DNA from: Alphaproteobacteria bacterium
GTDB lineage: Bacteria > Pseudomonadota > Alphaproteobacteria > UBA6615
NCBI GenBank assembly: GCA_039980135.1
Contig: JBDXCV010000003.1
Location: forward strand, 682,001-746,000
Reading direction: 5' to 3'
DNA: 64,000 nucleotides
Shown: positions 1-64,000 of the stretch, piece by piece
Position numbering within the stretch: position 1 is the first letter of the stretch
Layout of the letters: each line of letters starts with the position of its first letter
Notes under the pieces: generated by a model
What the model saw: only the letters and a program-made list of their open reading frames with translations
The model's database searches: none
What the model was told of the DNA's origin: nothing
Program-made: the position numbers and the translations under genes

Positions 1-1658
1 ACATATTCATTGATGCCAACGACGATCAGGTGCAACTCACCCTGTCCGCCTTCGCCCGACTGGCTCACGGTGAAACTCGCGGGCTTGCTTTCCACGTTGG
101 CCTCATTGGCTGCGATCGCCTGAAACTGATTCTGACCGACCACCAGGGGGACGATCAGCCGCAGCCGGTGCTCGTCGGCCTCTGTCTCGTCCGCGACCAA
201 CTGCACGCCGGCTGTCTTCCCGCCGATAATCCGGTTGTTGTGATACAGCCGCAGCTCGGACACGCCGCCGCTGTTGTCGTTCTTCGCCACCACCTCCAGG
301 TCGATCGCGGGCCGGCCATCTAGCGTGGTGGTGCCCTTCGACGCGATGGTGACCCGCGGCGGCACCGGAAAGCCCTCCGATATCGCCGCGCGCGCGCGGA
401 CGGTTGCCGCGCCCTCGTCGATCAGTTGGGAAAGCACGCCGGGTTCGAAGTCTTCCGAAATTTTCTGATCCAGCTCGAACCCGCCTTCGGATGTTTGCCA
501 TTGGACCGCGTTGATGCCGCCCTCGGAGCCGTCATACGCGCCCGACGCGTCCGCGACGACCCAGCCGGATTTTGTCGAGATCACCTGGGCCAGTTGGTCG
601 CCGGTCGGCAAATCCCAGACCCGCGATGTGCCATCCACGCTGGCGGTGTGCAAAAACTGGTTCGTCGGCTCGAACGCCAGGTGGCGCACCGGCCCCCCAT
701 GACCGCGAAAGACACGGGATTCTTCGCCACTTCGCATGTCGTACAAACGTACGATCGCATCCTCGCCGCCAACACCCACGAATCCCCGCCGGTCGTTGAC
801 CGCCACCGACAGAGGTTTCGAATCGCTTTGAAAGGACAGGGTCTCGGTCCCGGCTTCACGGTCCCAGACGACGATTTCCCCGCCCGAACCGACGCCCGCG
901 ACAACCTTTCCGTTTGTCCCGACGGCGACGGACACAATCGGTCTGTCGTGGCCGGTGAGCGTTTTCAACGCCGTGCCGGCCTCGAAGTCCCACACGCGGA
1001 CCGTGCGATCGTCCCCGCCGGTGATCAGGAAACGACCGTCCTGGGTCATTTTCATCGACGTTATCGCCCCGGCATGCCCCGATAGTTCCGCGGTCCGTGA
1101 CGCGCCCGCGATGTTCCAGACCCTCACCATGCCGTCCTCGCCCACGGTGACGAGCGTCCGCTCCGCAGGCTCGATCGCGACGCCGGTGACGGCCCCTTCA
1201 TGTGCCGCAAACTCCGCGATGCGCCGGCCGTTTGAAAGCTGCCAGACACGCGCGAAACCGTCCTCGCCGGCGGTGGCCAGGAACTGGCCGCCGGCACCGA
1301 TTGCCAGGTCGAGAATTTCGCCCTCATGGGCGTCGATCGTGGCGGCTTCGCGTCCGAATTCGAGATCCCATATCCGGACGGAGCCATCGCCGAGCCCGGT
1401 CACCAGGAATCGCGGTGAACTCAGCGCCAGCGCATGGACTTCGATGGCCTCGCCCGGCTTGATCACAAGCCGTGCGTTGCGGGCGAGGCGGATGTTGGTC
1501 TGAATGCCGCGCGTCAGTCTGTCGGTCTGCACCCGAAGCGTCGGGATTTGAATTCTTTGCGCGGAGGCTGTCTGGGTTTGCGCGACAGGAACGATGGTCA
1601 ATGCGACGAGGACCGCGACGACCCTCAAACCCATCAAGCTATGCCAGTTCAGTTGCAT
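1..1658 (-). CDS. WD40-repeat protein with start of a caspase-like domain (partial, runs off left edge)
   Basis: The reading frame is open from an ATG at 1658 to base 1. An N-terminal hydrophobic stretch (about residues 8-30, ending ASAQ) looks like a signal peptide. Then come about six or seven WD40 blades, recognisable by repeated 'VRVWDF', 'VRVWNI', 'VRIWDL' ends and GH/AH dipeptides, over about residues 60-390. A beta-rich linker follows (about 400-530). The last visible residues read ELHLIVVGINEYV, which matches the first beta strand of peptidase C14 (caspase/metacaspase-like) domains. WD40 plus C14 fusions are known in bacteria. The catalytic His/Cys lie beyond the window, so protease activity cannot be judged. 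The WD40 call is firm; the caspase part rests on one strand. Confidence 0.8.
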   Translation of the reverse strand, partial: MQLNWHSLMGLRVVAVLVALTIVPVAQTQTASAQRIQIPTLRVQTDRLTRGIQTNIRLARNARLVIKPGEAIEVHALALSSPRFLVTGLGDGSVRIWDLEFGREAATIDAHEGEILDLAIGAGGQFLATAGEDGFARVWQLSNGRRIAEFAAHEGAVTGVAIEPAERTLVTVGEDGMVRVWNIAGASRTAELSGHAGAITSMKMTQDGRFLITGGDDRTVRVWDFEAGTALKTLTGHDRPIVSVAVGTNGKVVAGVGSGGEIVVWDREAGTETLSFQSDSKPLSVAVNDRRGFVGVGGEDAIVRLYDMRSGEESRVFRGHGGPVRHLAFEPTNQFLHTASVDGTSRVWDLPTGDQLAQVISTKSGWVVADASGAYDGSEGGINAVQWQTSEGGFELDQKISEDFEPGVLSQLIDEGAATVRARAAISEGFPVPPRVTIASKGTTTLDGRPAIDLEVVAKNDNSGGVSELRLYHNNRIIGGKTAGVQLVADETEADEHRLRLIVPLVVGQNQFQAIAANEANVESKPASFTVSQSGEGGQGELHLIVVGINEY

Positions 1659-1916
1659 CGAGAAATTCCTCCACATGACACGATCTTTCGTGTTGGTCCG
1701 TTCGTTCCGGGAATGTGCACCGGCCCGGTAGCTTAGCGTACTCGCGGTCCAGGCCAATCGAAGTTTCGTGGACGAAGTGAACTCCCGGCCTTCAGAATCC
1801 CGGGAAAATTCCACACAACATCATGATATTACGTGATTTTTCCTGACTACCGCCGCCTGAAGGGAAAGCCCGGTCTCGATGCGCCAGGGACCGAGTCCGG
1901 CCCCGGCGCGGCCGGA

Positions 1917-4052
1917 CTATTTGGAGGTGAGGTTGTTTATGGCGTCCCAGTCGTCGGGCGGGGGGTCGTTTGCGAATTCCTGCGCGCGTTCCATCCAGCC
2001 GCGCGACACCGGGTCGTGTTCGGCAAGCGCCGCGAAGCCTGCCGTTGCCTCTGTGAAACGCCGCCCCCGATAGTCCGCCAGCGCCGCGGCGAAGGCATCG
2101 ATGCGGGACCGGGTCATGTCGTCCACATCGGCCTCGAACCCGACTGGTTCGAATATGCGGACCGGTGTGTCACGCCCCTTCACCCTTACAATATCGACCT
2201 CGCGGAACACGATCCCGTCGCCGCACATGTCCTTCGTGATTTCGTTCACCAGAATCGTCGAACCATACATCTTGTTCACACCCTCGAGCCGCGACGACAG
2301 GTTGATGTCATCGCCGACGATCGAATAGCTCAGGCGGCGTTCGGATCCGATATTGCCCACCAGAAGCTGGCCCGTGCTGATTCCGTAGCGGTTGCGCAGC
2401 CGCAGATTTCCCGGCAGGGACACGTCGTCGTTGAGCGCTTCCACGCGTGTTTTGCACATGAGCGCCGAGGTGACCGCGTTTCGTGCATGGTTGGGGTCAT
2501 CCAGGGGCGCACCGAAGGCCGCGACCACGGCATCGCCGACGAACTGGGCGACGAAGCCGTCATATTCTTCCACGGTGTTGGTCATGACCGTGTACACGCG
2601 GTTCAACAGTTCCACGAGTTCGGGCGGCGACAGAAGTTCCGAATATGTCGAGTAGTTTTCGAGGTCGGAGATCCAGACCGTCATCTCGCGTTCCTCCCCG
2701 CCGAGTGTCGGCATCTCCTTTCGTGCCACCATCTGGCCGATCACCGTCGGCGACAGGTAGTGGCCGAACATCTGGCGCAGCAGATGCTTGTCGCGGTCGG
2801 TGACCATGAACCGGTAGGCCGACATGATGGCGAAAGCGAGTGTCGCGGCGGCCGGTGGTTCGTAAAGCGGCACAAGCGTGCCTGTCTCGAAGACCATCGT
2901 CGCGAACCCGGCCCAGGCGGCCCATATGCCGACCGTGAGAAGGCCGGCGATTGGCGCGGTAAGCCAAAGCGTTACGCCGGCCATGGCCAGGGCGACGAGG
3001 AAAGTCACCAGCGCCGACCAGGACGGCCCGATATCGCGCAGGAAGTTGCCCCGGATGAGGTTGTTCACGGCAAAGGCATGCAGGTAAACCCCGGGGAGGC
3101 TGTCGCGTATCTGGGGGCTGTCCTGCCGTTCGGTTTGCGGTTCGAGCCGGCAGCGTTCGCCGAATGCTTCCCCGTCGGGTGCGGTGGCGAAGCGCAGTGA
3201 AGTCAATTTGCGGTCTTCGAGATCGGTCACCAGTCCGATCAGCACGATTTTTCCGGCGAAGTTGCGCGCGAAGAAATCATGATCTCCGGTCTCGGCACAG
3301 GCATGCATGTCGGCGAAGGAATATGTCGGGATGCCGCGCTGGTTGTCGTCAAAATTGATCAGCAGGTTGTTGCCTTCGCGGGTCGGCAACTCCACGCCAT
3401 CGCGAATCCCCCGCCCGTCTTCGGCGAATGTCAGCCGGTCACCCAGCGCGCGTTGCGCGAGTTCCAGCGACAGCGATGGTTCGTATCGCGGCGGCCCTTC
3501 TTTGGCCGGAACCGGAAAGCTCACGGGAACGCCGCGCACCACGCCGACGTCGTCGGTATAGACATTCGTGGACCGGATATTCCGGGCAGCGCCGACCGCG
3601 AAGCGTTGTCCCACGGCCGGCAGGATAGGCTGCCTGGAATGCTGCACCTTGCTCAGGACGATCTTCCCCTTCTGTGCATTGCGGCGCAGACTTTGGAGAA
3701 AATTCCGATCGATGCCCCTGATGCGGGACTCCAGCGAGGTGGGCAGGATGAGGTCGATCCCGACAACAGCTGCGCCGCCGGCGGTCACCGAATCGAGAAT
3801 GGTGGCGATCTCGTCCGTCCACATGACTTTCGGCGTGCTCTGGAACGGTTCGCGGCGATAAGTCTCCTCATCGATTGCGATCACCACGCTCGGCGATTGG
3901 TCGCGGTCGTGCTGGGCCCCGAACAGGCTCTGGCGCAGCCAAACCAGCGAATCGAACGAGAGGCCGCGGACCGGCGAAGCCCAGGGACCGGATATCGCGA
4001 CCATCGCCACAACGGCCGTTGCGATGGCCAAAATCACGGAGCGAAGCAACAT
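1917..4052 (-). CDS. CHASE2-domain class III adenylate/guanylate cyclase
   Basis: A 711-residue membrane receptor cyclase. A signal anchor (about residues 5-25) is followed by a CHASE2 extracytoplasmic sensor (about 30-340, with the typical VVIAIDEETY and GIDLILP stretches). Next are about three closely spaced membrane segments (345-430) and a cytoplasmic class III cyclase domain (about 460-640). Both metal-binding aspartates are present (WISDLENY and FVGDAVV). The transition-state Asn and Arg are in INLSSRLEG. The usual substrate-selecting Lys before FxGD is Gln (residue 503, codon 2544-2546), so nucleotide specificity, or even activity, is uncertain. It probably makes cyclic AMP or GMP in response to an unknown envelope signal. 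It stands alone, about 260 bases downstream of the start of the WD40/caspase gene and on the same strand. Confidence 0.88.
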   Translation of the reverse strand: MLLRSVILAIATAVVAMVAISGPWASPVRGLSFDSLVWLRQSLFGAQHDRDQSPSVVIAIDEETYRREPFQSTPKVMWTDEIATILDSVTAGGAAVVGIDLILPTSLESRIRGIDRNFLQSLRRNAQKGKIVLSKVQHSRQPILPAVGQRFAVGAARNIRSTNVYTDDVGVVRGVPVSFPVPAKEGPPRYEPSLSLELAQRALGDRLTFAEDGRGIRDGVELPTREGNNLLINFDDNQRGIPTYSFADMHACAETGDHDFFARNFAGKIVLIGLVTDLEDRKLTSLRFATAPDGEAFGERCRLEPQTERQDSPQIRDSLPGVYLHAFAVNNLIRGNFLRDIGPSWSALVTFLVALAMAGVTLWLTAPIAGLLTVGIWAAWAGFATMVFETGTLVPLYEPPAAATLAFAIMSAYRFMVTDRDKHLLRQMFGHYLSPTVIGQMVARKEMPTLGGEEREMTVWISDLENYSTYSELLSPPELVELLNRVYTVMTNTVEEYDGFVAQFVGDAVVAAFGAPLDDPNHARNAVTSALMCKTRVEALNDDVSLPGNLRLRNRYGISTGQLLVGNIGSERRLSYSIVGDDINLSSRLEGVNKMYGSTILVNEITKDMCGDGIVFREVDIVRVKGRDTPVRIFEPVGFEADVDDMTRSRIDAFAAALADYRGRRFTEATAGFAALAEHDPVSRGWMERAQEFANDPPPDDWDAINNLTSK

Positions 4053-4204
4053 GGACTCAATTCCTGCATCACAGGATGATCGTCACTATTGCACAAAATG
4101 TGCGGCAGTTTGTCCGGGTGGAGTAAGCCCCGGTAATCCGGGGATATCTCGGCCCGCATTCGGCAACGCGGATGCCGGGCATGGGATTGCGTGTTCAAGG
4201 CTTT

Positions 4205-5440
4205 CTACGCATAGGCCCGCTCGAATCGCGGTGTGCGGACGATCAGGCTGGCGATGATGGCCAGGTTGCCGGCGTTGAAGGCGACACCGATCAGGAACGC
4301 CGTCCGGTAGGTGCCGGTCGCGTCGAATACCGCGCCACCGAGCCACGAGCCGAGAGCCATGCCGGCGCCCGCGCACAGCAACACAAGCCCGGTGCGCCGG
4401 CCGGCGGTGGCCGCCGGCAGCAATTCGCGCACGATGACCGGATAGCAGGGCAGGATGCCGCCATAGCCCAGTCCGAACAGCGCGGCGGCGGCATAGAGTC
4501 CCGGCAGGCTCTCGACGAAAGCCAGCGCCGCGAGCAGCAGCGCCTGGCACGATGAAAAAACGAAGATCGCACGCAGGCCACCGAAGCGGCCGCCGAGAAA
4601 GCCGACGCCGAAGAAGCTGGCGAGCGCCGAGCAGGCAAGCATCAGCGACAATGTTTCCGCGCCTCGTGCCGGGTCGTAGCCGAGATCGCTGACATGGCTG
4701 ACGATATGGGCCAGCGGCAAGGACATGGCGACGCAGCAGCCGATTGCCGCCGTCGAAAGGGCGGCCTGCACCGCGCGCGCAGACATCGGTGCGCGCCGCG
4801 GCGCGCGCGGTTCCGGCCTGTTGGACGCGACCGGACGGCGCGGTTTGGGTGCGGGCGGTGTCTGGCGCAGGATCAACGCCAGCGGCAGCATCGTCGCCAG
4901 CGCGAACAGGCCGTAGTAGAACGCCGCCTGGCGCCAGCCGACGGTGGCGATGAGATGGTGGAAGGCCTGCGGCCAGATCATCCCGGCGAGACCCTGGCCG
5001 GACCCGACGACGCCAACGGCGAAGCTCCGGTTGTGCTCGAACCAGCGGGTGATGTTGGCGGTCAGCGGTGCGAACAGTGTCGAACGGCCAAAGAAGCCGA
5101 GCATCCCGCCATAGATGATGTAGAGCTCGAGCGGACTCGAGGCGTAGCTTGTCAGGATGCCGCCGAGGCCGATCATGGCGGCGCCGACGGTCGCCGGGAT
5201 CCCCATGCCGCATCTGTCGAGGCACCAGCCCATGAAGATGCCGCCGACGCCGGCGCCGGCATATTGCAGCGCGTAGGCGATCGATGGCACGGCGCGCGGC
5301 CAGCCGAACTCGGCGGTGATCAGTTTCAGCGCGACGACAATGAAATAGATGCTGCCCGAGCCAATCAGCATGAACAGGAGCGAGGCGATGAGCACCGTTG
5401 TTCGTCGGCGCGTGGCGGTATCGGAGAGGAGGTGCTGCAT
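4205..5440 (-). CDS. MFS transporter
   Basis: About 411 residues with around twelve hydrophobic segments, typical of major facilitator superfamily permeases of the monocarboxylate/oxalate-formate antiporter-like group (GSGSIYFIVVALK in TM1, GQGLAGMIWP in TM4/5). The ATG at 5440 is preferred. An upstream GTG at 5485 would add 15 polar residues (with LRFLPVAEK) before the first membrane segment. A Pro/Arg-rich central loop (about residues 180-220) separates the two halves. No partner gene hints at a substrate; the flanking genes are a cyclase and a divergent betaine importer. Confidence 0.82.
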   Translation of the reverse strand: MQHLLSDTATRRRTTVLIASLLFMLIGSGSIYFIVVALKLITAEFGWPRAVPSIAYALQYAGAGVGGIFMGWCLDRCGMGIPATVGAAMIGLGGILTSYASSPLELYIIYGGMLGFFGRSTLFAPLTANITRWFEHNRSFAVGVVGSGQGLAGMIWPQAFHHLIATVGWRQAAFYYGLFALATMLPLALILRQTPPAPKPRRPVASNRPEPRAPRRAPMSARAVQAALSTAAIGCCVAMSLPLAHIVSHVSDLGYDPARGAETLSLMLACSALASFFGVGFLGGRFGGLRAIFVFSSCQALLLAALAFVESLPGLYAAAALFGLGYGGILPCYPVIVRELLPAATAGRRTGLVLLCAGAGMALGSWLGGAVFDATGTYRTAFLIGVAFNAGNLAIIASLIVRTPRFERAYA

Positions 5441-5662
5441 TGTCTTTTCGGCTACGGGCAAGAATCTTAGACGGGCGATGGGCACTCTAGCCGCTTAAGG
5501 CGTCACATGCCGTCGGATTCCGGGACGGCACCTTGAGGCGTATCTTCGCGTCCCGTAAGCTAGGCGACCAATCAACATTTCCGATAAATGGCGAAGGTGG
5601 CGACAACGTTACTTGCGGTCGGGTCGGTGTGACACACAGAGTTAGGAAGGAGAATCAGAGCC

Positions 5663-6655
5663 ATGAGCGGAATTTTTTCCAACACGCTGAAATTGGCGGC
5701 CGTCGCGGTCGCCATGAGCGCGGCCGTCGGCGCCGGTGCAACGGACGCCCATGCCGATTGCGGAGAGGTGTCGATCACGGAGATGAACTGGGCGTCGGCG
5801 TCGGTCGTCACGAATGTCGCAAAGTTCATCATGGAGCAGGGTTACGGCTGCGAGGTCGCCGTCGTGCCGTCCGACACCGTGCCCGCGGCGACGTCGCTGG
5901 CCGAGAATGGCGAGCCCGACATCGCGACCGAGATGTGGATCAACTCCGCACCGGTCTACCAGAAGCTGGAAGACGAAGGGAAAGTGAAAACCATCGCCAA
6001 CGTTTTGTCCGACGGCGGCGCCGAGCATTGGCTGGTACCGAAATACCTGGCCGACAAGCACCCCGAACTGAAGACCATCGAGGGTGTGCTGGCCAACCCC
6101 GAACTGGTCGGCGGGCGCTTCCACAACTGCCCGGAAGGCTGGGGCTGCCGGATCGTCAACGACAGCCTCAAGCAGGCTTTCGATCTTGAGGGCAACGGCA
6201 TCGAGGTTTTCGACCATGGCTCGGGCGAGACGCTCGCCGGCTCCATCGCGGCGGCCTATGCCGACGAGAAACCCTGGTTCGGCTACTACTGGGCGCCGAC
6301 CGCGCTGCTCGGCAAGTATGAGATGGTGCCCGTCGATCTCGGCCCGTACAACGACGACATCCACCAGTGCAACCGGAACCCGGAATGCAACAGGGTCGGC
6401 AAGTCGCCCTATCCCTCTGCCCGGGTCGTGACCGGCGTCACGACCACATTCGCCGACCGCGAACCCGAAGTCGTCGAGATGCTGTCGAAGCTGAGCTTCA
6501 CCAACCAGCAGATGGGTTCGGTGCTCGCCTGGAAGGAAGAGAACAACGCGTCTTCGGAAGAGGCCGCCGTGCACTTCCTGACCACCTACAAGGACAGCTG
6601 GGGCAGCTGGCTCAACGACGGGGCCAGGACCAGGCTGGCCGGTTTGCTCAAGTAG
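5663..6655 (+). CDS. proX: Glycine betaine/proline-type ABC transporter substrate-binding protein
   Basis: 330 residues with a cleavable Sec signal (about 1-31, ending THAHA-like DAHAD). It belongs to the OpuAC/ProX family: ITEMNWASASVVTNVAKFIME near the N terminus, then aromatic-rich segments (EMWINSAP, PWFGYYWAP) that in the family form the Trp/Tyr box caging a quaternary amine. A paired Cys motif (HNCPEGWGCR and QCNRNPECNR) could form disulfides. Start ATG 5663 follows GGAAGGAG. It heads a three-gene importer with the permease (6748) and ATPase (7785). A betaine, choline or proline-like compatible solute is the expected ligand; the exact one cannot be read from sequence. Confidence 0.88.
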   Translation: MSGIFSNTLKLAAVAVAMSAAVGAGATDAHADCGEVSITEMNWASASVVTNVAKFIMEQGYGCEVAVVPSDTVPAATSLAENGEPDIATEMWINSAPVYQKLEDEGKVKTIANVLSDGGAEHWLVPKYLADKHPELKTIEGVLANPELVGGRFHNCPEGWGCRIVNDSLKQAFDLEGNGIEVFDHGSGETLAGSIAAAYADEKPWFGYYWAPTALLGKYEMVPVDLGPYNDDIHQCNRNPECNRVGKSPYPSARVVTGVTTTFADREPEVVEMLSKLSFTNQQMGSVLAWKEENNASSEEAAVHFLTTYKDSWGSWLNDGARTRLAGLLK

Positions 6656-6747
6656 CGCCGAGAAACGAAACGTCTTCACGCGGGACCGGGTATCGCATGC
6701 GCCCGGCCCCGCGTCCGCCTGTCTGAACTTTTCGGGGAAACCGCGCG

Positions 6748-7788
6748 ATGTCGAACTATGAGTCGGTTTTCTCGATGCTCGGTCTCGAGCAATGGTGCGC
6801 GCGCGGCGAGACGTCCGGTGGCGGACCGGTGTCCATGGCGGATTTGCTGGCGCAGAACGCCGGGACCGACACCCCGCCGCCGTCGATCTGGGAGCTGCCG
6901 TTCCCGTCGATGGACACGCTGCACGAGGCCTGCGGCGCGTTCCCGCAATCGCGCGCGCTGACCAAGGGCATCGAGAACGGGTTCCTCAGCATCAAGGACG
7001 GGTTGAGCTTCTTCCTCGATCCGCTGACCCAGCCGCTCAGCTGGTTCCTCGAAGGCGCGCTGTGGCTGTTCGAGACCACCCCCTGGTGGATCATGATCCC
7101 GGTGCTGCTGGTGGTCGCGTTGCTGGTCAGCCGGTCGGTAAAGCTCGTGGTCTTCGTGGCGGTGAGCCTCCTGACCTTCGCGTTCATCGACTATTACAGC
7201 TTCGCCGCCCAGACCCTCGCGGTGATATTCGTCTGCGCGGCCCTGTGTGTTGTGCTCGGCGTGCCGATCGGGATCGCGATGTCGCGCAGCGACCGCCTGC
7301 AACGCGCCATTATCCCGGTCCTCGACATGCTGCAGACCCTGCCCGCATTCGTGTACCTGATCCCGCTGATCTTCCTGTTCTCGGTGACCGAGCCGAAGCT
7401 CTACGGCATCGCCATCATCCTCTATGCGATCGTGCCGGTGGTGCGGCTGACAGATCTCGGTATCCGCCTGGTGGACCGGGATGTCGTCGAGGCCGCGGAC
7501 GCGTTCGGTATGACCGACCATCAGAAACTCTGGAAGGTGCAGGTTCCGCTGGCCCTGCCCAACATCATGGCCGGCGTGAACCAGACCATCATGATGAGCC
7601 TGTCGATGGTGGTGATCGCGTCGCTCGTCTCCGCGCCGGGCCTCGGCGTGCTCGTCCTGCGTGGCATCCGGAACCTCGAACTGGGGGTCGGCCTCGTGTC
7701 CGGCCTCGGCATCGTCGTGCTGGCCGTCATCCTGGACCGCACCACCAAACTCGCACTGGCGCGAATCAGCGCGGGGCAGGACCGATGA
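6748..7788 (+). CDS. proW: Glycine betaine/proline-type ABC transporter permease
   Basis: 346 residues. About 100 mostly polar residues precede the membrane part, as in ProW. Five or six transmembrane segments follow. The conserved EAA loop that docks on the ATPase is seen as EAADAFGMTDHQKLWKVQ. The family motif DMLQTLPAFVYLIPLIFLF is present. The stop overlaps the start of the ATPase gene by 4 bases (ATGA), indicating translational coupling. It is 92 bases downstream of the substrate-binding protein gene. Confidence 0.9.
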   Translation: MSNYESVFSMLGLEQWCARGETSGGGPVSMADLLAQNAGTDTPPPSIWELPFPSMDTLHEACGAFPQSRALTKGIENGFLSIKDGLSFFLDPLTQPLSWFLEGALWLFETTPWWIMIPVLLVVALLVSRSVKLVVFVAVSLLTFAFIDYYSFAAQTLAVIFVCAALCVVLGVPIGIAMSRSDRLQRAIIPVLDMLQTLPAFVYLIPLIFLFSVTEPKLYGIAIILYAIVPVVRLTDLGIRLVDRDVVEAADAFGMTDHQKLWKVQVPLALPNIMAGVNQTIMMSLSMVVIASLVSAPGLGVLVLRGIRNLELGVGLVSGLGIVVLAVILDRTTKLALARISAGQDR

Positions 7789-8861
7789 GCATGCGCGCGA
7801 CCGAAGCCCCGACAAAGATCGAGATCCGGAACCTCTACAAGATTTTCGGACCCGACCCGCAGCGCGCGCTCGAAGCGTTCAGGAATGAAGGCCTCGGCAA
7901 GCCGGAACTGCTGGAACGGTACGGCCATGTGCTCGGGCTCGAGGACATCAACGTCGATGTGAAGGCCGGCGAGATCACGGTCATCATGGGCCTGTCCGGG
8001 TCGGGAAAATCGACCCTCATCCGCCACGTCAATCGCCTGATTGACCCGACCGCGGGGGAGATCATCTTCGACGGGAGCGATATCCTCAAATGCTCGAACG
8101 AGGCGCTTCGCCGGATTCGCCGTGAGCAGATGTCGATGGTGTTCCAGAAGTTCGCGCTCCTGCCCCACAAGACCGTCGCGGAGAACGCGGCGCTCGCGCT
8201 CGAGGTGCGCGGTATTTCGCGGAGCGCGTACATTCCCGAGGCGAAAAAATGGCTGGATCGCGTCGGGCTCCACGGCTACGGCGACAGCTATCCGCACCAG
8301 CTGTCCGGCGGTATGCAGCAGCGCGTCGGGATTGCACGCGCGCTCACGTCCAACGCCGACATCATGCTCATGGATGAGGCCTATTCCGCGCTCGATCCCC
8401 TGATCCGGACCGACATGCAGGACCTGCTTCTCGAACTCCAGAAGGAGCTCCAGAAGACCATCCTGTTCATCACTCACGATTTGGACGAGGCGCTGAAGCT
8501 CGCCGACCACCTGGTGATTCTCAAGGACGGGCGCATCGTCCAGCAGGACGAACCTCAGACCATCCTGCTGGAGCCGAGCGACCCGTACATCGTCGACTTC
8601 ATCTCCGACATAAACCGTGCCCGTGTCCTGCGAGTGCGCACCGTCATGGAGAAAACCGGTGCGACGGATGACGTCCTGATCGCCGGCGAGATCGACCAGG
8701 AAGAGAATCTGGAATCCGTCATCGCCATGGCACAGGGCGATACCCGGAAGACCTACCTGGTCAAGGACGGTACGCAGGATGTCGGCATTCTGCGGATGGA
8801 AGCCCTGATCAAGTCGCTCGTGCCGACCGAAGCATCCGACGACGGCATCCGGTCGCAGTAA
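7785..8861 (+). CDS. proV: Glycine betaine/proline-type ABC transporter ATP-binding protein
   Basis: 358 residues. Walker A GLSGSGKST (about 69-77), Q-loop MVFQKFALLP, ABC signature LSGGMQQRVGIARAL, Walker B IMLMDEAYSALDP and H-loop FITHDLDEA are all present. The N-terminal lead (KIFGPDPQRAL...) is typical of ProV/OpuAA. The C-terminal roughly 90 residues resemble a shortened CBS-type regulatory tail (TYLVKDGTQDVGILRMEALI), perhaps for ionic-strength sensing. The start at 7785 is chosen from the ATGA overlap with the permease; longer readings in this frame run through the permease gene. Confidence 0.9.
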   Translation: MSMRATEAPTKIEIRNLYKIFGPDPQRALEAFRNEGLGKPELLERYGHVLGLEDINVDVKAGEITVIMGLSGSGKSTLIRHVNRLIDPTAGEIIFDGSDILKCSNEALRRIRREQMSMVFQKFALLPHKTVAENAALALEVRGISRSAYIPEAKKWLDRVGLHGYGDSYPHQLSGGMQQRVGIARALTSNADIMLMDEAYSALDPLIRTDMQDLLLELQKELQKTILFITHDLDEALKLADHLVILKDGRIVQQDEPQTILLEPSDPYIVDFISDINRARVLRVRTVMEKTGATDDVLIAGEIDQEENLESVIAMAQGDTRKTYLVKDGTQDVGILRMEALIKSLVPTEASDDGIRSQ

Positions 8862-8888
8862 TCCGCGCTCTCGGACAAGTCAGGTCGA

Positions 8889-9746
8889 TCAGGCCCCGCC
8901 GGGCGACCAGCCGTAGATGCGCTGCGCGTTGCCGCCCATCAGCGCGGCGCGGTCGCCATCGGACAGCCAGTCGCCCTGCCGGAACGCCGCGACGCCCTGA
9001 TCGTAGCTCAGAAGTTCGACTGCGCGCGTCCAGTCCGTTCCCCACATGCAGCGCGCGACACCGAAGGCATCGAGAATACGGCGCACAGGGTCGTGGATAT
9101 CGGGGAAGGGAAACGCCTCATGAGACAGCGTGCATGCGCCGCTGATCTTGACGCTGACGTTCCCGTATTCGGCCAAAGCCAACAGGTTCGGCAACTCGGT
9201 CCAGCCGTCCTCGGGTGCCGGCGGGTGGAACGGCTGGACGAGCCCCATATGGTCCACCACCAGCGACACGTCGGGAAATTTTGCAGCGATTTCGGCGACC
9301 TGCGCGTGCCGCTGGGTGCAGTAGACATTGACCGGGATGTCATGCTGGCGGGCCGCGGTGAGAAGATTGGCGATACCGGCATCGCCGGCGGCGTCGGCAA
9401 TGCCGTGCGCCAGCAGCAGGCGGACACCGACAGTGCCGTCCGTCGCCGCCCAGTCCGCGACCTTTTCACCGACCGCAGGATCGGCGGCATCGAAGGGTGT
9501 GACCAGCCCGAACCGGCCGGGATATTCGCCAAGCACCTCGAGCGCGAAACTCGGGTCATAGCGATACATGGTGTAGGCCGAGACGAGGATCGCGCCGTCG
9601 ACGCCCACCGCGTCCATCGCGGCCACCATTTCCGCGCCGTTGGCCGAGGGCGGCCCGGTGAGTATGGCGGCCCAGGGGCGGCCCGGATGGTCGGCCTCGT
9701 AGGCGTGAACCTGCGCGTCGATGATCGGTGTCTGCTCGTTCGGCAC
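8889..9746 (-). CDS. Amidohydrolase family protein (TIM-barrel metal-dependent hydrolase)
   Basis: 285 residues of the amidohydrolase-2 (PF04909-like) fold. It starts IIDAQVHAY, where the usual first His of the HxH metal motif is Gln. Further on are VVDHMG, VKISG and the terminal MWGTDW, an Asp typical of the active site. Likely a lactonase, hydrolase or decarboxylase of a small cyclic or aromatic acid; the substrate is unknown. GTG at 9746 is chosen because AGAGGAG lies 9 bases upstream; another GTG at 9770 would add eight residues. It follows gdhA on the same strand with 43 bases between them. Confidence 0.8.
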   Translation of the reverse strand: MPNEQTPIIDAQVHAYEADHPGRPWAAILTGPPSANGAEMVAAMDAVGVDGAILVSAYTMYRYDPSFALEVLGEYPGRFGLVTPFDAADPAVGEKVADWAATDGTVGVRLLLAHGIADAAGDAGIANLLTAARQHDIPVNVYCTQRHAQVAEIAAKFPDVSLVVDHMGLVQPFHPPAPEDGWTELPNLLALAEYGNVSVKISGACTLSHEAFPFPDIHDPVRRILDAFGVARCMWGTDWTRAVELLSYDQGVAAFRQGDWLSDGDRAALMGGNAQRIYGWSPGGA

Positions 9747-9789
9747 GACCGGGTCTCCTCTGGCGGACACTAATGCCTTCGTGGCGGTC

Positions 9790-11151
9790 TCAGACGACCC
9801 CGTAGGCGAGCATCGCGTCGGCGACCTTCACAAACCCGGCGATGTTGGCGCCGCGGACATAGTCGATATGTTCGCTGCCGCTCGTCCCGCCATACTCGAC
9901 GCAGCGGTTGTGGATGCCGTGCATGATCTCGACGAGATGGTCCTGCAACTCCAGCTCTTTCCAGGAAATGCGAGCAGAATTCTGGCTCATCTCCAGCCCC
10001 GAAATGGCAACCCCGCCAGCATTCGCTGCCTTGCTTGGCGCGAACAGGATTTCGGCCGCCTTGAACACGTGCACCCCGTCGAGGTCGGTGGGCATATTGG
10101 CGCCTTCCGAGACCCCCATGCAGCCGTTCTTGACCAGCATCCGTGCATCGTCGCCGCTGAGTTCGTTCTGCGTTGCGCAGGGCAGGGCGAGGTCACAATC
10201 CACCGCCCAGGGCCGTTCATCCTCGTGGAATGTGGCGCCCTTGAATTCGTCGGTGTATTCGCGGATGCGGCCACGGCGCACATCCTTGAGTTCCTTGACC
10301 CAGGCCAGCTTGTCGGCATCGATGCCGTCCGGGTCGTGGATGAATCCGCCCGAATCCGACAGGGTCAGGATCTTGCCGCCCAGCTGGTTGATCTTCTCGG
10401 CGGCATAGATCGCGACATTGCCTGAGCCCGACACCACGCAATTCTTGCCGTCGATGGCATTGCCGACGCGTTCGAGCATGTTCTGGAGGAAGTAGACCGT
10501 GCCGTAGCCGGTCGCCTCGGTGCGGATCAGGCTGCCGCCATACTCGAGCCCCTTGCCGGTCAACACGCCGGAGAACTGGTTGGTAATCCGCTTGTATTGG
10601 CCGAACATGTAGCCGATCTCGCGCGCCCCGACCCCGATGTCGCCGGCGGGCACGTCAACATCCGCGCCCACATGCCGATAAAGCTCGGTCATGAAGGACT
10701 GGCAAAACCGCATCACCTCGTGATCGGATTTTCCCTTCGGGTTGAAGTTCGAGCCGCCCTTGCCGCCGCCCATGGGCAGGCCGGTCAGGCTGTTCTTGAA
10801 AGTCTGCTCGAAGGCGAGGAACTTCAATACGCTCTCGGTTACGGTCGGATGAAAGCGGATGCCGCCCTTGTAGGGACCGATGGAGTTGTTGTTCTGCACC
10901 CGCCAGCCGCGCTGGACGCGGATGTTGCCGTTGTCGTCCTCCCAGCAGACCCGGAAGCTGACGACCCGGTCGGGTTCGGCGATGCGACGCAGGATCTGAT
11001 ACTCGTGATACTCCACCTTGTCCTGAATATGGTCGAAGATGTCCTCGGCGACCTCCTGGACCGCCTGCACGAATTCAAGCTGGCCGGGGTTGCGTTTCTT
11101 GACGCCTTCGATGAACTGCTCGAAGTTCACATGATCGGTCACGCTCATCAT
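9790..11151 (-). CDS. gdhA: NADP-specific glutamate dehydrogenase
   Basis: 453 residues, the length of hexameric GdhA. Family motifs are YKGGIRFHP, the catalytic-Lys loop PMGGGKGGSNF, DVPAGDIGVGAREIGYM, and the nucleotide-binding turn SGSGNVAIYAAEK. It reductively aminates 2-oxoglutarate with ammonium and NADPH, in the cytoplasm. Start 11151 (tandem ATG ATG) follows GGGGAGATAA. It is divergent from the DEAD-box helicase, and the 175-base gap holds a 6-bp inverted repeat (11212-11217/11220-11225) that might be an operator. Confidence 0.96.
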   Translation of the reverse strand: MMSVTDHVNFEQFIEGVKKRNPGQLEFVQAVQEVAEDIFDHIQDKVEYHEYQILRRIAEPDRVVSFRVCWEDDNGNIRVQRGWRVQNNNSIGPYKGGIRFHPTVTESVLKFLAFEQTFKNSLTGLPMGGGKGGSNFNPKGKSDHEVMRFCQSFMTELYRHVGADVDVPAGDIGVGAREIGYMFGQYKRITNQFSGVLTGKGLEYGGSLIRTEATGYGTVYFLQNMLERVGNAIDGKNCVVSGSGNVAIYAAEKINQLGGKILTLSDSGGFIHDPDGIDADKLAWVKELKDVRRGRIREYTDEFKGATFHEDERPWAVDCDLALPCATQNELSGDDARMLVKNGCMGVSEGANMPTDLDGVHVFKAAEILFAPSKAANAGGVAISGLEMSQNSARISWKELELQDHLVEIMHGIHNRCVEYGGTSGSEHIDYVRGANIAGFVKVADAMLAYGVV

Positions 11152-11326
11152 TTATCTCCCCGGTGTTGAAATCGGCACTGACTGTAATAGGAGGTTAAGC
11201 ATGCCCCGTCACAGCGCAAGCGCTGAGATCGTGCCTGACTTTTGCACGGGCATGATATAGGACGGCCCTGGGTGACGGGTTCGACCCGGTACCGACCGCA
11301 CCTGCCCGGCATTTGATAGAGAAAAC

Positions 11327-13312
11327 ATGACAGAATTCGAAGGCGTTGCACCGCCGCTCCAGCAGGCTTTGACCCAGCGCGGCTACACCCAGTTGACCCC
11401 GGTGCAGACGGCAATCCTTGCGCTCGAAAACAAGGATGCGGACGCACTGGTGTCCGCCCAGACCGGTTCCGGCAAGACGGTTGCTTTCGGGTTGGCGCTG
11501 GCGCCGACCCTGTTGGCGGGCGCCGATCGATTCGCCCGGGCGGACGTGCCGCTGGCGCTCGCCGTCGCGCCGACCCGCGAACTGGCCCTGCAGGTTCGCC
11601 GCGAACTCGAATGGCTGTACGCACCGACGGGGGCGGCCTTCGCGTCCTGTGTCGGCGGCATGGATGCGCGCGCCGAACGCATGGCGCTGCAGCGCGGCGC
11701 GCATATCGTGGTCGGTACGCCGGGGCGTTTGCGCGACCATATCGAACGCGGTTCGTTCAACACGACGGGCCTCAAGGCCGTGGTGCTTGATGAGGCCGAT
11801 GAAATGCTTGATCTGGGCTTTCGCGACGATCTCGAATTCATCCTCGATGCCGCGCCTGCGGACCGGCGCACATTGTTGTTTTCCGCCACCGTGCCGCGCG
11901 CCATCGCCAACCTCGCCAAGCGTTACCAGCGCGATGCGGTGCGGGTCTCGACATCGGCGGAACAGAGCCAGCATGTGGATATTGAGTACCGCGCTCTGAC
12001 GGTCGCACCCAACGATGCCGAAAATGCCATCGTCAATGTGTTGCGCTTTTTCGATGCGAAGAATGCACTTGTATTTTGCGGCACACGCGCCGCCGTCAAC
12101 CGGATGACCAGCCGGTTTGCCAACCGGGGCTTTTCCGCCGTGGCGCTGTCGGGCGAACTCAGCCAGAACGAACGCACCCATGCCCTGCAGGCGTTGCGCG
12201 ACGGGCGCGCTCGGGTGTGCATCGCCACCGATGTGGCGGCACGGGGACTGGACCTGCCCAATCTGGAATTGGTGATCCACGCGGACATTCCCAAGAACCG
12301 GGAATCTCTCCTGCACCGGAGCGGGCGAACCGGTCGCGCGGGCCGCAAGGGAGTGTGCGCGTTGATCGTGCCGCACAATATGCGCCGGCGTACCGAGCGG
12401 CTTCTGAAGAACGCCAACGTGGAAGCCACTTGGGCCAACCCGCCTTCCGCGCACGAGATCATGCAGCGCGACCGCGAGCGAATTTTCACGGACCCGGCAT
12501 TGAGCGCGCCGTTGAGCGATGACGAACGCGCCTTCGCAAAGGAGCTTCTGTCGCACCATGACGCGGAGCAGATCGCCGCCGCGTTTCTGCGCCGCCATCT
12601 CGAAGACCAGACCGCCCCGGAAGAATTGCTCGATGCCGCCCCGCCCGAGCCGCGCAAGGATCGTCGGGACAACTTCAAGGACAGCGTCTGGTTCACCCTC
12701 TCGGTCGGGCGAGATGAGCGCGCCGAGGCGCGCTGGTTGATGCCGATGCTGTGCCGCGCCGGGCACCTGACCAAGGCGGATATCGGTGCGATCCGGATCC
12801 AGGCCGGCGAGACCCATGTGGAACTCGCCGCGAGCTCCGTGGACCGCTTCCTTGAGGGCATCGGTCCCAGCGGCAAGGTGGAGAAGAACATTGTCGTGAC
12901 GCGGCGGGAAGGCGATCCGACCGGGGGCGCGGACAAACCACGTGAGACGACCGCCAAGCCTTATGCGAATAAGAAGCCCTATGGCGACAAGCCCTACTCG
13001 AAGAAAAAGTCTTACGAAAAAAAACCGCGAACAGAGAACACGGGCCAGGGCGGGAAACGCCATGCCGGACCGACCTCCGGCGCGTCGGCGGGCGACGAGA
13101 GAATGCCCTGGGAAGCGGAAGAGAAGAAGCCCTGGGTGAAGAAGGGCAAGAAGAAGTCGAAGAAAGCCGGGAACAAGAGCCCCGGGAGCAAGAATCCCGG
13201 GAAGGGAAAACTCGGGCTCAAGGCACCTAAAATGAGTGCGAAGGCGCGCGCGGCGATTCAATCTGGCCACGCGCCCATGAAGCGCAAGAAACCCAAACGG
13301 GACCGCGTCTAG
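11327..13312 (+). CDS. DEAD-box ATP-dependent RNA helicase (DbpA-like) with Lys-rich tail
   Basis: 661 residues. Helicase motifs in order: Q motif (GYTQLTPVQTAIL), I AQTGSGKT, Ia PTRELA, Ib TPGR, II DEAD (VVLDEADEML), III SAT, and VI HRSGRTGRAGRKG. A DbpA-type RNA-binding domain follows at about 445-525 (FTLSVGRDERAEARWLMPMLCR). The last 130 residues are a low-complexity Lys/Gly/Pro-rich tail, probably an unspecific RNA-binding arm. DbpA relatives act on 23S rRNA during large-subunit assembly; that role is inferred here. Divergent from gdhA. Confidence 0.93.
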   Translation: MTEFEGVAPPLQQALTQRGYTQLTPVQTAILALENKDADALVSAQTGSGKTVAFGLALAPTLLAGADRFARADVPLALAVAPTRELALQVRRELEWLYAPTGAAFASCVGGMDARAERMALQRGAHIVVGTPGRLRDHIERGSFNTTGLKAVVLDEADEMLDLGFRDDLEFILDAAPADRRTLLFSATVPRAIANLAKRYQRDAVRVSTSAEQSQHVDIEYRALTVAPNDAENAIVNVLRFFDAKNALVFCGTRAAVNRMTSRFANRGFSAVALSGELSQNERTHALQALRDGRARVCIATDVAARGLDLPNLELVIHADIPKNRESLLHRSGRTGRAGRKGVCALIVPHNMRRRTERLLKNANVEATWANPPSAHEIMQRDRERIFTDPALSAPLSDDERAFAKELLSHHDAEQIAAAFLRRHLEDQTAPEELLDAAPPEPRKDRRDNFKDSVWFTLSVGRDERAEARWLMPMLCRAGHLTKADIGAIRIQAGETHVELAASSVDRFLEGIGPSGKVEKNIVVTRREGDPTGGADKPRETTAKPYANKKPYGDKPYSKKKSYEKKPRTENTGQGGKRHAGPTSGASAGDERMPWEAEEKKPWVKKGKKKSKKAGNKSPGSKNPGKGKLGLKAPKMSAKARAAIQSGHAPMKRKKPKRDRV

Positions 13313-13399
13313 AAAGACGCCGCACCGAGGCCTGAAACCGTCCGGATGCTCTACGCTGGCCGGACCCATGATCGGGGGCGCGACCCCAGGGAGGATGCC

Positions 13400-14269
13400 A
13401 TGACCGAACCCAGCACCGCACCGAAGACCTTTCGCCAGCTCGCCAACGAGGCCGCACCGCTCGTCATCCCCGGCGCCCATGACGCGCTGACCGCCCGGCT
13501 GATCGAACAGACCGGCTTCGATGCCTTCATGATCGGTGGCTTCCAGATTGTCGGGTCGCGTTACGGCGTGCCCGATATCGGGCTGCTTGGGCTGGGCGAG
13601 ATTTCAGCCGGCGTGCGCGACATCCTCGCCGTCACCGACCTGCCGTGCCTTGTCGACGTCGACACTGGCTACGGTGACGTCAAGAATGCGGTCTACACAT
13701 TGAACCATTACGAGAAGATCGGCGCGCAGGCGATCTTCATGGAAGACCAGCTCGCGCCGAAGCGCTGCGGCCATATGGCCGGCAAGCGCATCGTGCCCGT
13801 CGAGGAGATGGAGGCGAAGCTGCGCGCGTGCGCCGGCGAACGCCTGAACCCCGACACCTTCATCATCGCGCGCACCGACGCCATCGCCACCGACGGCCTC
13901 GACGAGGCGCTGCGGCGCGGCGAGCGCTACATGAGGGCGGGTGCGGACGCGCTGTTCATCGAGGCGCCGACCTCGATCGAGGACATGCGGCGCATCTGCG
14001 AGGAACTGCCGGTGCCCCAGCTCTCCAACATGATCGAAGGGGGCGTCACGCCGCTGCTGGCACCCGCCGAGCTCGGGGAGATCGGCTACAGCATCGCGAG
14101 CTACGGCATCACCACCCTGATGCTGGCGGCGCGCACGATCCGCGACACCCTGGCCGACATCAAGAGCGGCGAGTTCAAGCTCGCCAACACGGGGCTGTCC
14201 TTCCCGGAATATCTCGACATCGTCGAGATGCCCCGCTGGTCGGGCATCGAGGACCGCTACGAAAACTGA
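13400..14269 (+). CDS. Isocitrate lyase/PEP mutase superfamily protein
   Basis: 289 residues. The superfamily is recognised by VIPGAHDALTARLIE, the DVDTGYGD metal-binding loop, IFMEDQ, KRCGHM (catalytic KxCGH loop) and IIARTDA. These features match the oxaloacetate decarboxylase/2-methylisocitrate lyase-like/carboxyphosphonoenolpyruvate mutase-like group. The exact reaction (C-C or P-C bond chemistry on a 2-oxo acid) cannot be fixed. ATG 13400 follows GGGAGG; an in-frame upstream start at 13346 lacks a ribosome site. Its neighbour is a convergent NIPSNAP gene. Confidence 0.88.
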   Translation: MTEPSTAPKTFRQLANEAAPLVIPGAHDALTARLIEQTGFDAFMIGGFQIVGSRYGVPDIGLLGLGEISAGVRDILAVTDLPCLVDVDTGYGDVKNAVYTLNHYEKIGAQAIFMEDQLAPKRCGHMAGKRIVPVEEMEAKLRACAGERLNPDTFIIARTDAIATDGLDEALRRGERYMRAGADALFIEAPTSIEDMRRICEELPVPQLSNMIEGGVTPLLAPAELGEIGYSIASYGITTLMLAARTIRDTLADIKSGEFKLANTGLSFPEYLDIVEMPRWSGIEDRYEN

Positions 14270-14292
14270 GCGGCGGCCCGCGTCCTGCCGCC

Positions 14293-14916
14293 CTAACGCA
14301 GCGGCGAGAACGCCGGCGCCAGCAGCAGCTTGTTGTCCTGGGTGATGATCGCGCCCTTGGGCGATCCCTTGGGCGGCCAGACCCCCTTCGCCACACCTTC
14401 GGCGCGCACCTGCGCGCGTTGCTCGAAGCTCTCATACGCCCAGATGTGGACGTATTTGTTGAGCCCGCCGATATCGGTGTGCATCGCCATGGCGCAGGGC
14501 GAGAGCTCCATCCGCGCGTCGATCGCGTCCTTCCAGCCGTTGATGATCCCGGGGATTGTCCCGGCGTGGACCGCGTATTCCCGGTACTCGAACAGCGGGC
14601 CGTGCTCGCCGTTCAGGAACTCGGTCATGAACGGGAAGGGGGTAAAGACCTCGGCCTTCATCTCGTGGATCATGTCGTTGATGTCGGGTGGCCAGACGCC
14701 AGTCTTGACCGCCTCGGCGCGCACCGCCTCGCGCTCGGCGAGATCCTTGTAGGGCCAGATATGAATGACCTCGTTGAGCGGGCCGACTTCGGAATAGAAG
14801 AAGGCGGCGAGCGGCGACAGCTGCTTGCGCCCGTTCTCGTAAGCGGCCTCGAATTTCTCCATGAATTCGGGAACCGTGCGGAGTTTCAGCCGGTAGGTGC
14901 GTACTTCGTAGATCAT
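14293..14916 (-). CDS. NIPSNAP family protein (two tandem domains)
   Basis: 207 residues made of two ferredoxin-like NIPSNAP repeats. The first (about 1-100) starts MIYEVRTYRLK and holds EVIHIWPYKDLAEREAVRAE. The second (about 105-205) starts FEYREYAVHAGTIPGI and holds YVHIWAYESFEQRAQVRAE. Family function is poorly defined (small-molecule or vesicle-linked dimeric barrels). ATG 14916 matches the start of the first domain; longer readings run into the coding region of the next gene in another frame. Confidence 0.88.
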   Translation of the reverse strand: MIYEVRTYRLKLRTVPEFMEKFEAAYENGRKQLSPLAAFFYSEVGPLNEVIHIWPYKDLAEREAVRAEAVKTGVWPPDINDMIHEMKAEVFTPFPFMTEFLNGEHGPLFEYREYAVHAGTIPGIINGWKDAIDARMELSPCAMAMHTDIGGLNKYVHIWAYESFEQRAQVRAEGVAKGVWPPKGSPKGAIITQDNKLLLAPAFSPLR

Positions 14917-15013
14917 CGTGTTTCCCCCTGGGATTCGTGCGGCATCGCGTATTGTTGGTTTCCAGTCTGGCCGGTCGCGAATGGCGCGTCCAGACGTTCC
15001 GCCATGTCGGACG

Positions 15014-15901
15014 CTAGTTCTCGATCGTCGGGAGGGGCCGTTGGACACCCCGCACGACATCCCGCCGCGCCATATATGTCGTGCCGACGACGACGATGCC
15101 GGCGCCGACCCATGTCCAGGTGTCGGGGAATTCGGCGAAGACCACATAGCTGATCGCGGCCGCCCAGACCATGCGCATCGCGCTGACCGGTTCGACGAGG
15201 CTGACATCCGCAAGCCTGTATGCATGGGTGAACAGCAGGTGCTCGGTGGTGCCGAAAAGGCCGATGGCCGTGAGCCACAGCAGTTGCTCGCCGGTTGGCC
15301 ACTGCCAGACGAAAAGCGCCGGGATCAGGGTGATGGGGGTCATGAACAAGGTGAGATAGGCGACGATCGTGGTCGGCGAATCGTAGCGCGACAACATCTT
15401 GGCCATGATCCTCGAATTCGAGACCAGCAGGATCGAGGCAAGCGCCAGCATGGTGCCGAGACTGATTTCCACGAATCCCGGCCGGAGGATGACGAATGCC
15501 CCTGCGACCGCGAGCGCAATACCGAGCCAGCGGCGTGGCCCGACCTTTTCGCCCAGGAACAGGATCGCCAGCAGGGCAACGAAAACAGGCCCGATCAGAC
15601 TGATGGCCACGACATCACCCACCGGAATCAACGCCAGTGCCGCAAGCACGCAGATCATCGACGCGGCGTTCACCAACCCCCGGGCGAAATGCCAGGGCAG
15701 TTTTTCGGTTCGCAGCAGGCCGATCCCCTGGCGTGCGATCACGGGAACGAAAATGATCAATCCGAAGAAGCTGCGGAAGAATGCCACTTCGAAGGCATGC
15801 AGGCCTTGTTCGAACGTCAGGTAGCGGACGATGTTGTGCATCGTCGCGGCGAGACCGGCAGCGCCGATCACGAGCAATATCGCCCTTACCGAATTCGACA
15901 T
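15014..15901 (-). CDS. EamA/DMT-family membrane transporter
   Basis: About 295 residues with ten hydrophobic segments in two EamA repeats (first repeat with AFFRSFFGLIIFVPV, second with EPVSAMRMVWAAAISYVVFAEFP). Drug/metabolite exporters of this type (RhaT/YdcZ-like) move amino acids or metabolites outward. ATG 15901 is preferred because GAGGATGCC precedes it; the in-frame extension to 16009 is polar and lacks a ribosome site. It precedes the NIPSNAP gene on the same strand with about 100 bases between. Confidence 0.88.
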   Translation of the reverse strand: MSNSVRAILLVIGAAGLAATMHNIVRYLTFEQGLHAFEVAFFRSFFGLIIFVPVIARQGIGLLRTEKLPWHFARGLVNAASMICVLAALALIPVGDVVAISLIGPVFVALLAILFLGEKVGPRRWLGIALAVAGAFVILRPGFVEISLGTMLALASILLVSNSRIMAKMLSRYDSPTTIVAYLTLFMTPITLIPALFVWQWPTGEQLLWLTAIGLFGTTEHLLFTHAYRLADVSLVEPVSAMRMVWAAAISYVVFAEFPDTWTWVGAGIVVVGTTYMARRDVVRGVQRPLPTIEN

Positions 15902-16075
15902 GGCATCCTCGGCATTGGTGCGCGCCAATTGAATGGGTGTCGCCGCCGGGGTGCCGACGGTGTGATTCCGATTTGGAAGCCTGCCGATTGTAAGTAATGT
16001 TCCGGCCAATCATACTTCTATTATCCGGGACCCCTTTTTTCAGCGCTTCCGGGTACAGACTCAGAGGACCGATCC

Positions 16076-16570
16076 ATGGCCATTTCTCATCTCGAACATT
16101 TTCTCGTCGTCGCCCAGGACTATGCGGCGACGGTGCAGTGGTATATCGACAATCTCGGCTTCGAGGAGGGTCCGCACCCGGATTTCGGTGCCGACGTCGA
16201 GGTGACCTGGCTCTATCTCGGTGAGCGCGACATCATCCATGTCGTACCGCCGCGCCCGGATGACGAGGCCCGCCCGGCGCCCGACCCGAACGCGACGCCC
16301 GAGGATATCGCGCAGGGCAGCCGCCCGATTCACCACATTGCGTTCCGTGCGGCCAACCGCGTGGAAATGACTGACCGCTTCAAGGAACGCGGCGTGACCT
16401 ATCTCGAGCAGCAGGCGAGCAAGGAAGACCTGTATCAGGTCTTCGTGCGTGACCCGAACGGCATCACGGTCGAGCTCAACTTCCCCGCCGAGGAAGCCGC
16501 CGACATGGAGGGCCTCGCGCAACTGGCGCTGCGGCCGGAGAAGTGGAAGGACGAAGTGCCGACGGGATAG
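16076..16570 (+). CDS. VOC family protein (glyoxalase/dioxygenase-like)
   Basis: 164 residues with paired beta-alpha-beta-beta-beta modules. HLEHFLVVAQDYAATVQWY carries the first metal His, IHHIAFRAAN the second, and the terminal DPNGITVELNFP the Glu. Likely a metal-dependent lyase, isomerase or dioxygenase on a small organic acid; the substrate is unknown. It is followed 49 bases later by an SDR gene on the same strand, so the two may form a small catabolic operon. Confidence 0.85.
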   Translation: MAISHLEHFLVVAQDYAATVQWYIDNLGFEEGPHPDFGADVEVTWLYLGERDIIHVVPPRPDDEARPAPDPNATPEDIAQGSRPIHHIAFRAANRVEMTDRFKERGVTYLEQQASKEDLYQVFVRDPNGITVELNFPAEEAADMEGLAQLALRPEKWKDEVPTG

Positions 16571-16619
16571 GCACGCACCCGCCGAAACCTCACACGCCAC
16601 ATTTAAGGGAACAGACGTC

Positions 16620-17411
16620 ATGGATTTGGGATTGAAGGGCAAACGTGCCCTCGTGCTCGGCGGCAGCCGGGGTATCGGTTTCGGCATCGCCAATGAACTC
16701 GCCGCCGAGGGCGCGCGGGTCATGCTGGCCAGCCGCGATGCCGCGGCTTGCGAGGCGGCCGCGGCGGGTATCGGCAAGGATCATGGCGTCGAGGTGTTGA
16801 GCCGGGCTTGTGACATGTCCGATCTGGATTCCGTCGACGCGACGGCCGCCGCTGCCGAGGCCGAACTGGGCGGGGTGGACATCCTGATCAACAACACCGG
16901 CGGCCCGCCACTGGGGCCGATCAGCGCCGTGGACACCGACACCTGGGCGCAATATTTCGAGGCGATGGTGCTCAGCGTCATCCGAATGACCGGCCACCTG
17001 TTGCCGGGGATGCGCGAGCGCAGATGGGGCCGGGTCATCACGGTGTCGTCGTCGGGTGTGGTCGAGCCGATTCCGGTTCTCGGCATCTCGAACACGCTCC
17101 GGGTGGCGCTGGTCAACTGGTCGAAGACGATCAACCTCGAGATCGCGCCGGACGGGGTGACAATCAATGTCATCATGCCGGGGCGGATCGAGACGGACCG
17201 GCTTCGCTCCACGCGCGCGGCGATGGCCGAGAAGCGGGGGATCAGCCTCGAAGAGGCCGCGGCGGCCCAGGCTGCGGACATTCCCGTCGGCCGCGTCGGC
17301 ACGGTCGAGGAGTTCGCCGCACTGGCGGCGTTCCTGGCCAGCGAGCGGGCGAGTTTCCTGACCGGGCATACCTATGCGGTCGATGGCGGCATGATCACCA
17401 GCACACGCTGA
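16620..17411 (+). CDS. SDR-family oxidoreductase with altered active site
   Basis: 263 residues with the classical SDR Rossmann start (GGSRGIGFGIA), NNTGG (usual NNAG) and the post-active-site PGRIETDRL. The catalytic YxxxK is replaced: alignment by spacing to WSKT puts Ser157 at the Tyr and Arg161 at the Lys position (GISNTLR). This pattern occurs in a subgroup annotated as 3-oxoacyl-ACP reductase-like, whose chemistry is unclear. ATG 16620 follows AAGGGA; an earlier in-frame start at 16449 lies inside the VOC gene. Usual SDR cofactor is NAD(P)H. Confidence 0.85.
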   Translation: MDLGLKGKRALVLGGSRGIGFGIANELAAEGARVMLASRDAAACEAAAAGIGKDHGVEVLSRACDMSDLDSVDATAAAAEAELGGVDILINNTGGPPLGPISAVDTDTWAQYFEAMVLSVIRMTGHLLPGMRERRWGRVITVSSSGVVEPIPVLGISNTLRVALVNWSKTINLEIAPDGVTINVIMPGRIETDRLRSTRAAMAEKRGISLEEAAAAQAADIPVGRVGTVEEFAALAAFLASERASFLTGHTYAVDGGMITSTR

Positions 17412-17473
17412 TGTCTGTGCCGGTATTTGGCGCAGACACTGCCCTGGCGGCGGGCTTGCGCTAGAATAACGCC

Positions 17474-18490
17474 ATGGTGAAACTCTCCGTTCTCGACCTC
17501 GCCTATATCGGCGAGGGATTCACGCCCGCCGACGCGCTGGCCAATGCCCGCGACCTCGCGCAGCATGCCGAGGCCGCCGGCTATAACCGTTTCTGGCTGG
17601 CCGAACATCACAACCTCGCCGGCATCGCCAGCGCGGCGACCGCCGTGTGTATCGGCCATGTCGCGGGCGGCACGAAGACGATCCGCGTCGGTGCCGGCGG
17701 CATCATGCTGCCGAACCATTCGCCGATGGTCGTCGCCGAGCAGTTCGGCACGTTGGCCACTTTGTTCCCCGGTCGCATCGATCTGGGTCTGGGGCGCGCG
17801 CCAGGCACCGACCAGCGCACCTTGCAGGCGCTGCGGCGCGGCCCGGAATCGTCGGAAAATTTCCCCCAGGACGTGGTCGAACTGCAGGCGTTGCTGGGCC
17901 CGCCGCAGGAGAATCAGGTGCTTCACGCGATCCCCGGGGAAGACACCAACGTGCCGCTGTGGATTCTGGGGTCCAGCCTGTTTGGCGCCCAGCTCGCCGC
18001 CATGCTGGGCCTGCCCTACGCGTTCGCCTCCCACTTCGCGCCCCAGGCGCTGATGCAGGCGGTGGAGATCTACCGCGACCGGTTCGAGCCTTCGGCCCAG
18101 CTCGCCGAGCCCTATGTGATGATTGGCTGCAACGTGGTTGTCGCCGATACCGAGGACGAAGCGCGGCGGCTGTTCACCACGCCCCAGCAGCAGTTCACAC
18201 GCATGGTGCGCGGCACGCGCGGCCAGTTGCCGCCGCCGGTCGATGATATCGAGGATTACTGGTCGCCGATGGAAAAGTCCCAGGCCTCATCCATGCTGGG
18301 CTGCTCCTTCTATGGCGCGCCGGAGACGATCAAGTCCAAGCTGGACCCGCTGATCGAGGCGACCGGCGCAGACGAGCTGATGGTCGTGGGCGCGATCTGG
18401 GAGCATGCCGCGCGGGTGCGGTCCTACGAGCTGCTGGCCGCGGCGATGAGCCAGGTCGACGAGACATCCGGGGGCGAAATCGCCGGTTGA
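17474..18490 (+). CDS. LLM-class flavin-dependent oxidoreductase (luciferase-like)
   Basis: 338 residues, F420/FMN luciferase-like TIM barrel. Motifs include the N-terminal [63 protein letters not shown] and [23 protein letters not shown]. These match the group called MsnO8-like or 'LLM class flavin-dependent oxidoreductase' in genome annotation. Expected to oxygenate a small organic substrate with reduced FMN. Substrate unknown. It lies 62 bases downstream of the SDR gene and may be co-transcribed. Confidence 0.9.
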
Positions 18491-18582
18491 GGCTCTATAA
18501 TCGAGAAACGGTGCCGCAAATCGCCGGACCCGTCCTGGTCGGGTAAAATCTCAGGCACCACGGAAAAAAGGGAGATCATCTC

Positions 18583-19128
18583 ATGATGCCAGAAGCACGC
18601 GTGTGGACCCGCGACGAAATGATGAAACGCGTGGCCCTGTTCAAGGACCAGAGCGGCTCCAAGGAGGGACTGCCCGAAAGTCACCTGCCGCAGTGTGAGA
18701 AGGAACTCATCAATATCATCGGTTTCCGCCCGCCCGAGGACGACAGCATGGAATCGCCGGTGGGTGCGGAATCGTCCATGCGCGCCGCCATCGACATCTT
18801 CGAAGGCTTCAATCTGGGTTTCGTGAAGTGCAAGCCGGGCAAGGGCCCGCTGATGCACAACCACGACACCAACGAGACCTTCATGCCGATCAACGGCAAG
18901 TGGCGGTGCCATTGGAACGAGGGTGACGATTATGAGTATGTCGACGCCGGTCCATGCGATGTCGTGTCGTTTCCGCCGGGTGTGATCCGCCGGTTCTCCT
19001 GCCTGGAAGCACCGGAGGGCGAGGAAGAGGCGCTGATGCTGTTCGTGATCGGCGGCGAGTTTCCCGAGGCCGAGTATACCGAGGACGCCCATCGCATCAT
19101 TGCGGAGCACGACGCCGCACAGGGCTAG
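18583..19128 (+). CDS. Cupin-domain protein
   Basis: 181 residues. The central cupin barrel shows motif 1 as GPLMHNHDTNETFMPINGKW (metal ligands His, His, Glu) and motif 2 around PCDVVSFPPGVIRRFSC. An N-terminal helical extension (1-60) precedes it. Probably a metal-binding dioxygenase or isomerase, or a ligand-binding partner of neighbouring catabolic enzymes. The start at ATG 18583 follows AAGGGAG. It sits between the LLM monooxygenase and an SDR, all on the plus strand. Confidence 0.82.
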   Translation: MMPEARVWTRDEMMKRVALFKDQSGSKEGLPESHLPQCEKELINIIGFRPPEDDSMESPVGAESSMRAAIDIFEGFNLGFVKCKPGKGPLMHNHDTNETFMPINGKWRCHWNEGDDYEYVDAGPCDVVSFPPGVIRRFSCLEAPEGEEEALMLFVIGGEFPEAEYTEDAHRIIAEHDAAQG

Positions 19129-19231
19129 ATATCTGGGTTTTGCGAATTCAGGCGCCCGGGTGCGGCGGCACTGGGAGCGGCTGGCCGGGGCGGGTCGCAA
19201 TGTGGTGGAACTTCAATAGAAAGACGTGGCG

Positions 19232-19981
19232 ATGAACCTGACGGGCAAGACGATCATCATCACGGGCGCGGCGTCCGGGATCGGCAAGGCGAGCGCCTTC
19301 GCATGCGTGCAGGCGGGTGCCAACGTGGTCCTCAACGATATCGAGGGCGACAAGCTTGCCGCGACGGTCGACGCGTTCGCGGCGGCAAACCTCGATGGGA
19401 CGGCGCTCGGCGTCGCCGGCGATATCCGCGACGGCGATCAGGTCGCCGGCCTGTTCGACCAAAGCGTCGAACGGTTCGGCCGCCTCGACGGGATACTCGC
19501 CAATGCCGGTATCACAGGCACCCGCGAGCCGATCGCCGAGCTCGATTTCGACAGCTGGGACGCGGTCATGGACGTCAACCTGAACGGCACGTTTCGGGTT
19601 GTGGCGGAAGCGTCCCGCCGGCTTCTGGCGCAGGGTGAAGGCGGCAGTATCGTCATCACCGGATCGTCCCAGGGTATCCGCCCGCTGCCGGGATTTATCG
19701 CCTACGCCGCCAGCAAGGGCGCGCTGCATAATCTGGCGCAATCGCTCGCCTTCGAACTGGCCGCGCACAAGATCCGCGTGAATGTCCTGGTTCCGGGCAC
19801 GACCAACACCGAACTGGTGCGCGCGATACCCGGGCATGGCGAACGGGTGGCGAAGACTTTTCCGCTGGGTGAGCTGGCCGAGCCCGAGGAGCTGGCGCAG
19901 TTCGTCGTGTTCGCCATGTCGGACCTGGCACCGCACATGACGGGCACGTTGCTGAAGATCGATTCCGGGCGTCTTATCTGA
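19232..19981 (+). CDS. SDR-family NAD(P)-dependent oxidoreductase
   Basis: 249 residues, a canonical short-chain dehydrogenase: cofactor motif GAASGIGKA, ANAGITG (NNAG equivalent), catalytic Ser in ITGSSQG, active-site YAASKG (YxxxK) and PGTTNTEL. A dehydrogenase or ketoreductase of an alcohol/ketone pair; substrate unknown. ATG 19232 has GAAAGA eight bases upstream; a GTG at 19226 in the same frame adds two residues. The neighbours (cupin, GST, enoyl-CoA hydratase) suggest degradation of an organic acid. Confidence 0.9.
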   Translation: MNLTGKTIIITGAASGIGKASAFACVQAGANVVLNDIEGDKLAATVDAFAAANLDGTALGVAGDIRDGDQVAGLFDQSVERFGRLDGILANAGITGTREPIAELDFDSWDAVMDVNLNGTFRVVAEASRRLLAQGEGGSIVITGSSQGIRPLPGFIAYAASKGALHNLAQSLAFELAAHKIRVNVLVPGTTNTELVRAIPGHGERVAKTFPLGELAEPEELAQFVVFAMSDLAPHMTGTLLKIDSGRLI

Positions 19982-20016
19982 GGCGCAGTCGGCAAACGAG
20001 TTTCGAGGAGTCCACC

Positions 20017-20775
20017 ATGATCACGCTCTATCACGCCCATCACTCGACCTGCAGCCAGAAGGTGCGCGTCGTCCTGGCCGAGAAGGGGCTGCCGTTCGAC
20101 ACGGTGTTTCTCGAACTCGGCAAGAAGGACCAGCTCGATCCCGAATATCTGAAACTCAACCCGAACGGCGTGGTGCCGACCCTCGTGGACGGGGACGACG
20201 TGATCCTGGAATCGAGCGTCATCTGCGAGTATCTCGACGAGCGCTATCCAGGGGTCGAGCTCTCCCCCGATGATGTGGTCGAGCGCGCCCGGATGCGGGC
20301 CTGGATGCATTTCGCCGAAGAGGTGCCGGTCCCCGCGATCCGCGTGCCATCCTTCAACCGGGCCTTCCTGTATCGCTTCGAGGGCCTCGATCAGGCGCAG
20401 TTCGAGGACGAGCAGATGAATGTCCGCAAGGTGCGCCGGGAGATGTTCCAGCGCATGGGCAAGCCGACCGGTTTCAGCCGCAAGGATGTCAATATTGCGC
20501 TGGGCCAGCTCGACGATACCTGCGCGCGTATGCAGGCTGCGCTCGAACACGGCCCGTGGTTGATGGGAGACCAGTTCACCCTGGCCGACGTGCTGGTGAT
20601 CCCCGCGATCGACCGCATGGCCGACCTGGATCTCGCCGGGATATGGGAGGACAATTATCCCCTTGTCGGCGCCTGGTATGAACGGTTTCAGGCCCGGCCG
20701 TCCTTCGCCGCGACTTACTACGAGGGATCACGGGTTTCGGACTTCCTCGAACTCCACCCGCTGTATATTGATTGA
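20017..20775 (+). CDS. Glutathione S-transferase family protein
   Basis: 252 residues. The N-terminal thioredoxin-like domain (ITLYHAHHSTCSQKVRVVLAEKGLPF, NPNGVVPTLVDGD, ESSVICEYLDE) carries the cis-Pro and the glutathione-binding ES motif. The C-terminal helical domain (about 95-240) ends with WLMGDQFTLADV, the N-capping box. An SxxCS stretch near the start resembles dehalogenase or isomerase-type GSTs. Likely acts on an electrophilic intermediate. It lies 35 bases downstream of the SDR gene, so probably in one operon. Confidence 0.9.
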   Translation: MITLYHAHHSTCSQKVRVVLAEKGLPFDTVFLELGKKDQLDPEYLKLNPNGVVPTLVDGDDVILESSVICEYLDERYPGVELSPDDVVERARMRAWMHFAEEVPVPAIRVPSFNRAFLYRFEGLDQAQFEDEQMNVRKVRREMFQRMGKPTGFSRKDVNIALGQLDDTCARMQAALEHGPWLMGDQFTLADVLVIPAIDRMADLDLAGIWEDNYPLVGAWYERFQARPSFAATYYEGSRVSDFLELHPLYID

Positions 20776-20865
20776 GCGCACACTGTCTGACCTCGCGGGA
20801 AACCAACCAGATCGAAACAGGCATTTAGCCGCCAATACGGCCCGTTGAATGGCCAGGAGAGACAC

Positions 20866-21654
20866 ATGACCACCGACCGGATCATCAGCCGACGCGAAGG
20901 CGCAATCGGCCACATCATTTTCAACAATCCCGAGCGCCACAACGCCATGTCGCTGGAGATGTGGCGCGACGGCGCCGCTGTGATCCGCGAATTCTGTGCG
21001 GCGGGCGATGTCCGGGTGATCATGCTGTCCGGGGCGGGCGAGAAGGCCTTCGTCGCCGGCGCGGATATCTCGAAATTCGGCGAAGAGCGGGATTCGAAGG
21101 CGGCGGTCGACGAATACAACGCCTCGGTCAAGGACTTCCAGGAGACGCTGACCAATGTGCCCATGCCGACCATCGCGAAGATCGGCGGCTACGCCATCGG
21201 CGGCGGCCTGGCGATCGCCCTGTGCTGTGACATCCGCATCGCGTCGGATGATTCGCGCTTCGCCGTTCCGGCCGCCAAGCTCGGCCTGGGTTACGCGGCA
21301 GCCGGTATCGAGCGGTTGATGCAGGTCGTCGGGCCTTCCTTTGCGATGGAGATCTTCTATACCGCGCGCCAGTTCGATGCAGACGAGGCGTTGACCATGG
21401 GGCTGATCAACCGGGTGATGCCGCGCGGCGAGCTGGAGGCCTATTGCGATGGTTATGCCAAGCGCATCTCCGGCAACGCCCCGCTGACCATCCGGGCGGT
21501 AAAGACGGCCGTGCAGGAAAACCTGAAAGCGCCGGCGGACCGGGATACGGCACTCTGCGCCGAACAGGTCGCGGCCTGTTTCGCCAGCCAGGACTATATC
21601 GAAGGCCGCACGGCGTTCATGGAGAAGCGCAAGCCGGTTTTCACCGGCGAGTAG
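20866..21654 (+). CDS. Enoyl-CoA hydratase/isomerase family protein
   Basis: 262 residues, crotonase fold. Oxyanion-hole loops are visible as EKAFVAGADISKF and KIGGYAIGGGLAIALCCDIRIAS. The second catalytic Glu region reads AAKLGLGYAAAGIERL, so the usual Glu pair may be reduced and the exact reaction (hydratase, isomerase or thioesterase-type) is open. ATG 20866 follows CCAGGAGAGA; a TTG at 20845 in frame is less likely. It closes a plus-strand run of metabolic genes. Confidence 0.9.
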   Translation: MTTDRIISRREGAIGHIIFNNPERHNAMSLEMWRDGAAVIREFCAAGDVRVIMLSGAGEKAFVAGADISKFGEERDSKAAVDEYNASVKDFQETLTNVPMPTIAKIGGYAIGGGLAIALCCDIRIASDDSRFAVPAAKLGLGYAAAGIERLMQVVGPSFAMEIFYTARQFDADEALTMGLINRVMPRGELEAYCDGYAKRISGNAPLTIRAVKTAVQENLKAPADRDTALCAEQVAACFASQDYIEGRTAFMEKRKPVFTGE

Positions 21655-21815
21655 ACGCGACGGCGTTGCGCAAAGGCTTTCGAAACCTCTGCGATTAATT
21701 GGCGAAATAGCCGCAGGTCGGTCCGGTGCAGGCGTTTGTCCGGTTGCGTGACGCGGCCGGTCCATTGTCTTTCCGGCTGGCACTTGCAATGGCCTTGCGG
21801 CACATGGATGTCGGA

Positions 21816-21849
21816 GAACCCCGGTGTTGCGTGCCCGGGTTCCGGTTTT
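21816..21849 (+). terminator. Possible rho-independent terminator
   Basis: A GAACCC/GGGTTC stem (21816-21821/21837-21842) is followed by CCGGTTTTG. It sits in the 263-base gap between the enoyl-CoA hydratase gene and the next plus-strand gene. The stem is short and its inner loop is not clean, so the call is weak. Confidence 0.3.
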
Positions 21850-21917
21850 GGTCCTCGACGGCAACCTCCCGTCGGACTACACGATGCGCAGAATACTTCT
21901 GAAACAATCACCTGGAA

Positions 21918-23300
21918 ATGGTCCCGACCATGGATAGTCCACTCTTGAGCCTGCTGGTGGCGGTCCTGCTGCTGGGCGCGAACGCATTTTTCGTCGCCGC
22001 CGAATTTTCCCTGGTCAAGGCGAAGGGCTTCAGAATCGACGCCGCCGCCGAAGGGGGCGGTCGCTCGGCGCGCCTGACGGTTCATATGCTCAAGCATATC
22101 GAGCCCTATCTGGCCGCCTGCCAGCTCGGTATCACGATGGCTTCCCTGGGCCTCGGTTGGGTGGGTGAACCCACGGTTGCCGCACTGCTCACCCCGGTGT
22201 TGGAACCCCTGGCCCTGAGCGAGAAAACCCTGCACACGGTCGCCTTCATCGTCGGGTTTCTGGTGTTCTCGTCCCTGCATATCGTGGTCGGTGAACAGGT
22301 GCCGAAGACCCTGGCCATTCGCAAGGCCGAACAGATGTCGATCTCTCTCGCCTATCCGCTGCAGGTCTCCTATCTCCTTTTCTATCCGTTGACCTGGGTT
22401 CTGAACAAGGCGTCCGCCTCAATCCTGCGCATGATGGGTGTCGCGGAGGCCTCCCATGCGGACATCCTGACCGATACCGAGCTGCGCGGGCTGGTCGATG
22501 CTTCCGCCGTCCATGGCGAACTTCATGTCGACACGGCGGAGATGATCCACAACGTCTTCAAGTTCGATGAACGTTCGGTAGGCCGCGTGATGATTCCGCG
22601 GATCGAAACCGACGTGCTCAGGCTCGACGGGCCGCCCGATGCCAGCCTCGCCACGATGCGCGAGCAGGGCCATTCACGCTATCCCGTGGTCGAGGGCGAG
22701 TCGGACAATCTTGTCGGTATCGTTCTCATGGTCGACCTGATGCATTCCCTGCTGGCGGGGCAGGAGGCACCCTGGAGCAACTTGCATATCTTCACGCGTG
22801 AGCCGCTGGTGGTTCCCGAGACCCTCAAGGTCGCGCGCCTGTTCGAGGAGATGCGCGAGAAGCGCGCCCATATGGCCTGCGTTGTCGATGAATACGGCAC
22901 CTTCGTCGGCCTGGTTACGCTCGAGGATCTGATCGAGGAGATCGTCGGTGAAATCGCCGATGAAACCGATATCTCCGAGCAGGTCTTCCCGGTCGAGGAA
23001 AAGGACGGTCACTGGATCGCCCACGGCCTGGCATCGCTCGCCGATCTTGAGCGCGACACCGGGTTTACGGTGCCCGATTCACTCGATGCCAACACGATCT
23101 CCGGTTTCCTGATGGCCCATCTCCAGCGGATCCCCGAATCGGGGGACGTCGTCGAGGAGGAGGGTTTCCGGTTCACGGTCGAGGATATCAAGGGCCGCCG
23201 CGTCCAGCGGGTTCGGATTGACCCCATGAACGAAGCGACGCCGGAAGGTGACGCGGCCGACGCGGATGCGCCGTCCGGTGCGAAGTCCGACGACGACTGA
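21918..23300 (+). CDS. CNNM/HlyC-CorC-like membrane protein (DUF21-CBS-CorC_HlyC)
   Basis: 460 residues. A DUF21 membrane domain (about 1-190, three or four hydrophobic segments with ANAFFVAAEFSLVKAK) leads to a CBS pair (about 205-330, VGRVMIPRIETDVL and CVVDEYGTFVGLVTLEDLIEEIVGEI). A transporter-associated CorC_HlyC domain (about 350-430) and an acidic C-terminal tail follow. The family is called 'hemolysin' historically but is thought to handle Mg2+/Co2+ export or sensing at the inner membrane. A second ATG at 21930 is an equally possible start. No operon partner. Confidence 0.92.
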   Translation: MVPTMDSPLLSLLVAVLLLGANAFFVAAEFSLVKAKGFRIDAAAEGGGRSARLTVHMLKHIEPYLAACQLGITMASLGLGWVGEPTVAALLTPVLEPLALSEKTLHTVAFIVGFLVFSSLHIVVGEQVPKTLAIRKAEQMSISLAYPLQVSYLLFYPLTWVLNKASASILRMMGVAEASHADILTDTELRGLVDASAVHGELHVDTAEMIHNVFKFDERSVGRVMIPRIETDVLRLDGPPDASLATMREQGHSRYPVVEGESDNLVGIVLMVDLMHSLLAGQEAPWSNLHIFTREPLVVPETLKVARLFEEMREKRAHMACVVDEYGTFVGLVTLEDLIEEIVGEIADETDISEQVFPVEEKDGHWIAHGLASLADLERDTGFTVPDSLDANTISGFLMAHLQRIPESGDVVEEEGFRFTVEDIKGRRVQRVRIDPMNEATPEGDAADADAPSGAKSDDD

Positions 23301-23326
23301 ACCGTTGTCGCGTTGGGGCGCTGGCG

Positions 23327-23968
23327 TTACCCGGCGGCGGTGCTCTTCCACATGGGCGCGCTCATCGCTTCGCCGTAATTCCGGAACATCACGTTGAACG
23401 CAATCGAAACGCGGTCGGCGTCCGACTGGTTGATCGGCACCTCGTGATCGAGCCAGCCGGGGAACATCACCAGATCGCCCTCGGCCACCGGCATGATCAC
23501 ATTGTTGGAGTTGAACCGGTTGCGGTTCTGCGTCGGCGGCGCCATGACCGATGTCTGGCCGCGCGGGTCGGAGAATTTGATCCGGTCGCCGCCCGCACCC
23601 GCCGTGACGTAGTAGGAGCCTGACAGGAAATTGTTCGGGTGATTATGGCGGATATGCTGGGCACCCGGCGGGTTCACATTGGCCCAGCAGCCGGTGATGG
23701 CGATGTCGTGATTCTCGATCTCTAGGTCGGTCAGCACATTGAGTGCGGCATCCTGAATCATCTGTGCCAGCGGTGCGAAGACCGGGTTCTCATGCAAATC
23801 CTGACCGGTCTGCCAGGTGCCGCCGGCGGGGGTTGTTGTGCGGTCGCCGACCAGCCGGGTGATTTCGGCGCCCAGCGCCGCATTCAGGCCGGGCCGCTCT
23901 TCGGGTTCGACCTGGAACTTCCAGATCAGCGTCGGGAAGAACTCGAAGCGATCAACGTCGGAAAACAT
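23327..23968 (-). CDS. 2-oxoglutarate/Fe(II) oxygenase family protein
   Basis: 213 residues of the putative 2OG-Fe(II) oxygenase family once annotated as TIGR02466. The iron-binding region is seen as AQHIRHNHPNNFLSGSYYV. The distal His is in FPGWLDHEVPINQSDADRVSIAFNV, which also holds the Arg expected to bind 2-oxoglutarate. Substrate unknown; relatives occur in many marine bacteria and phages. It is convergent with the CNNM-like gene (26-base gap) and stands alone. Confidence 0.85.
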   Translation of the reverse strand: MFSDVDRFEFFPTLIWKFQVEPEERPGLNAALGAEITRLVGDRTTTPAGGTWQTGQDLHENPVFAPLAQMIQDAALNVLTDLEIENHDIAITGCWANVNPPGAQHIRHNHPNNFLSGSYYVTAGAGGDRIKFSDPRGQTSVMAPPTQNRNRFNSNNVIMPVAEGDLVMFPGWLDHEVPINQSDADRVSIAFNVMFRNYGEAMSAPMWKSTAAG

Positions 23969-24074
23969 GTGCGGCCTCGCTGCCGTAGAGATACGCCGGC
24001 ATGATGACCGCCGGGCCCGTCTGGCTCAATTGCGCATCCTGTCGCGGGGCGCCGCGGCACGGCCCGCGCGCCGT

Positions 24075-24506
24075 CTAGCCGGCCGCGATATAGGCCTTGA
24101 GGGCCTCGGCCTCGTGTTCGGTTTCCCGGATCCGGTGCTTCACCACATCGCCGATCGACACCAACCCGATCAGTTCATTGTCCTCGACGACGGGCAGATG
24201 CCGGATTCGATGCTCGGTCATGGTTTCCATCAGATGGGCGATATTGTCTTCGCTGGTGCAGGTGACGACCTCGTGGATCATGATGTCGGCGATCCGCAGG
24301 TCCAGAATCTCCGCGCCGGCCCGCGCGATATGCCGGATGACATCGCGTTCCGAGATGATGCCGTCGACCTGCCGGCCATCCTCGCTTACCACGAGGGCGC
24401 CGATCTTGAGTTCGGTTAGCCGGGCGCAAGCCTGTGACACCGTCAAATCGGGCCGTATGGTCTCGATGCCATTGCCCTTGTTTTTGAGGATTGCTGCAAC
24501 GTTCAT
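24075..24506 (-). CDS. CBS-domain pair protein
   Basis: 143 residues, essentially one Bateman module. CBS1 (about 8-65) has LTVSQACARLTELKIGALVVSEDG and GIISERDVIRHI. CBS2 (about 75-130) has VVTCTSEDNIAHLMETMTEHRIRHLPVVED and GLVSIGDVVKHRI. No effector domain, so probably an adenine-nucleotide or NADH-binding regulator acting in trans. ATG 24506 is chosen for AAAGGGG nine bases upstream; the in-frame extension to 24587 has no support. The 187 bases upstream (24507-24693) contain no gene I can support. Confidence 0.9.
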   Translation of the reverse strand: MNVAAILKNKGNGIETIRPDLTVSQACARLTELKIGALVVSEDGRQVDGIISERDVIRHIARAGAEILDLRIADIMIHEVVTCTSEDNIAHLMETMTEHRIRHLPVVEDNELIGLVSIGDVVKHRIRETEHEAEALKAYIAAG

Positions 24507-24693
24507 GGGTGCCCCTTTCGCTTGTGGGCGCACCCGTGGGCCGGTCCTTGCCTGATCTCGCACCAGCCCGGCCAAGATGCGCTCCACTCGATGTCCTGTA
24601 CAAAATCTCGCAGAACCGCGTCAGATTGTCGCATAAATTTTCGAGCATGGCGAATGGCCACCGCATCCGTGCGGAAAGTCAGGCAGACCGCGG

Positions 24694-25116
24694 CTAGTCC
24701 AGGGATAATCCGGCCGCCGCGTCTTCGCAAATTTGGGCGGTGGTGGTGCCGGCCTTGTCGGCGCCGTCCAGCGGGCAATGCCGGATCAGGAACGCGCATG
24801 ATTCCAGGACATTCGAATATTGTGGCGAGTCCGGGCTCCGCGCGGGCCGTTCGACTTCCGCCTGGCGCAGGTTGATGATCCGCTCGCCACGCAACAGGAC
24901 GGTATTCTCATGGGCCACGCATTGCGCGCCGCTTGTCGTAAGCTGGTTGATCGAGATGGCGACGAGAATGACGGCACCAAGTCCGATAATCAGCCGAGCT
25001 CGAAAGGCACCCAGCCGGGGGAAGCGCCAGCGCAGGCCGCGATAGAGCCCGTACAGAATGCCGGCGGCGGCGGCGAGCGCGACGGTCAGCCGCAAGAGAT
25101 CGAGCGCGATATCCAT
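24694..25116 (-). CDS. Unknown membrane protein trailing the ccm operon
   Basis: 140 residues that I do not recognise. Two hydrophobic segments (about 7-26 and 41-60) flank a strongly basic loop (YRGLRWRFPRLGAFRARL), which by the positive-inside rule is cytoplasmic. The roughly 80-residue C-terminal part should then be periplasmic. That part holds four cysteines (in AQCVAH, ESCAFL, RHCPLD and QICED), enough for two disulfides. Its start is 24 bases downstream of the ccmI stop, on the same strand, so it is probably the last gene of the cytochrome c maturation operon. Confidence 0.7.
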   Translation of the reverse strand: MDIALDLLRLTVALAAAAGILYGLYRGLRWRFPRLGAFRARLIIGLGAVILVAISINQLTTSGAQCVAHENTVLLRGERIINLRQAEVERPARSPDSPQYSNVLESCAFLIRHCPLDGADKAGTTTAQICEDAAAGLSLD

Positions 25117-25140
25117 CGTCAGCCGTCCGGGACCGAGGCG

Positions 25141-26436
25141 TCAACGTCCCGGATCATCTGCGATATCCTCGTCGAGGCGGGCGATGGCTTCGCTGACCAT
25201 GCGATGGGCATCGGCTTCCGGCGGGATCAGCTCGCGCAGGCGCACGAAATGTTCGCGCGCCACTTCCAGACTGCCGGACTCCGCCGACGTGACGGCGGCC
25301 CGGAACAACGTCTCGGGATGGTCCGGGTCCAGCGCAATCGCCTGCGCATAGGCTCGTGCCGCCGCCCCCGGATTGCCGAGCATTTCCCACGAGCGTGCGA
25401 GCATGCGCCAGCCCGACAGGTCGTCGGGTTCGTCTTCGAGGCGCGCGGCCAGATTGTCGACCATGCCCTGAATCATCGCCTGACGTTCGGCGTCGTCGAG
25501 ATTCGCGGCCGCGGCGATATCTTCGTCGGTCGGGCCGCGAAGACCCGGGGCTGTGGCGGCGGTATCCCGCGGCAGCCAGTCCGCCGGGTCGTGGCCCAGT
25601 TCACGTGCGGTATCGGTGACGCGCGCGCGGACCGTCGCCAGCCACGGCGCGTCCGCCGGTGCGTCACCGGCGAGCGACGACCATGCTTCCAGCGCGTCCT
25701 GTTCGTACCCGGCCTGATAATCGGCCAGCGCCAGGAAATATCGTGCGCGCGGATCGGCCGGATCGCCCGAGAGTGCGGCCTCGAAAGCCTGGCGGGCCGC
25801 CGGGGTGACCAGTCCTTCGGCGATGCGGGCGAGGGATTCGCCATGCGCGGATGCGATATCGGTGCGCGCCGGGTCGAGTTCACGGGCGCGCGCCAGCGCG
25901 ATCTCGGCCCCGTCGATGTCACCGGAGACGAGGCGCAGGCGGCCCAGGTCGAACCAGGGTTGGGCGTCGTTGGGTGTCGCGACCGTGCGCGCCTCGGCTT
26001 CCTGCAGGCGCGCCCGCGCCGCCGCGACAACGCCGCCGGTCGCTTCGGGGGGCGTCTCGCGCGCGGCGAAGGGCAGGTTGGGCAGGCCGGGTGTGCCCAG
26101 GCCGAGATAGAGCGAGCCGCTGGCGACCGGCACCAGGATGGCGATGATGGCGGCGAGCGTCAGATGGCGCCGGGACCGCGGTTGGTCCCCCGACAAACCG
26201 GCGGCGCGTCCTGCGGCCAGTAGCCGGCGTTCGATCTCGCCCCGGGCTGCCTCTGTCTGGGCGTCGTCGATCAGACCGCGTGCGCGATCACGTTCGAGTT
26301 CCTGAAGCTGGTCGTAGTAGACAGCGGTATCATATTCGGCGCGCGCCATATTGCCCGCAACCGGGCGCCACAACGGCCAGGCGATCCAGACGACCAGCGC
26401 CGCGGTAAGGGCCGCAAGAATGATCCAGAAAATCAT
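25141..26436 (-). CDS. ccmI: c-type cytochrome biogenesis protein CcmI
   Basis: 431 residues. Two membrane segments (about 1-22 and 95-115) bracket a cytoplasmic leucine-zipper-like loop (AVYYDQLQELERDRARGLIDDAQTEAARGEI is diagnostic in part). A periplasmic TPR region follows (about 150-420), with repeats such as NDAQPWFDLGRLRLVSGD and GWRMLARSWEMLGNPGAAARAYAQA. CcmI acts as a chaperone presenting apocytochrome c to the CcmF/H heme ligation complex. Its start overlaps the ccmH stop by 4 bases. Confidence 0.93.
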   Translation of the reverse strand: MIFWIILAALTAALVVWIAWPLWRPVAGNMARAEYDTAVYYDQLQELERDRARGLIDDAQTEAARGEIERRLLAAGRAAGLSGDQPRSRRHLTLAAIIAILVPVASGSLYLGLGTPGLPNLPFAARETPPEATGGVVAAARARLQEAEARTVATPNDAQPWFDLGRLRLVSGDIDGAEIALARARELDPARTDIASAHGESLARIAEGLVTPAARQAFEAALSGDPADPRARYFLALADYQAGYEQDALEAWSSLAGDAPADAPWLATVRARVTDTARELGHDPADWLPRDTAATAPGLRGPTDEDIAAAANLDDAERQAMIQGMVDNLAARLEDEPDDLSGWRMLARSWEMLGNPGAAARAYAQAIALDPDHPETLFRAAVTSAESGSLEVAREHFVRLRELIPPEADAHRMVSEAIARLDEDIADDPGR

Positions 26437-27098
26437 GTCTGCCGTGGGGTGTCGGCGGTCCCGGCGGGACGGTCGCCGTCTCCGAGGTCGGATTCGTTGA
26501 CCTGGGCATCATCGGGATCGGGCGCGCCATCTTCGGCCGGTGGCCTCAGCCCCTCTTCGATCTCGGCGCGGAACTGGCTGCGATACGCGTTGTCCGGGTC
26601 GGGCGGGCTGTTGTCGGCGATCCGCTCGACCAGCGCATCGAGTTCCGCCCGGTCGGTGGGAGACAGGGGGTCGGGTTCCGCACCGGCTGCGCGTCGCCGC
26701 TGGTAGGTCTGATAAAACAGCACCGAGAGGGTCGCGATGACGATCGCCATGACCGGCGGCCCGAGCCAGAGTGCCAGGGTGTTGGGCTGGAAGGGCGGGC
26801 GGAGCAGCACGAAATCGCCATATCGCGCGACGATGTAGCTGACGACCTGTTCGTCGTCATCGCCGGCGACCAGACGCTCGCGGACCAACAGGCGCAGGTC
26901 GCGGGCGATGTCGGCGTCGGAATCGTCGATCGACTGGTTCTGGCAGACAACGCATCGCAGGTCGGCCGAGATCGCACGCGCACGCCCCTCGAGGACGGGG
27001 TCCGCCAGCACCTCGTCGGGCTCCACCGCCAGCGATGGTGCACCGCCGGTCAGGAGGACCAGTATCGTGATGGCCAGGAGGGCCGAGACTTGCTTCAT
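26433..27098 (-). CDS. ccmH: Cytochrome c maturation protein CcmH
   Basis: 221 residues. Signal peptide about 1-24, then the redox motif LRCVVCQ (Cys49 and Cys52) in the short three-helix domain, a membrane segment (about 102-122), and a cytoplasmic acidic tail. CcmH reduces the heme-binding cysteines of apocytochrome c together with CcmG. ATG 27098 overlaps the ccmG stop (ATGA); the in-frame extension upstream to 27233 lies inside ccmG and is not real. The C-terminal tail (about 125-221, DPDDAQ-type acidic stretches) is longer than in many CcmH proteins. Confidence 0.94.
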   Translation of the reverse strand: MKQVSALLAITILVLLTGGAPSLAVEPDEVLADPVLEGRARAISADLRCVVCQNQSIDDSDADIARDLRLLVRERLVAGDDDEQVVSYIVARYGDFVLLRPPFQPNTLALWLGPPVMAIVIATLSVLFYQTYQRRRAAGAEPDPLSPTDRAELDALVERIADNSPPDPDNAYRSQFRAEIEEGLRPPAEDGAPDPDDAQVNESDLGDGDRPAGTADTPRQT

Positions 27099-27643
27099 CC
27101 GCCTTCTACTTCGCGCAGTTTCGGGAGGATTTTCCGATTGAGTATGTCGGGCGTGATCGGTCCCGCATGCTTGTAGGCAATCACGCCTTCGGCATCGATG
27201 ATGAATGTTTCGGGGACACCCGTCACCCCCCATTCAAGAGACGCGCGCGCATCGGCATCGAAGCCGATGGCCTTGTAGGGATTGCCGTGGCGGCGCAGCC
27301 AGGTGACGGCATCGGCCGCCTTGTCGCGATGGTTGATGCCGTAGACCCGCACGCCGTCCGCCGCAAGTTGGGTGATCAGCGGGTGCTCGGCCAGACAGGG
27401 AACGCACCAGGAGGCGAAGACATTGACGACCGTGACCTCGCCGATGAGCTCTGTGGTCGAAAAGCCGCCGGGTATGTTGTCGGCGACGCGCGGCAGGTTT
27501 ATCGCCGGGGCGGGTTTTCCGACCAGCGGCGAGGGCAGGCGCGAGGGATCGTTGTTGCGTTCGCCGTCGGTCAGCAGCGAGGCCATGACCCCCAGCAATC
27601 CGGCGAACAACAGCACGGGCAGTATGACGATGAACCGTCGCAT
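27095..27643 (-). CDS. ccmG: Thiol:disulfide interchange protein CcmG/DsbE
   Basis: 182 residues. An N-terminal membrane anchor (about 4-24) is followed by a thioredoxin fold with active site WCVPC (79-83) and the cis-Pro region GVPETFIID. It passes electrons in the periplasm to CcmH and apocytochrome c. It is 15 bases downstream of ccmF and overlaps ccmH by 4 bases. Confidence 0.95.
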   Translation of the reverse strand: MRRFIVILPVLLFAGLLGVMASLLTDGERNNDPSRLPSPLVGKPAPAINLPRVADNIPGGFSTTELIGEVTVVNVFASWCVPCLAEHPLITQLAADGVRVYGINHRDKAADAVTWLRRHGNPYKAIGFDADARASLEWGVTGVPETFIIDAEGVIAYKHAGPITPDILNRKILPKLREVEGG

Positions 27644-27658
27644 GATCTGGCGCGGGTC

Positions 27659-29683
27659 CTACTCGGCGGGAGCCGGCAAGGGTTGGGACGGCGGGTTGGC
27701 GGGCGGGGCATTCGCCGCGCGACGCGGGGCGCCGACCCGGTGGCGCCGGTCGCTCAACGACAGGAAACCGCCGAACACCATGGACAGTGCGCCGAGCCAT
27801 ATCCACGGGACGAGTGGGTTCACGAAGAACCGCACGGTCCATGCATTCGCGGTCTCGGGCGTCCGCCCGCGCTCGCCGATCACGCCATACAGGTCGGCCA
27901 GCAGGGTCGTACGGATGCCGGCCTCCGTGGTCGTCTGGTTTGCCACCGGGAAGAATCGGCGCTCGGTGAACATCCTGGTCACCGGTTGCCCGTCCTCCTC
28001 GATCAGCAACGTGCCGCGCTCGAAGCTGTAGTTGGGTCCGCGACCCTCGGTGACGGATTCGAGCGTCACCGAATAGCCCGCGCCTTCGACCGTTTCGCCC
28101 GGTGAAAGCGTGGTTACAAGCTCGGCACGCCAGGCCGATGATCCGGTGATCCCGACGATCATGATCGCCAGGCCCAGATGCGCCAGGCTCATGCCGCTCG
28201 CCGAGCGCGGCTGGCCGGACAGGCGGCGCAGGGCTACGGTTGGCGGGGAGCTGAACAATCTGATGCGCCCGCCCCACTCGGCGATGGTGCCGGCGCCCAG
28301 CCAGGCGGCCAGCCCCATGGCGAAGGGCGCCAGCGCGGGGCCATCGGGCACGGCCAGGAATGTCACCGCGATCGCCAGAATCGCCGCGATGGCGGCCGGG
28401 ACGAGCTTGTGCGATGCGGTGCGCAAATTGCCGCGTTTCCATGCCATCAGCGGGCCCAGCGCGACCAGCAGCACCAGCGGCACCATGATCGGGCCGAAGG
28501 TCGCGTTGAAAAACGGCGGGCCGACGGAGACCCGTGATTCGCCGCCCGACAGCGCCTCGAGGATCAGCGGATAAAGCGTCCCCAACAAGACCGTCGCCGC
28601 GGCCAGGGTCAGCAGCATGTTGTTGGCAACAAGCGCGCCCTCGCGGCTGGCCGGCGCGAACAGGCCGCCGCCTTTCATGCCGGGCGCGCGGACGGCAAAC
28701 AGGGTCAGCGCGCCGCCGATGGCGATCGCGAGGATGGCGAGGATGAACACACCGCGTTCCGGGTCGGTCGCGAATGCGTGCACCGAGGTCAGTACGCCCG
28801 AGCGTACGAGGAAGGTCCCGAGCAGGCTCATGGAGAAGGTCAGGATCGCCAGCAGAATGGTCCAGCTCTTCAACGCATCGCGTTTCTCGACCACGACCGA
28901 GGAGTGGAGCAGCGCCGTGCCGAACAGCCAGGGCATGAAGCTCGCATTCTCGACCGGGTCCCAGAACCACCAGCCGCCCCAGCCGAGCTCGTAATAGGCC
29001 CACCAGCTGCCCAGCGCGATGCCGCCGGTCAGAAAGGTCCAGGCGGCCAGGGTCCAGGGGCGGACCCAGCGGCCCCAGGCGGCATCGACCCGCCCCTCGA
29101 TCAGGGCGGCGATCGCGAAGGAGAAGGCCATCGAGAAACCCACATAGCCGAGATAGAGCAGCGGCGGGTGGAAGGCCAGGCCCGGGTCCTGGAGCAGCGG
29201 GTTCAGGCCCGTGCCGTCGAGTGGTGCGGGGCTGAGCCGAGTGAAAGGGTTCGATGTGAAGATGATGAAGGCGAGGAAGGCGAACCCGATCATCGCCTGT
29301 ATGGATAGAACGCGCGCCTTGAGCGCCGGCGGCAGGTTGCGGCCCCAGACCGCGACCGCGGCGCTGAAAAGCGCCAGCACCAGCACCCAGAGAAGCATCG
29401 ACCCCTCATGGTTCCCCCACACGCCGCTTACCTTGTAGAGCAGCGGCTTGAGGGAATGGCTGTTCTGGTAGACGACGGACAGCGAGAAATCAGAGGTGAC
29501 GAAGCCGTGGGTGAGTGCGGCGAACGCGATCAGCAACGCGGCGGCCTGGGCGATGGCCGTGCGGTCGCCGAGGGCCATCAATCCGGCCGCGCCGCGCGCC
29601 GCCCCCCAGAGCGGCACGACCGCCTGGATTCCTGCCAGTACGAGGGCGGCGATCAGGACATACTGGCCGATCTCGGCGATCAC
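27659..29683 (-). CDS. ccmF: Heme lyase subunit CcmF
   Basis: 674 residues with about fifteen membrane segments. The WWD heme-handling motif is GWGGWWFWDPVENASFMPWL. Other family stretches are GVWGNHEGSMLLW and NPFTRL. CcmF with CcmH/I attaches heme to apocytochromes at the periplasmic face. A GTG start at 29683 is chosen because it overlaps the ccmE stop as GTGA; a start at 29707 would add eight Arg-rich residues inside ccmE. Confidence 0.95.
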   Translation of the reverse strand: MIAEIGQYVLIAALVLAGIQAVVPLWGAARGAAGLMALGDRTAIAQAAALLIAFAALTHGFVTSDFSLSVVYQNSHSLKPLLYKVSGVWGNHEGSMLLWVLVLALFSAAVAVWGRNLPPALKARVLSIQAMIGFAFLAFIIFTSNPFTRLSPAPLDGTGLNPLLQDPGLAFHPPLLYLGYVGFSMAFSFAIAALIEGRVDAAWGRWVRPWTLAAWTFLTGGIALGSWWAYYELGWGGWWFWDPVENASFMPWLFGTALLHSSVVVEKRDALKSWTILLAILTFSMSLLGTFLVRSGVLTSVHAFATDPERGVFILAILAIAIGGALTLFAVRAPGMKGGGLFAPASREGALVANNMLLTLAAATVLLGTLYPLILEALSGGESRVSVGPPFFNATFGPIMVPLVLLVALGPLMAWKRGNLRTASHKLVPAAIAAILAIAVTFLAVPDGPALAPFAMGLAAWLGAGTIAEWGGRIRLFSSPPTVALRRLSGQPRSASGMSLAHLGLAIMIVGITGSSAWRAELVTTLSPGETVEGAGYSVTLESVTEGRGPNYSFERGTLLIEEDGQPVTRMFTERRFFPVANQTTTEAGIRTTLLADLYGVIGERGRTPETANAWTVRFFVNPLVPWIWLGALSMVFGGFLSLSDRRHRVGAPRRAANAPPANPPSQPLPAPAE

Positions 29684-30123
29684 TGCGCGGCCTCGCCGTC
29701 GCGCCACTGCCCGCTTTCGCGCAGGGCGTCCGCGACTTCCTTGGGCATGTAGGTCTCGTCATGCTTGGCCAGCACCTCGCTGGCCGTGAAGCGGCCGTCC
29801 GGTCCCAGCGTACCCTCTGCCACGACTCCCTGGCCCTCGCGGAACAGGTCCGGCAGCACGCCGGTGTAGCTGGCCGGGATCGTCCGGTTCAGGTCGGTAA
29901 CGACGAAATGCGTCGTGGCACCCTCGGTGCGCACGCTGCCTTCCTCGACCAGCCCGCCGAGGCGAAAAAGATTCGCCGGCGGTGCGGGGCGTTCGGCCAG
30001 GTCCGAGGGGGTGTAGAAGAAGACGAGGCTGTCCTCGACGGCGTTCAGGACGAGTGCTGCGGCGGAGCCCAGCAGACCCAGCGACACGGCGACGACCATC
30101 AGGCGGCGGTGCTTGCGTTTCAT
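29680..30123 (-). CDS. ccmE: Periplasmic heme chaperone CcmE
   Basis: 147 residues. N-terminal anchor (about 8-27), OB-fold periplasmic domain, and the covalent heme-binding His121 in the C-terminal motif HDETY (usual HDE-Y). It carries heme from CcmC to CcmF. The start overlaps the ccmD stop by 4 bases (ATGA). Confidence 0.95.
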   Translation of the reverse strand: MKRKHRRLMVVAVSLGLLGSAAALVLNAVEDSLVFFYTPSDLAERPAPPANLFRLGGLVEEGSVRTEGATTHFVVTDLNRTIPASYTGVLPDLFREGQGVVAEGTLGPDGRFTASEVLAKHDETYMPKEVADALRESGQWRDGEAAQ

Positions 30124-30314
30124 GTATCGTTCCCCGCCCGGCGTCGTCGGTTCGGCGACGCGGCTTCGGCGGCGGCAAGCGCGGCCTCGCTGCGACGCAG
30201 CCGGCGGACGCTGACGATCGCCATGCCCGCCAGGATCACGGTCGCGATTCCCAGCGACGGCCAGACGAAGGCGGCGTGGCCGCCCATACTCAGAAATGCT
30301 GTGAAGTCTTCCAC
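30120..30314 (-). CDS. ccmD: Heme exporter protein CcmD
   Basis: About 64 residues. One membrane segment (about 15-33) is preceded by MGGHAAFVWPSLG, the family signature (MGGYAxYVW), and followed by a basic cytoplasmic tail (VRRLRRSEAAL...). CcmD helps release holo-CcmE from the CcmABC complex. GTG 30314 is chosen for length and GGAA upstream; ATG 30287 is the alternative. Confidence 0.85.
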   Translation of the reverse strand: MEDFTAFLSMGGHAAFVWPSLGIATVILAGMAIVSVRRLRRSEAALAAAEAASPNRRRRAGNDT

Positions 30315-30500
30315 GTTTCCGGAACCATCTCGGTCAAACGCGCGGCAAGACGCGGGGCTGCTGAAACCAGTCGAACTCGATCCGTCTGGATTTAACGGTA
30401 CCTGACAGTGTAACCCAATCCTTCCGCGATCACATTCATGTGGGATCGCCGGGTTGTGAGACCAATGGCCGCACGGCCGAGCCACAGGCCACGCTCGGCG

Positions 30501-30881
30501 CTACTGGGTGACGCTCTTCAGATAGGCGATCACGTCGGCGCGCTGTTCGGGCTTCTTGAGGCCCGGGAAGGCCATGCGGGTCTTCGGCACCATCTTGCGC
30601 GGGTTTTCCAGATACTCCGACATCGTCGCGTCGTCCCAGACGATGCCCGACGCTTTCATCGCGTCGGAGTATTTGTATCCGGTCGGTCGGGCACCGGCGG
30701 TGCTGCCGAAGATTTCCCAGAGATTTGGCCCCACCTTGTTCTTCCCGCCTTCGTCCACCGTGTGGCAGGCGGTGCAGCGGCGGAACACCTTCTTACCGGC
30801 GTCGACGTCTTGCGCGTAAACCAGGGTCGGGGTGGCAACGGTCATGATGGACAGGGCGGCGGCGGCAATGAGTGTTTTCAC
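30501..30881 (-). CDS. Soluble class I cytochrome c
   Basis: 126 residues with a signal peptide (1-23, ending VYAQ). Heme motif CTACH (36-40). The distal Met is probably Met103 in [22 protein letters not shown] and GYKYSDAM are typical of c2/c550-type electron carriers. It would shuttle electrons in the periplasm, for example from the bc1 complex to an oxidase. Unusually, it lies between ccmC and ccmD, with gaps of 120 and 186 bases on either side, inside the genes whose products mature it. Confidence 0.93.
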
Positions 30882-31001
30882 GGAAAATGGTCTCTTCTGG
30901 GTTCGGAAATGAAGCGCGTCGTTCTTAGGCCAGACATCCGGCGAACGGCAACGCGGAAATGATCAACATCACGTGCGACCTATCTACACATGCAATTGCG
31001 G

Positions 31002-31727
31002 CTATTCGGCGGCGGAAAGCTGCAGCGCCCGGGCGCGGGCGGCGTTCAGGTCGGCGCGCATCCGGATCAGCAGCATGGTGACGAAGTAGGCCATGAAGGC
31101 GAGGCCCATCAGCAGCAATGGCGTCAGCATCGCCGGGTCGATTGCCGGCCGGTCGAGGCGGGTCAGGCTGGCGGGCTGGTGCAGGGTGTTCCACCAGTCG
31201 ACCGAGAATTTGATGATCGGAATGTTCACGAATCCGACCAGAGCCAGCACGGCAGCGGCCTTCGCGCCGCGTTGCGGATTGTCGAAGGCGTGGGTTAGCG
31301 CGATATGGCCGAGATAAAGAAAGAACAGCACCAGCACCGAGGTGAGCCGTGCGTCCCACACCCACCATGTGCCCCAGGTGGGCTTGCCCCAAAGGCTGCC
31401 GGTGGTCAGGACGATGATCGTGAAGCCCGCGCCCAGGGGGGCCGCGGCGCGCGCGGCGATGTCCGCCAGCGGGTGCTTCCAGATCAGCGATGTCGCGCTC
31501 ATGACGGCGATGAAGGTGTAGCAGGCCATCGCCATCCAGGCCGAGGGCACATGCACATACATGATGCGCACGGTGTCGCCCTGCTGATAGTCGGCCGGCG
31601 ACACGATCAGTACGAAATAGATACCGGCGGCGAACAGCAGGCCGGTCAGCGTGGCCGACCAGGGCAGAACCCGCGCGGCGATGCGCGAGAAGCGGGCGGG
31701 ATTTGCGAAGCGATGGAGCAATTTCAC
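31002..31727 (-). CDS. ccmC: Heme exporter/heme handling protein CcmC
   Basis: 241 residues with six membrane segments. The WWD motif is WGTWWVWDARLTS, flanked by conserved His residues (IMYVHVPSAW and FLYLGHIAL). CcmC loads heme onto CcmE. It starts 24 bases downstream of ccmB. Confidence 0.95.
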   Translation of the reverse strand: MKLLHRFANPARFSRIAARVLPWSATLTGLLFAAGIYFVLIVSPADYQQGDTVRIMYVHVPSAWMAMACYTFIAVMSATSLIWKHPLADIAARAAAPLGAGFTIIVLTTGSLWGKPTWGTWWVWDARLTSVLVLFFLYLGHIALTHAFDNPQRGAKAAAVLALVGFVNIPIIKFSVDWWNTLHQPASLTRLDRPAIDPAMLTPLLLMGLAFMAYFVTMLLIRMRADLNAARARALQLSAAE

Positions 31728-31751
31728 ATCCGTTTATAGAAGGCGCCAACT

Positions 31752-32417
31752 CTACTCGATCGCCTGACGCAGCGCAGCCGCTGTCGCCCAGGGCGCGAGC
31801 GCCAGCGCGGCCAGCAGGAAACCGCCGAGGATCATAAGTTGGGGTGTGATGTCGCGTCCCGCAATGGCGCCGTCGATGGCGCCGGCGCCGAAAATCAGCA
31901 CCGGGATGTAGAGCGGCAGCAGGAGAAGCGCGAGCAGCACCCCGCCACGTCGTGCGCCCAATGTGAGGGCGGCGCCGATCGCGCCGACGAGGCTCAGCGT
32001 GGGTGTGCCCAGGGCCATGGTCGCGACCAACGGCAGGAATGCCGCGGACGGCAGATTGTAGAGCAGTGCCAAGACCGGCGACGCGATCAGCAACAGCACG
32101 CCGGTCGTCAGCCAGTGGGCGATGGCCTTGGCCAGCGCAAGCTGACCCAGCGAGACCGGCGACAGGAAGAGCAGGTCGAGGCTGCCGTCTTCATGATCGC
32201 CGGCGAACATGCGCTCGAGGGACAGCAGCGCGGCGAGCAGGGCGACCACCCAGATGATCCCGCCGCCGATCCGCGGCAGGATCGCGGCGTCGGGGCCGAC
32301 GCCGAACGGGAACAGGATGGCGGCGAGCACGAAGAAGATGACGCCCATCATCGCATCGGTGCCCCCGCGCAATGCGAGGCGCAAGTCGCGCCGGACCAGA
32401 AGTACCAACCCGATCAC
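31752..32417 (-). CDS. ccmB: Heme exporter permease CcmB
   Basis: 221 residues with six hydrophobic segments, the usual CcmB length. Family stretches are LVRRDLRLALRGG, LERMFAGDHEDGSLDLLFLSP and ALTLGARRGGVLLALLLLPLYIPVLIFGAG. It forms the membrane part of the CcmAB ATPase complex that releases holo-CcmE. GTG 32417 is chosen: it lies 14 bases past the ccmA stop and gives the family length, while upstream starts fall inside ccmA. Confidence 0.92.
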   Translation of the reverse strand: MIGLVLLVRRDLRLALRGGTDAMMGVIFFVLAAILFPFGVGPDAAILPRIGGGIIWVVALLAALLSLERMFAGDHEDGSLDLLFLSPVSLGQLALAKAIAHWLTTGVLLLIASPVLALLYNLPSAAFLPLVATMALGTPTLSLVGAIGAALTLGARRGGVLLALLLLPLYIPVLIFGAGAIDGAIAGRDITPQLMILGGFLLAALALAPWATAAALRQAIE

Positions 32418-32430
32418 GTCGCTGTCCCGG

Positions 32431-33090
32431 TCATGAATTTCGCGGTCCTGCGACGAAACCACCCATGTCGAATCTCTCGGCATGCCCGTCGAGCAGCTCG
32501 TCGAGCCGGCCGCCATGGGTCGAGACGATCGCCACGCCTTCGTTGGACAGATGGGCGAGGATCGAGTTCGCGAGCATCGAGACCGCGTCGGGGTCGAGCC
32601 CCGTTGCCGGTTCGTCGAGCAGCCAGAGAGGCGGTCCGGCCTGGGAATTCTGGCCGAGCGCCAGGCGGGCCAGGGTCACGCGACGGCGCTGGCCGGCCGA
32701 CAGATAGCGCACGGGCACGTCCGCCAGCGCCTCGATGGAGAACTGGAACAGCGCGGGCTCGACATTCGGGTCGAACCCGTAAAGCCGCGCCCAGAAGGTC
32801 AGGTTCTCGGCGGCGGTCAGTGACGGTTTGAGCGGGTCGGCATGGCCGATATAGGCGACGCGGGCGCGATGCCCGTCGCGGTCGTCAGTGATATCGCTGC
32901 CTTCCCAGTCGATCCGCCCGGACGCCGGCGGGAGCAGGCCGGCGAGTACCCGGAGAAGGCTCGACTTGCCGCTGCCGTTCGGGCCCGACAGCAGCATCGC
33001 CCGGCCGGGATTCAACGCAAGGTCCAGCCCGGCGAAGACCGCGCGCTCGCCGCGAATGCATCCAAGCTTGTGTGTGGTGAGCCCCTGCAC
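32431..33090 (-). CDS. ccmA: Heme exporter ATP-binding protein CcmA
   Basis: 219 residues. Walker A GPNGSGKSS, ABC signature LSAGQRRRVTLARL, Walker B LWLLDEPATGLDP. CcmA is the small ABC ATPase of cytochrome c maturation, and it heads the operon here. The next gene upstream (33249) is divergent, leaving 158 bases for the operon promoter. Confidence 0.94.
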   Translation of the reverse strand: MQGLTTHKLGCIRGERAVFAGLDLALNPGRAMLLSGPNGSGKSSLLRVLAGLLPPASGRIDWEGSDITDDRDGHRARVAYIGHADPLKPSLTAAENLTFWARLYGFDPNVEPALFQFSIEALADVPVRYLSAGQRRRVTLARLALGQNSQAGPPLWLLDEPATGLDPDAVSMLANSILAHLSNEGVAIVSTHGGRLDELLDGHAERFDMGGFVAGPRNS

Positions 33091-33248
33091 GTTTCCTCGA
33101 TTTCACGCGTCGCTGGTTTTACGCCGATGTCCCGGCGGCGCGCGAACCTAGCAAAGTGCGCGCCGTCTGCCGAGCGTGCTTGTCGATAGGGGCCGGACGG
33201 GCAACACTCGGTGCACATCATCGACACCACAACCCGGGGGGAGGAATC

Positions 33249-33665
33249 ATGTCGCTCGAAGACAACAAGGCCGTGGCGCGGAAATTTTTCGAGGAATTCA
33301 CCAGGGGAAATCTTCAGGCCGTGGCCGACCTGATGCATGAAGATCATGTGTTCCATTTCCCGCTGTTGCCGGGGCCGGTCGACAAGCCCGGTCATGTCGC
33401 CGGGCAGGCGGCGGTGAAGGCGGCGTTCCCGGACTATGCGATGGACGTCACCGAGCAGATCGCCGAGGGCGACATGGTGTTCAACCGGTTGCACATCACC
33501 GGCACCCATGAGGGCGAGTTCATGGGGCGGCCGGGCAGCGGGAAGACCTTCGAGCTCGCCACCTTCAATGTGATGCGGATCCGCGACGGCCGGGTCGTCG
33601 ACGAGTGGGACGAGTTCGACACGCTCGGCTTTCTCGCCCAGCTGGGGATCGTCGAGAGACCGTAG
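33249..33665 (+). CDS. SnoaL-like/ester cyclase family protein
   Basis: 138 residues, cone-shaped NTF2-like fold. Recognised by NKAVARKFFEEFTRGNLQAVADLMHEDHVFH, AAFPDYAMDVTEQIAEGDMVFNRLHITGTHEGEF and DGRVVDEWDEFDTLGFLAQLG, which is characteristic of SnoaL-like proteins. The activity is usually unassigned (isomerase, cyclase or ligand binding). ATG 33249 follows GGGGGGAGG. Single gene, followed by a strong hairpin terminator. Confidence 0.88.
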   Translation: MSLEDNKAVARKFFEEFTRGNLQAVADLMHEDHVFHFPLLPGPVDKPGHVAGQAAVKAAFPDYAMDVTEQIAEGDMVFNRLHITGTHEGEFMGRPGSGKTFELATFNVMRIRDGRVVDEWDEFDTLGFLAQLGIVERP

Positions 33666-33690
33666 GCGCGGGACCGGAAGGAGAACGAAA

Positions 33691-33721
33691 AAGGCCGCCG
33701 GTTGGGGGTTCCGGCGGCCTT
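33691..33721 (+). terminator. Rho-independent terminator (bidirectional)
   Basis: A perfect 11-bp stem AAGGCCGCCGG/CCGGCGGCCTT (33691-33701/33711-33721) has a nine-base loop, an A-run before it and Ts after it. It lies 25 bases past the SnoaL stop and can serve the DUF1127 gene transcribed towards it. Confidence 0.85.
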
Positions 33722-33807
33722 TAAGGGCCTGGATCAGCGTCGGCCCGAAGGGGATCGGGGCGACGCCTTGGAGGCAAACCGAAAGCGTTGATGGGGGACG
33801 CTATCGG

Positions 33808-34131
33808 TCAGCCTTCAACATGGTGTGCCAGTTTGGCGAGAGATGGGTCGCAATGCGGCGGAAATGTGGTTTCTGCGTTCGCTTGCAAACCCGCCAGATC
33901 CCGCGCCCGGGCGGCGCGGCTGACCTCGTCGATCACCGCATATGTCAGACCGATATCCCGCAGGATGCGAGGGTCGAGGGCCTGCAGTTCCCGACGCCAG
34001 CGCGCATGGGCGCGGCGGGCCAGCCAGCGGTCGTGCCAGTCGGCGATATGGCGCAGCAGTTTGTTGGTTCGCGGCAGGGCCGAGCGGGGCGCGGGCCGCG
34101 CCCGACGGAGCCGTTTGTCCTTCATATCCAT
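33808..34131 (-). CDS. DUF1127-domain small basic protein
   Basis: 107 residues, Arg-rich. The DUF1127 core is WRRELQALDPRILRDIGLTYAVIDEV (about residues 44-69). DUF1127 (YjiS-like) proteins are abundant in alphaproteobacteria and have been linked to RNA binding and to phosphate and carbon metabolism. The N terminus (MDMKDKRLRRARPAPRS) is very basic. The start overlaps the end of the 56-residue protein upstream by 10 bases. It runs away from the divergent LysR gene. Confidence 0.85.
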   Translation of the reverse strand: MDMKDKRLRRARPAPRSALPRTNKLLRHIADWHDRWLARRAHARWRRELQALDPRILRDIGLTYAVIDEVSRAARARDLAGLQANAETTFPPHCDPSLAKLAHHVEG

Positions 34132-34292
34132 ACCCCGATCCTTCCCTGGGTGAGTTCCAGGGATGTCTGACCGACCGGCAGATCCGTTTGCCGACCCGCC
34201 GGATGCTTCGGTAGCTCGCCCGCGGCGCAGATGATCGCCTGCAAGCCCATATTTTCCAGAATGCGTCGGATGTACCGATTGTGTCGGGTCAT
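34122..34292 (-). CDS. Small hypothetical protein upstream of DUF1127
   Basis: 56 residues, beginning MTRHNRYIRRILENMG. ATG 34292 has GAGGA eight bases upstream, and its stop overlaps the DUF1127 start by 10 bases, so translation is probably coupled. The N-terminal half looks like an amphipathic basic helix; the rest has no recognisable domain. It may be a leader or a partner of the DUF1127 protein. No database family is claimed. Confidence 0.55.
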   Translation of the reverse strand: MTRHNRYIRRILENMGLQAIICAAGELPKHPAGRQTDLPVGQTSLELTQGRIGVWI

Positions 34293-34365
34293 GTCGGTCC
34301 TCGTTCGGTTGTCTGTCACGGGAGATAATTGCGACCGGCCGATACTTAAATCCAACGAATAGTTT

Positions 34366-34380
34366 TGATTGAAAACATCA
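34366..34380. promoter_or_regulatory. Candidate LysR-type operator
   Basis: The dyad TGAT-N7-ATCA lies in the 102-base AT-rich gap between the divergent small-protein/DUF1127 genes and the LysR gene, 14 bases before the LysR start. Size and position fit an autoregulatory LysR box; the half-site spacing is not the textbook T-N11-A. Confidence 0.35.
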
Positions 34381-34394
34381 GAAAAATTGATAAT

Positions 34395-35258
34395 ATGCCC
34401 GCCATGAACGAGACCCTCGATATCCCGCTCTTGCGCACCCTTCTGGCGGTCGTGGATTCCGGCAGCTTCACCCGGGCGGCGACCCAGGTGCACCGGACAC
34501 AATCCGCGGTCAGCATGCAGATCAAGCGGTTGGAAGATGTGGTCGGGCGCAGCCTGTTCGAACGGGCGGGCCGCCGTTCCGCGTTGACCCGCGAGGGCGA
34601 GGCGCTGACCGAATATGCCCGGCGTATCCTGCATCTGCATGACGAGGCCCTGACCACCATCAGCGCGCCGGAAATTGTCGGCGCCGTGCGTCTGGGCGTA
34701 CCCGACGACTATGTCAGCGGGTTCCTGCCCGGCGTTCTGTCGGCGTTTGCCGATACCTATCCGCTGGTCGAGGTGGAGCTCCATTGTGCGAGCAGCACGA
34801 AGGTCTCCCGCGCCCACGAGGCCGGCGCGGTGGACATCGGTCTCGTGACCATGGAGATGGTCGAACAGGCGTGCCAGCTTGTCCGCCGGGAACAGGTCGT
34901 CTGGGCCACGTCGCGGCGCCATGTCGTGCATGAACGCACCCCGGTGCCGCTCGCGGTGTTCGAGCCCGGCTGCTCGTTTCGCAAATGGGCGGTCGAGAGC
35001 CTCGACGCGGCGAGGCGTTCCTACCGCATCGCCTACTCCAGCGAGAGCGTTGCCGGGCTGGTAACGGCCGTCGAGGCGGGGCTCGCCGTGACGATCTTGC
35101 CGCGCAGCGGCATGCCGGCGGATTTCCGCGAACTTCTGCCCGATGAGGGCTTTCCGGTCCTGCCTGTCGTCGATATCGGGCTTATTCCGCCACGCAGCGA
35201 TGCGGGTCCCGCGGTGCATGCGCTGGCCACCCACATCGCCCAGGGCGCGTCGTCCTAG
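34395..35258 (+). CDS. LysR-family transcriptional regulator
   Basis: About 287 residues. An N-terminal winged helix (LRTLLAVVDSGSFTRAATQVHRTQSAVSMQIKRLEDVVG) is followed by a periplasmic-binding-like effector domain (about 90-285, starting VRLGVPDDYV and including SVAGLVTAVEAGLAVTILPRSGMP). Start ATG 34395 or 34404; a TTG at 34365 is unlikely. It is divergent from the DUF1127 pair, a common arrangement that suggests it controls them. The effector is unknown. Confidence 0.9.
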   Translation: MPAMNETLDIPLLRTLLAVVDSGSFTRAATQVHRTQSAVSMQIKRLEDVVGRSLFERAGRRSALTREGEALTEYARRILHLHDEALTTISAPEIVGAVRLGVPDDYVSGFLPGVLSAFADTYPLVEVELHCASSTKVSRAHEAGAVDIGLVTMEMVEQACQLVRREQVVWATSRRHVVHERTPVPLAVFEPGCSFRKWAVESLDAARRSYRIAYSSESVAGLVTAVEAGLAVTILPRSGMPADFRELLPDEGFPVLPVVDIGLIPPRSDAGPAVHALATHIAQGASS

Positions 35259-35409
35259 GATCGCGTCTCAAGATTTATGACATCCCGAAGCTTGGAGTCA
35301 CCGGGCGTTTGGCATATAACCGCCCCGAATTGGCGCTGCCCGGGTCACCACCCGTTCGCCAGCTTCCGTATCATCAGATGAATTCCCATTCGGGAAGGAG
35401 AAAACGTCC

Positions 35410-38085
35410 ATGAGCGTGACCGGCCAGGACAGCCTGAAGACCCGCCGTACCCTGAACGTTGCGGGCCAGAGCTATGACTATTTCAGCCTCGAAGCCGCCG
35501 CCGAGAAACTCGGCGATGTTTCGCGTCTGCCCTATTCCCTGAAGGTGCTGCTGGAGAACATGCTGCGCTACGAGGACGGACGCACCGTCTCGACCGACGA
35601 TGTGCAGGCGCTGGCGGACTGGCTCAAGGAGCAGCGCTCACCGCGCGAGATCGCCTATCGACCGGCCCGCGTACTGATGCAGGATTTCACCGGCGTACCC
35701 GCGGTCGTCGATCTGGCGGCGATGCGTGACGCCGTCGACAATCTCGACGCCGACCCGCGCCTGATCAACCCGCTCTCGCCGGTCGATCTGGTGATCGACC
35801 ATTCGGTGATGGTCGATCATGCCGGCGACGATGCCGCCTTCGCCAAGAATGTCGAGCTCGAGTTCGAGCGCAACGGCGAGCGTTATGAGTTCCTGCGCTG
35901 GGGCCAGGGCGCCTTCGACAATTTCCGTGTCGTCCCGCCGGGAACCGGAATCTGCCATCAGGTGAATCTCGAGTATCTGGCCAAGACGGTCTGGACCGCC
36001 GAGGAAGACGGCAAGACGATCGCCTATCCCGACACGCTCGTCGGCACCGACAGCCACACGACCATGGTCAATGGTCTTGGCGTGCTGGGCTGGGGCGTGG
36101 GCGGCATCGAGGCCGAGGCCGCGATGCTCGGCCAGCCGATCTCGATGGTCGTGCCCGAGGTCATCGGGTTCCGTCTCGATGGCGAACTCAAGGAAGGCAT
36201 GACCGCGACCGATCTGGTCCTGACGGTCACGCAGATGCTGCGCGCCAAGGGTGTCGTCGGCAAGTTCGTCGAATTCTACGGTGACGGCCTCGACCATCTG
36301 ACCCTGGCCGACCGCGCCACCATTTCGAACATGGCGCCGGAATATGGCGCTACCTGCGGCATCTTCCCGGTCGATGAGGAAACCCTCCGCTACATGCGCT
36401 TCACGGGGCGTAGCGACGAGACCGTCGCCCTCGTCGAGGCCTATGCCAAGGCCCAGGGCATGTGGCGCATCAAGGGAGAGTGGAACCCGGTCTTCACCGA
36501 CAGCTTGTCCCTCGATCTGTCCAGCGTTGAGCCCTCCCTCGCCGGGCCGAAGCGCCCGCAGGACCGCGTGGCCCTGTCGGGTATGGTCGAGTCGGCCAAA
36601 ACCGCGCTTGCGGATATGGGTGCGGGCAAGGCCACGGCCGTCGAAGGTACCGATTACGATATCTCGCCGGCCGACGTGGTGATCGCCGCGATCACCAGTT
36701 GCACCAACACCTCCAACCCGTCCGTGCTGGTCGCCGCGGGGCTCGTTGCCAAGAAGGCGCGCGAACTCGGCCTCGACCGCAAGCCCTGGGTGAAGACATC
36801 CTTCGCACCGGGCAGCCAGGTGGTCACCGACTATCTCGAGGCGGCGGGTCTGCAGACCTATCTCGACGAGATCGGCTTTGATCTTGTCGGCTATGGCTGC
36901 ACCACCTGTATCGGCAATTCAGGCCCGCTGAAGCCGGAGATTCACGAGGCGATCGTCGAGGGCGATATCGGCGTCGGTGCGGTGCTTTCGGGCAACCGCA
37001 ACTTCGAAGGCCGGGTGCATCCGCTGACCAAGCTCAACTATCTGGCCTCGCCGCCGCTGGTGGTCGCCTATGCGATCGCGGGTTCGATGCTGGTCGATGT
37101 TTACAATGACGCGCTGGGTCAGGATTCCGACGGCAACGACGTGTTCCTGAAGGACATCTGGCCGAGCAACAAGGAGGTGCAGGATATTCTCGAGAACGTC
37201 CTGACCGCCGAGATGTTCCGCAAGCGCTACGACAACGTGTTCGAGGGCGACAAGGCCTGGCAGGACATCAAGACTTCGGCCGGGCTGACCTATGAGTGGA
37301 ACGACGGCTCGACCTATGTCCGCCATCCCAGCTTCTTCGAGGACATGGCGCCGGAACCCGGCGCGATGTCCGATGTGATCGGCGCGCGCCCCCTGGCGAT
37401 CCTCGCCGACAGTGTGACGACCGACCATATTTCGCCGGCTGGCTCGATCAAGGAAGACGGCCCCGCGGGGGATTACCTGAAAATGCATCAGGTCCGGCCG
37501 ATCGACTTCAACTCGTTCGGCTCGCGCCGCGGCAATCACGAGGTGATGATGCGGGGCACGTTCGCCAATATCCGCATCCGCAACGAGATGGCCCCGGGCA
37601 CCGAGGGTGGCGAGACGATCCATTATCCGTCGGGCGAACAGATGTCGATCTACGATGCCGCCATCCGGTATCAGGCCGAAGAGGTGCCCCTGGTCATCGT
37701 CGGCGGTCGCGAATACGGCACCGGGTCGTCGCGCGACTGGGCCGCAAAGGGCACGCGCCTGCTGGGGGTCAAGGCGGTGATCGTCGAGAGCTTCGAACGC
37801 ATCCATCGCTCGAACCTCGTGGGCATGGGCGTGTTGCCGCTGCAGTTCCCCGACGGCACCGACCGCAAGTCACTGGAGCTAACCGGCCGTGAGATGTTCG
37901 ACATTGTCGGCGTGGCCGGCGGGCTCAAGCCGCGGGCGAACCTCGGCTGCACGATCTCCTATGAGGATGGTTCGTCCAAGGAGGTCGAACTTCTCTGCCG
38001 GATCGATACCCTCGATGAGGTGGAATATTACCGCCATGGCGGCATTCTCCAGTATGTGCTGCGCAATATGCTGGAAGCCGCTTGA
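35410..38085 (+). CDS. acnA: Aconitate hydratase A
   Basis: 891 residues, the bacterial AcnA/IRP-type length. The [4Fe-4S] ligands are Cys431 ([10 protein letters not shown]) and Cys497/Cys500 ([11 protein letters not shown]). Substrate-binding stretches such as [25 protein letters not shown] and the C-terminal swivel domain (about 680-890, [17 protein letters not shown]) are intact. It isomerises citrate and isocitrate in the TCA cycle. ATG 35410 follows GGGAAGGAG. Monocistronic as far as seen. Confidence 0.97.
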
Positions 38086-38143
38086 GGCGTTTGTCACCGT
38101 CAGTTGATTGGTCCGTGACGGGCCCGGCGTCCATATTCGTGGC

Positions 38144-38950
38144 ATGTCGCAGATGTTGATCAGTTCCGCGCGGCGCCCCTGGGGCGCGTTGCGCCGTGGT
38201 GCCTCCGCCCTCGCGCGCGTTGCGCTGTTGGCGGCCGGGCTTGGCATGGCATCGCTTGCGTCAGTTTCGGCATATGCGGATCAGCAGCTCACGGTGGTTG
38301 AACTCTACACCTCGCAGGGCTGTCCGGCCTGTCCGGCGGCAGACAAACTGCTGGCCAAACTGGCCGATCGGCCCGGTATCCTGGCGCTGAGTTTCCACGT
38401 CGATTACTGGGACTATATCGGCTGGGCGGACCCGTTTGCGAACGAGGTCTATGCCGCGCGCCAGCAACGCTATCTGGAACAGCTGAAGCTGCCCTATGTC
38501 TACACGCCGCAGATGGTCGTGGACGGCAAACTGCATGCGTCGGGCAACAAGAAACACCGGGTCGAGTCCAATATCGAACACGCGCGCGACCAGAAACAGG
38601 GCCGTGTGTCCGTCACGGTGACCCGCATATCCGAGGGCCAGGTGCGCGTCCAGATCCCCAGTGCCGATGCGCTCTATCGCGGCGAGGCGGACATCATGCT
38701 CGTCCGGTTCGACGAGAAGCATGTGACCGACGTGACCCGTGGCGAGAACAAGGGAAAGACCCTCATCAACCACAACGTCGTCAGGCTGCTGCGGCCTGTC
38801 GCGGACTGGAACGGCGAGGCGGTGGATCTGGTGATGCGCCTGCAGGATATCGGTGGCGCCGACCCGGCCTACTGCGCCATCTTCGTCCAGGAGCGCGGCC
38901 AGGGCCGAATCCTCGGCGCTTCCGTGGTGGATATGCGCCCCCGTTCCTAG
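38144..38950 (+). CDS. DUF1223-family thioredoxin-like exported protein
   Basis: About 268 residues. Signal peptide to about residue 45 (VSAYAD). The thioredoxin-like DUF1223 domain has VVELYTSQGCPACPAADKLL (a CPAC pair), SFHVDYWDYIGWADPF and YVYTPQMVVDGK, where VYTPQ supplies the cis-Pro. A beta-sandwich C-terminal half follows. Periplasmic; function not established, possibly redox. ATG 38144 and 38153 are both possible starts. Next to acnA on the same strand, but 58 bases apart and probably independent. Confidence 0.85.
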   Translation: MSQMLISSARRPWGALRRGASALARVALLAAGLGMASLASVSAYADQQLTVVELYTSQGCPACPAADKLLAKLADRPGILALSFHVDYWDYIGWADPFANEVYAARQQRYLEQLKLPYVYTPQMVVDGKLHASGNKKHRVESNIEHARDQKQGRVSVTVTRISEGQVRVQIPSADALYRGEADIMLVRFDEKHVTDVTRGENKGKTLINHNVVRLLRPVADWNGEAVDLVMRLQDIGGADPAYCAIFVQERGQGRILGASVVDMRPRS

Positions 38951-38964
38951 AGCATTTCGTGCTC

Positions 38965-40716
38965 TCAGACGGGTGTCAGCCTAACAATCCCCAGTTTGGC
39001 CAGCCATAAAATGGACCGCCGCGTCGCGCGCGCGGGCGTTCTGGCGGCCGCTATGAGCGTGCCCACATCAATGCCTTCCGTGCCTTCCCCGTCGGGGATC
39101 GCGCCGAGCAACGACCGCAAATCCGGCCCGGACAGCATGAGCCCCACGCCCGCACTGTTGATGGTGTGCCGCACCAGCGCCTCAAGGTCGCCGTCGGGCG
39201 CGCGCCGCGTGACGCGCGTGCCGTCGCGCAACGCGGCGCTCGGATATCCGGCGAAGACCTTGTACGGATCGTCGCGCAGGGGGTCGGTCGCCCGGCCGGA
39301 GACGGGTGCGGCGACCTCCGGGTCGTGTCGGCGCCGGTCCGCGAGGTCGGTCCATAGTGCCTCATAGGCCGGGATGATGACCGACCAGTCATAGACGGAC
39401 CGTGCCCGCGCGCGCCCGTCGTTGCCCATCTTGCGGCGCAGGTCCGGGTCGTCGATCAGGCGCATATAGGCAGCCGTCGCCGCGTCGATGTCCACCGCGG
39501 TGAACTGTGCGGTACGGGCGATATAGCCGCCATAGCTGAACCGGCCGCTCCGGTAGCGCGATACGATATCCAGGCCGTCGCCCGGGGCAGCGGAGATTGT
39601 CGGGATTGCGATGCCCTGCACGCCGTCCTCGATGGTGTCGCGATAACCGTTCCAGTCCGTCACCACGACGGGCAGGCCGGACGCCATGGCCTCGATCGGC
39701 GTCAGTCCGAATGTCTCCTGAATATTGTCGGAGAGCGAGGTGAACAAATCCGCCCCCGACCAGGCCTGACGGCGCGCATCGGCGTCACGACCGTCGACGA
39801 TGTGAACGGGTATGTCCGGGCAGGCGTCCCGCGCGAGGTATTCGATCTGGTGGCGCTCCGCGTCGGTCTCGAACCAGCCCGCGAGGATCAGATGCACCTT
39901 GCGGCCGGTCTTCTCGTGCGCCGCCTGCAAGCCCAGAAACATGGGTAGCGGATGCGCCTTGGCGGTCGCCGACAGGCGGCCGAGGAACAGCGCTGCAACG
40001 GCGTCGTCGGCGATATCATGCGCGGCCCGGAATGCGGCGCGGGCGGCGGGGTCGGGGTCGAAGGCGACGGTGTCGATGCCCAGCGGGATCACCGGCAACT
40101 GCAGGCCGGCCGCGTTGCGTCCGGTACCGGCGAGGGCGCCGAGCCGCGATTCGAGATAGTCCCCCCATTCGTCGAGTACGCCAGCCAGCGTATCGCGCAC
40201 GGCCTGCGAGGTGCAGATGACGGCGTCCCAGGGCTGCAGCGGCGCGGTGGCGAGGCTGCCGATCGCCTCCATGACCGTGTCGCTGGCGGTGGTATGGGTG
40301 ATCCCGCACAGGCTCCACCCGCGCTGGTCGTACGCCCGGCGCAGCCAGGCCTGATCCGCGATGGTCGGGCTGGGATAGAACAGGCATCCGGTCTCGGCCA
40401 GGCGTTCGGGGGTGTCGACGGAGACCCAGCGTGCGCTGTGCAGGGGACGCGATCCGTCCAAGGCGGCCTTGCGTGTCGTCTCGGCGAATTCTTCCGCCGA
40501 GGCCCGATTGGGTGCCATGCACACCATATCGCGCGAACGGCCATGCCGTGCGAGGCCGGCGAGAAAACTCGCGCCCGCCGATTGCCGTCCCATGAGGCGT
40601 TCGCCGGCCATCGTGTAGCCGTCGGATTTGTAATAGACGACGACGTTCTCGGCCGGATCGCTTTTCGCCGGGCGGGCGGCGGGCGCGTCGGGGTCGTCCG
40701 GGGAATCGATCGGCAT
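38965..40716 (-). CDS. Glycosyltransferase family 4-like protein
   Basis: About 583 residues. The central part is a GT-B glycosyltransferase: acceptor-side Rossmann half (about 60-220), then FLGRLSATAKAHPLPMFLGLQ, LILAGWF, GADLFTSLSDNIQETFGLTPIEAMASGLPVVVTDWNGY, which holds the GT4 EX7E motif. An additional C-terminal domain of about 150 residues has no assignment (KVFAGYPSAAL, LEALVRHTINSAGVGLMLSG). Substrates unknown; probably envelope or exopolysaccharide sugar transfer. The start at ATG 40716 is preferred; readings up to 40806 would reach the divergent helicase start. Confidence 0.85.
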   Translation of the reverse strand: MPIDSPDDPDAPAARPAKSDPAENVVVYYKSDGYTMAGERLMGRQSAGASFLAGLARHGRSRDMVCMAPNRASAEEFAETTRKAALDGSRPLHSARWVSVDTPERLAETGCLFYPSPTIADQAWLRRAYDQRGWSLCGITHTTASDTVMEAIGSLATAPLQPWDAVICTSQAVRDTLAGVLDEWGDYLESRLGALAGTGRNAAGLQLPVIPLGIDTVAFDPDPAARAAFRAAHDIADDAVAALFLGRLSATAKAHPLPMFLGLQAAHEKTGRKVHLILAGWFETDAERHQIEYLARDACPDIPVHIVDGRDADARRQAWSGADLFTSLSDNIQETFGLTPIEAMASGLPVVVTDWNGYRDTIEDGVQGIAIPTISAAPGDGLDIVSRYRSGRFSYGGYIARTAQFTAVDIDAATAAYMRLIDDPDLRRKMGNDGRARARSVYDWSVIIPAYEALWTDLADRRRHDPEVAAPVSGRATDPLRDDPYKVFAGYPSAALRDGTRVTRRAPDGDLEALVRHTINSAGVGLMLSGPDLRSLLGAIPDGEGTEGIDVGTLIAAARTPARATRRSILWLAKLGIVRLTPV

Positions 40717-40804
40717 AGAGGTGGTTACTCCTTCTTCGAGCCATGATTCTAGTCGGGCCATGTGACCGGTTGCAATCGGATGCGGGAGTGGGGATGCTTG
40801 GGCC

Positions 40805-43396
40805 ATGTCCGTTCATGCTTCCCGTCCCGTCAAAGCCGTTCTGGGGCCGACCAACACCGGTAAAACCTATCTCGCGATCGACCGCATGCTCGGCCATGCC
40901 AGCGGGATGATCGGGTTCCCGCTGCGCTTGCTGGCGCGCGAGAATTACGACCGCGTCGTGCAGTTGAAGGGTGCTGCCGCGGTGGCGCTGATTACCGGCG
41001 AGGAGCGGATCGTGCCGGCCAATCCGCGCTATTATCTGTGTACCGTCGAGGCAATGCCGCTTGATCTGGAAGTGGATTTCCTGGCGATCGACGAGGTCCA
41101 GCTCTGCGCCGATCCGGAACGCGGCCATGTTTTCACCCATCGTTTGCTGCGCGCGCGTGGGCGCGAGGAAACGATGCTGCTGGGCGCAGAGACCATGGCG
41201 GCGATCATCCGCCGCCTGATCCCCGACGTGCAAATCGAGCGCCGCGAACGTTTCTCCAGGCTCGGCTATGGCGGATACCGCAAGCTCACGCGGCTGCCGC
41301 CGCGCAGCGCGGTCGTCGCCTTCTCCGCTGCGAACGTCTATGCGCTGGCTGAATTGCTGCGCCGTCAATGCGGCGGCACCGCTGTCGTGTTGGGCGCGCT
41401 CAGTCCGCGCACGCGCAACGCCCAGGTGGCGATGTACGAGGCCGGGGAGGTCGATTATCTGGTCGCCACCGATGCGATCGGCATGGGACTCAACATGGGC
41501 ATCACCCATGTCGGTTTCTCGGCCATGACCAAGTTCGACGGCCACGGGTTCCGCCGCCTGTCGCCCAGCGAGGTGGGGCAGATCGCCGGGCGCGCGGGCA
41601 GATACATGGAAGACGGCACCTTCGGCCCGACCGCGGACCTGGACCCGTTCGAGCCGGAACTCGTCGCGGCCGTCGAGGCCCATGAATTCGATCCGGTACT
41701 GTCGATCTTCTGGCGCAACGCCAATCTCGATTTTTCCACCGCCGATGCGCTCAAGCGCAGCCTCGAAGAACCGCCCCCCGACCGTGAGCTCCGCCGCACA
41801 CCACCCACGGATGATTACAACGCGCTGCTCGCGATGCGCGAGCATGACGATATCCGGGACATGGCGACCAACCCCGAGGCGGTACGCGCGCTCTGGGACA
41901 CGTGCCAGATTCCCGACTTCAGCGGCGATCTGTCGGGCAACCACACACGCCTGGTGGCGCGCATCTACCGTTTTCTGATGGCGGAGGCCGGGCGTATTCC
42001 CGCCGACTGGATCGAGCGTTCGATCGGCCAGTTCGATCGCGTCGATGGCGATATCGATACGCTGATGGCGCGGATCGCCGGGGTGCGCACCTGGTCCTAT
42101 ATCTCCCACCGGCAATCCTGGCTCGATGACCCCGACGGGTTGCAGGCCCGGGCGCGGGAACTGGAGGACAAGCTCTCCGATGCCCTGCATGAATGCCTGA
42201 CCCAGCGCTTCGTCGACCGCAAGGCGTCGGTGATCACGCGGGGTTTGCGCGAGAAGGACAAATTGCTGGCGGGCGTGTCGGATGAAGGAACCATCACCGT
42301 CGAGGGCGAGGAGGTCGGCCGGCTCGACGGATTCCGGTTTGTGCCGCTGGATGAAGAGGTTGCGGCGAGCCCGCGGCTGATGGCCGCCGCCAACCGCGCC
42401 GTCCGCGAATCGATCGGCGCTCGGACCGCGGCACTGGCCGGCGCCGATGACGAGGCCTTTACCCTCGATCGTGCGGGCGCCCGGATCATCTGGCAGCAGG
42501 CTCCCGTCGCGCGGTTGACGTCCGGTGCCGACATTCTGCATCCGCTGGTTGAAGTGCTGCCGAGCGATTTGCTCGATGTGCCGTTGCGCGAAGACATGCG
42601 GGTGCGGCTGCAGGGGTGGCTTGAGGCGACGCTCGGTGCCGATCTCGCGCCGTTGTTCGCGCTGACCCGGGCGAAGTTCTCCGGGGCCGCGCGGGGGCTC
42701 GCCTTCCGTCTCAGCGAGGGCCTGGGATGCGTCGCGCGGGTGAAGGGCGATGATCCGGCCAACCACCTCACCGACGAAGACCGCAAGGCGCTGGCCAAGG
42801 TCGGGATTCGCATCGGCGTTGCATCGGTCTATCTGCCGGCCCTGCTCAAGGGACGGGTGATGGAACTCAAGGCGATGCTGTATCGCATTCGTGCGGATGG
42901 CGAGGCTGCCGAAACCCTGACAGGGTTGCCCGACGGTGGCGCCACGGCGATGCCGCGCTCCGAGTTGATCGACAGTCATTGGTATCTGTCGCTGGGGTTC
43001 TGTCCGGCCGGACCTGTTGCCGTGCGCGCGGATGAGCTGGAGCGTCTGTCGGCGGCGATCCGGCGTGGTACCAAGGCGGGCGCGTTCACGGTCAGCCCCG
43101 ACCTGTTGTCGCGCATTGATGCCCCCGCCGATGTTTTCGCCCGGATGATTCGCAGCTTCGGCTACGCCGTGCGCGAGGAGGACGATGTCATCAAGGTCAC
43201 GCGCCGCGCGCCCCGGCACCGCCCCGGCCATAAGGCGCAGGGCAATCGCGTGGCGGACAAGCAGGGCGCCGGCAAAAAGGGAGGACCGCCCCGCAAGAAG
43301 GGAGCCGGTAAACCGAGGACGAAGAAGGCGGCGCCGGCCTATGATCCCGATTCACCTTTCGCGGCGCTGGCAGTCCTGAAGGAACGGGGACGTTGA
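40805..43396 (+). CDS. Suv3-like DExH-box RNA helicase
   Basis: 863 residues. Motif I GPTNTGKT, motif Ia PLRLLAREN, motif II in DFLAIDEVQL (DEVQ, as in Suv3), and motif VI in SEVGQIAGRAGRYMEDG. The C-terminal half is a Suv3/MgpS-type region, and the last 60 residues form a Lys/Arg/Gly-rich tail. Bacterial relatives probably unwind structured RNA with exoribonucleases. It starts an ordered block with S4, TerB, fdxA and carD, and the next gene overlaps its stop. Confidence 0.93.
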   Translation: MSVHASRPVKAVLGPTNTGKTYLAIDRMLGHASGMIGFPLRLLARENYDRVVQLKGAAAVALITGEERIVPANPRYYLCTVEAMPLDLEVDFLAIDEVQLCADPERGHVFTHRLLRARGREETMLLGAETMAAIIRRLIPDVQIERRERFSRLGYGGYRKLTRLPPRSAVVAFSAANVYALAELLRRQCGGTAVVLGALSPRTRNAQVAMYEAGEVDYLVATDAIGMGLNMGITHVGFSAMTKFDGHGFRRLSPSEVGQIAGRAGRYMEDGTFGPTADLDPFEPELVAAVEAHEFDPVLSIFWRNANLDFSTADALKRSLEEPPPDRELRRTPPTDDYNALLAMREHDDIRDMATNPEAVRALWDTCQIPDFSGDLSGNHTRLVARIYRFLMAEAGRIPADWIERSIGQFDRVDGDIDTLMARIAGVRTWSYISHRQSWLDDPDGLQARARELEDKLSDALHECLTQRFVDRKASVITRGLREKDKLLAGVSDEGTITVEGEEVGRLDGFRFVPLDEEVAASPRLMAAANRAVRESIGARTAALAGADDEAFTLDRAGARIIWQQAPVARLTSGADILHPLVEVLPSDLLDVPLREDMRVRLQGWLEATLGADLAPLFALTRAKFSGAARGLAFRLSEGLGCVARVKGDDPANHLTDEDRKALAKVGIRIGVASVYLPALLKGRVMELKAMLYRIRADGEAAETLTGLPDGGATAMPRSELIDSHWYLSLGFCPAGPVAVRADELERLSAAIRRGTKAGAFTVSPDLLSRIDAPADVFARMIRSFGYAVREEDDVIKVTRRAPRHRPGHKAQGNRVADKQGAGKKGGPPRKKGAGKPRTKKAAPAYDPDSPFAALAVLKERGR

Positions 43397-43812
43397 GCGC
43401 GGGCGCAGGCGGGGCGGCGCCGGAAAGCCCGGCCGGCCGCAACGCGGCCTCGCTGCGCCTCGACAAGTGGCTCTGGTATGCGCGGTTCTGCAAGACCCGC
43501 AGCCTGGCGACCGCCATGTGCCGCGCCGGGCAGGTCCGGGTAAACAAGGTGCCGGTCCGGAAATCGAACCAGTCGGTGAGGGCCGGCGATGTACTGACAT
43601 TCTCGCAAGGCCCGCGCATACGCGTCATCCGCATTGCGGCGCTTGCGACCCGCCGCGGCCCCGCGCCGGAAGCCGCCACATTGTATGAGGATATATCGCC
43701 GCCCATGCCGCCACGTCCGGCCCGTCCGGCGGCGGTGGGCCTGCGTGAACCGGGCGCGGGGCGCCCCACCAAGCGCGACCGCCGCGCCCTCGATCGTCTG
43801 CGTGACAATTGA
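43393..43812 (+). CDS. S4-domain RNA-binding protein (Hsp15-like)
   Basis: 139 residues. The S4 domain (about 18-85) reads SLRLDKWLWYARFCKTRSLATAM, GQVRVN and VRAGDVLTF. The C terminus is basic and ends KRDRRALDRLRDN. Hsp15 relatives bind stalled 50S subunits carrying nascent chains. The TTG start at 43393 overlaps the helicase stop as TTGA, implying coupling. Confidence 0.9.
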   Translation: MSAGAGGAAPESPAGRNAASLRLDKWLWYARFCKTRSLATAMCRAGQVRVNKVPVRKSNQSVRAGDVLTFSQGPRIRVIRIAALATRRGPAPEAATLYEDISPPMPPRPARPAAVGLREPGAGRPTKRDRRALDRLRDN

Positions 43813-43917
43813 GGCGGTTTTGCGAATTCGCTCTGCTTCACACGACTGTCGGTTGTTCGCCGCCCGCCCGGTCATGTAAGGCAAGTTCATGTATGGCGAC
43901 AGGTTTGGGAGGTGATC

Positions 43918-44382
43918 ATGCTTGATCGATTGAAATCCATGTTTTCACCGGATGCGGGCGGCGCACCCGCGCGCGCCCACGGCCCGGATGAGCTGCAACT
44001 TGCGGCGGCGGCGCTCCTGGTCGAGGCCGCGCGGATGGATGATGACTATGACGCCGGTGAGCGGGCCCTGATCGGGTCGCTGTTGCGGGACCGTTTCGAT
44101 CTCGATGCGCCCGACATCGAGGCGCTGCTGGCGGCGGCGGATGCGGCAACGGAAGATCTTGTCGAGGTGTATGGTTTTGCGCGTCAGGTGAAGGATGCAT
44201 TCGAACATGACGAGCGCGTCCGGATGATCGAGATGCTGTGGGAGGTGGTTTATGCCGACGGTGAAGTTCACGACCATGAGGCAAATTTGTTGCGACGCGT
44301 TGCGGGCCTCATCTACGTTAGCGATAGGGAGAGCGGGGATGCGCGTAAACGGGTGCTTGACCGACGGCGCGCAGCTTCGTAA
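43918..44382 (+). CDS. TerB-family (tellurite resistance-like) protein
   Basis: 154 residues, mostly helical. The TerB fold is recognised by LQLAAAALLVEAARMDDDYDAGERALI and MLWEVVYADGEVHDHEANLLRRVAGLI, with acidic metal-binding Asp/Glu pairs. The family is thought to bind divalent metal; a role in tellurite resistance is only nominal. ATG 43918 is preferred over GTG 43912 because GGGAGGTG lies just upstream. Between the S4 and ferredoxin genes. Confidence 0.9.
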   Translation: MLDRLKSMFSPDAGGAPARAHGPDELQLAAAALLVEAARMDDDYDAGERALIGSLLRDRFDLDAPDIEALLAAADAATEDLVEVYGFARQVKDAFEHDERVRMIEMLWEVVYADGEVHDHEANLLRRVAGLIYVSDRESGDARKRVLDRRRAAS

Positions 44383-44418
44383 GTCCTCTCTCGAGATTGG
44401 CCGAAAGGAATTCTGAAG

Positions 44419-44760
44419 ATGCCGTACGTCGTCACCGAAGCCTGCATCAAATGCAAGTACACGGACTGTGTGGAAGTCTGCCCCGTCGATTGTTTCTACG
44501 AGGGTGAGAACATGCTGGTGATTCACCCGGATGAGTGCATCGATTGCGGTGTATGCGAGCCGGAATGCCCGGCCGAGGCGATCATTCCCGATGTCGAGCC
44601 GGAAGCCGAGAAATGGCTCGAGATGAATCGCGAATATTCGGAAGGCAAGTGGCCGAATATCACCGCGAAGAAGGACGAGGCGCCGGAAGCGGACAATTTC
44701 AAGTCCGAAGAGGGCAAGTTCGAGAAGTACTTCAGCGCCAATCCGGGAAGCGGCGATTAG
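44419..44760 (+). CDS. fdxA: 7Fe ferredoxin FdxA
   Basis: 113 residues. Cluster ligands in the first half: Cys9, Cys17, Cys21 and Cys25 ([19 protein letters not shown], with an extra Cys12). In the second half: Cys40, Cys43, Cys46 and Cys50 ([12 protein letters not shown]). This is the pattern of [3Fe-4S][4Fe-4S] ferredoxins (FdxA/FdII). A low-potential electron carrier in the cytoplasm. It is adjacent to carD, a conserved alphaproteobacterial neighbourhood. Confidence 0.95.
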
Positions 44761-44822
44761 GCATTATCGTCGAGCTGGTGCCTGACGGGCGCAGCTGCCT
44801 ACCAAAACCGCGATAAATCTGT

Positions 44823-44828
44823 TATAAT
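44823..44828 (+). promoter_or_regulatory. Possible -10 element upstream of carD
   Basis: A perfect TATAAT sits in the 210-base gap between fdxA and carD. No convincing -35 box is visible 16-18 bases upstream. If real, it would give carD its own promoter with a leader of about 135 bases. Confidence 0.35.
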
Positions 44829-44970
44829 GAGCGTCATTCGAGGGACGGCTGTCGCCGTCCCTTGTTCTTGCATTCTACGCTGGAATACGGCTAACCCCCT
44901 TGAATCGCGCCCATTTCGCGGTCCGTATGCGGTTGTGCCCCGTTTCGGCAGACAGGTAACGGAACTGAAC

Positions 44971-45309
44971 ATGGCGAAAACGACGAAAACCACCAAGGCG
45001 GCAAAAAAACCGGCGGCAAAGGCCAAAACGGCATCCAAATCCGCCGCGAAGTCCACCGCGAAGGCCGCTTCCAAGCCGGCGGCCAAGCCGGCAGCGAAGA
45101 CGGCGGCGAAAAAGTCCGCTCCGAAGGCCAAGCCGGCGGCCAAGAAGCCGGCAGCAAAGAAGCCCGCGGCGAAGAAAGCCGCGCCGAAGGCGGCGGCCAA
45201 GAAAAGCGCGGCGCCGAAGGCTGCCGCCAAGAGGGCCGCTGCGCCCGCTACCACGGCGAAAGCGGCCGCGCCGGCAAAGCCGGCCGCCAAGCGCACGCCG
45301 GCGAAGAAG
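44971..45309 (+). repeat. Low-complexity Lys/Ala/Pro repeat region in carD
   Basis: The first 113 codons of carD encode imperfect repeats of AAK, KKPAAK and KKAAPKAAAKK, consisting almost only of Lys, Ala, Pro, Ser and Thr. The DNA is correspondingly repetitive (gccggcggccaag-like units), so length variation between strains by slippage is expected. Confidence 0.85.
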
Positions 45310-45798
45310 GTGAAGCTCGAATTCGGGGCCGGCGATTTCGTCGTTTACCCGACCCACGGCGTCGGCCAGGTGACCGGCGTCGAGACCCATGAAATCGTGG
45401 ACCAGAAGCTCAAGCTCTACATCATCAGTTTCGAGCGTGAGCGGATGACCCTCAAGGTTCCGATCGACAAGGTTGTTGATTCGGGCCTGCGCAAGCTTTC
45501 GAGCCGCAAGGTCATGGACAATGCGCTGAAAACCCTCAAGGGCCGCGTCCGGATCAAGCGCACCATGTGGAGCCGCCGTGCCCAGGAATATGAGGCGAAG
45601 ATCAATTCCGGCGATCCAATTTTCATTGCGGAGGTCGTTCGCGACCTTCACCGCAAGGAAGATCAGCCCGATCAGTCCTATTCCGAGCGGCAGATGTATC
45701 AGGCTGCGCTGGACCGTCTGGCGCGTGAGCTCGCGGCCGTTGAAAGCTCCGATCATGAGGGCGCCGTCGAGAAGCTGGAAGGCATTCTCGCGACCTAG
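44971..45798 (+). CDS. carD: CarD-family transcriptional regulator with Lys/Ala-rich tail
   Basis: 275 residues. The C-terminal 160 residues are CarD/CdnL: an RNA polymerase-interacting Tudor-like domain (LEFGAGDFVVYPTHGVGQVTGVETHEI) and a DNA-binding helical domain. CarD binds the RNAP beta subunit and stabilises open complexes, mainly at rRNA promoters. Residues 1-113 are an unusual low-complexity arm of AKKPAAK-type repeats, like histone H1 or AlgR-type tails, probably contacting DNA. ATG 44971 was chosen at the start of the arm; earlier in-frame starts (44827) lack support. A terminator follows. Confidence 0.93.
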   Translation: MAKTTKTTKAAKKPAAKAKTASKSAAKSTAKAASKPAAKPAAKTAAKKSAPKAKPAAKKPAAKKPAAKKAAPKAAAKKSAAPKAAAKRAAAPATTAKAAAPAKPAAKRTPAKKVKLEFGAGDFVVYPTHGVGQVTGVETHEIVDQKLKLYIISFERERMTLKVPIDKVVDSGLRKLSSRKVMDNALKTLKGRVRIKRTMWSRRAQEYEAKINSGDPIFIAEVVRDLHRKEDQPDQSYSERQMYQAALDRLARELAAVESSDHEGAVEKLEGILAT

Positions 45799-45834
45799 CC
45801 AGCCGACCTGCATGAACGCGTTGTTCGATCGAAG

Positions 45835-45862
45835 AGCCGGGCTCCCTTGGACCCGGCTTTTT
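45835..45862 (+). terminator. Rho-independent terminator of carD
   Basis: Stem AGCCGGG/CCCGGCT (45835-45841/45852-45858) with a ten-base loop, followed directly by TTTTT. It lies 36 bases after the carD stop. Confidence 0.8.
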
Positions 45863-45938
45863 CGTTTTCGTACACCGCGCAATCTCTCCTTGCGGCGACG
45901 CGAACCACTGATTCATCGTGCCGCCGAAGGAGCGCCGC

Positions 45939-46763
45939 ATGTCACCCATCGTCGTCAATCGAGACAAGATCGCCGTCTTGCATGGCGGCCGCAGGGTCTG
46001 GGCGGTCGGCGCGGTCCATGGCGAGGCCGACCGGCTGCGTCGTCTGCACCGCATGATCGCGGACCGCTTCGAGCCCGGCGACCGGCTCGTCTATCTCGGA
46101 AATTTCCTCGGACATGGCGATGGCGTCCGCGAGAGCGTTGACGAAATCCTGCGATTCCGGAGCGCCGTTATCTCTGCGCACGGGATGTTCGCGGCCGACG
46201 TTTCCGTGTTGCGCGGTGCGCAGGAAGAGATGTGGCACAAGCTCTTGCAACTGCAGCTCGCGCTCAACCCGGCGGACGTTCTGGCGTGGATGCTTGACCA
46301 GGGCGTCGGCGCCACCATCGCCGCTTATGGCGGCAGCGTGGCCGAAGGGCAGGTTGCCACGCGCGCGGGCGCGGCAGCATGCGCGCGCTGGACATCTGAT
46401 CTGCGCGATCGCGTCAATGCCTCGGCCGGCCATACGCAGATCATGTCGGCCCTGCGCCGCGCCGCCGTGAATATCGGCGAGGACTCCCAGTCGCGGATGC
46501 TGTTCGTCAATGCGGGCATCGATCCCGCGCGGCCGCTGGAGACCCAGAAGGACAGCTTCTGGTGGCCGCCCGGGGATATGGACGATTTCAGCGAACCCTA
46601 TGAATCATTCGCGCGTATCGTGTGCGGTTACGACCGGCAGAATCGCGGCGTGCGGGAAACGCCGTTCATGGTCTCGCTGGATGGCGGTGCGGGTCGCGGC
46701 GGGGCGCTCGCGGCGGGCTGTTTCACCGCCGGGGGTGAACTGATCGAAACTCTCGAGGTCTGA
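45939..46763 (+). CDS. Metallophosphoesterase-like protein lacking metal ligands
   Basis: 274 residues with the layout of a Ser/Thr-type metallophosphatase: VWAVGAVHGEADRL (24-28 for GDxHG), GDRLVYLGNFLGHG (54-60 for GDxxDRG), LRGAQEE (92-97 for RGNHE), MLDQGVGATIAAYGG and FVNAGIDPARP (for FVHAGI). At each ligand position the residue is changed: D to A25, D to N55, N-H to A94-Q95. Only His27 of the first motif remains. It is therefore probably a pseudo-phosphatase or has a different activity. ATG 45939 follows GAAGGAG. Stand-alone between carD and a convergent peptidase gene. Confidence 0.75.
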   Translation: MSPIVVNRDKIAVLHGGRRVWAVGAVHGEADRLRRLHRMIADRFEPGDRLVYLGNFLGHGDGVRESVDEILRFRSAVISAHGMFAADVSVLRGAQEEMWHKLLQLQLALNPADVLAWMLDQGVGATIAAYGGSVAEGQVATRAGAAACARWTSDLRDRVNASAGHTQIMSALRRAAVNIGEDSQSRMLFVNAGIDPARPLETQKDSFWWPPGDMDDFSEPYESFARIVCGYDRQNRGVRETPFMVSLDGGAGRGGALAAGCFTAGGELIETLEV

Positions 46764-46782
46764 CCGCCGGATCCGCAGCGCG

Positions 46783-48270
46783 CTAGTCCACCACGATTTT
46801 GACCACCTGTCCCGGCGCCGGTTCCTGACCGGGAGACATGCCGTTGAGGACGCGGAACCATTCATCCTTCGGCCCCTCCATCGGCAAATTGCGCGATAAC
46901 CCCGCCACGTTGTCACCGCTGCGCACGACACGCATTTCGATCCGCCAGGGGCCGTAGCGGGCCCGGTCGGCTGCCGTCAGCGTCCGGAAACTGAACGTGG
47001 TGCGCCGCAGTTCTTCGCTGAGCGCCGCCGTTTGTGCGGGCCGGGTGAGGAACATGAACCGGTAGATGTTGTCCGGATCATGGCGGATCGCGACCAGCCG
47101 CGCGTCGAAAGTGCCGGTCTGGTTGCGAATCCGGGTGCGCCCCGTCGCACCCTGCAGCCCGTTGACGTCGATGGTCTCGACATCCGCCAGGGACGTGTTC
47201 TTGGCCCAGACGCGCGTGAGATAGGATGTCATGTCGCCGCGATGGGGTATTTTCCCGCCGCTGAACAGGATCAGGGATTCGTCCGGTCCCCGCGCGGCCA
47301 CCTGTTGGGCGCCGTTGAACAGCGTGAAGCCCTGCGGCACCTCGAACATGAAATTCGCGGGCTCATGGACGAAGCGACGGCCGCGCACATAGCCTTCGTT
47401 TTCGGAATCGCCGAAAATGACGCCGTCGATGGCGGCAAGATATTCGCGGTTGCCCGTCTTCGGGTTGGCAACCGGTTTGACGTTGGCGACCCGGGTGGCC
47501 GCGGTCACCCGATCGCCGGTGCGCGGATGGGTGGACATGATGTTGTAGCGCGAGGCGGGGTCCGGCAGGCCGCTGACCTTGGCCTCCAGCGCACTGTATG
47601 CCTCAAGCGACGACAGGAAAGAGGCCATGGCGCCGGTCTCGTAGCCGGTGCGTGCGAGATAGCGCACACCGAGCGTATCGGCCTCGAATTCATGCTCGCG
47701 CGAAAAGCCCTGGAGATACACGCCGGCGCTCTGGCCGACGGCGTCCCCCACCGCCGAGGTGCCGAGGAACACCGAACTCAGGATGCCGACACCCACGGTG
47801 CCGATCCCGGCGAGGACCGACTGACTGTGGCGCTGCGCGGAATGGCGCCCGGTGATATGGCCGATTTCATGGCCCAGCACGCCCGCCAGTTCCGCTTCGG
47901 TATTGGCCAGACCCAGCAGGCCGCGGGAGATGTAGACGAAGCCGCCGGGCAGGGCGAAGGCGTTGACGATATCGTCATCGAGAACCGTGAAGGTGAATTC
48001 GAGGTCGGGGAGTTCGGAGACCTGGGCGAGACCCTGTCCAATACGGTCGACATAGGCCGTGACCCTGGGGTCATTATAGGTGCCGCCGAACTGCTGGATG
48101 ATTTTGGGGTGTTCTTCGCGTCCGATCTTCAGCTCGTCTTCGGGCGACATGAAGGCCGTGAAATTGCGTTCGCCGGTTGCCGGGTTGACCGAACAGGCGG
48201 CCAGGAACAGTGTCGCCGCGGCAAGGATTACGCGCGTCAAGCGCGCGTTTCGGCGGGGGTGCATCGTCAT
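46783..48270 (-). CDS. M48-family zinc metallopeptidase lipoprotein
   Basis: 495 residues. A lipoprotein signal with lipobox LAAC (about 19-22) is followed by an M48 peptidase domain (about 35-260) with HEIGH zinc motif and downstream Glu in EFEADTLG. This is the BepA/YfgC-like layout. The C-terminal half contains a region with LysM-like character (ENVAGLSRNLPM...GQVVKIVVD). Such periplasmic proteases monitor outer-membrane protein assembly. Start at ATG 48270 overlaps the upstream nuclease gene stop (ATGA); longer readings run through that gene in another frame. Confidence 0.9.
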   Translation of the reverse strand: MTMHPRRNARLTRVILAAATLFLAACSVNPATGERNFTAFMSPEDELKIGREEHPKIIQQFGGTYNDPRVTAYVDRIGQGLAQVSELPDLEFTFTVLDDDIVNAFALPGGFVYISRGLLGLANTEAELAGVLGHEIGHITGRHSAQRHSQSVLAGIGTVGVGILSSVFLGTSAVGDAVGQSAGVYLQGFSREHEFEADTLGVRYLARTGYETGAMASFLSSLEAYSALEAKVSGLPDPASRYNIMSTHPRTGDRVTAATRVANVKPVANPKTGNREYLAAIDGVIFGDSENEGYVRGRRFVHEPANFMFEVPQGFTLFNGAQQVAARGPDESLILFSGGKIPHRGDMTSYLTRVWAKNTSLADVETIDVNGLQGATGRTRIRNQTGTFDARLVAIRHDPDNIYRFMFLTRPAQTAALSEELRRTTFSFRTLTAADRARYGPWRIEMRVVRSGDNVAGLSRNLPMEGPKDEWFRVLNGMSPGQEPAPGQVVKIVVD

Positions 48271-49079
48271 TTCGACAAAACCTCTATCTGTTCCGGGTGG
48301 GTGATATCGATCAGCGGACCGTTTCGCGATTTTAGCCAACCGCGCACGCGGATTCGACGCCCAAGATAATCGTCGGCGGAAATGCCGGCGTCGTTGAAGC
48401 GGTGCCAGTCGCGCGGCGCGACGGAAACAGTGAAATCGTTTCGCCAGTCGGACCCGTAGTTCAGAAACGTCCGGCCCCGGACGACCGCGACATCCTTCAC
48501 CCGCCCCTCGACCAGCGCGTATCGGTCGAGATGACGGGCGCTGGCGATGGGGTCGAGCACGGCATAGTAGGGATGGGACCAGATTCCCCGCGCCGATTCC
48601 CGCGACGCATGCTCGTGCACCAGCATGTCCTGCACCAGTGCGCGGTTGTCGGGAAAGCTGTAGACCCGCGCAAAACCGCCGGCCAGCAGCGCGCCCTGAA
48701 TCCACACGCCGTCATCGGTGTACAGGTGGGCGAGCAGCCGGTCGTGCCGGTCAATGCTGCGGCCGCCATATCCCAGGTACACGCGCTTGCCCAGGACCAG
48801 GTCCTTGAGGGCGGCCTTGGCCTCGTCGGCGAGCGGCCATTTCTCGAAACCGGGGCGGCCCAGCGGCAGTTTCGGCGCCTGTATCCCCACCAGCCGGACC
48901 TCGCGGGCGTCATCGAGAATAACCGTATCGCCGTCGATCACGGCGATCACCTGCGCCGCACCGCCGCGTTGCAGCCCGTCGGGCACCTGCGCGACGGCGG
49001 GGCCCACGCCGGGGGCCGTACCGGCGATAGCGCCGGCAAGGGTCAATGCGCAGACAAGGAGAAAACGGATGGTTGCCAT
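48267..49079 (-). CDS. Thermonuclease (SNase)-family exported protein
   Basis: 270 residues. Signal peptide about 1-31. The SNase-like domain reads VIAVIDGDTVILDDAREVRLVGIQAPKL with the first catalytic Arg. The Glu is in PGFEKWPLADEAK and the second Arg in DRHDRLLAHLY. A C-terminal extension of about 90 residues (DYLGRRIRVRGWLKSRNGPLIDITHPEQIEVL) resembles an OB-type nucleic-acid domain. It probably cuts DNA or RNA in the periplasm. Coupled to the M48 gene by a 4-base overlap. A TATAAT-like box lies directly before ATG 49079 and no clear Shine-Dalgarno is seen. Confidence 0.85.
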   Translation of the reverse strand: MATIRFLLVCALTLAGAIAGTAPGVGPAVAQVPDGLQRGGAAQVIAVIDGDTVILDDAREVRLVGIQAPKLPLGRPGFEKWPLADEAKAALKDLVLGKRVYLGYGGRSIDRHDRLLAHLYTDDGVWIQGALLAGGFARVYSFPDNRALVQDMLVHEHASRESARGIWSHPYYAVLDPIASARHLDRYALVEGRVKDVAVVRGRTFLNYGSDWRNDFTVSVAPRDWHRFNDAGISADDYLGRRIRVRGWLKSRNGPLIDITHPEQIEVLSK

Positions 49080-49208
49080 GAGCGAATTATAGCGTTTGAT
49101 TGAGGGCAGGGTGTCATGGCATTGCGGCAGGAAGATGATCGCCCGCGCGGTTGACTTCTCGGCTGCCGCGCGCCCACATGCCGCGGTTCCGCGACAGGAG
49201 AGAGTATT

Positions 49209-50156
49209 TTGCGTACGGATCTGTTCCCACCCATCGACGCCCGTGAGAGCGGCATGCTCGACCTGGACGGAACCCATGTCATGTACTGGGAGGAGTGCGG
49301 CAACCCGGACGGGGTGCCGATCCTGTTCCTGCATGGCGGGCCGGGCGCGGGAACGATGGCCGTGCATCGCCGGTTCTATGACCCGGACTATTTCCGGATC
49401 ATTCTGTGCGATCAGCGTGGCGCGGGCCGATCGACACCTCCCGCCAGCCTGACCGACAACACGACCGCACACCTGTTGTCCGACCTCGAGGCCCTGCGGG
49501 TCCATCGCGATGTCGCGCAATGGCATCTGTTCGGTGGTTCATGGGGTTCCACCCTGGCGCTCGCCTATGGTCAGGCCTTTCCGCAATGCTGCCTCGGCAT
49601 GGTGTTGCGCGGAATCTTTACCTGCGGGCCGCGCGAGGTCGAATGGTTTCTGGGCGGCATGGGGCGGGTCTTCCCCGAGGCGTGGCATGATTTTTCCGGC
49701 TTCATCCCCGCGGCGGAACGCGACGATCTGCTGCAGGCCTATCTGGGGCGGTTGGTCGACCCGGATTCGGGCGTGCATCTTCCCGCGGCGCGCGCCTGGG
49801 CGACCTACGAGGCCCGTTGTTCGACGCTGCGCCCGAACCCTGATGCGGTGGCGGCGATGTCCGACAGCAAGGGGATGCTCGCGCTTGCGCGGATCGAGGC
49901 GCATTACCTTGCCCATGGCGCCTTTCTGGCGCCGGACCAGCTTCTCGAAGGCATCGACCGCATCCGCCATCTGCCGGCCACGATCGTCCAGGGCCGCTAC
50001 GATATGGTGTGTCCGATCGAGACGGCGGACCGGCTGGCGCGCGCCTGGCCCGAGGCAGAGTACTCGATCGTGCCGGATGCGGGGCATTCGGCGCTCGAAC
50101 CGGGAACCCGCGCGGCACTGCTGCGCGCGGTGGAAGGTCTCCGGGAAGTCACGTAA
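49209..50156 (+). CDS. pip: Prolyl iminopeptidase
   Basis: 315 residues, alpha/beta hydrolase. The family signature is FLHGGPGAGTMAVHRRFYDPDYFRIILCDQRGAGRS. The nucleophile Ser is in GGSWGSTLALAYGQ, the Asp in VQGRYDMVCP, and the His in DAGHSALEPG. It removes N-terminal proline from peptides. It starts with TTG at 49209, nine bases after GGAGAG. Confidence 0.93.
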   Translation: MRTDLFPPIDARESGMLDLDGTHVMYWEECGNPDGVPILFLHGGPGAGTMAVHRRFYDPDYFRIILCDQRGAGRSTPPASLTDNTTAHLLSDLEALRVHRDVAQWHLFGGSWGSTLALAYGQAFPQCCLGMVLRGIFTCGPREVEWFLGGMGRVFPEAWHDFSGFIPAAERDDLLQAYLGRLVDPDSGVHLPAARAWATYEARCSTLRPNPDAVAAMSDSKGMLALARIEAHYLAHGAFLAPDQLLEGIDRIRHLPATIVQGRYDMVCPIETADRLARAWPEAEYSIVPDAGHSALEPGTRAALLRAVEGLREVT

Positions 50157-50247
50157 GCTTGTCGATCGGGAGTTTTCGTCGGGCCCATGATCTCGTATGA
50201 TGGTAGTCACGCAGGAAAGCTCCTGCGATCGATACAGGGGGATTAAA

Positions 50248-50754
50248 GTGCAAAAGTTAACAAGCATTATGGCGACGGCGGTTGTGGCCCTCGCGCTCAC
50301 GGCCCCTGCAGCGATGGCGGACGACCCCGATTTTCTGGTGATTGGCGGCGGCTGGTATGACTGGAATGACGACAAGGACGCGTTCGACTTTCGCGCCGAG
50401 TATCGTTCCGACTACAAGCTGGCGGGGATCGTGAAACCCTGGATCGGGATCGAGGCAACCAGTGATCAGGCGGTCTACGGCGTTGGCGGCATTCTCGTCG
50501 ATCTGTATTTCGGCCGCCGCTGGGTCTTCACCCCCAGCTTCGGTGCCGGCGCCTATGCCGACGGCAACGGCAAGGATCTCGGGCACACGATCGAGTTCCG
50601 CTCACAGCTCGAATTCGGGTACCGGTTCGATGACCGCTCGCGCATGTCGCTGGCGGTGAGCCACATCTCGAATGCGAGCCTGGGTGACAACAACCCCGGT
50701 ACCGAGATCGCCACCATCTACTATCACATCCCCTTTTCGGACATCATCGACTAG
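50248..50754 (+). CDS. pagL: Lipid A 3-O-deacylase (PagL) family outer-membrane protein
   Basis: 168 residues. Signal peptide about 1-24. An eight-strand beta-barrel pattern ends in a C-terminal aromatic/hydrophobic strand (TEIATIYYHIPF). The catalytic triad matches PagL in residue type and spacing: His139 and Ser141 (SHISNAS), and Glu153 twelve residues later. PagL removes the 3-O acyl chain of lipid A at the outer membrane. The GTG start follows GGGGGATTAAA. Confidence 0.88.
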   Translation: MQKLTSIMATAVVALALTAPAAMADDPDFLVIGGGWYDWNDDKDAFDFRAEYRSDYKLAGIVKPWIGIEATSDQAVYGVGGILVDLYFGRRWVFTPSFGAGAYADGNGKDLGHTIEFRSQLEFGYRFDDRSRMSLAVSHISNASLGDNNPGTEIATIYYHIPFSDIID

Positions 50755-50774
50755 CCGCAACGGGCGCTCGGACC

Positions 50775-51560
50775 ATGGGTGAGATGGGCGGCGCGTTGAT
50801 CACGGGGGCGGCGCGACGCATCGGGCGTTGCCTGGCTGAGGCGCTCGCCGCAGCGGGCTGGCATGTCGTCGTCCATCACAATCGGTCCGCAAACGACGCC
50901 GCAGAAACCGTGCGCGCGATCACTGCGGCCGGGGGCCGGGCGGTCGCCCTGGCGGCGGATTTGTCGGATCCCGCGGCGTGCCGCCGGTTGCTCGATGAGG
51001 CGCATGCGCTGACGGGCGGGCTCGGCTGCCTGATCAACAATGCATCCGTTTTCGTCGAGGACACGGCGCACGATGTCGATGCCGCGACATTCGACCGGGT
51101 CATGGCGGTCAATCTACGCGCGCCGGCGATCCTGTCGCAGGCATTTGCCGCCCGGCTGCCCGCCGGCGAAGCGGGTGTCATCGTCAATATCCTGGACCAG
51201 AAGCTGGCCAACCCGAACCCGGATTTCCTGTCCTATACCTTGTCGAAACACGGCCTGGCCGCGCTCACCGAGATGACGGCAATCTCTTATGGCCCGTCCG
51301 TCCGGGTGTGCGCCGTGGCCCCGGGACTGACCCTGCCGAGCGGCGATCAGCCCCAATCCCAGTTCGACACCGTCCATGGCCGCACCCCGCTGGCGCGTGG
51401 GTCGGCCCCGGAGGATATCGCGGGTGCGGTTCTGTACCTGCTGGGCGCGCGGGCGGTGACGGGGGAGACGATTTTGGTCGATGGCGGGCAGCATTTGGTG
51501 CCGAGTGCGCGTGACGTTATGTTCCTTGACCCAGACCCGACGAAGGACAGTTCTGAATGA
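50775..51560 (+). CDS. FolM-like pteridine reductase (SDR)
   Basis: 261 residues, short-chain dehydrogenase. The N-terminal motif ITGAARRIG fits the TGxxxRxG signature that separates FolM/PTR1 pteridine reductases from other SDRs. NNASVF and the active-site YTLSK (YxxxK) are present. It is coupled to folB by an ATGA overlap, supporting a role in reducing dihydrofolate, dihydromonapterin or a related pterin. ATG 50775 is close to the PagL stop. Confidence 0.82.
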   Translation: MGEMGGALITGAARRIGRCLAEALAAAGWHVVVHHNRSANDAAETVRAITAAGGRAVALAADLSDPAACRRLLDEAHALTGGLGCLINNASVFVEDTAHDVDAATFDRVMAVNLRAPAILSQAFAARLPAGEAGVIVNILDQKLANPNPDFLSYTLSKHGLAALTEMTAISYGPSVRVCAVAPGLTLPSGDQPQSQFDTVHGRTPLARGSAPEDIAGAVLYLLGARAVTGETILVDGGQHLVPSARDVMFLDPDPTKDSSE

Positions 51561-51985
51561 ACGTACCGGCAACCGATATGGCCGTGACCGACCCGGTCGA
51601 GCAGCGCCTGCTCGACCGCTGGCCCGAAGTGCGGAAGATATTCTTCCGTAACCTGATGCTCGACATTCACATGGGTGTGCACGAGCACGAGAAGGGCCGC
51701 ACCCAGCCGGTCCGGATCAACATGGTGCTGTATCTGCGCGCCGACATCGTGCCGGAATTGGATTCGATCACCGAGGTGTTCAACTATGACCGGGTACGCA
51801 CGGGCATCCTCGAGATCGTCGAGGGCCGGCACATCAATCTGCAGGAAACCCTGGTCGGTGAGATCACCGATGTTTGCCTCGGTTTCGATGAGGTTGTCGC
51901 CGCGCGCGTATCGACAGAGAAGACCGACATCTATCCCGACTGTGACGGGGTCGGATACGAACTGGTACGTGTGCGGGGCGACTAG
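51557..51985 (+). CDS. folB: Dihydroneopterin aldolase
   Basis: 142 residues, tunnel fold. RNLMLDIHMGVHEHEKGRTQPVRINMVL carries the conserved GxxxxE region. FNYDRV and LQETLVGEITDVCL match the family. It cleaves 7,8-dihydroneopterin to the hydroxymethylpterin in folate synthesis. The start overlaps the SDR stop. An N-terminal extension of about 30 residues precedes the fold. Confidence 0.92.
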   Translation: MNVPATDMAVTDPVEQRLLDRWPEVRKIFFRNLMLDIHMGVHEHEKGRTQPVRINMVLYLRADIVPELDSITEVFNYDRVRTGILEIVEGRHINLQETLVGEITDVCLGFDEVVAARVSTEKTDIYPDCDGVGYELVRVRGD

Positions 51986-52042
51986 GCCGGGCACACCCAA
52001 AGCCACTCGCGCCGCCGCGGCGCGCATGACAGGGAGACAGAC

Positions 52043-52939
52043 ATGAGCCTCGACTGGCCGACCGACAGAATCGACTACAACCCCATCAACGGCCGCGCGC
52101 CGCTGCCCCTGCCCGAGGGCCGCAAGGTCGTGGTATGGCCCTGCATCAATGTCGAAAACTGGGTGATTCAGAACCCGATGCCGCGCACGGTGGTCAACCC
52201 GCCGGGCGGGGTCGAGAAATCGGTGCCCGACATCCCCAACTGGGCCTGGCACGAATATGGCCAACGGGTCGGCTTCTGGCGTCTCAAGCGCATTTTCGAC
52301 GAGTTCGGCGCCAAGTCCACGCTGGTGCTCAACGGCACCGTCTGCGACGAGTATCCGCAGATCGTCGATTCGGCGCTCGAGTCCGGCTGGGATCTGTGCG
52401 GCCATGGCTGGATTCAGCGCGCCCTGCCAGCGGTCGAAGACCAGGAGGACATGATCCACCGGGTGTTCAAGAAGTTGCGCGATTATTCGGGCCGCGACCC
52501 CAAGGGCTGGCTCGGGCCGGCCCTGGCCGAGACCCACGATACGGTGGACTGGTTGCACGAGGCGGGTTTCGAATATGTCGCCGACTGGGTGATGGACGAT
52601 CAGCCTGTCGATCTGCGCACGAAGTCCGGCACCTTGGTCGGCCTGCCCTATACTCAGGAACTCAACGACCTGGCGATGCAGCTCATCCAGGGCCATCGCG
52701 CCCAGGAATATGGCGACCGGGCGATCCGCGAATTCGATCAGCTCATCGAGGATGCCACTGCCGAACCAGGCTCGACCCGGATCATGTGCTTCACACTGCA
52801 TCCCTACATCATGGGTGTACCCCACCGGGCGCGGGAAATCCGACGCATTCTCGAGCATGTTTGCAACCGCGACGACACGTTCGTGTGGACGGGCGAGGAA
52901 ATCCTCGACTGGTACAAAACGGTGCGGCCTGCCCAATAG
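52043..52939 (+). CDS. Polysaccharide deacetylase family protein (PuuE-like)
   Basis: 298 residues, NodB-like barrel of the type found in the cofactor-less allantoinase PuuE. Family features are VVVWPCINVENW at the first strand, FWRLKRIFDEFGAKSTLVLNGTVCDEYP, the GWDLCGHGWIQ His motif, GWLGPALAETHDTVDWLHEAGFEYVADWVMDDQP, and MCFTLHPYIMGVPHRA. The substrate may be allantoin, a formamide or another amide. ATG 52043 follows AGGGAG. A second relative is at the right end of the window. Confidence 0.87.
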   Translation: MSLDWPTDRIDYNPINGRAPLPLPEGRKVVVWPCINVENWVIQNPMPRTVVNPPGGVEKSVPDIPNWAWHEYGQRVGFWRLKRIFDEFGAKSTLVLNGTVCDEYPQIVDSALESGWDLCGHGWIQRALPAVEDQEDMIHRVFKKLRDYSGRDPKGWLGPALAETHDTVDWLHEAGFEYVADWVMDDQPVDLRTKSGTLVGLPYTQELNDLAMQLIQGHRAQEYGDRAIREFDQLIEDATAEPGSTRIMCFTLHPYIMGVPHRAREIRRILEHVCNRDDTFVWTGEEILDWYKTVRPAQ

Positions 52940-52986
52940 GTCGGGCGGACCGGAATACGATTCAACCCGTCGGGGGTGGTTCGGGG

Positions 52987-53015
52987 TGATCCGGGATGGA
53001 CAGGCAGGCGTAAGA
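52987..53015 (+). promoter_or_regulatory. ECF (sigmaE/ChrR-type) promoter for the sigma/anti-sigma pair
   Basis: TGATCC at 52987-52992, an 18-base spacer, then TAAGA at 53011-53015. This is the promoter pattern known for group ECF11 (Rhodobacter sphaeroides RpoE). It points at the ECF sigma gene itself, so the pair is probably autoregulated. The transcription start should lie at about 53022. Confidence 0.8.
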
Positions 53016-53170
53016 GTTCCTGAAGGGAATTCTAGATGTACGCCGAAGCCCTGTATGCTGACGACCATTATGGTGATGAAAAACGGCCCGCGCGCTCCCG
53101 GCGTGCCTCGGGCGCATGGTGCGCGAATCCGGTTGTCGGCCTGCGCGCCCAAGGGAGAGGCCTAGCAAGG

Positions 53171-53725
53171 ATGCAGGGTGAGGCCCCGGACTGGAGCGAG
53201 GTCATGCGCGCCGTGGCCGACCGGGACCGGGAGGCGTTCGCGACCCTGTTTCGGCATTTCGCGCCGCGGGTGAAGTCCTACATGCTGCGTCTCGGGTCGG
53301 ACGATTCCCAGGCCGAGGAACTGGCGCAGGAGACCATGGCGAGTGTCTGGCGCAAGGCGGCGCAATTTGATCCCGCGCGGGCTGCCGCCTCGACCTGGAT
53401 CTTCACGATCGCGCGGAATTTGCGCATCGACACCTTCCGCCGCATCAACCGTCCCGCACTCGACCCCCATGACCCAGCGCTGGTGCCGAACCCGCCGCCC
53501 CAGGGCGACGCGGTTCTGGAACAGAAACAGATTGCCGCACAAATTCGCTCGGCGCTGGCCACGCTGCCGGAGGATCAACGCCGGGTGCTGCACATGTCTT
53601 TCTTCGACGAGCAGAGTCACAGCCAGATCGCCGCGGCCCTCGACCTGCCCCTCGGGACCGTCAAATCGCGTATCCGGTTGGCCTTCGGGCGCGTGAAGGC
53701 GACGATCGGTGACAGCTATGAGTAG
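53171..53725 (+). CDS. rpoE: ECF RNA polymerase sigma factor (RpoE/ECF11 type)
   Basis: 184 residues. Sigma-2 (about 15-80) contains FRHFAPRVKSYMLRLGSDDSQAEELAQETMASVWRKAAQFD. Sigma-4 (about 125-180) contains LPEDQRRVLHMSFFDEQSHSQIAAALDLPLGTVKSRIRLA. It pairs with the ChrR anti-sigma gene downstream. The start is ambiguous: ATG 53036 is closely preceded by AAGGGAA and lies just after the predicted transcription start, giving 229 residues, but the extra 45 residues have odd codon use and no homology I recognise. Likely controls the response to singlet oxygen or other oxidative stress. Confidence 0.9.
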   Translation: MQGEAPDWSEVMRAVADRDREAFATLFRHFAPRVKSYMLRLGSDDSQAEELAQETMASVWRKAAQFDPARAAASTWIFTIARNLRIDTFRRINRPALDPHDPALVPNPPPQGDAVLEQKQIAAQIRSALATLPEDQRRVLHMSFFDEQSHSQIAAALDLPLGTVKSRIRLAFGRVKATIGDSYE

Positions 53726-54428
53726 CGCGCCGATGACCATTCATCACCACCCGGATGACGAACTTCTCGTGGCCTACGCCGCCGGCGAACTGGACGAGGC
53801 ATGGTCGCTGGTGATCGCCACCCATACCGCGCTCTGTCCGGTCTGCCGGTCCGATGTTCACATGGCTGAAGCCGTCGGCGCTGCGTTGCTCGAGGACATG
53901 CCGGCCGCGGAGATGGCCGTACTCGATGATGCGGCACTGGCGCGCACCCTGGCGCTGGCCGAACTGGCCGACGAAGAAACCCCGCCCGATGCTTCCTCTG
54001 CCGCCTCTGCCAGCGGTGAAACGGACGCGCCGGGCGGCATTCCGATATTGCCTCAGCCTTTGCGCGACTATGCCGGAGGCGATGCCGATACCCTGAAGTG
54101 GCGGAGGCTCGGCGCAGGTGCATTTCAGGTCCCGCTCGTAACCGGGCGGCGCGGCGCACCGACCGCACGTTTGCTCCGGTTCCCGGCCGGCACGGCGGTA
54201 CCCGAGCACGGGCATGATGGTATGGAGATGACCCTCGTGCTGGCGGGCAGCTATGCCGATGCGGGCGCGCCGTTCGCACGTGGCGATGTCGATGTGAATG
54301 ATGCGGAGGTCGCGCATCGACCGGTCGCGGGGGCCGGGCCGGATTGCATCTGCCTCACCGTAACCGAACGGCCGTTACGCTTCCGCGGGCTGATCGCACG
54401 ACTGGCGCAGCCGTTTATCGGCGTCTGA
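53718..54428 (+). CDS. chrR: ChrR-type zinc anti-sigma factor
   Basis: 236 residues. The N-terminal zinc anti-sigma domain has HHHPDDELL and HTALCPVC (His36, Cys40, Cys43). The C-terminal cupin-like domain (about 115-225) has ARLLRFPAGTAVPEHGHDGMEMTLVLAGSY, with the HxHxxxE metal set, and VAHRPVAGAGPDCICL. In Rhodobacter the zinc domain holds the sigma factor and the cupin domain senses singlet oxygen or other oxidants. ATG 53718 overlaps the sigma gene stop. Confidence 0.9.
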   Translation: MSSAPMTIHHHPDDELLVAYAAGELDEAWSLVIATHTALCPVCRSDVHMAEAVGAALLEDMPAAEMAVLDDAALARTLALAELADEETPPDASSAASASGETDAPGGIPILPQPLRDYAGGDADTLKWRRLGAGAFQVPLVTGRRGAPTARLLRFPAGTAVPEHGHDGMEMTLVLAGSYADAGAPFARGDVDVNDAEVAHRPVAGAGPDCICLTVTERPLRFRGLIARLAQPFIGV

Positions 54429-54505
54429 GCGACTCCCTTCATGCCTGAACGGGCTGGCGCGCGGGCTGCGCGGGCGTTAATTAGGGGCACAACGTCGCGT
54501 GACGG

Positions 54506-54582
54506 GCGCTCGTAGCTCAGTCGGATAGAGCGCGGGATTCCTAATCCCGAGGTCGCAGGTTCGATTCCTGCCGGGCGCACCA
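54506..54582 (+). tRNA. tRNA-Arg (CCT anticodon)
   Basis: 77-base cloverleaf. Acceptor GCGCTCG/CGGGCGC (one G-T pair), D arm GCTC...GAGC, anticodon stem CGGGA/TCCCG with loop TTCCTAA (anticodon CCT reading AGG), T arm GCAGG-TTCGATT-CCTGC, discriminator A and encoded CCA at 54580-54582. It lies between chrR and the convergent DUF1445 gene. Confidence 0.95.
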
Positions 54583-54634
54583 ATCACCTGCCGTCGGTAC
54601 CTATGTGCCGGTTCGGCGCTTCACATGTGAGGCA

Positions 54635-55426
54635 TCACTTCTGCAGCGAGCCGTTGCGCTGGTCGCTGACGAGCATCGACCCGGCGGCGTGGGTGATGAA
54701 CATCGGCAATCGTGCATATTCCAGGGCGGCCAGCGCCGTCAGACCGCATCCCCAGTAGATCGGCACCTCGCCGGGTTCCGGCGTCAGCACTTCGCCGAAA
54801 TCGGGCTTGCCGATATCCGCAATTCCCAGCACGGCGGGGTCGCCGATATGAATCGGCGCACCGTGGACCTTTTCGAACCTGCCGGTCACCTCGACCACCT
54901 TGTCCACGTCCTGTTCTGCAAACGGGCGCATGGAGGCGACCATCGGGCCACCGAAGCGCCCGACCGGAATCGTATCCTGTGCGGTCCGGAACAGGGATCC
55001 CTGGATGCCGAGCTCCAGATGCCGGAGGCGAACCCCGGCGTCCAGCAGCGCCTCCTCGACGGAGAACCAGCAGCCGATGGCGACGGCCACGTGGTTGTCC
55101 TGCCACAGGCCGGAAATGTCGGTCGTGCTGTCGGTCTGTTGGCCATCGCGATAGACCCAATATCCGGGCAGGTCGGTCCGGACGTCGATATCCCGACCCA
55201 GCGCCGGCATGGCGGGTTCTCCGGGCACGGTGACGGCCAGAACCGGACAGGCCCGCGCGTTGAGCTCGCAGAACGCGATGAAGTCGTCGGCGTGTTCGGC
55301 CGGCAGAATGGCGAGGTTGGCCTGCACGAAGCCGGGCGCGTGGCCCGTTGTCAGCCCGGCGAAGGCACCCGTTCGCGCCAACTGTCTCAGCTCGGCGGGC
55401 GAAGCGATTTGCCGGTCTATGCCCAT
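54635..55426 (-). CDS. DUF1445 family protein (putative hydro-lyase/D-glutamate cyclase-like)
   Basis: 263 residues of the DUF1445 family. Recognised by GFVQANLAILPAEHADDFIAFCELNARACPVLAVT, IGCWFSVEEALLDAGVRLRHL, PMVASMRPF and HIGDPAVLGIADIGKPDFG. Members are annotated as putative hydro-lyases, and mammalian and some bacterial relatives interconvert D-glutamate and 5-oxo-D-proline. The start overlaps the hydantoinase stop by 10 bases. With that gene it suggests handling of cyclic amides such as hydantoins, dihydropyrimidines or oxoproline. Last gene of the operon. Confidence 0.85.
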   Translation of the reverse strand: MGIDRQIASPAELRQLARTGAFAGLTTGHAPGFVQANLAILPAEHADDFIAFCELNARACPVLAVTVPGEPAMPALGRDIDVRTDLPGYWVYRDGQQTDSTTDISGLWQDNHVAVAIGCWFSVEEALLDAGVRLRHLELGIQGSLFRTAQDTIPVGRFGGPMVASMRPFAEQDVDKVVEVTGRFEKVHGAPIHIGDPAVLGIADIGKPDFGEVLTPEPGEVPIYWGCGLTALAALEYARLPMFITHAAGSMLVSDQRNGSLQK

Positions 55427-56895
55427 CTGCGTGTATCCCCGTCAGGTACCATGGGCTGCACCGGTCCGGGCGGGCCGCATTCGAGGAACTGCCCGTGGTC
55501 GGTCCCTGACCGCAGTTCGCCATTCTCGCAAATGACCTTCCCTCTCGACAGAACGGTCATGGGCCACCCCTGGACGGACATCCCTTCGAATGGCGTGTAA
55601 TCCACATTGTGGTGGAGCATGTTGTTCTCGATGACGACGCGCTTCTCCGGGTCCCAGATTGCGATATCCGCGTCGGAACCGACCGCGATCGTGCCCTTCC
55701 GGGGATACAGTCCGTAGATCCGGGCCGCGTTCGTCGAATTGAGTTCAACAAAGCGTTCCAGGCTTATTCGGCCCGCGATCACGCCCTCGGAAAACAGGAT
55801 GGGCGCGCGTGTCTCCAGTCCCGGCATTCCATTCGCCACCTTGGCGAATGGCGCGTCGGTTCCGAACCGCTTTTTCCCGTCATCGTCGAACCGGTAGGGC
55901 GCGTGGTCGGAAGACAGAATGTCAAACAGCCCGTCCTTGAGGCCTTGCCACAACACCTCCTGGCTCGCCTCGTCGCGGGGCGGCGGCGAACACATGGCCT
56001 TGGCGCCCTCGAAATCGGGCATGTCGAGATCGGCCTCTGTCAGCATGAGATATTGCGGGCATGTCTCGGCCAGAATATTGACGCCCTTTGCCCGGGCACG
56101 GCGAATCTCGTCCGCCGCTTCCTGCCCGGAGACGTGAACGATCAGGATCGGTACGTCGGCGATCTCGGCGAGTGAAATGGCGCGATGCGTCGCCTCACGT
56201 TCGACGACGCCGGGTCGCGACGTCGCGTGATATTTGGGTTCGGTCTTGCCGGCGGCCTCCAGCCGCTCGGTCAGCCAGGACAGGCACTCGAAATTCTCGG
56301 CATGGATCATGACCAGCGCATCCAGTTCGCGCGCCCGGGCGAGGACATCGAGAATTTGCCGGTCGGACAGCACCATCGCCGCGTAGGTCATGTAGACCTT
56401 TATCGATGTATGTCCCGCCGCGACGAGCGCGGGCAATTCCTGGCCGAGAACGGCATTGGTCGGGTCGGAGACAATCAGGTGGAACGCATAGTCGATATGC
56501 GACTGGCCCGCGGCGCGGCGGTGATAGTCGGCAACGGCCGCGCGTACGGACTGCCCGCGATGCTGTACGGCGAACGGGATGATCGTCGTGGTGCCGCCGA
56601 ATGCGGCGGACCGGGAGCCGGACTCGAAACCGTCCGCCATGACCGCGCCGCCCGACGCCAGCCCCTCTGCTTGCGGCTGGTCGAGATGGCAATGTGCGTC
56701 AATTCCGCCCGGCAGGACGAGGTGTCCGGCCGCGTCGATTTCCGTTGTGCCCGCGGTGAGATTCTCGGCCAAAGCGACAATCCGGCCACCGGAGATACCG
56801 ACATCGCATCGGCTGATGCCGCCGGCGGTGGCAACTGTACCGCCGCGAATGACGAGGTCTGGTTTGCCGTGGTTTCCGTGTTCAGTTTTTTGCAT
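55417..56895 (-). CDS. Dihydropyrimidinase/hydantoinase-like amidohydrolase
   Basis: 492 residues. Metal ligands and motifs of cyclic amidohydrolases: DAHCHLDQP (HxH), the carboxylated Lys in IKVYMTYAAM, the His in MIHAEN, ILIVHVSGQ and ILSSDHAPY with the catalytic Asp. FGGTTTIIPFAV is diagnostic of the dihydropyrimidinase subgroup. It opens 5- or 6-membered cyclic diamides such as dihydrouracil or hydantoin; the native substrate is open. It overlaps the small upstream gene by 14 bases and the DUF1445 gene by 10. Confidence 0.9.
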   Translation of the reverse strand: MQKTEHGNHGKPDLVIRGGTVATAGGISRCDVGISGGRIVALAENLTAGTTEIDAAGHLVLPGGIDAHCHLDQPQAEGLASGGAVMADGFESGSRSAAFGGTTTIIPFAVQHRGQSVRAAVADYHRRAAGQSHIDYAFHLIVSDPTNAVLGQELPALVAAGHTSIKVYMTYAAMVLSDRQILDVLARARELDALVMIHAENFECLSWLTERLEAAGKTEPKYHATSRPGVVEREATHRAISLAEIADVPILIVHVSGQEAADEIRRARAKGVNILAETCPQYLMLTEADLDMPDFEGAKAMCSPPPRDEASQEVLWQGLKDGLFDILSSDHAPYRFDDDGKKRFGTDAPFAKVANGMPGLETRAPILFSEGVIAGRISLERFVELNSTNAARIYGLYPRKGTIAVGSDADIAIWDPEKRVVIENNMLHHNVDYTPFEGMSVQGWPMTVLSRGKVICENGELRSGTDHGQFLECGPPGPVQPMVPDGDTRRWA

Positions 56896-57244
56896 CGACA
56901 GTTTGCTCGCTTGTCGGGCGAAACAGGTCGTTGGTTGCGATTTCGGTAGCGATGCGGTTCAGGGTCGCAAGCTTGGCGTCCGCGTCCCCCCCCTGCTCGG
57001 CGGCATGAAGAAGATCGATGTAGCTTTTGAAGCGCAGAAACTCGTCTTCGACCCTTTGACTGATCAGCGGTTGGTCATCGAAGGCGTTGACGAAATTCTC
57101 TGCGGCGACGGTGAGCAGGAAGTATGCGGCCGACTGGTCGGGATGGGCCTTGAGCCGGTCACGGCATGCGCGTGCACTCGCACCATATGCGCGCACCGCT
57201 TTGCCGTTTTCCTCCAGTATTTCGATTAGTTCGGTCATGCTCAT
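56882..57244 (-). CDS. Unknown small helical protein in the hydantoinase operon
   Basis: 120 residues I do not recognise. It looks all-helical (MSMTELIEILEENGKAVRAYG, ARACRDRLKAHPDQSAAYFLLTVAAENFVNAFD, EDEFLRFKSYIDLLHAAEQ), without signal peptide, membrane segment or obvious metal motif. ATG 57244 follows GGAAGAG. Its stop overlaps the hydantoinase start by 14 bases, so the two are translationally coupled; it might be an accessory subunit. A small stem-loop (57278-57283/57292-57297) lies between it and the permease gene. Confidence 0.7.
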   Translation of the reverse strand: MSMTELIEILEENGKAVRAYGASARACRDRLKAHPDQSAAYFLLTVAAENFVNAFDDQPLISQRVEDEFLRFKSYIDLLHAAEQGGDADAKLATLNRIATEIATNDLFRPTSEQTVDAKN

Positions 57245-57379
57245 AGGGTTAACTCTTCCTGACTGGTGCTGATCCTTCGTCGGCAACACCACCGACGCTC
57301 TCCGCCTGCTCTGAAACCAGAGAATGGGCGTTGATTGAATATTCCGGACTTTTCATGACGCTCGAACGTCAGGCTTGCC

Positions 57380-58207
57380 TTACTGGACGCGGTAGATGGA
57401 CATCACGAAGGCTTCGACGACGAGCAGGATTGCGAAGATCAGAATGCCGACGCCCAGCAGCAGCAGAATTGACGATAGCAAAAGGGCGGTTTCGAAATTC
57501 TCGGCCGCGAACATGATGAGGTAGCCCAACCCGCGTTCGGCCGAGACGAATTCGCCCAGAATGACGCCGATGATGCCGAATGTGACCCCGAGGCGCAGCC
57601 CAGAGAAAATGAACGGCAAGGCGAAAGGGAACTTGATGCGCATGAAAATCTGCAGGCGGCTCGCCATCAACGAGTTCCCCATGCGCTCATATGTCGGGTT
57701 CGTCGCGTTGAGCCCGGAAATTGTTGCAACGAGGACGGGGAAGAACGCGATGAAGACCGAGAAAAGGATTGTCGCTTCGATCTCCTTGCCGAACCACAGG
57801 ACGAAAACCGGTGCCAGTGCGACCTTCGGGATGAGCTGAAAGAACACGACGGTCGGGTAGATCGTATCCATGATGGTTTTCGAGTAGGACACGAGCGTCC
57901 CGAGAAAAATACCGAGCACCGCAGAGGCCAGGATTCCCCAGACCGCGGCCCAGAATGTCGGGCTGGCCTGTTGAATCATCAGCGAAAAGAACTCGATCGA
58001 AGTTTGTGCGACGAGGCTCGGTGCCGGAAGGATGACCGGGCTCACGCCCGTCATTCGCACTCCGAGTTCCCACAATCCGATCAGTACGGCTGCGGCGAGG
58101 ACCGGTTGCGCCAGCCGCAGGAACCAGTCTGCCGCATTTGCGATAATCATTTCCTGCAGGCGTATGCCCGGGCGCAGGCTCTTGGCGGGATCTGGCGCAA
58201 TGGTCAT
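57380..58207 (-). CDS. ABC transporter permease (SsuC/TauC-like), second copy
   Basis: 275 residues with six membrane segments. The EAA-like loop reads MGNSLMASRLQIFMRIKFPFALPFIFSGLR. Family stretches PVILPAPSLVAQ and QLIPKVALAPVFVLWFG are typical of nitrate/taurine/pyrimidine-precursor importers. ATG 58207 overlaps the preceding permease stop (ATGA); longer readings run into that gene. The two permeases presumably form a heterodimer. Confidence 0.92.
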   Translation of the reverse strand: MTIAPDPAKSLRPGIRLQEMIIANAADWFLRLAQPVLAAAVLIGLWELGVRMTGVSPVILPAPSLVAQTSIEFFSLMIQQASPTFWAAVWGILASAVLGIFLGTLVSYSKTIMDTIYPTVVFFQLIPKVALAPVFVLWFGKEIEATILFSVFIAFFPVLVATISGLNATNPTYERMGNSLMASRLQIFMRIKFPFALPFIFSGLRLGVTFGIIGVILGEFVSAERGLGYLIMFAAENFETALLLSSILLLLGVGILIFAILLVVEAFVMSIYRVQ

Positions 58208-59028
58208 CGTGACATCCACCGGCTTGTGAGTATGTCCGCGGCCTGGACGAGGCCATAGAAAGCCAGCCCCATCAGGCACAGCACGGTGATCGAAGCGAGG
58301 ATCAGGTCGGTTTCGAAGTTCGAGGCCCCGAGGAGAATGAGGAAACCGAGACCTTCCGATGACGAAATGAACTCGGCGACGATGACGCCGATGACCGCCA
58401 GCGTGATGGCAATCTTGCAGCCGCTGAAAAAGTAGGGAACGGACGCCGGCAGGCGCACCATCCAGAAGGTCTGCCAACTCGACGCCTTGAGCGCCGTGCA
58501 AAGGCGGACGAGGGATTTGTCCGTGCTCTGCAGGCCCGCGACCATGGAGATCAGGATCGGGAAGAATGCGATAAAGGTTGCGATCGACATCCGGGACTCC
58601 CATCCAATTCCGGCCCAGACGATGAACAGCGGTGTCCAGGCGACCTTGGGGACCAATTGGATTGTCACCAGAAGAGGATATACGGAATCACGGACATATT
58701 TGTTGATGGTGATCGCGGCGGCGAAGCCGATTCCCAGCAGCATGGCGACGAAGAAGCCCGCGATCGAATCGCGCATCGTCGGAACGGTGTGGAACCAGAT
58801 GAGATCGAACCGTTCGATCAGCGCGATCCAGACGAGGCTGGGCGCCGGCAGGATGACCGAAGGGTAGTCGAAATAGGTGACCAGGAACTCCCAGAGAGCC
58901 AGTATGCCCGCCGCAAAAAGAGCCGGATATGCAAAGCTTCGGAGCGTGCCCATGTCGATGCCGACCTCGTCGAGGCGCACAATCAGGGGCTGCCAGACTT
59001 TGCGAACGCCAAGTGCTGAATCGGTCAT
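58204..59028 (-). CDS. ABC transporter permease (SsuC/TauC-like), first copy
   Basis: 274 residues with six membrane segments. The cytoplasmic docking loop is LCTALKASSWQTFWMVRLPASVPYFFSGCK. SVILPAPSLVWIAL and QLVPKVAWTPLFIVWAG align with the second permease, showing ancestral duplication. It lies 30 bases downstream of the ATPase gene. Confidence 0.92.
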   Translation of the reverse strand: MTDSALGVRKVWQPLIVRLDEVGIDMGTLRSFAYPALFAAGILALWEFLVTYFDYPSVILPAPSLVWIALIERFDLIWFHTVPTMRDSIAGFFVAMLLGIGFAAAITINKYVRDSVYPLLVTIQLVPKVAWTPLFIVWAGIGWESRMSIATFIAFFPILISMVAGLQSTDKSLVRLCTALKASSWQTFWMVRLPASVPYFFSGCKIAITLAVIGVIVAEFISSSEGLGFLILLGASNFETDLILASITVLCLMGLAFYGLVQAADILTSRWMSR

Positions 59029-59058
59029 ACTGATGCTCTTATCAAGTCAGATGTTGGA

Positions 59059-59898
59059 TCAGTCGTCTGCCATTCCAGGCAAACTCTGATGTTCGATGCG
59101 CCCGCGCAGATACCCGCAGATTTCGTTGAATTCGGTGGTTTCGCCGATCTCAAGCGTGCGCGGCCGCGGGAACGGAATGGTGATGTCTTCGATGATCCGG
59201 CCTGGCCGGCTGCTCATGACGAGCACCCGGTCGGAAAGGAACACGGCTTCGCGAATGGAGTGCGTCACGAACAATGCCGTCTTGTGATAGCTCTCCCACA
59301 TGCGCATCAGCACGGCGTTCATTTCATCGCGCGTAATCGCATCGAGCGCGCTGAACGGCTCGTCCATGAGCAGCAGTTCGGGCTCGTAAATCAGGGCACG
59401 GCAGATCGCGACACGCTGACGCATGCCCCCCGACAACTGGCCGGGTTTGTGGTCGTAGAATCCGTGCAGCCCGACCTGGTCGAGCAGGGCCTCGGCGCGA
59501 ACGCGAAGATCGTCCGGCGGGCGTTTGAACACGCGATAGGGGAACATCACGTTCTCGATCGCGCTTTTCCATGGCAGCAGGGTCGGGTCCTGAAACATGA
59601 TCCCGATATCCTCGCGCGGTCCGGTCATGGGGGTGCCGCCGACGGAGATGTCGCCCTCTGTAATGTCTTCGAGTCCGCCGGCCATCATCAGCAAAGTGCT
59701 TTTCCCGCATCCGCTGGGTCCGAGGAGCGAGACAAACTGACCGGACTCGATGGTGCAGTCTGTCGGTGCGACGGCGTTCACCGCGCGTCGTGATTTCGGG
59801 TTGTAGGTCTTGCCGACGCCTTCGATTGAAAGGTAGGTCTCCGGCGTTCCCGAGGGAACGCCGGAGGTATCGGCCTGTACTTCTTCAAGCAAAGCCAT
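59059..59898 (-). CDS. ABC transporter ATP-binding protein (SsuB/TauB-like)
   Basis: 279 residues. Walker A GPSGCGKST, Q-loop MFQDPTLLPW, signature LSGGMRQRVAICRAL, Walker B LLLMDEPFSALD and H-loop FVTHSIREA. This matches the nitrate/sulfonate/thiamine-precursor importer ATPases. It starts nine bases after the substrate-binding protein stop. Confidence 0.94.
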   Translation of the reverse strand: MALLEEVQADTSGVPSGTPETYLSIEGVGKTYNPKSRRAVNAVAPTDCTIESGQFVSLLGPSGCGKSTLLMMAGGLEDITEGDISVGGTPMTGPREDIGIMFQDPTLLPWKSAIENVMFPYRVFKRPPDDLRVRAEALLDQVGLHGFYDHKPGQLSGGMRQRVAICRALIYEPELLLMDEPFSALDAITRDEMNAVLMRMWESYHKTALFVTHSIREAVFLSDRVLVMSSRPGRIIEDITIPFPRPRTLEIGETTEFNEICGYLRGRIEHQSLPGMADD

Positions 59899-59907
59899 TG
59901 TTGGTCC

Positions 59908-61035
59908 TTAGCTGACGAGTGCTGAATAGGTGCCGAAAGTCTCTTTGACCTGAGCCCATTCGGCCGCGTTGAGCTTGACGCCGCCCACGAACTCATTGGT
60001 GAACAGACCCGCTGAATCCGGTTTGGTATCGCCGGGCTTCGACGATGACGCGTAGATCGTGTCGGTCATCGAGGCATAGGTCGTCGGGCTCGTGAAGCCG
60101 ATCGCGTTCTCGGTCTGCTCCGGCACCGTGGCGAGCGCCGCCCAGAGACCGAGGCCGACATCGGCCTGCTGCTTCGCCGTGCTCGACAGCTTGAATTCCG
60201 GCACTACGTCGAACATCGTCGCGATCGCCGCTTCCGGGTCGAGCAGGGTTGCCTTGACGCCTTCACACAGACCGACGGCGACAGCCTCGCAAAGCGCCTT
60301 GTTCTTCTCGAAATAGGCCGGCGATGTCATCAGGGAGTTGCCGTAGAAGGGCAGGCCGAACTTCGAATACAGGAACACCTTCGGTGTCTTGCCGGCTGCC
60401 AGCACCTTCGGAACCGCGCTGGTGCCGAAGGCCGAAATGGCATCCACCTGACCATCAATCAGCGCACGTTCGCGGACCTTGTTGTCGAGTGCGATGGATT
60501 TGATGGTTTCCGCATCGACGCCGACATTCTTGTAGAAGGCCGGCAGGAAGGGATACTCGCCCGACGTAAGTGTCGAGCCGACCGTCTTGCCGCCGAGTTC
60601 GCTCGGTGCCTTGATCGGGGAATCGTCGAGCACCACCACGCCCATGGACGTGTCGTAGCTCAATGTTGCCATCGTGATCAGTGGCAGGCCCTTGATCGCC
60701 TGCTGGATTCCGTTCGGGGCCGCGGGAACGCCGAACTCGTACTGGCCCTGGCCGATCTGCTGGACGGCGAGTGCCGAGCCCGAACCCTTTTCGATGCTGA
60801 CCTCGATGCCTTCCTTCTCCCAGAACTGCAGTGCGGCGTATGACCAGGCCGTCGTGCCCTGGGGCAACCAGCCAAGCGTCAGCTTCACTTTGCTCTTGGT
60901 GGCCGCGTACACGGTCTTGGGAATGAATGTCGAGCCGGCCGCGGCTGCGGCGCCGGCGCCAGCGAGCGCGACGAATTTGCGGCGTGAAACGCCGGATTTC
61001 GTGTTGGTCGTATCTGGTGCTTTCTTTTTAGCCAT
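59908..61035 (-). CDS. ABC transporter substrate-binding protein (NMT1/SsuA-like), Tat-exported
   Basis: 375 residues. The N terminus holds a twin-arginine signal (SRRKFVALAGAGAAAAAGS at about 18-36). The mature part is NMT1/THI5-like: LTLGWLPQGTTAWSYAALQFWEKEGIEVSIEKGSG, QIGQGQYEFGVPAA, KTVGSTLTSGEY and DGQVDAISAFG. Members bind aminopyrimidines, sulfonates, nitrate or urea-like compounds. It is the first gene of the importer operon, about 125 bases downstream of a sigma-54 type promoter. Confidence 0.9.
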   Translation of the reverse strand: MAKKKAPDTTNTKSGVSRRKFVALAGAGAAAAAGSTFIPKTVYAATKSKVKLTLGWLPQGTTAWSYAALQFWEKEGIEVSIEKGSGSALAVQQIGQGQYEFGVPAAPNGIQQAIKGLPLITMATLSYDTSMGVVVLDDSPIKAPSELGGKTVGSTLTSGEYPFLPAFYKNVGVDAETIKSIALDNKVRERALIDGQVDAISAFGTSAVPKVLAAGKTPKVFLYSKFGLPFYGNSLMTSPAYFEKNKALCEAVAVGLCEGVKATLLDPEAAIATMFDVVPEFKLSSTAKQQADVGLGLWAALATVPEQTENAIGFTSPTTYASMTDTIYASSSKPGDTKPDSAGLFTNEFVGGVKLNAAEWAQVKETFGTYSALVS

Positions 61036-61169
61036 TTTAACCCTGTTCCTTCTTCAGTTTGCCGTACCGGATTGACCGGGGCGGCGGTGGTATCCGATCG
61101 AAGGTGCTGTTCCCGGCGGGTTTTGCCTTGGCCGTTGCCAGCGTGCATCGATCAACTACCGGTAAGCTT

Positions 61170-61186
61170 TGCAACCGCTATGCCAC
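61170..61186 (-). promoter_or_regulatory. Sigma-54 (-24/-12) promoter of the ABC importer operon
   Basis: On the minus strand the site reads GTGGCATAGCGGTTGCA and fits TGGYAYR-N4-TTGCA at every fixed base except the initial C. The GG (61184-61183) and GC (61172-61171) have the required spacing. Predicted transcription start about 61160, 125 bases before the substrate-binding protein gene. Confidence 0.75.
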
Positions 61187-61331
61187 AGCGGCCTCGATCC
61201 CCAAGTCGCGGAATTCCGGGATTCGGCGCGGTGTCGGGATTCCGTAAATGTTCATCTCGTGTGCAGGCCGCATGCGGATTGTGCAGTGCAGCGTCACCGA
61301 AATGGCGCGTTTTAACGAATTGCCGCGGCGA

Positions 61332-61823
61332 TCACGGCTGCAGAACCAGATCCACGCCATAGCTGGAAAGCAGGTCGCAATCCTGGTGATCGACGATGTT
61401 GGTGTCGGCCAGTTCGAGATTGAAGAAGCCGACTTCCGCAGGTGTGAAAAACGGCCCCACATGCCAGGTGCCGAGATGCAGCTTGATCGCCACGTCTCCG
61501 GGTACCCGGAAGGCCCTGATCTCGTCGGGTTCGGGTTCTTTCCCGGGCGGGTCGGACGGGGCGGCGACCGCGATGTACCAATCCGCTCCGCCGACCGAGG
61601 CCAGACACTGGGTGACCTGCTTGTGGCGCGTGATCCGGTCGAAGCCCATGCCGCGGTTGGGCAGGCGCATGATGTAGAAGCGCGGCGTCCCGTGACTCAG
61701 ATCCAGCTGGGCGTCGTGATCACCAAAAGGGACCCCGTCTTCCGTCACCTCGATGACATCGCCATAGGGGGCAAACGCCTCGGACGTGATCAGGCTGGGG
61801 GTGAGTGTGCGCGTGTTGGTCAT
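61332..61823 (-). CDS. allA: Ureidoglycolate lyase
   Basis: 163 residues of the AllA cupin-like family (PF04115). Recognised by ITSEAFAPYGDVIEV, ITRHKQVTQCLASVGGADWYIAVAAP, and the C-terminal LHLGTWHVGPFF with the family His. It splits ureidoglycolate into glyoxylate and urea in allantoin breakdown. ATG 61823 follows AAGGAG; an in-frame extension to 61862 would start inside the sigma-54 promoter. The next gene (59908) is co-directional but has its own promoter. Confidence 0.88.
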   Translation of the reverse strand: MTNTRTLTPSLITSEAFAPYGDVIEVTEDGVPFGDHDAQLDLSHGTPRFYIMRLPNRGMGFDRITRHKQVTQCLASVGGADWYIAVAAPSDPPGKEPEPDEIRAFRVPGDVAIKLHLGTWHVGPFFTPAEVGFFNLELADTNIVDHQDCDLLSSYGVDLVLQP

Positions 61824-61852
61824 ATCTGCTGAATCTCCTTGCCGTCTGAAAC

Positions 61853-61869
61853 TGCAAGCCATGTGCCAG
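61853..61869 (-). promoter_or_regulatory. Sigma-54 (-24/-12) promoter of allA
   Basis: On the minus strand the site reads CTGGCACATGGCTTGCA, a complete match to CTGGYAYR-N4-TTGCA. The predicted start is at about 61843, leaving a 20-base leader that holds the AAGGAG ribosome site (61840-61835) before ATG 61823. Confidence 0.85.
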
Positions 61870-61907
61870 CGCTATGCCCGGGAACCGTCCTGTGTTCGCA
61901 CCGGTCC

Positions 61908-61921
61908 GGCGTTCGAACGCC
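61908..61921. promoter_or_regulatory. Perfect 14-bp palindrome between divergent sigma-54 promoters
   Basis: GGCGTTCGAACGCC is its own reverse complement. It lies about 40 bases upstream of the allA -24 element and about 84 bases upstream of the flavoprotein -24 element. It is a candidate site for an enhancer-binding protein or a repressor serving both genes. It does not look like the NtrC consensus. Confidence 0.5.
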
Positions 61922-62004
61922 CATGCTTTGAGCAACCTGACGGTAAATCAGGCAACCGGCAGCCCGCCGGAGCTCCGTCATGCCGGATATGCAGGCCTTC
62001 GCGT

Positions 62005-62021
62005 CTGGTATGTCGATTGCA
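62005..62021 (+). promoter_or_regulatory. Sigma-54 (-24/-12) promoter of the flavoprotein gene
   Basis: CTGGTATGTCGATTGCA matches CTGGYAYR-N4-TTGCA completely. The predicted start is at about 62031, with a leader of about 28 bases that includes GAAAGA (62046-62051) before ATG 62059. Confidence 0.85.
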
Positions 62022-62058
62022 GTTGTTGAGATAAGAACCGCAATAGAAAGACACCGCC

Positions 62059-63495
62059 ATGCCGGATCCCATTGGCCTCGATGCACTTGAAGAATTGATC
62101 CGCCACGATCTCGAGATCATGGCGTTTCCCGACCAGGATTGGGTTCTTCCCCGCCCGGAAGTGCCAGATGGCGGCGTGCTGAACTGCGCGATCATAGGCG
62201 GCGGCCAGTATGGACTGGGCGCGGCCTTCGCGCTGGCCCGGGAATGCGTGCCGGATGTGCGCGTGTTCGACTCCAACCCTGTGGGCATGGAAGGGCCCTG
62301 GGTCACATTTGCGCGGATGGAAATGCTGCGGACGCCGAAGCAGATGACCAACCTCGATATCGGGTTCCCGAACCTTACCTTCCGCGCCTGGTATGAGGCG
62401 CAGTTCGGTTGTGATGCCTGGAACGATATGTTTCGCATCCCGCGTGTGATGTGGATGGACTACCTGATCTGGTATCGCAGGATACTGAATGTGCCGGTGC
62501 AGAATGACTCCCTTGTCGAGGACATTGTGCCGGTGGACGATGACCTGTTGCGCCTGACGATAAACCGGGCCGGGACTGCACAACATGTTCATGCGCGCAC
62601 GGTCATTGTTTCGACGGGGACCGAAGGCCTCGGCAGCCGCAGTATCCCGGCATCCATCCGGGCGCTGCCCAAGTGGCTTTGGGCACACTCGAACGAAATC
62701 ATCGACATGCGCGGATTCGCCGGTAAGCGGATCGGTGTTCTGGGAAGCGGCGCGTCAGCCTACGACGCCGCAATCGCGGCGGTCGACGCCGGCGCGGTAA
62801 GTGCCAGGATATGTTTCCGACGCGCGCAGATCCCGACGCAAAACCCGCGCCGCAGGATGGAAAACTCGGGCTATCTCTCACATTTCCCGGAGCTTCGCGA
62901 CGCGCACCGCTGGTCTTATGTGCAGCACCTCTATTCGATCGGCCAGGGCCCGCCGGAACCGACTTTTACCAAGGCGATGTCCTATGACGCGATATCCCTG
63001 CATCCGGCTTCGCCCTGGGAGCAGGTTGAGCTGGCGGCGGATGGCAGCCTGCGGGTTGGAACCGGTTCGCAGACGTTCGAATTCGATTACCTGATCCTGG
63101 CGACCGGGAATTATGCGGATCTCGGGAGCCGGCCCGAGATGGCGTCCCTGATTGATGATATCGCGGTGTGGGGCGAACGCTACACGCCCCCGATCGAGCG
63201 TGAGGATGTCCGGTTGAACGGATATCCGTATCTCGGGAAGTTCGGAGAGTTTACCGAGAAAGTTCCGGGCACGGCACCCTGGTTGTCGCGCGTGTTCAAC
63301 GTGTCACGAGGGGCAGATTTGAGCCTCGGGCCGCTGTCATCATCCAGCAGCAACATGAAGTACACCCTGCCGCGCATTGTGAAAGGCGTGACCCGGCAAC
63401 TCTTCCTGGACGGCGCCGATGCCATGCTGGAAGACGTGGTGGGCGGGATCCATGACGAACTGACGCCCGAGATTCTGGCGAGCAACGCCGCCTAG
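62059..63495 (+). CDS. FAD/NAD(P)-binding flavoprotein monooxygenase-like protein
   Basis: 478 residues. FAD-binding Rossmann motif GGGQYG (about 47-52) with VRVFDSNPVGMEGPW, and a second nucleotide motif GVLGSGASAYDAAI (about 225-238) typical of NADPH-binding in FMO and N-hydroxylating enzymes. A late ATGNYADLG stretch is also typical of the group. The reaction may be N- or C-hydroxylation of a nitrogen compound; the substrate is unknown. It is divergent from allA, behind its own sigma-54 promoter. It ends 4 bases into the convergent deacetylase gene. Confidence 0.85.
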   Translation: MPDPIGLDALEELIRHDLEIMAFPDQDWVLPRPEVPDGGVLNCAIIGGGQYGLGAAFALARECVPDVRVFDSNPVGMEGPWVTFARMEMLRTPKQMTNLDIGFPNLTFRAWYEAQFGCDAWNDMFRIPRVMWMDYLIWYRRILNVPVQNDSLVEDIVPVDDDLLRLTINRAGTAQHVHARTVIVSTGTEGLGSRSIPASIRALPKWLWAHSNEIIDMRGFAGKRIGVLGSGASAYDAAIAAVDAGAVSARICFRRAQIPTQNPRRRMENSGYLSHFPELRDAHRWSYVQHLYSIGQGPPEPTFTKAMSYDAISLHPASPWEQVELAADGSLRVGTGSQTFEFDYLILATGNYADLGSRPEMASLIDDIAVWGERYTPPIEREDVRLNGYPYLGKFGEFTEKVPGTAPWLSRVFNVSRGADLSLGPLSSSSSNMKYTLPRIVKGVTRQLFLDGADAMLEDVVGGIHDELTPEILASNAA

Positions 63496-64000
63496 GGCGT
63501 CGCTCGACCGGGCGGCGCGGGGACAATGCCTTCGGGCAGCGTCTCGATATGGGCCGCGATGCGCCCCGCATGGGTCAGCCAGACGTCGTCACGGAACGCC
63601 GCGATATGTTCCAGCACGCGCCGAATGTGCCGCAGCCGGTAGGGCCAGCCGACCAGGAACGGATGCAGAGACAGATTGAAGACCAGCGGCATGGCGCGCG
63701 ACTGTTCGAGCATTTCGTCGAACTGGTCGATCAGGATATCGGCATAGTCGCGCGGCGTGTGGCCGGCGCCGTGGAGGCCGGGTATGTCGTTCGACGGGCG
63801 CGGATAGGGGATGGCGAGGATACGCCCGCCATCGCGCGTGGCCATCCAGATCGGCTGGTCGTCCGCGGCCCATTCCATCATGTAGCTGTAGCCGGCCTCC
63901 GACAGCAGGTCCGGGGTCGCCCGGCTCTGCGAGACCCAGGGGCCCATCCAGCCGGTCGGCGGGTGCCCCTCCTTCGCCGTCAGTGTGGCCGTCGTGCGTA
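63492..64000 (-). CDS. Polysaccharide deacetylase family protein (PuuE-like), partial
   Basis: The C-terminal 169 residues are visible and the frame stays open to the right edge (KEGHPPTGWMGPWVSQSRAT at the start of the visible part). Family features: GYSYMMEWAADDQPIW, ILAIPYPRPSNDIPG, FNLSLHPFLVGWPYRLRHIRRVLEHI and WLTHAG. It is a relative of the gene at 52043. The N terminus and the metal motif, if any, are outside the window. Its converging overlap with the flavoprotein gene is only 4 bases. Confidence 0.85.
   Translation of the reverse strand, partial: RTTATLTAKEGHPPTGWMGPWVSQSRATPDLLSEAGYSYMMEWAADDQPIWMATRDGGRILAIPYPRPSNDIPGLHGAGHTPRDYADILIDQFDEMLEQSRAMPLVFNLSLHPFLVGWPYRLRHIRRVLEHIAAFRDDVWLTHAGRIAAHIETLPEGIVPAPPGRATP

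Follow-up and report, generated by a model that had tools for sequence, protein, structure and literature searches.

The -24/-12 site upstream of the AllA-like gene

The site at positions 61853–61869 (minus strand) raised the question of whether the AllA-like gene behind it is transcribed from a sigma-54 (RpoN) promoter, and whether such a promoter stands alone or belongs to a set. The window, the whole 64-kb stretch of DNA that was analysed, corresponds to C3:682001-746000 of a 3.76 Mb genome that is ~99% complete. Judged from the sequence, the site is predicted, with a probability of about 0.88, to be a sigma-54 promoter and one of at least seven that would switch on a single gene cluster.

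Read from 61869 to 61853, the site was CTGGCACATGGCTTGCA. Every fixed base of CTGGYAYR-N4-TTGCA was matched, with GG at -24 and GC at -12 separated by 10 bases, and this agreed with the earlier note, which had described a perfect sigma-54 site with correct GG/GC spacing. The site showed no mismatch to TGGCAC-N5-TTGC and was the sole zero-mismatch match to this pattern in the window. One perfect YTGGCAYR-N4-TTGCW site (GG/GC fixed) was seen in the 64-kb window, versus ~0.025 expected, a coarse figure obtained from first-order Markov simulations (n = 40). The predicted promoter had a perfect counterpart, CTGGCATAGCCCTTGCA, in the related genome G003.

The sequence downstream of the site, GTTTCAGACGGCAAGGAGATTCAGCAGATATG, contained ATG 61823 on the minus strand. 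A ribosome-binding site, AAGGAG (61835–61840, minus strand), preceded this codon and was kept as GAGGAG in G003; both elements had been placed behind the promoter in the earlier note. Transcription of the AllA-like gene was predicted to start at ~61842, giving a leader of ~19 nt, and the start of 61843 predicted previously is close to this position. An alternative start, ATG 61862, falls within the promoter itself, ahead of where the transcript is predicted to begin; ATG 61823, which has the ribosome site and is retained in G003, was preferred. A weaker -24/-12-like site, CGGGCATAGCGCTGGCA (61864–61880, minus strand), with two mismatches and offset by 11 bases, overlapped the main site and is probably fortuitous. 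No Rfam RNA element was found in the intergenic stretch around the site.

Companion promoters across the cluster

A single consensus match is weak evidence by itself, so the case for sigma-54 is carried by the neighbouring sites and their conservation. Companion sites were defined by fixed GG and GC, at most two other mismatches, the coding strand, and a position ≤150 bp upstream of a gene start. When the window and 30 kb beyond it were scanned, seven cluster genes were headed by correctly oriented sites, the flagged one and six more. The predicted sigma-54 promoter of the substrate-binding-protein operon, GTGGCATAGCGGTTGCA (61170–61186, minus strand; GTGGCACGACGGTTGCA in G003), preceded ATG 61035 with a leader of ~124 nt. 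The divergent flavin oxidoreductase gene had a predicted sigma-54 promoter, CTGGTATGTCGATTGCA (62005–62021, plus strand; ATGGTACGTGGTTTGCA in G003), with a leader of ~27 nt before ATG 62059. Beyond the window edge (L041), -24/-12 sites were located upstream of Rieske oxygenases 1, 2, and 3 (ACGGCATGGTCCTTGCA, ACGGCACGGTAGTTGCA, and CTGGCACCCGTCTTGCA, respectively) and of the isochorismatase gene (GTGGCATGTATCGTGCA). The predicted leaders were 17–37 nt at six of the seven promoters, the substrate-binding protein being the exception.

A site within 150 bp upstream was present at 7 of 11 cluster gene starts, which were picked by the analyst. The starts of the FMN reductase, creatininase, amidase, and second hydantoinase/dihydroorotase-like genes had no site within 150 bp. 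Fourteen sites were counted in the 40 kb of the cluster, where ~3.6 would be expected, versus 4 in the preceding 54 kb. The background rate, taken from the 4 sites on both strands of the first 54 kb, was well below 1% per 150-bp stretch. In a genome-wide pattern search, TGGCAY-N5-TTGCW matched 19 times and the reversed control pattern 5 times. Of the 19, two were located here, 683 bp apart, and a third preceded a Rieske gene. Other perfect sites were found ahead of a flagellin-like gene and several transporter binding-protein genes. Elsewhere in the genome, a two-mismatch -24/-12 site, GTGGCACAAACCATGCT, was located upstream of a P-II (glnB-type) gene (L127, ~1411; C13).

Conservation of the promoters in a relative

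G003, which represents another genus of the same family, was the only other genome searched in the family that carried the cluster. Its AllA-like protein was 72% identical, and rpoN was present. All four comparable promoters were found at the same places, with 36/36 fixed bases retained, whereas the spacers matched at 11/20 positions and the 60-base upstream flanks at 107/240. The flavin oxidoreductase promoter had the same deviation, TGGTA, in both genomes. As judged from this single comparison genome, the pattern is that of a constrained promoter rather than of general similarity.

Searches for AllA-like orthologues for footprinting, in the order, the class, and genome collections, returned one close relative, G003 (JAEPNS010000368), and a few distant ones. 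The distant homologues (43–59% identity) had no comparable site directly before the gene, and the flavin oxidoreductase homologues scanned elsewhere in the class had no -24/-12 site within one mismatch.

Sigma-54 machinery and the candidate activator

The genome contains one rpoN gene (PF04552 match at C3:36027, 223 bits). Four strong sigma-54 activator domains were also found, here named from sequence. The GAFTGA motif was intact in three of them, NtrC-like (C13:220127), FlbD-like (C9:18546), and LuxO-like (C7:4194), and was not found in the fourth, probably NtrX. This check matters because the loop has been lost from the NtrC proteins of Caulobacter and Rhodobacterales, which function with sigma-70 (PMC10274813). 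Near the LuxO-like activator gene, two consensus sites were located 251 bp apart (G000:C7:3146-3412).

The sigma-54 consensus has been given as TGGCACnnTTnTTGC in E. coli (PMC8743547) and as TGGCAC-N5-7-TTGCT (PMC12316311). The site before the AllA-like gene shared all fixed bases and the spacing, and rpoN and GAFTGA-containing activators were encoded in the genome. However, all seven cluster promoters ended in A rather than T, and the cluster was without an activator box matching the E. coli NtrC consensus. No E. coli-type NtrC box (TGCACC-N5-GGTGCA-like) upstream of any of the promoters rose above shuffled controls; the best matches had 3–5 mismatches and were equalled by shuffles in 10–100% of cases. 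The NtrC motifs of alphaproteobacteria can differ from that of E. coli (PMC10274813).

NtrC would be the likeliest activator of the cluster promoters, a natural guess given that RpoN also acts on other scavenging operons, E. coli rut among them (PMC8743547). There is a real but lesser chance that the promoters depend on sigma-54 and respond to a different activator, the LuxO-like protein, the FlbD-like protein, or NtrX. The lack of a classical NtrC box above chance and the presence of four activators in the genome, with GAFTGA carried by both the LuxO-like and FlbD-like proteins, are consistent with such a protein, whereas the flanking genes encode uptake and hydrolysis of nitrogen compounds, the usual business of NtrC, and other perfect sites precede transporter binding-protein genes as well as the flagellin-like gene, which is the expected FlbD target.

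Two candidate activator sites were aligned with G003. The first, TGCTCAAAGCATGGGCG (61918–61934, minus strand; TGCACAAAGCGTGAGCG in G003), was common to the two divergent promoters, and the second, TGCACAATCCGCATGCG (61269–61285, minus strand; TGCACAAAGCGCGCGCG in G003), was upstream of the substrate-binding-protein promoter. A TGC(A/T)CAA..C....GCG block, defined after the alignments had been viewed, was kept in G003 and present at both promoter regions of the window. Zero-mismatch matches to this post hoc block, TGCWCAANSCRYRNGCG, were confined to its two source sites, and weaker matches occurred at chance level. The TGCWCAA-type block as a putative activator site is a lead only.

Chance occurrence and non-initiating roles

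It is improbable that the -24/-12 match arose by chance and that a housekeeping promoter or read-through drives the gene. Consensus scans yield false positives, the genome is GC-rich, and the count of TGGCAC-N5-TTGC in the window with at most two mismatches did not exceed that in shuffles (61 vs 66 expected), but the perfect site, its sevenfold recurrence ahead of gene starts, and the complete retention of the fixed bases in G003 argue against coincidence, as does the absence of a sigma-70-like promoter from 61030–62100. It is very improbable that sigma-54 holoenzyme at this site mainly blocks or times transcription instead of initiating it at the AllA-like gene, since the sites face start codons with short leaders at six of seven, although E. 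coli sigma-54 maps to many sites other than classical promoters, some of them intragenic (PMC4591121).

Identity of the AllA-like protein

The gene behind the predicted promoter (61332–61823, minus strand) encodes a 163-residue protein of the AllA family (Ureidogly_lyase, PF04115) that is divergent from proven AllA. It passed the Pfam PF04115 gathering cut-off of 23 with 48.4 bits and shared this domain with AllA (PDB codes 1XSQ and 2BDR), to which it gave a weak phmmer match (E ~2e-4). However, its best NCBIfam ureidoglycolate-lyase model gave 35.7 bits versus a cut-off of 230, and it was far under the cut-offs of all these models (160–315). By these scores, the protein is a distant cousin of ureidoglycolate lyase, and the name is unsupported.

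A second AllA-family gene was located ~30 kb away (C3:773556-773966, equivalent to L042:11557-11967; minus strand). Its matched stretch scored 222 bits with an NCBIfam ureidoglycolate-lyase model, below that model's 260, and the gene is probably the true allA of the genome. A perfect -24/-12 site near this copy, at C3:771848, was >900 bp from any clear downstream gene start and is probably not a promoter. The literature searched contained no relevant link between ureidoglycolate lyase and RpoN. The earlier proposal of RpoN control of ureidoglycolate lyase is strongly supported for the sigma-54 promoter, on the basis of its sequence, rpoN, the GAFTGA activators, the six companion sites, and conservation, and is unsupported for the gene name, given the low scores and the better AllA ~30 kb away.

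Gene content of the cluster

The operon downstream of the AllA-like gene, all on the minus strand, begins with an NMT1-type ABC substrate-binding protein (59908–61035), followed by an ABC ATPase (59059–59898), two ABC permeases (58204–59028 and 57380–58603), and a dihydropyrimidinase/D-hydantoinase that passed NCBIfam cut-offs (55417–56895). A putative D-glutamate cyclase-family hydro-lyase (54635–55426, minus strand) and a PuuE-like deacetylase were also encoded on the window side of the cluster. The divergent flavin oxidoreductase, an FAD/NAD(P)-binding monooxygenase-like protein (62059–63495, plus strand), had a paralogue at G000:C6:102684-104060 and homologues in ~26 of 385 class genomes.

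Past the edge of the window, Rieske/VanA_C oxygenase genes, three in number and each with its -24/-12 site (L041:4398-16692), were interleaved with amidohydrolase genes. A cytosine-deaminase-type amidohydrolase (above cut-off), a RutB/biuret-amidohydrolase-like isochorismatase (under cut-off), a creatininase-family protein, an amidase, and an M20 hydrolase were also encoded there. From this gene content, the cluster looks like one for nitrogen-heterocycle scavenging.

The rutABCDEFG promoter of E. coli is an RpoN target (PMC8743547). In both systems, RpoN promoters, predicted ones here, head genes for nitrogen-heterocycle breakdown, and the isochorismatase is RutB-like, below cut-off. However, rut is one operon with one promoter, whereas at least seven promoters serve many small units here, and the cluster adds three Rieske oxygenases and a hydantoinase.

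Proposed regulon and its significance

In the proposed mechanism, RNA polymerase carrying RpoN would form a closed complex at GG(-24)/GC(-12). This complex would be opened under ammonium scarcity by an enhancer-binding protein of the AAA+ type, NtrC being the most likely. The AllA-like gene, the ABC transporter and hydantoinase genes, the flavin oxidoreductase gene, and the isochorismatase gene would each have their own promoter, and likewise the three Rieske oxygenase genes with their downstream hydrolases. Through this set of at least seven promoters, the patchily distributed cluster would be activated as a whole, and with it the uptake and degradation of a nitrogen-rich heterocycle, which would be hydantoin-, pyrimidine-, or purine-like. 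We infer that transcription would start at these sites and that nitrogen limitation would be the signal.

Tentatively, the cluster may represent an alphaproteobacterial pathway for emergency nitrogen, organised as one sigma-54 regulon, with almost every unit having its own sigma-54 promoter, under an activator that recognises TGCWCAANSCRYRNGCG, unlike the classical NtrC box. The three Rieske oxygenases, the flavin oxidoreductase, the AllA-like enzyme, the hydantoinase, and the amidases would then degrade a nitrogen heterocycle, a pathway that, taken jointly with that regulation, is possible rather than probable.

The promoter mechanism is ordinary, and it is the extent of the promoter set that is useful. 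Membership of the flagged promoter in a set goes beyond what the earlier note recognised, and the scores of the AllA-like protein warn against naming its gene ureidoglycolate lyase. One consensus match is thus turned into a testable regulon prediction with seven promoters, one regulator class, and one inducing condition. This prediction would tie the catabolic cluster to nitrogen scavenging and may offer a route to finding its substrate.
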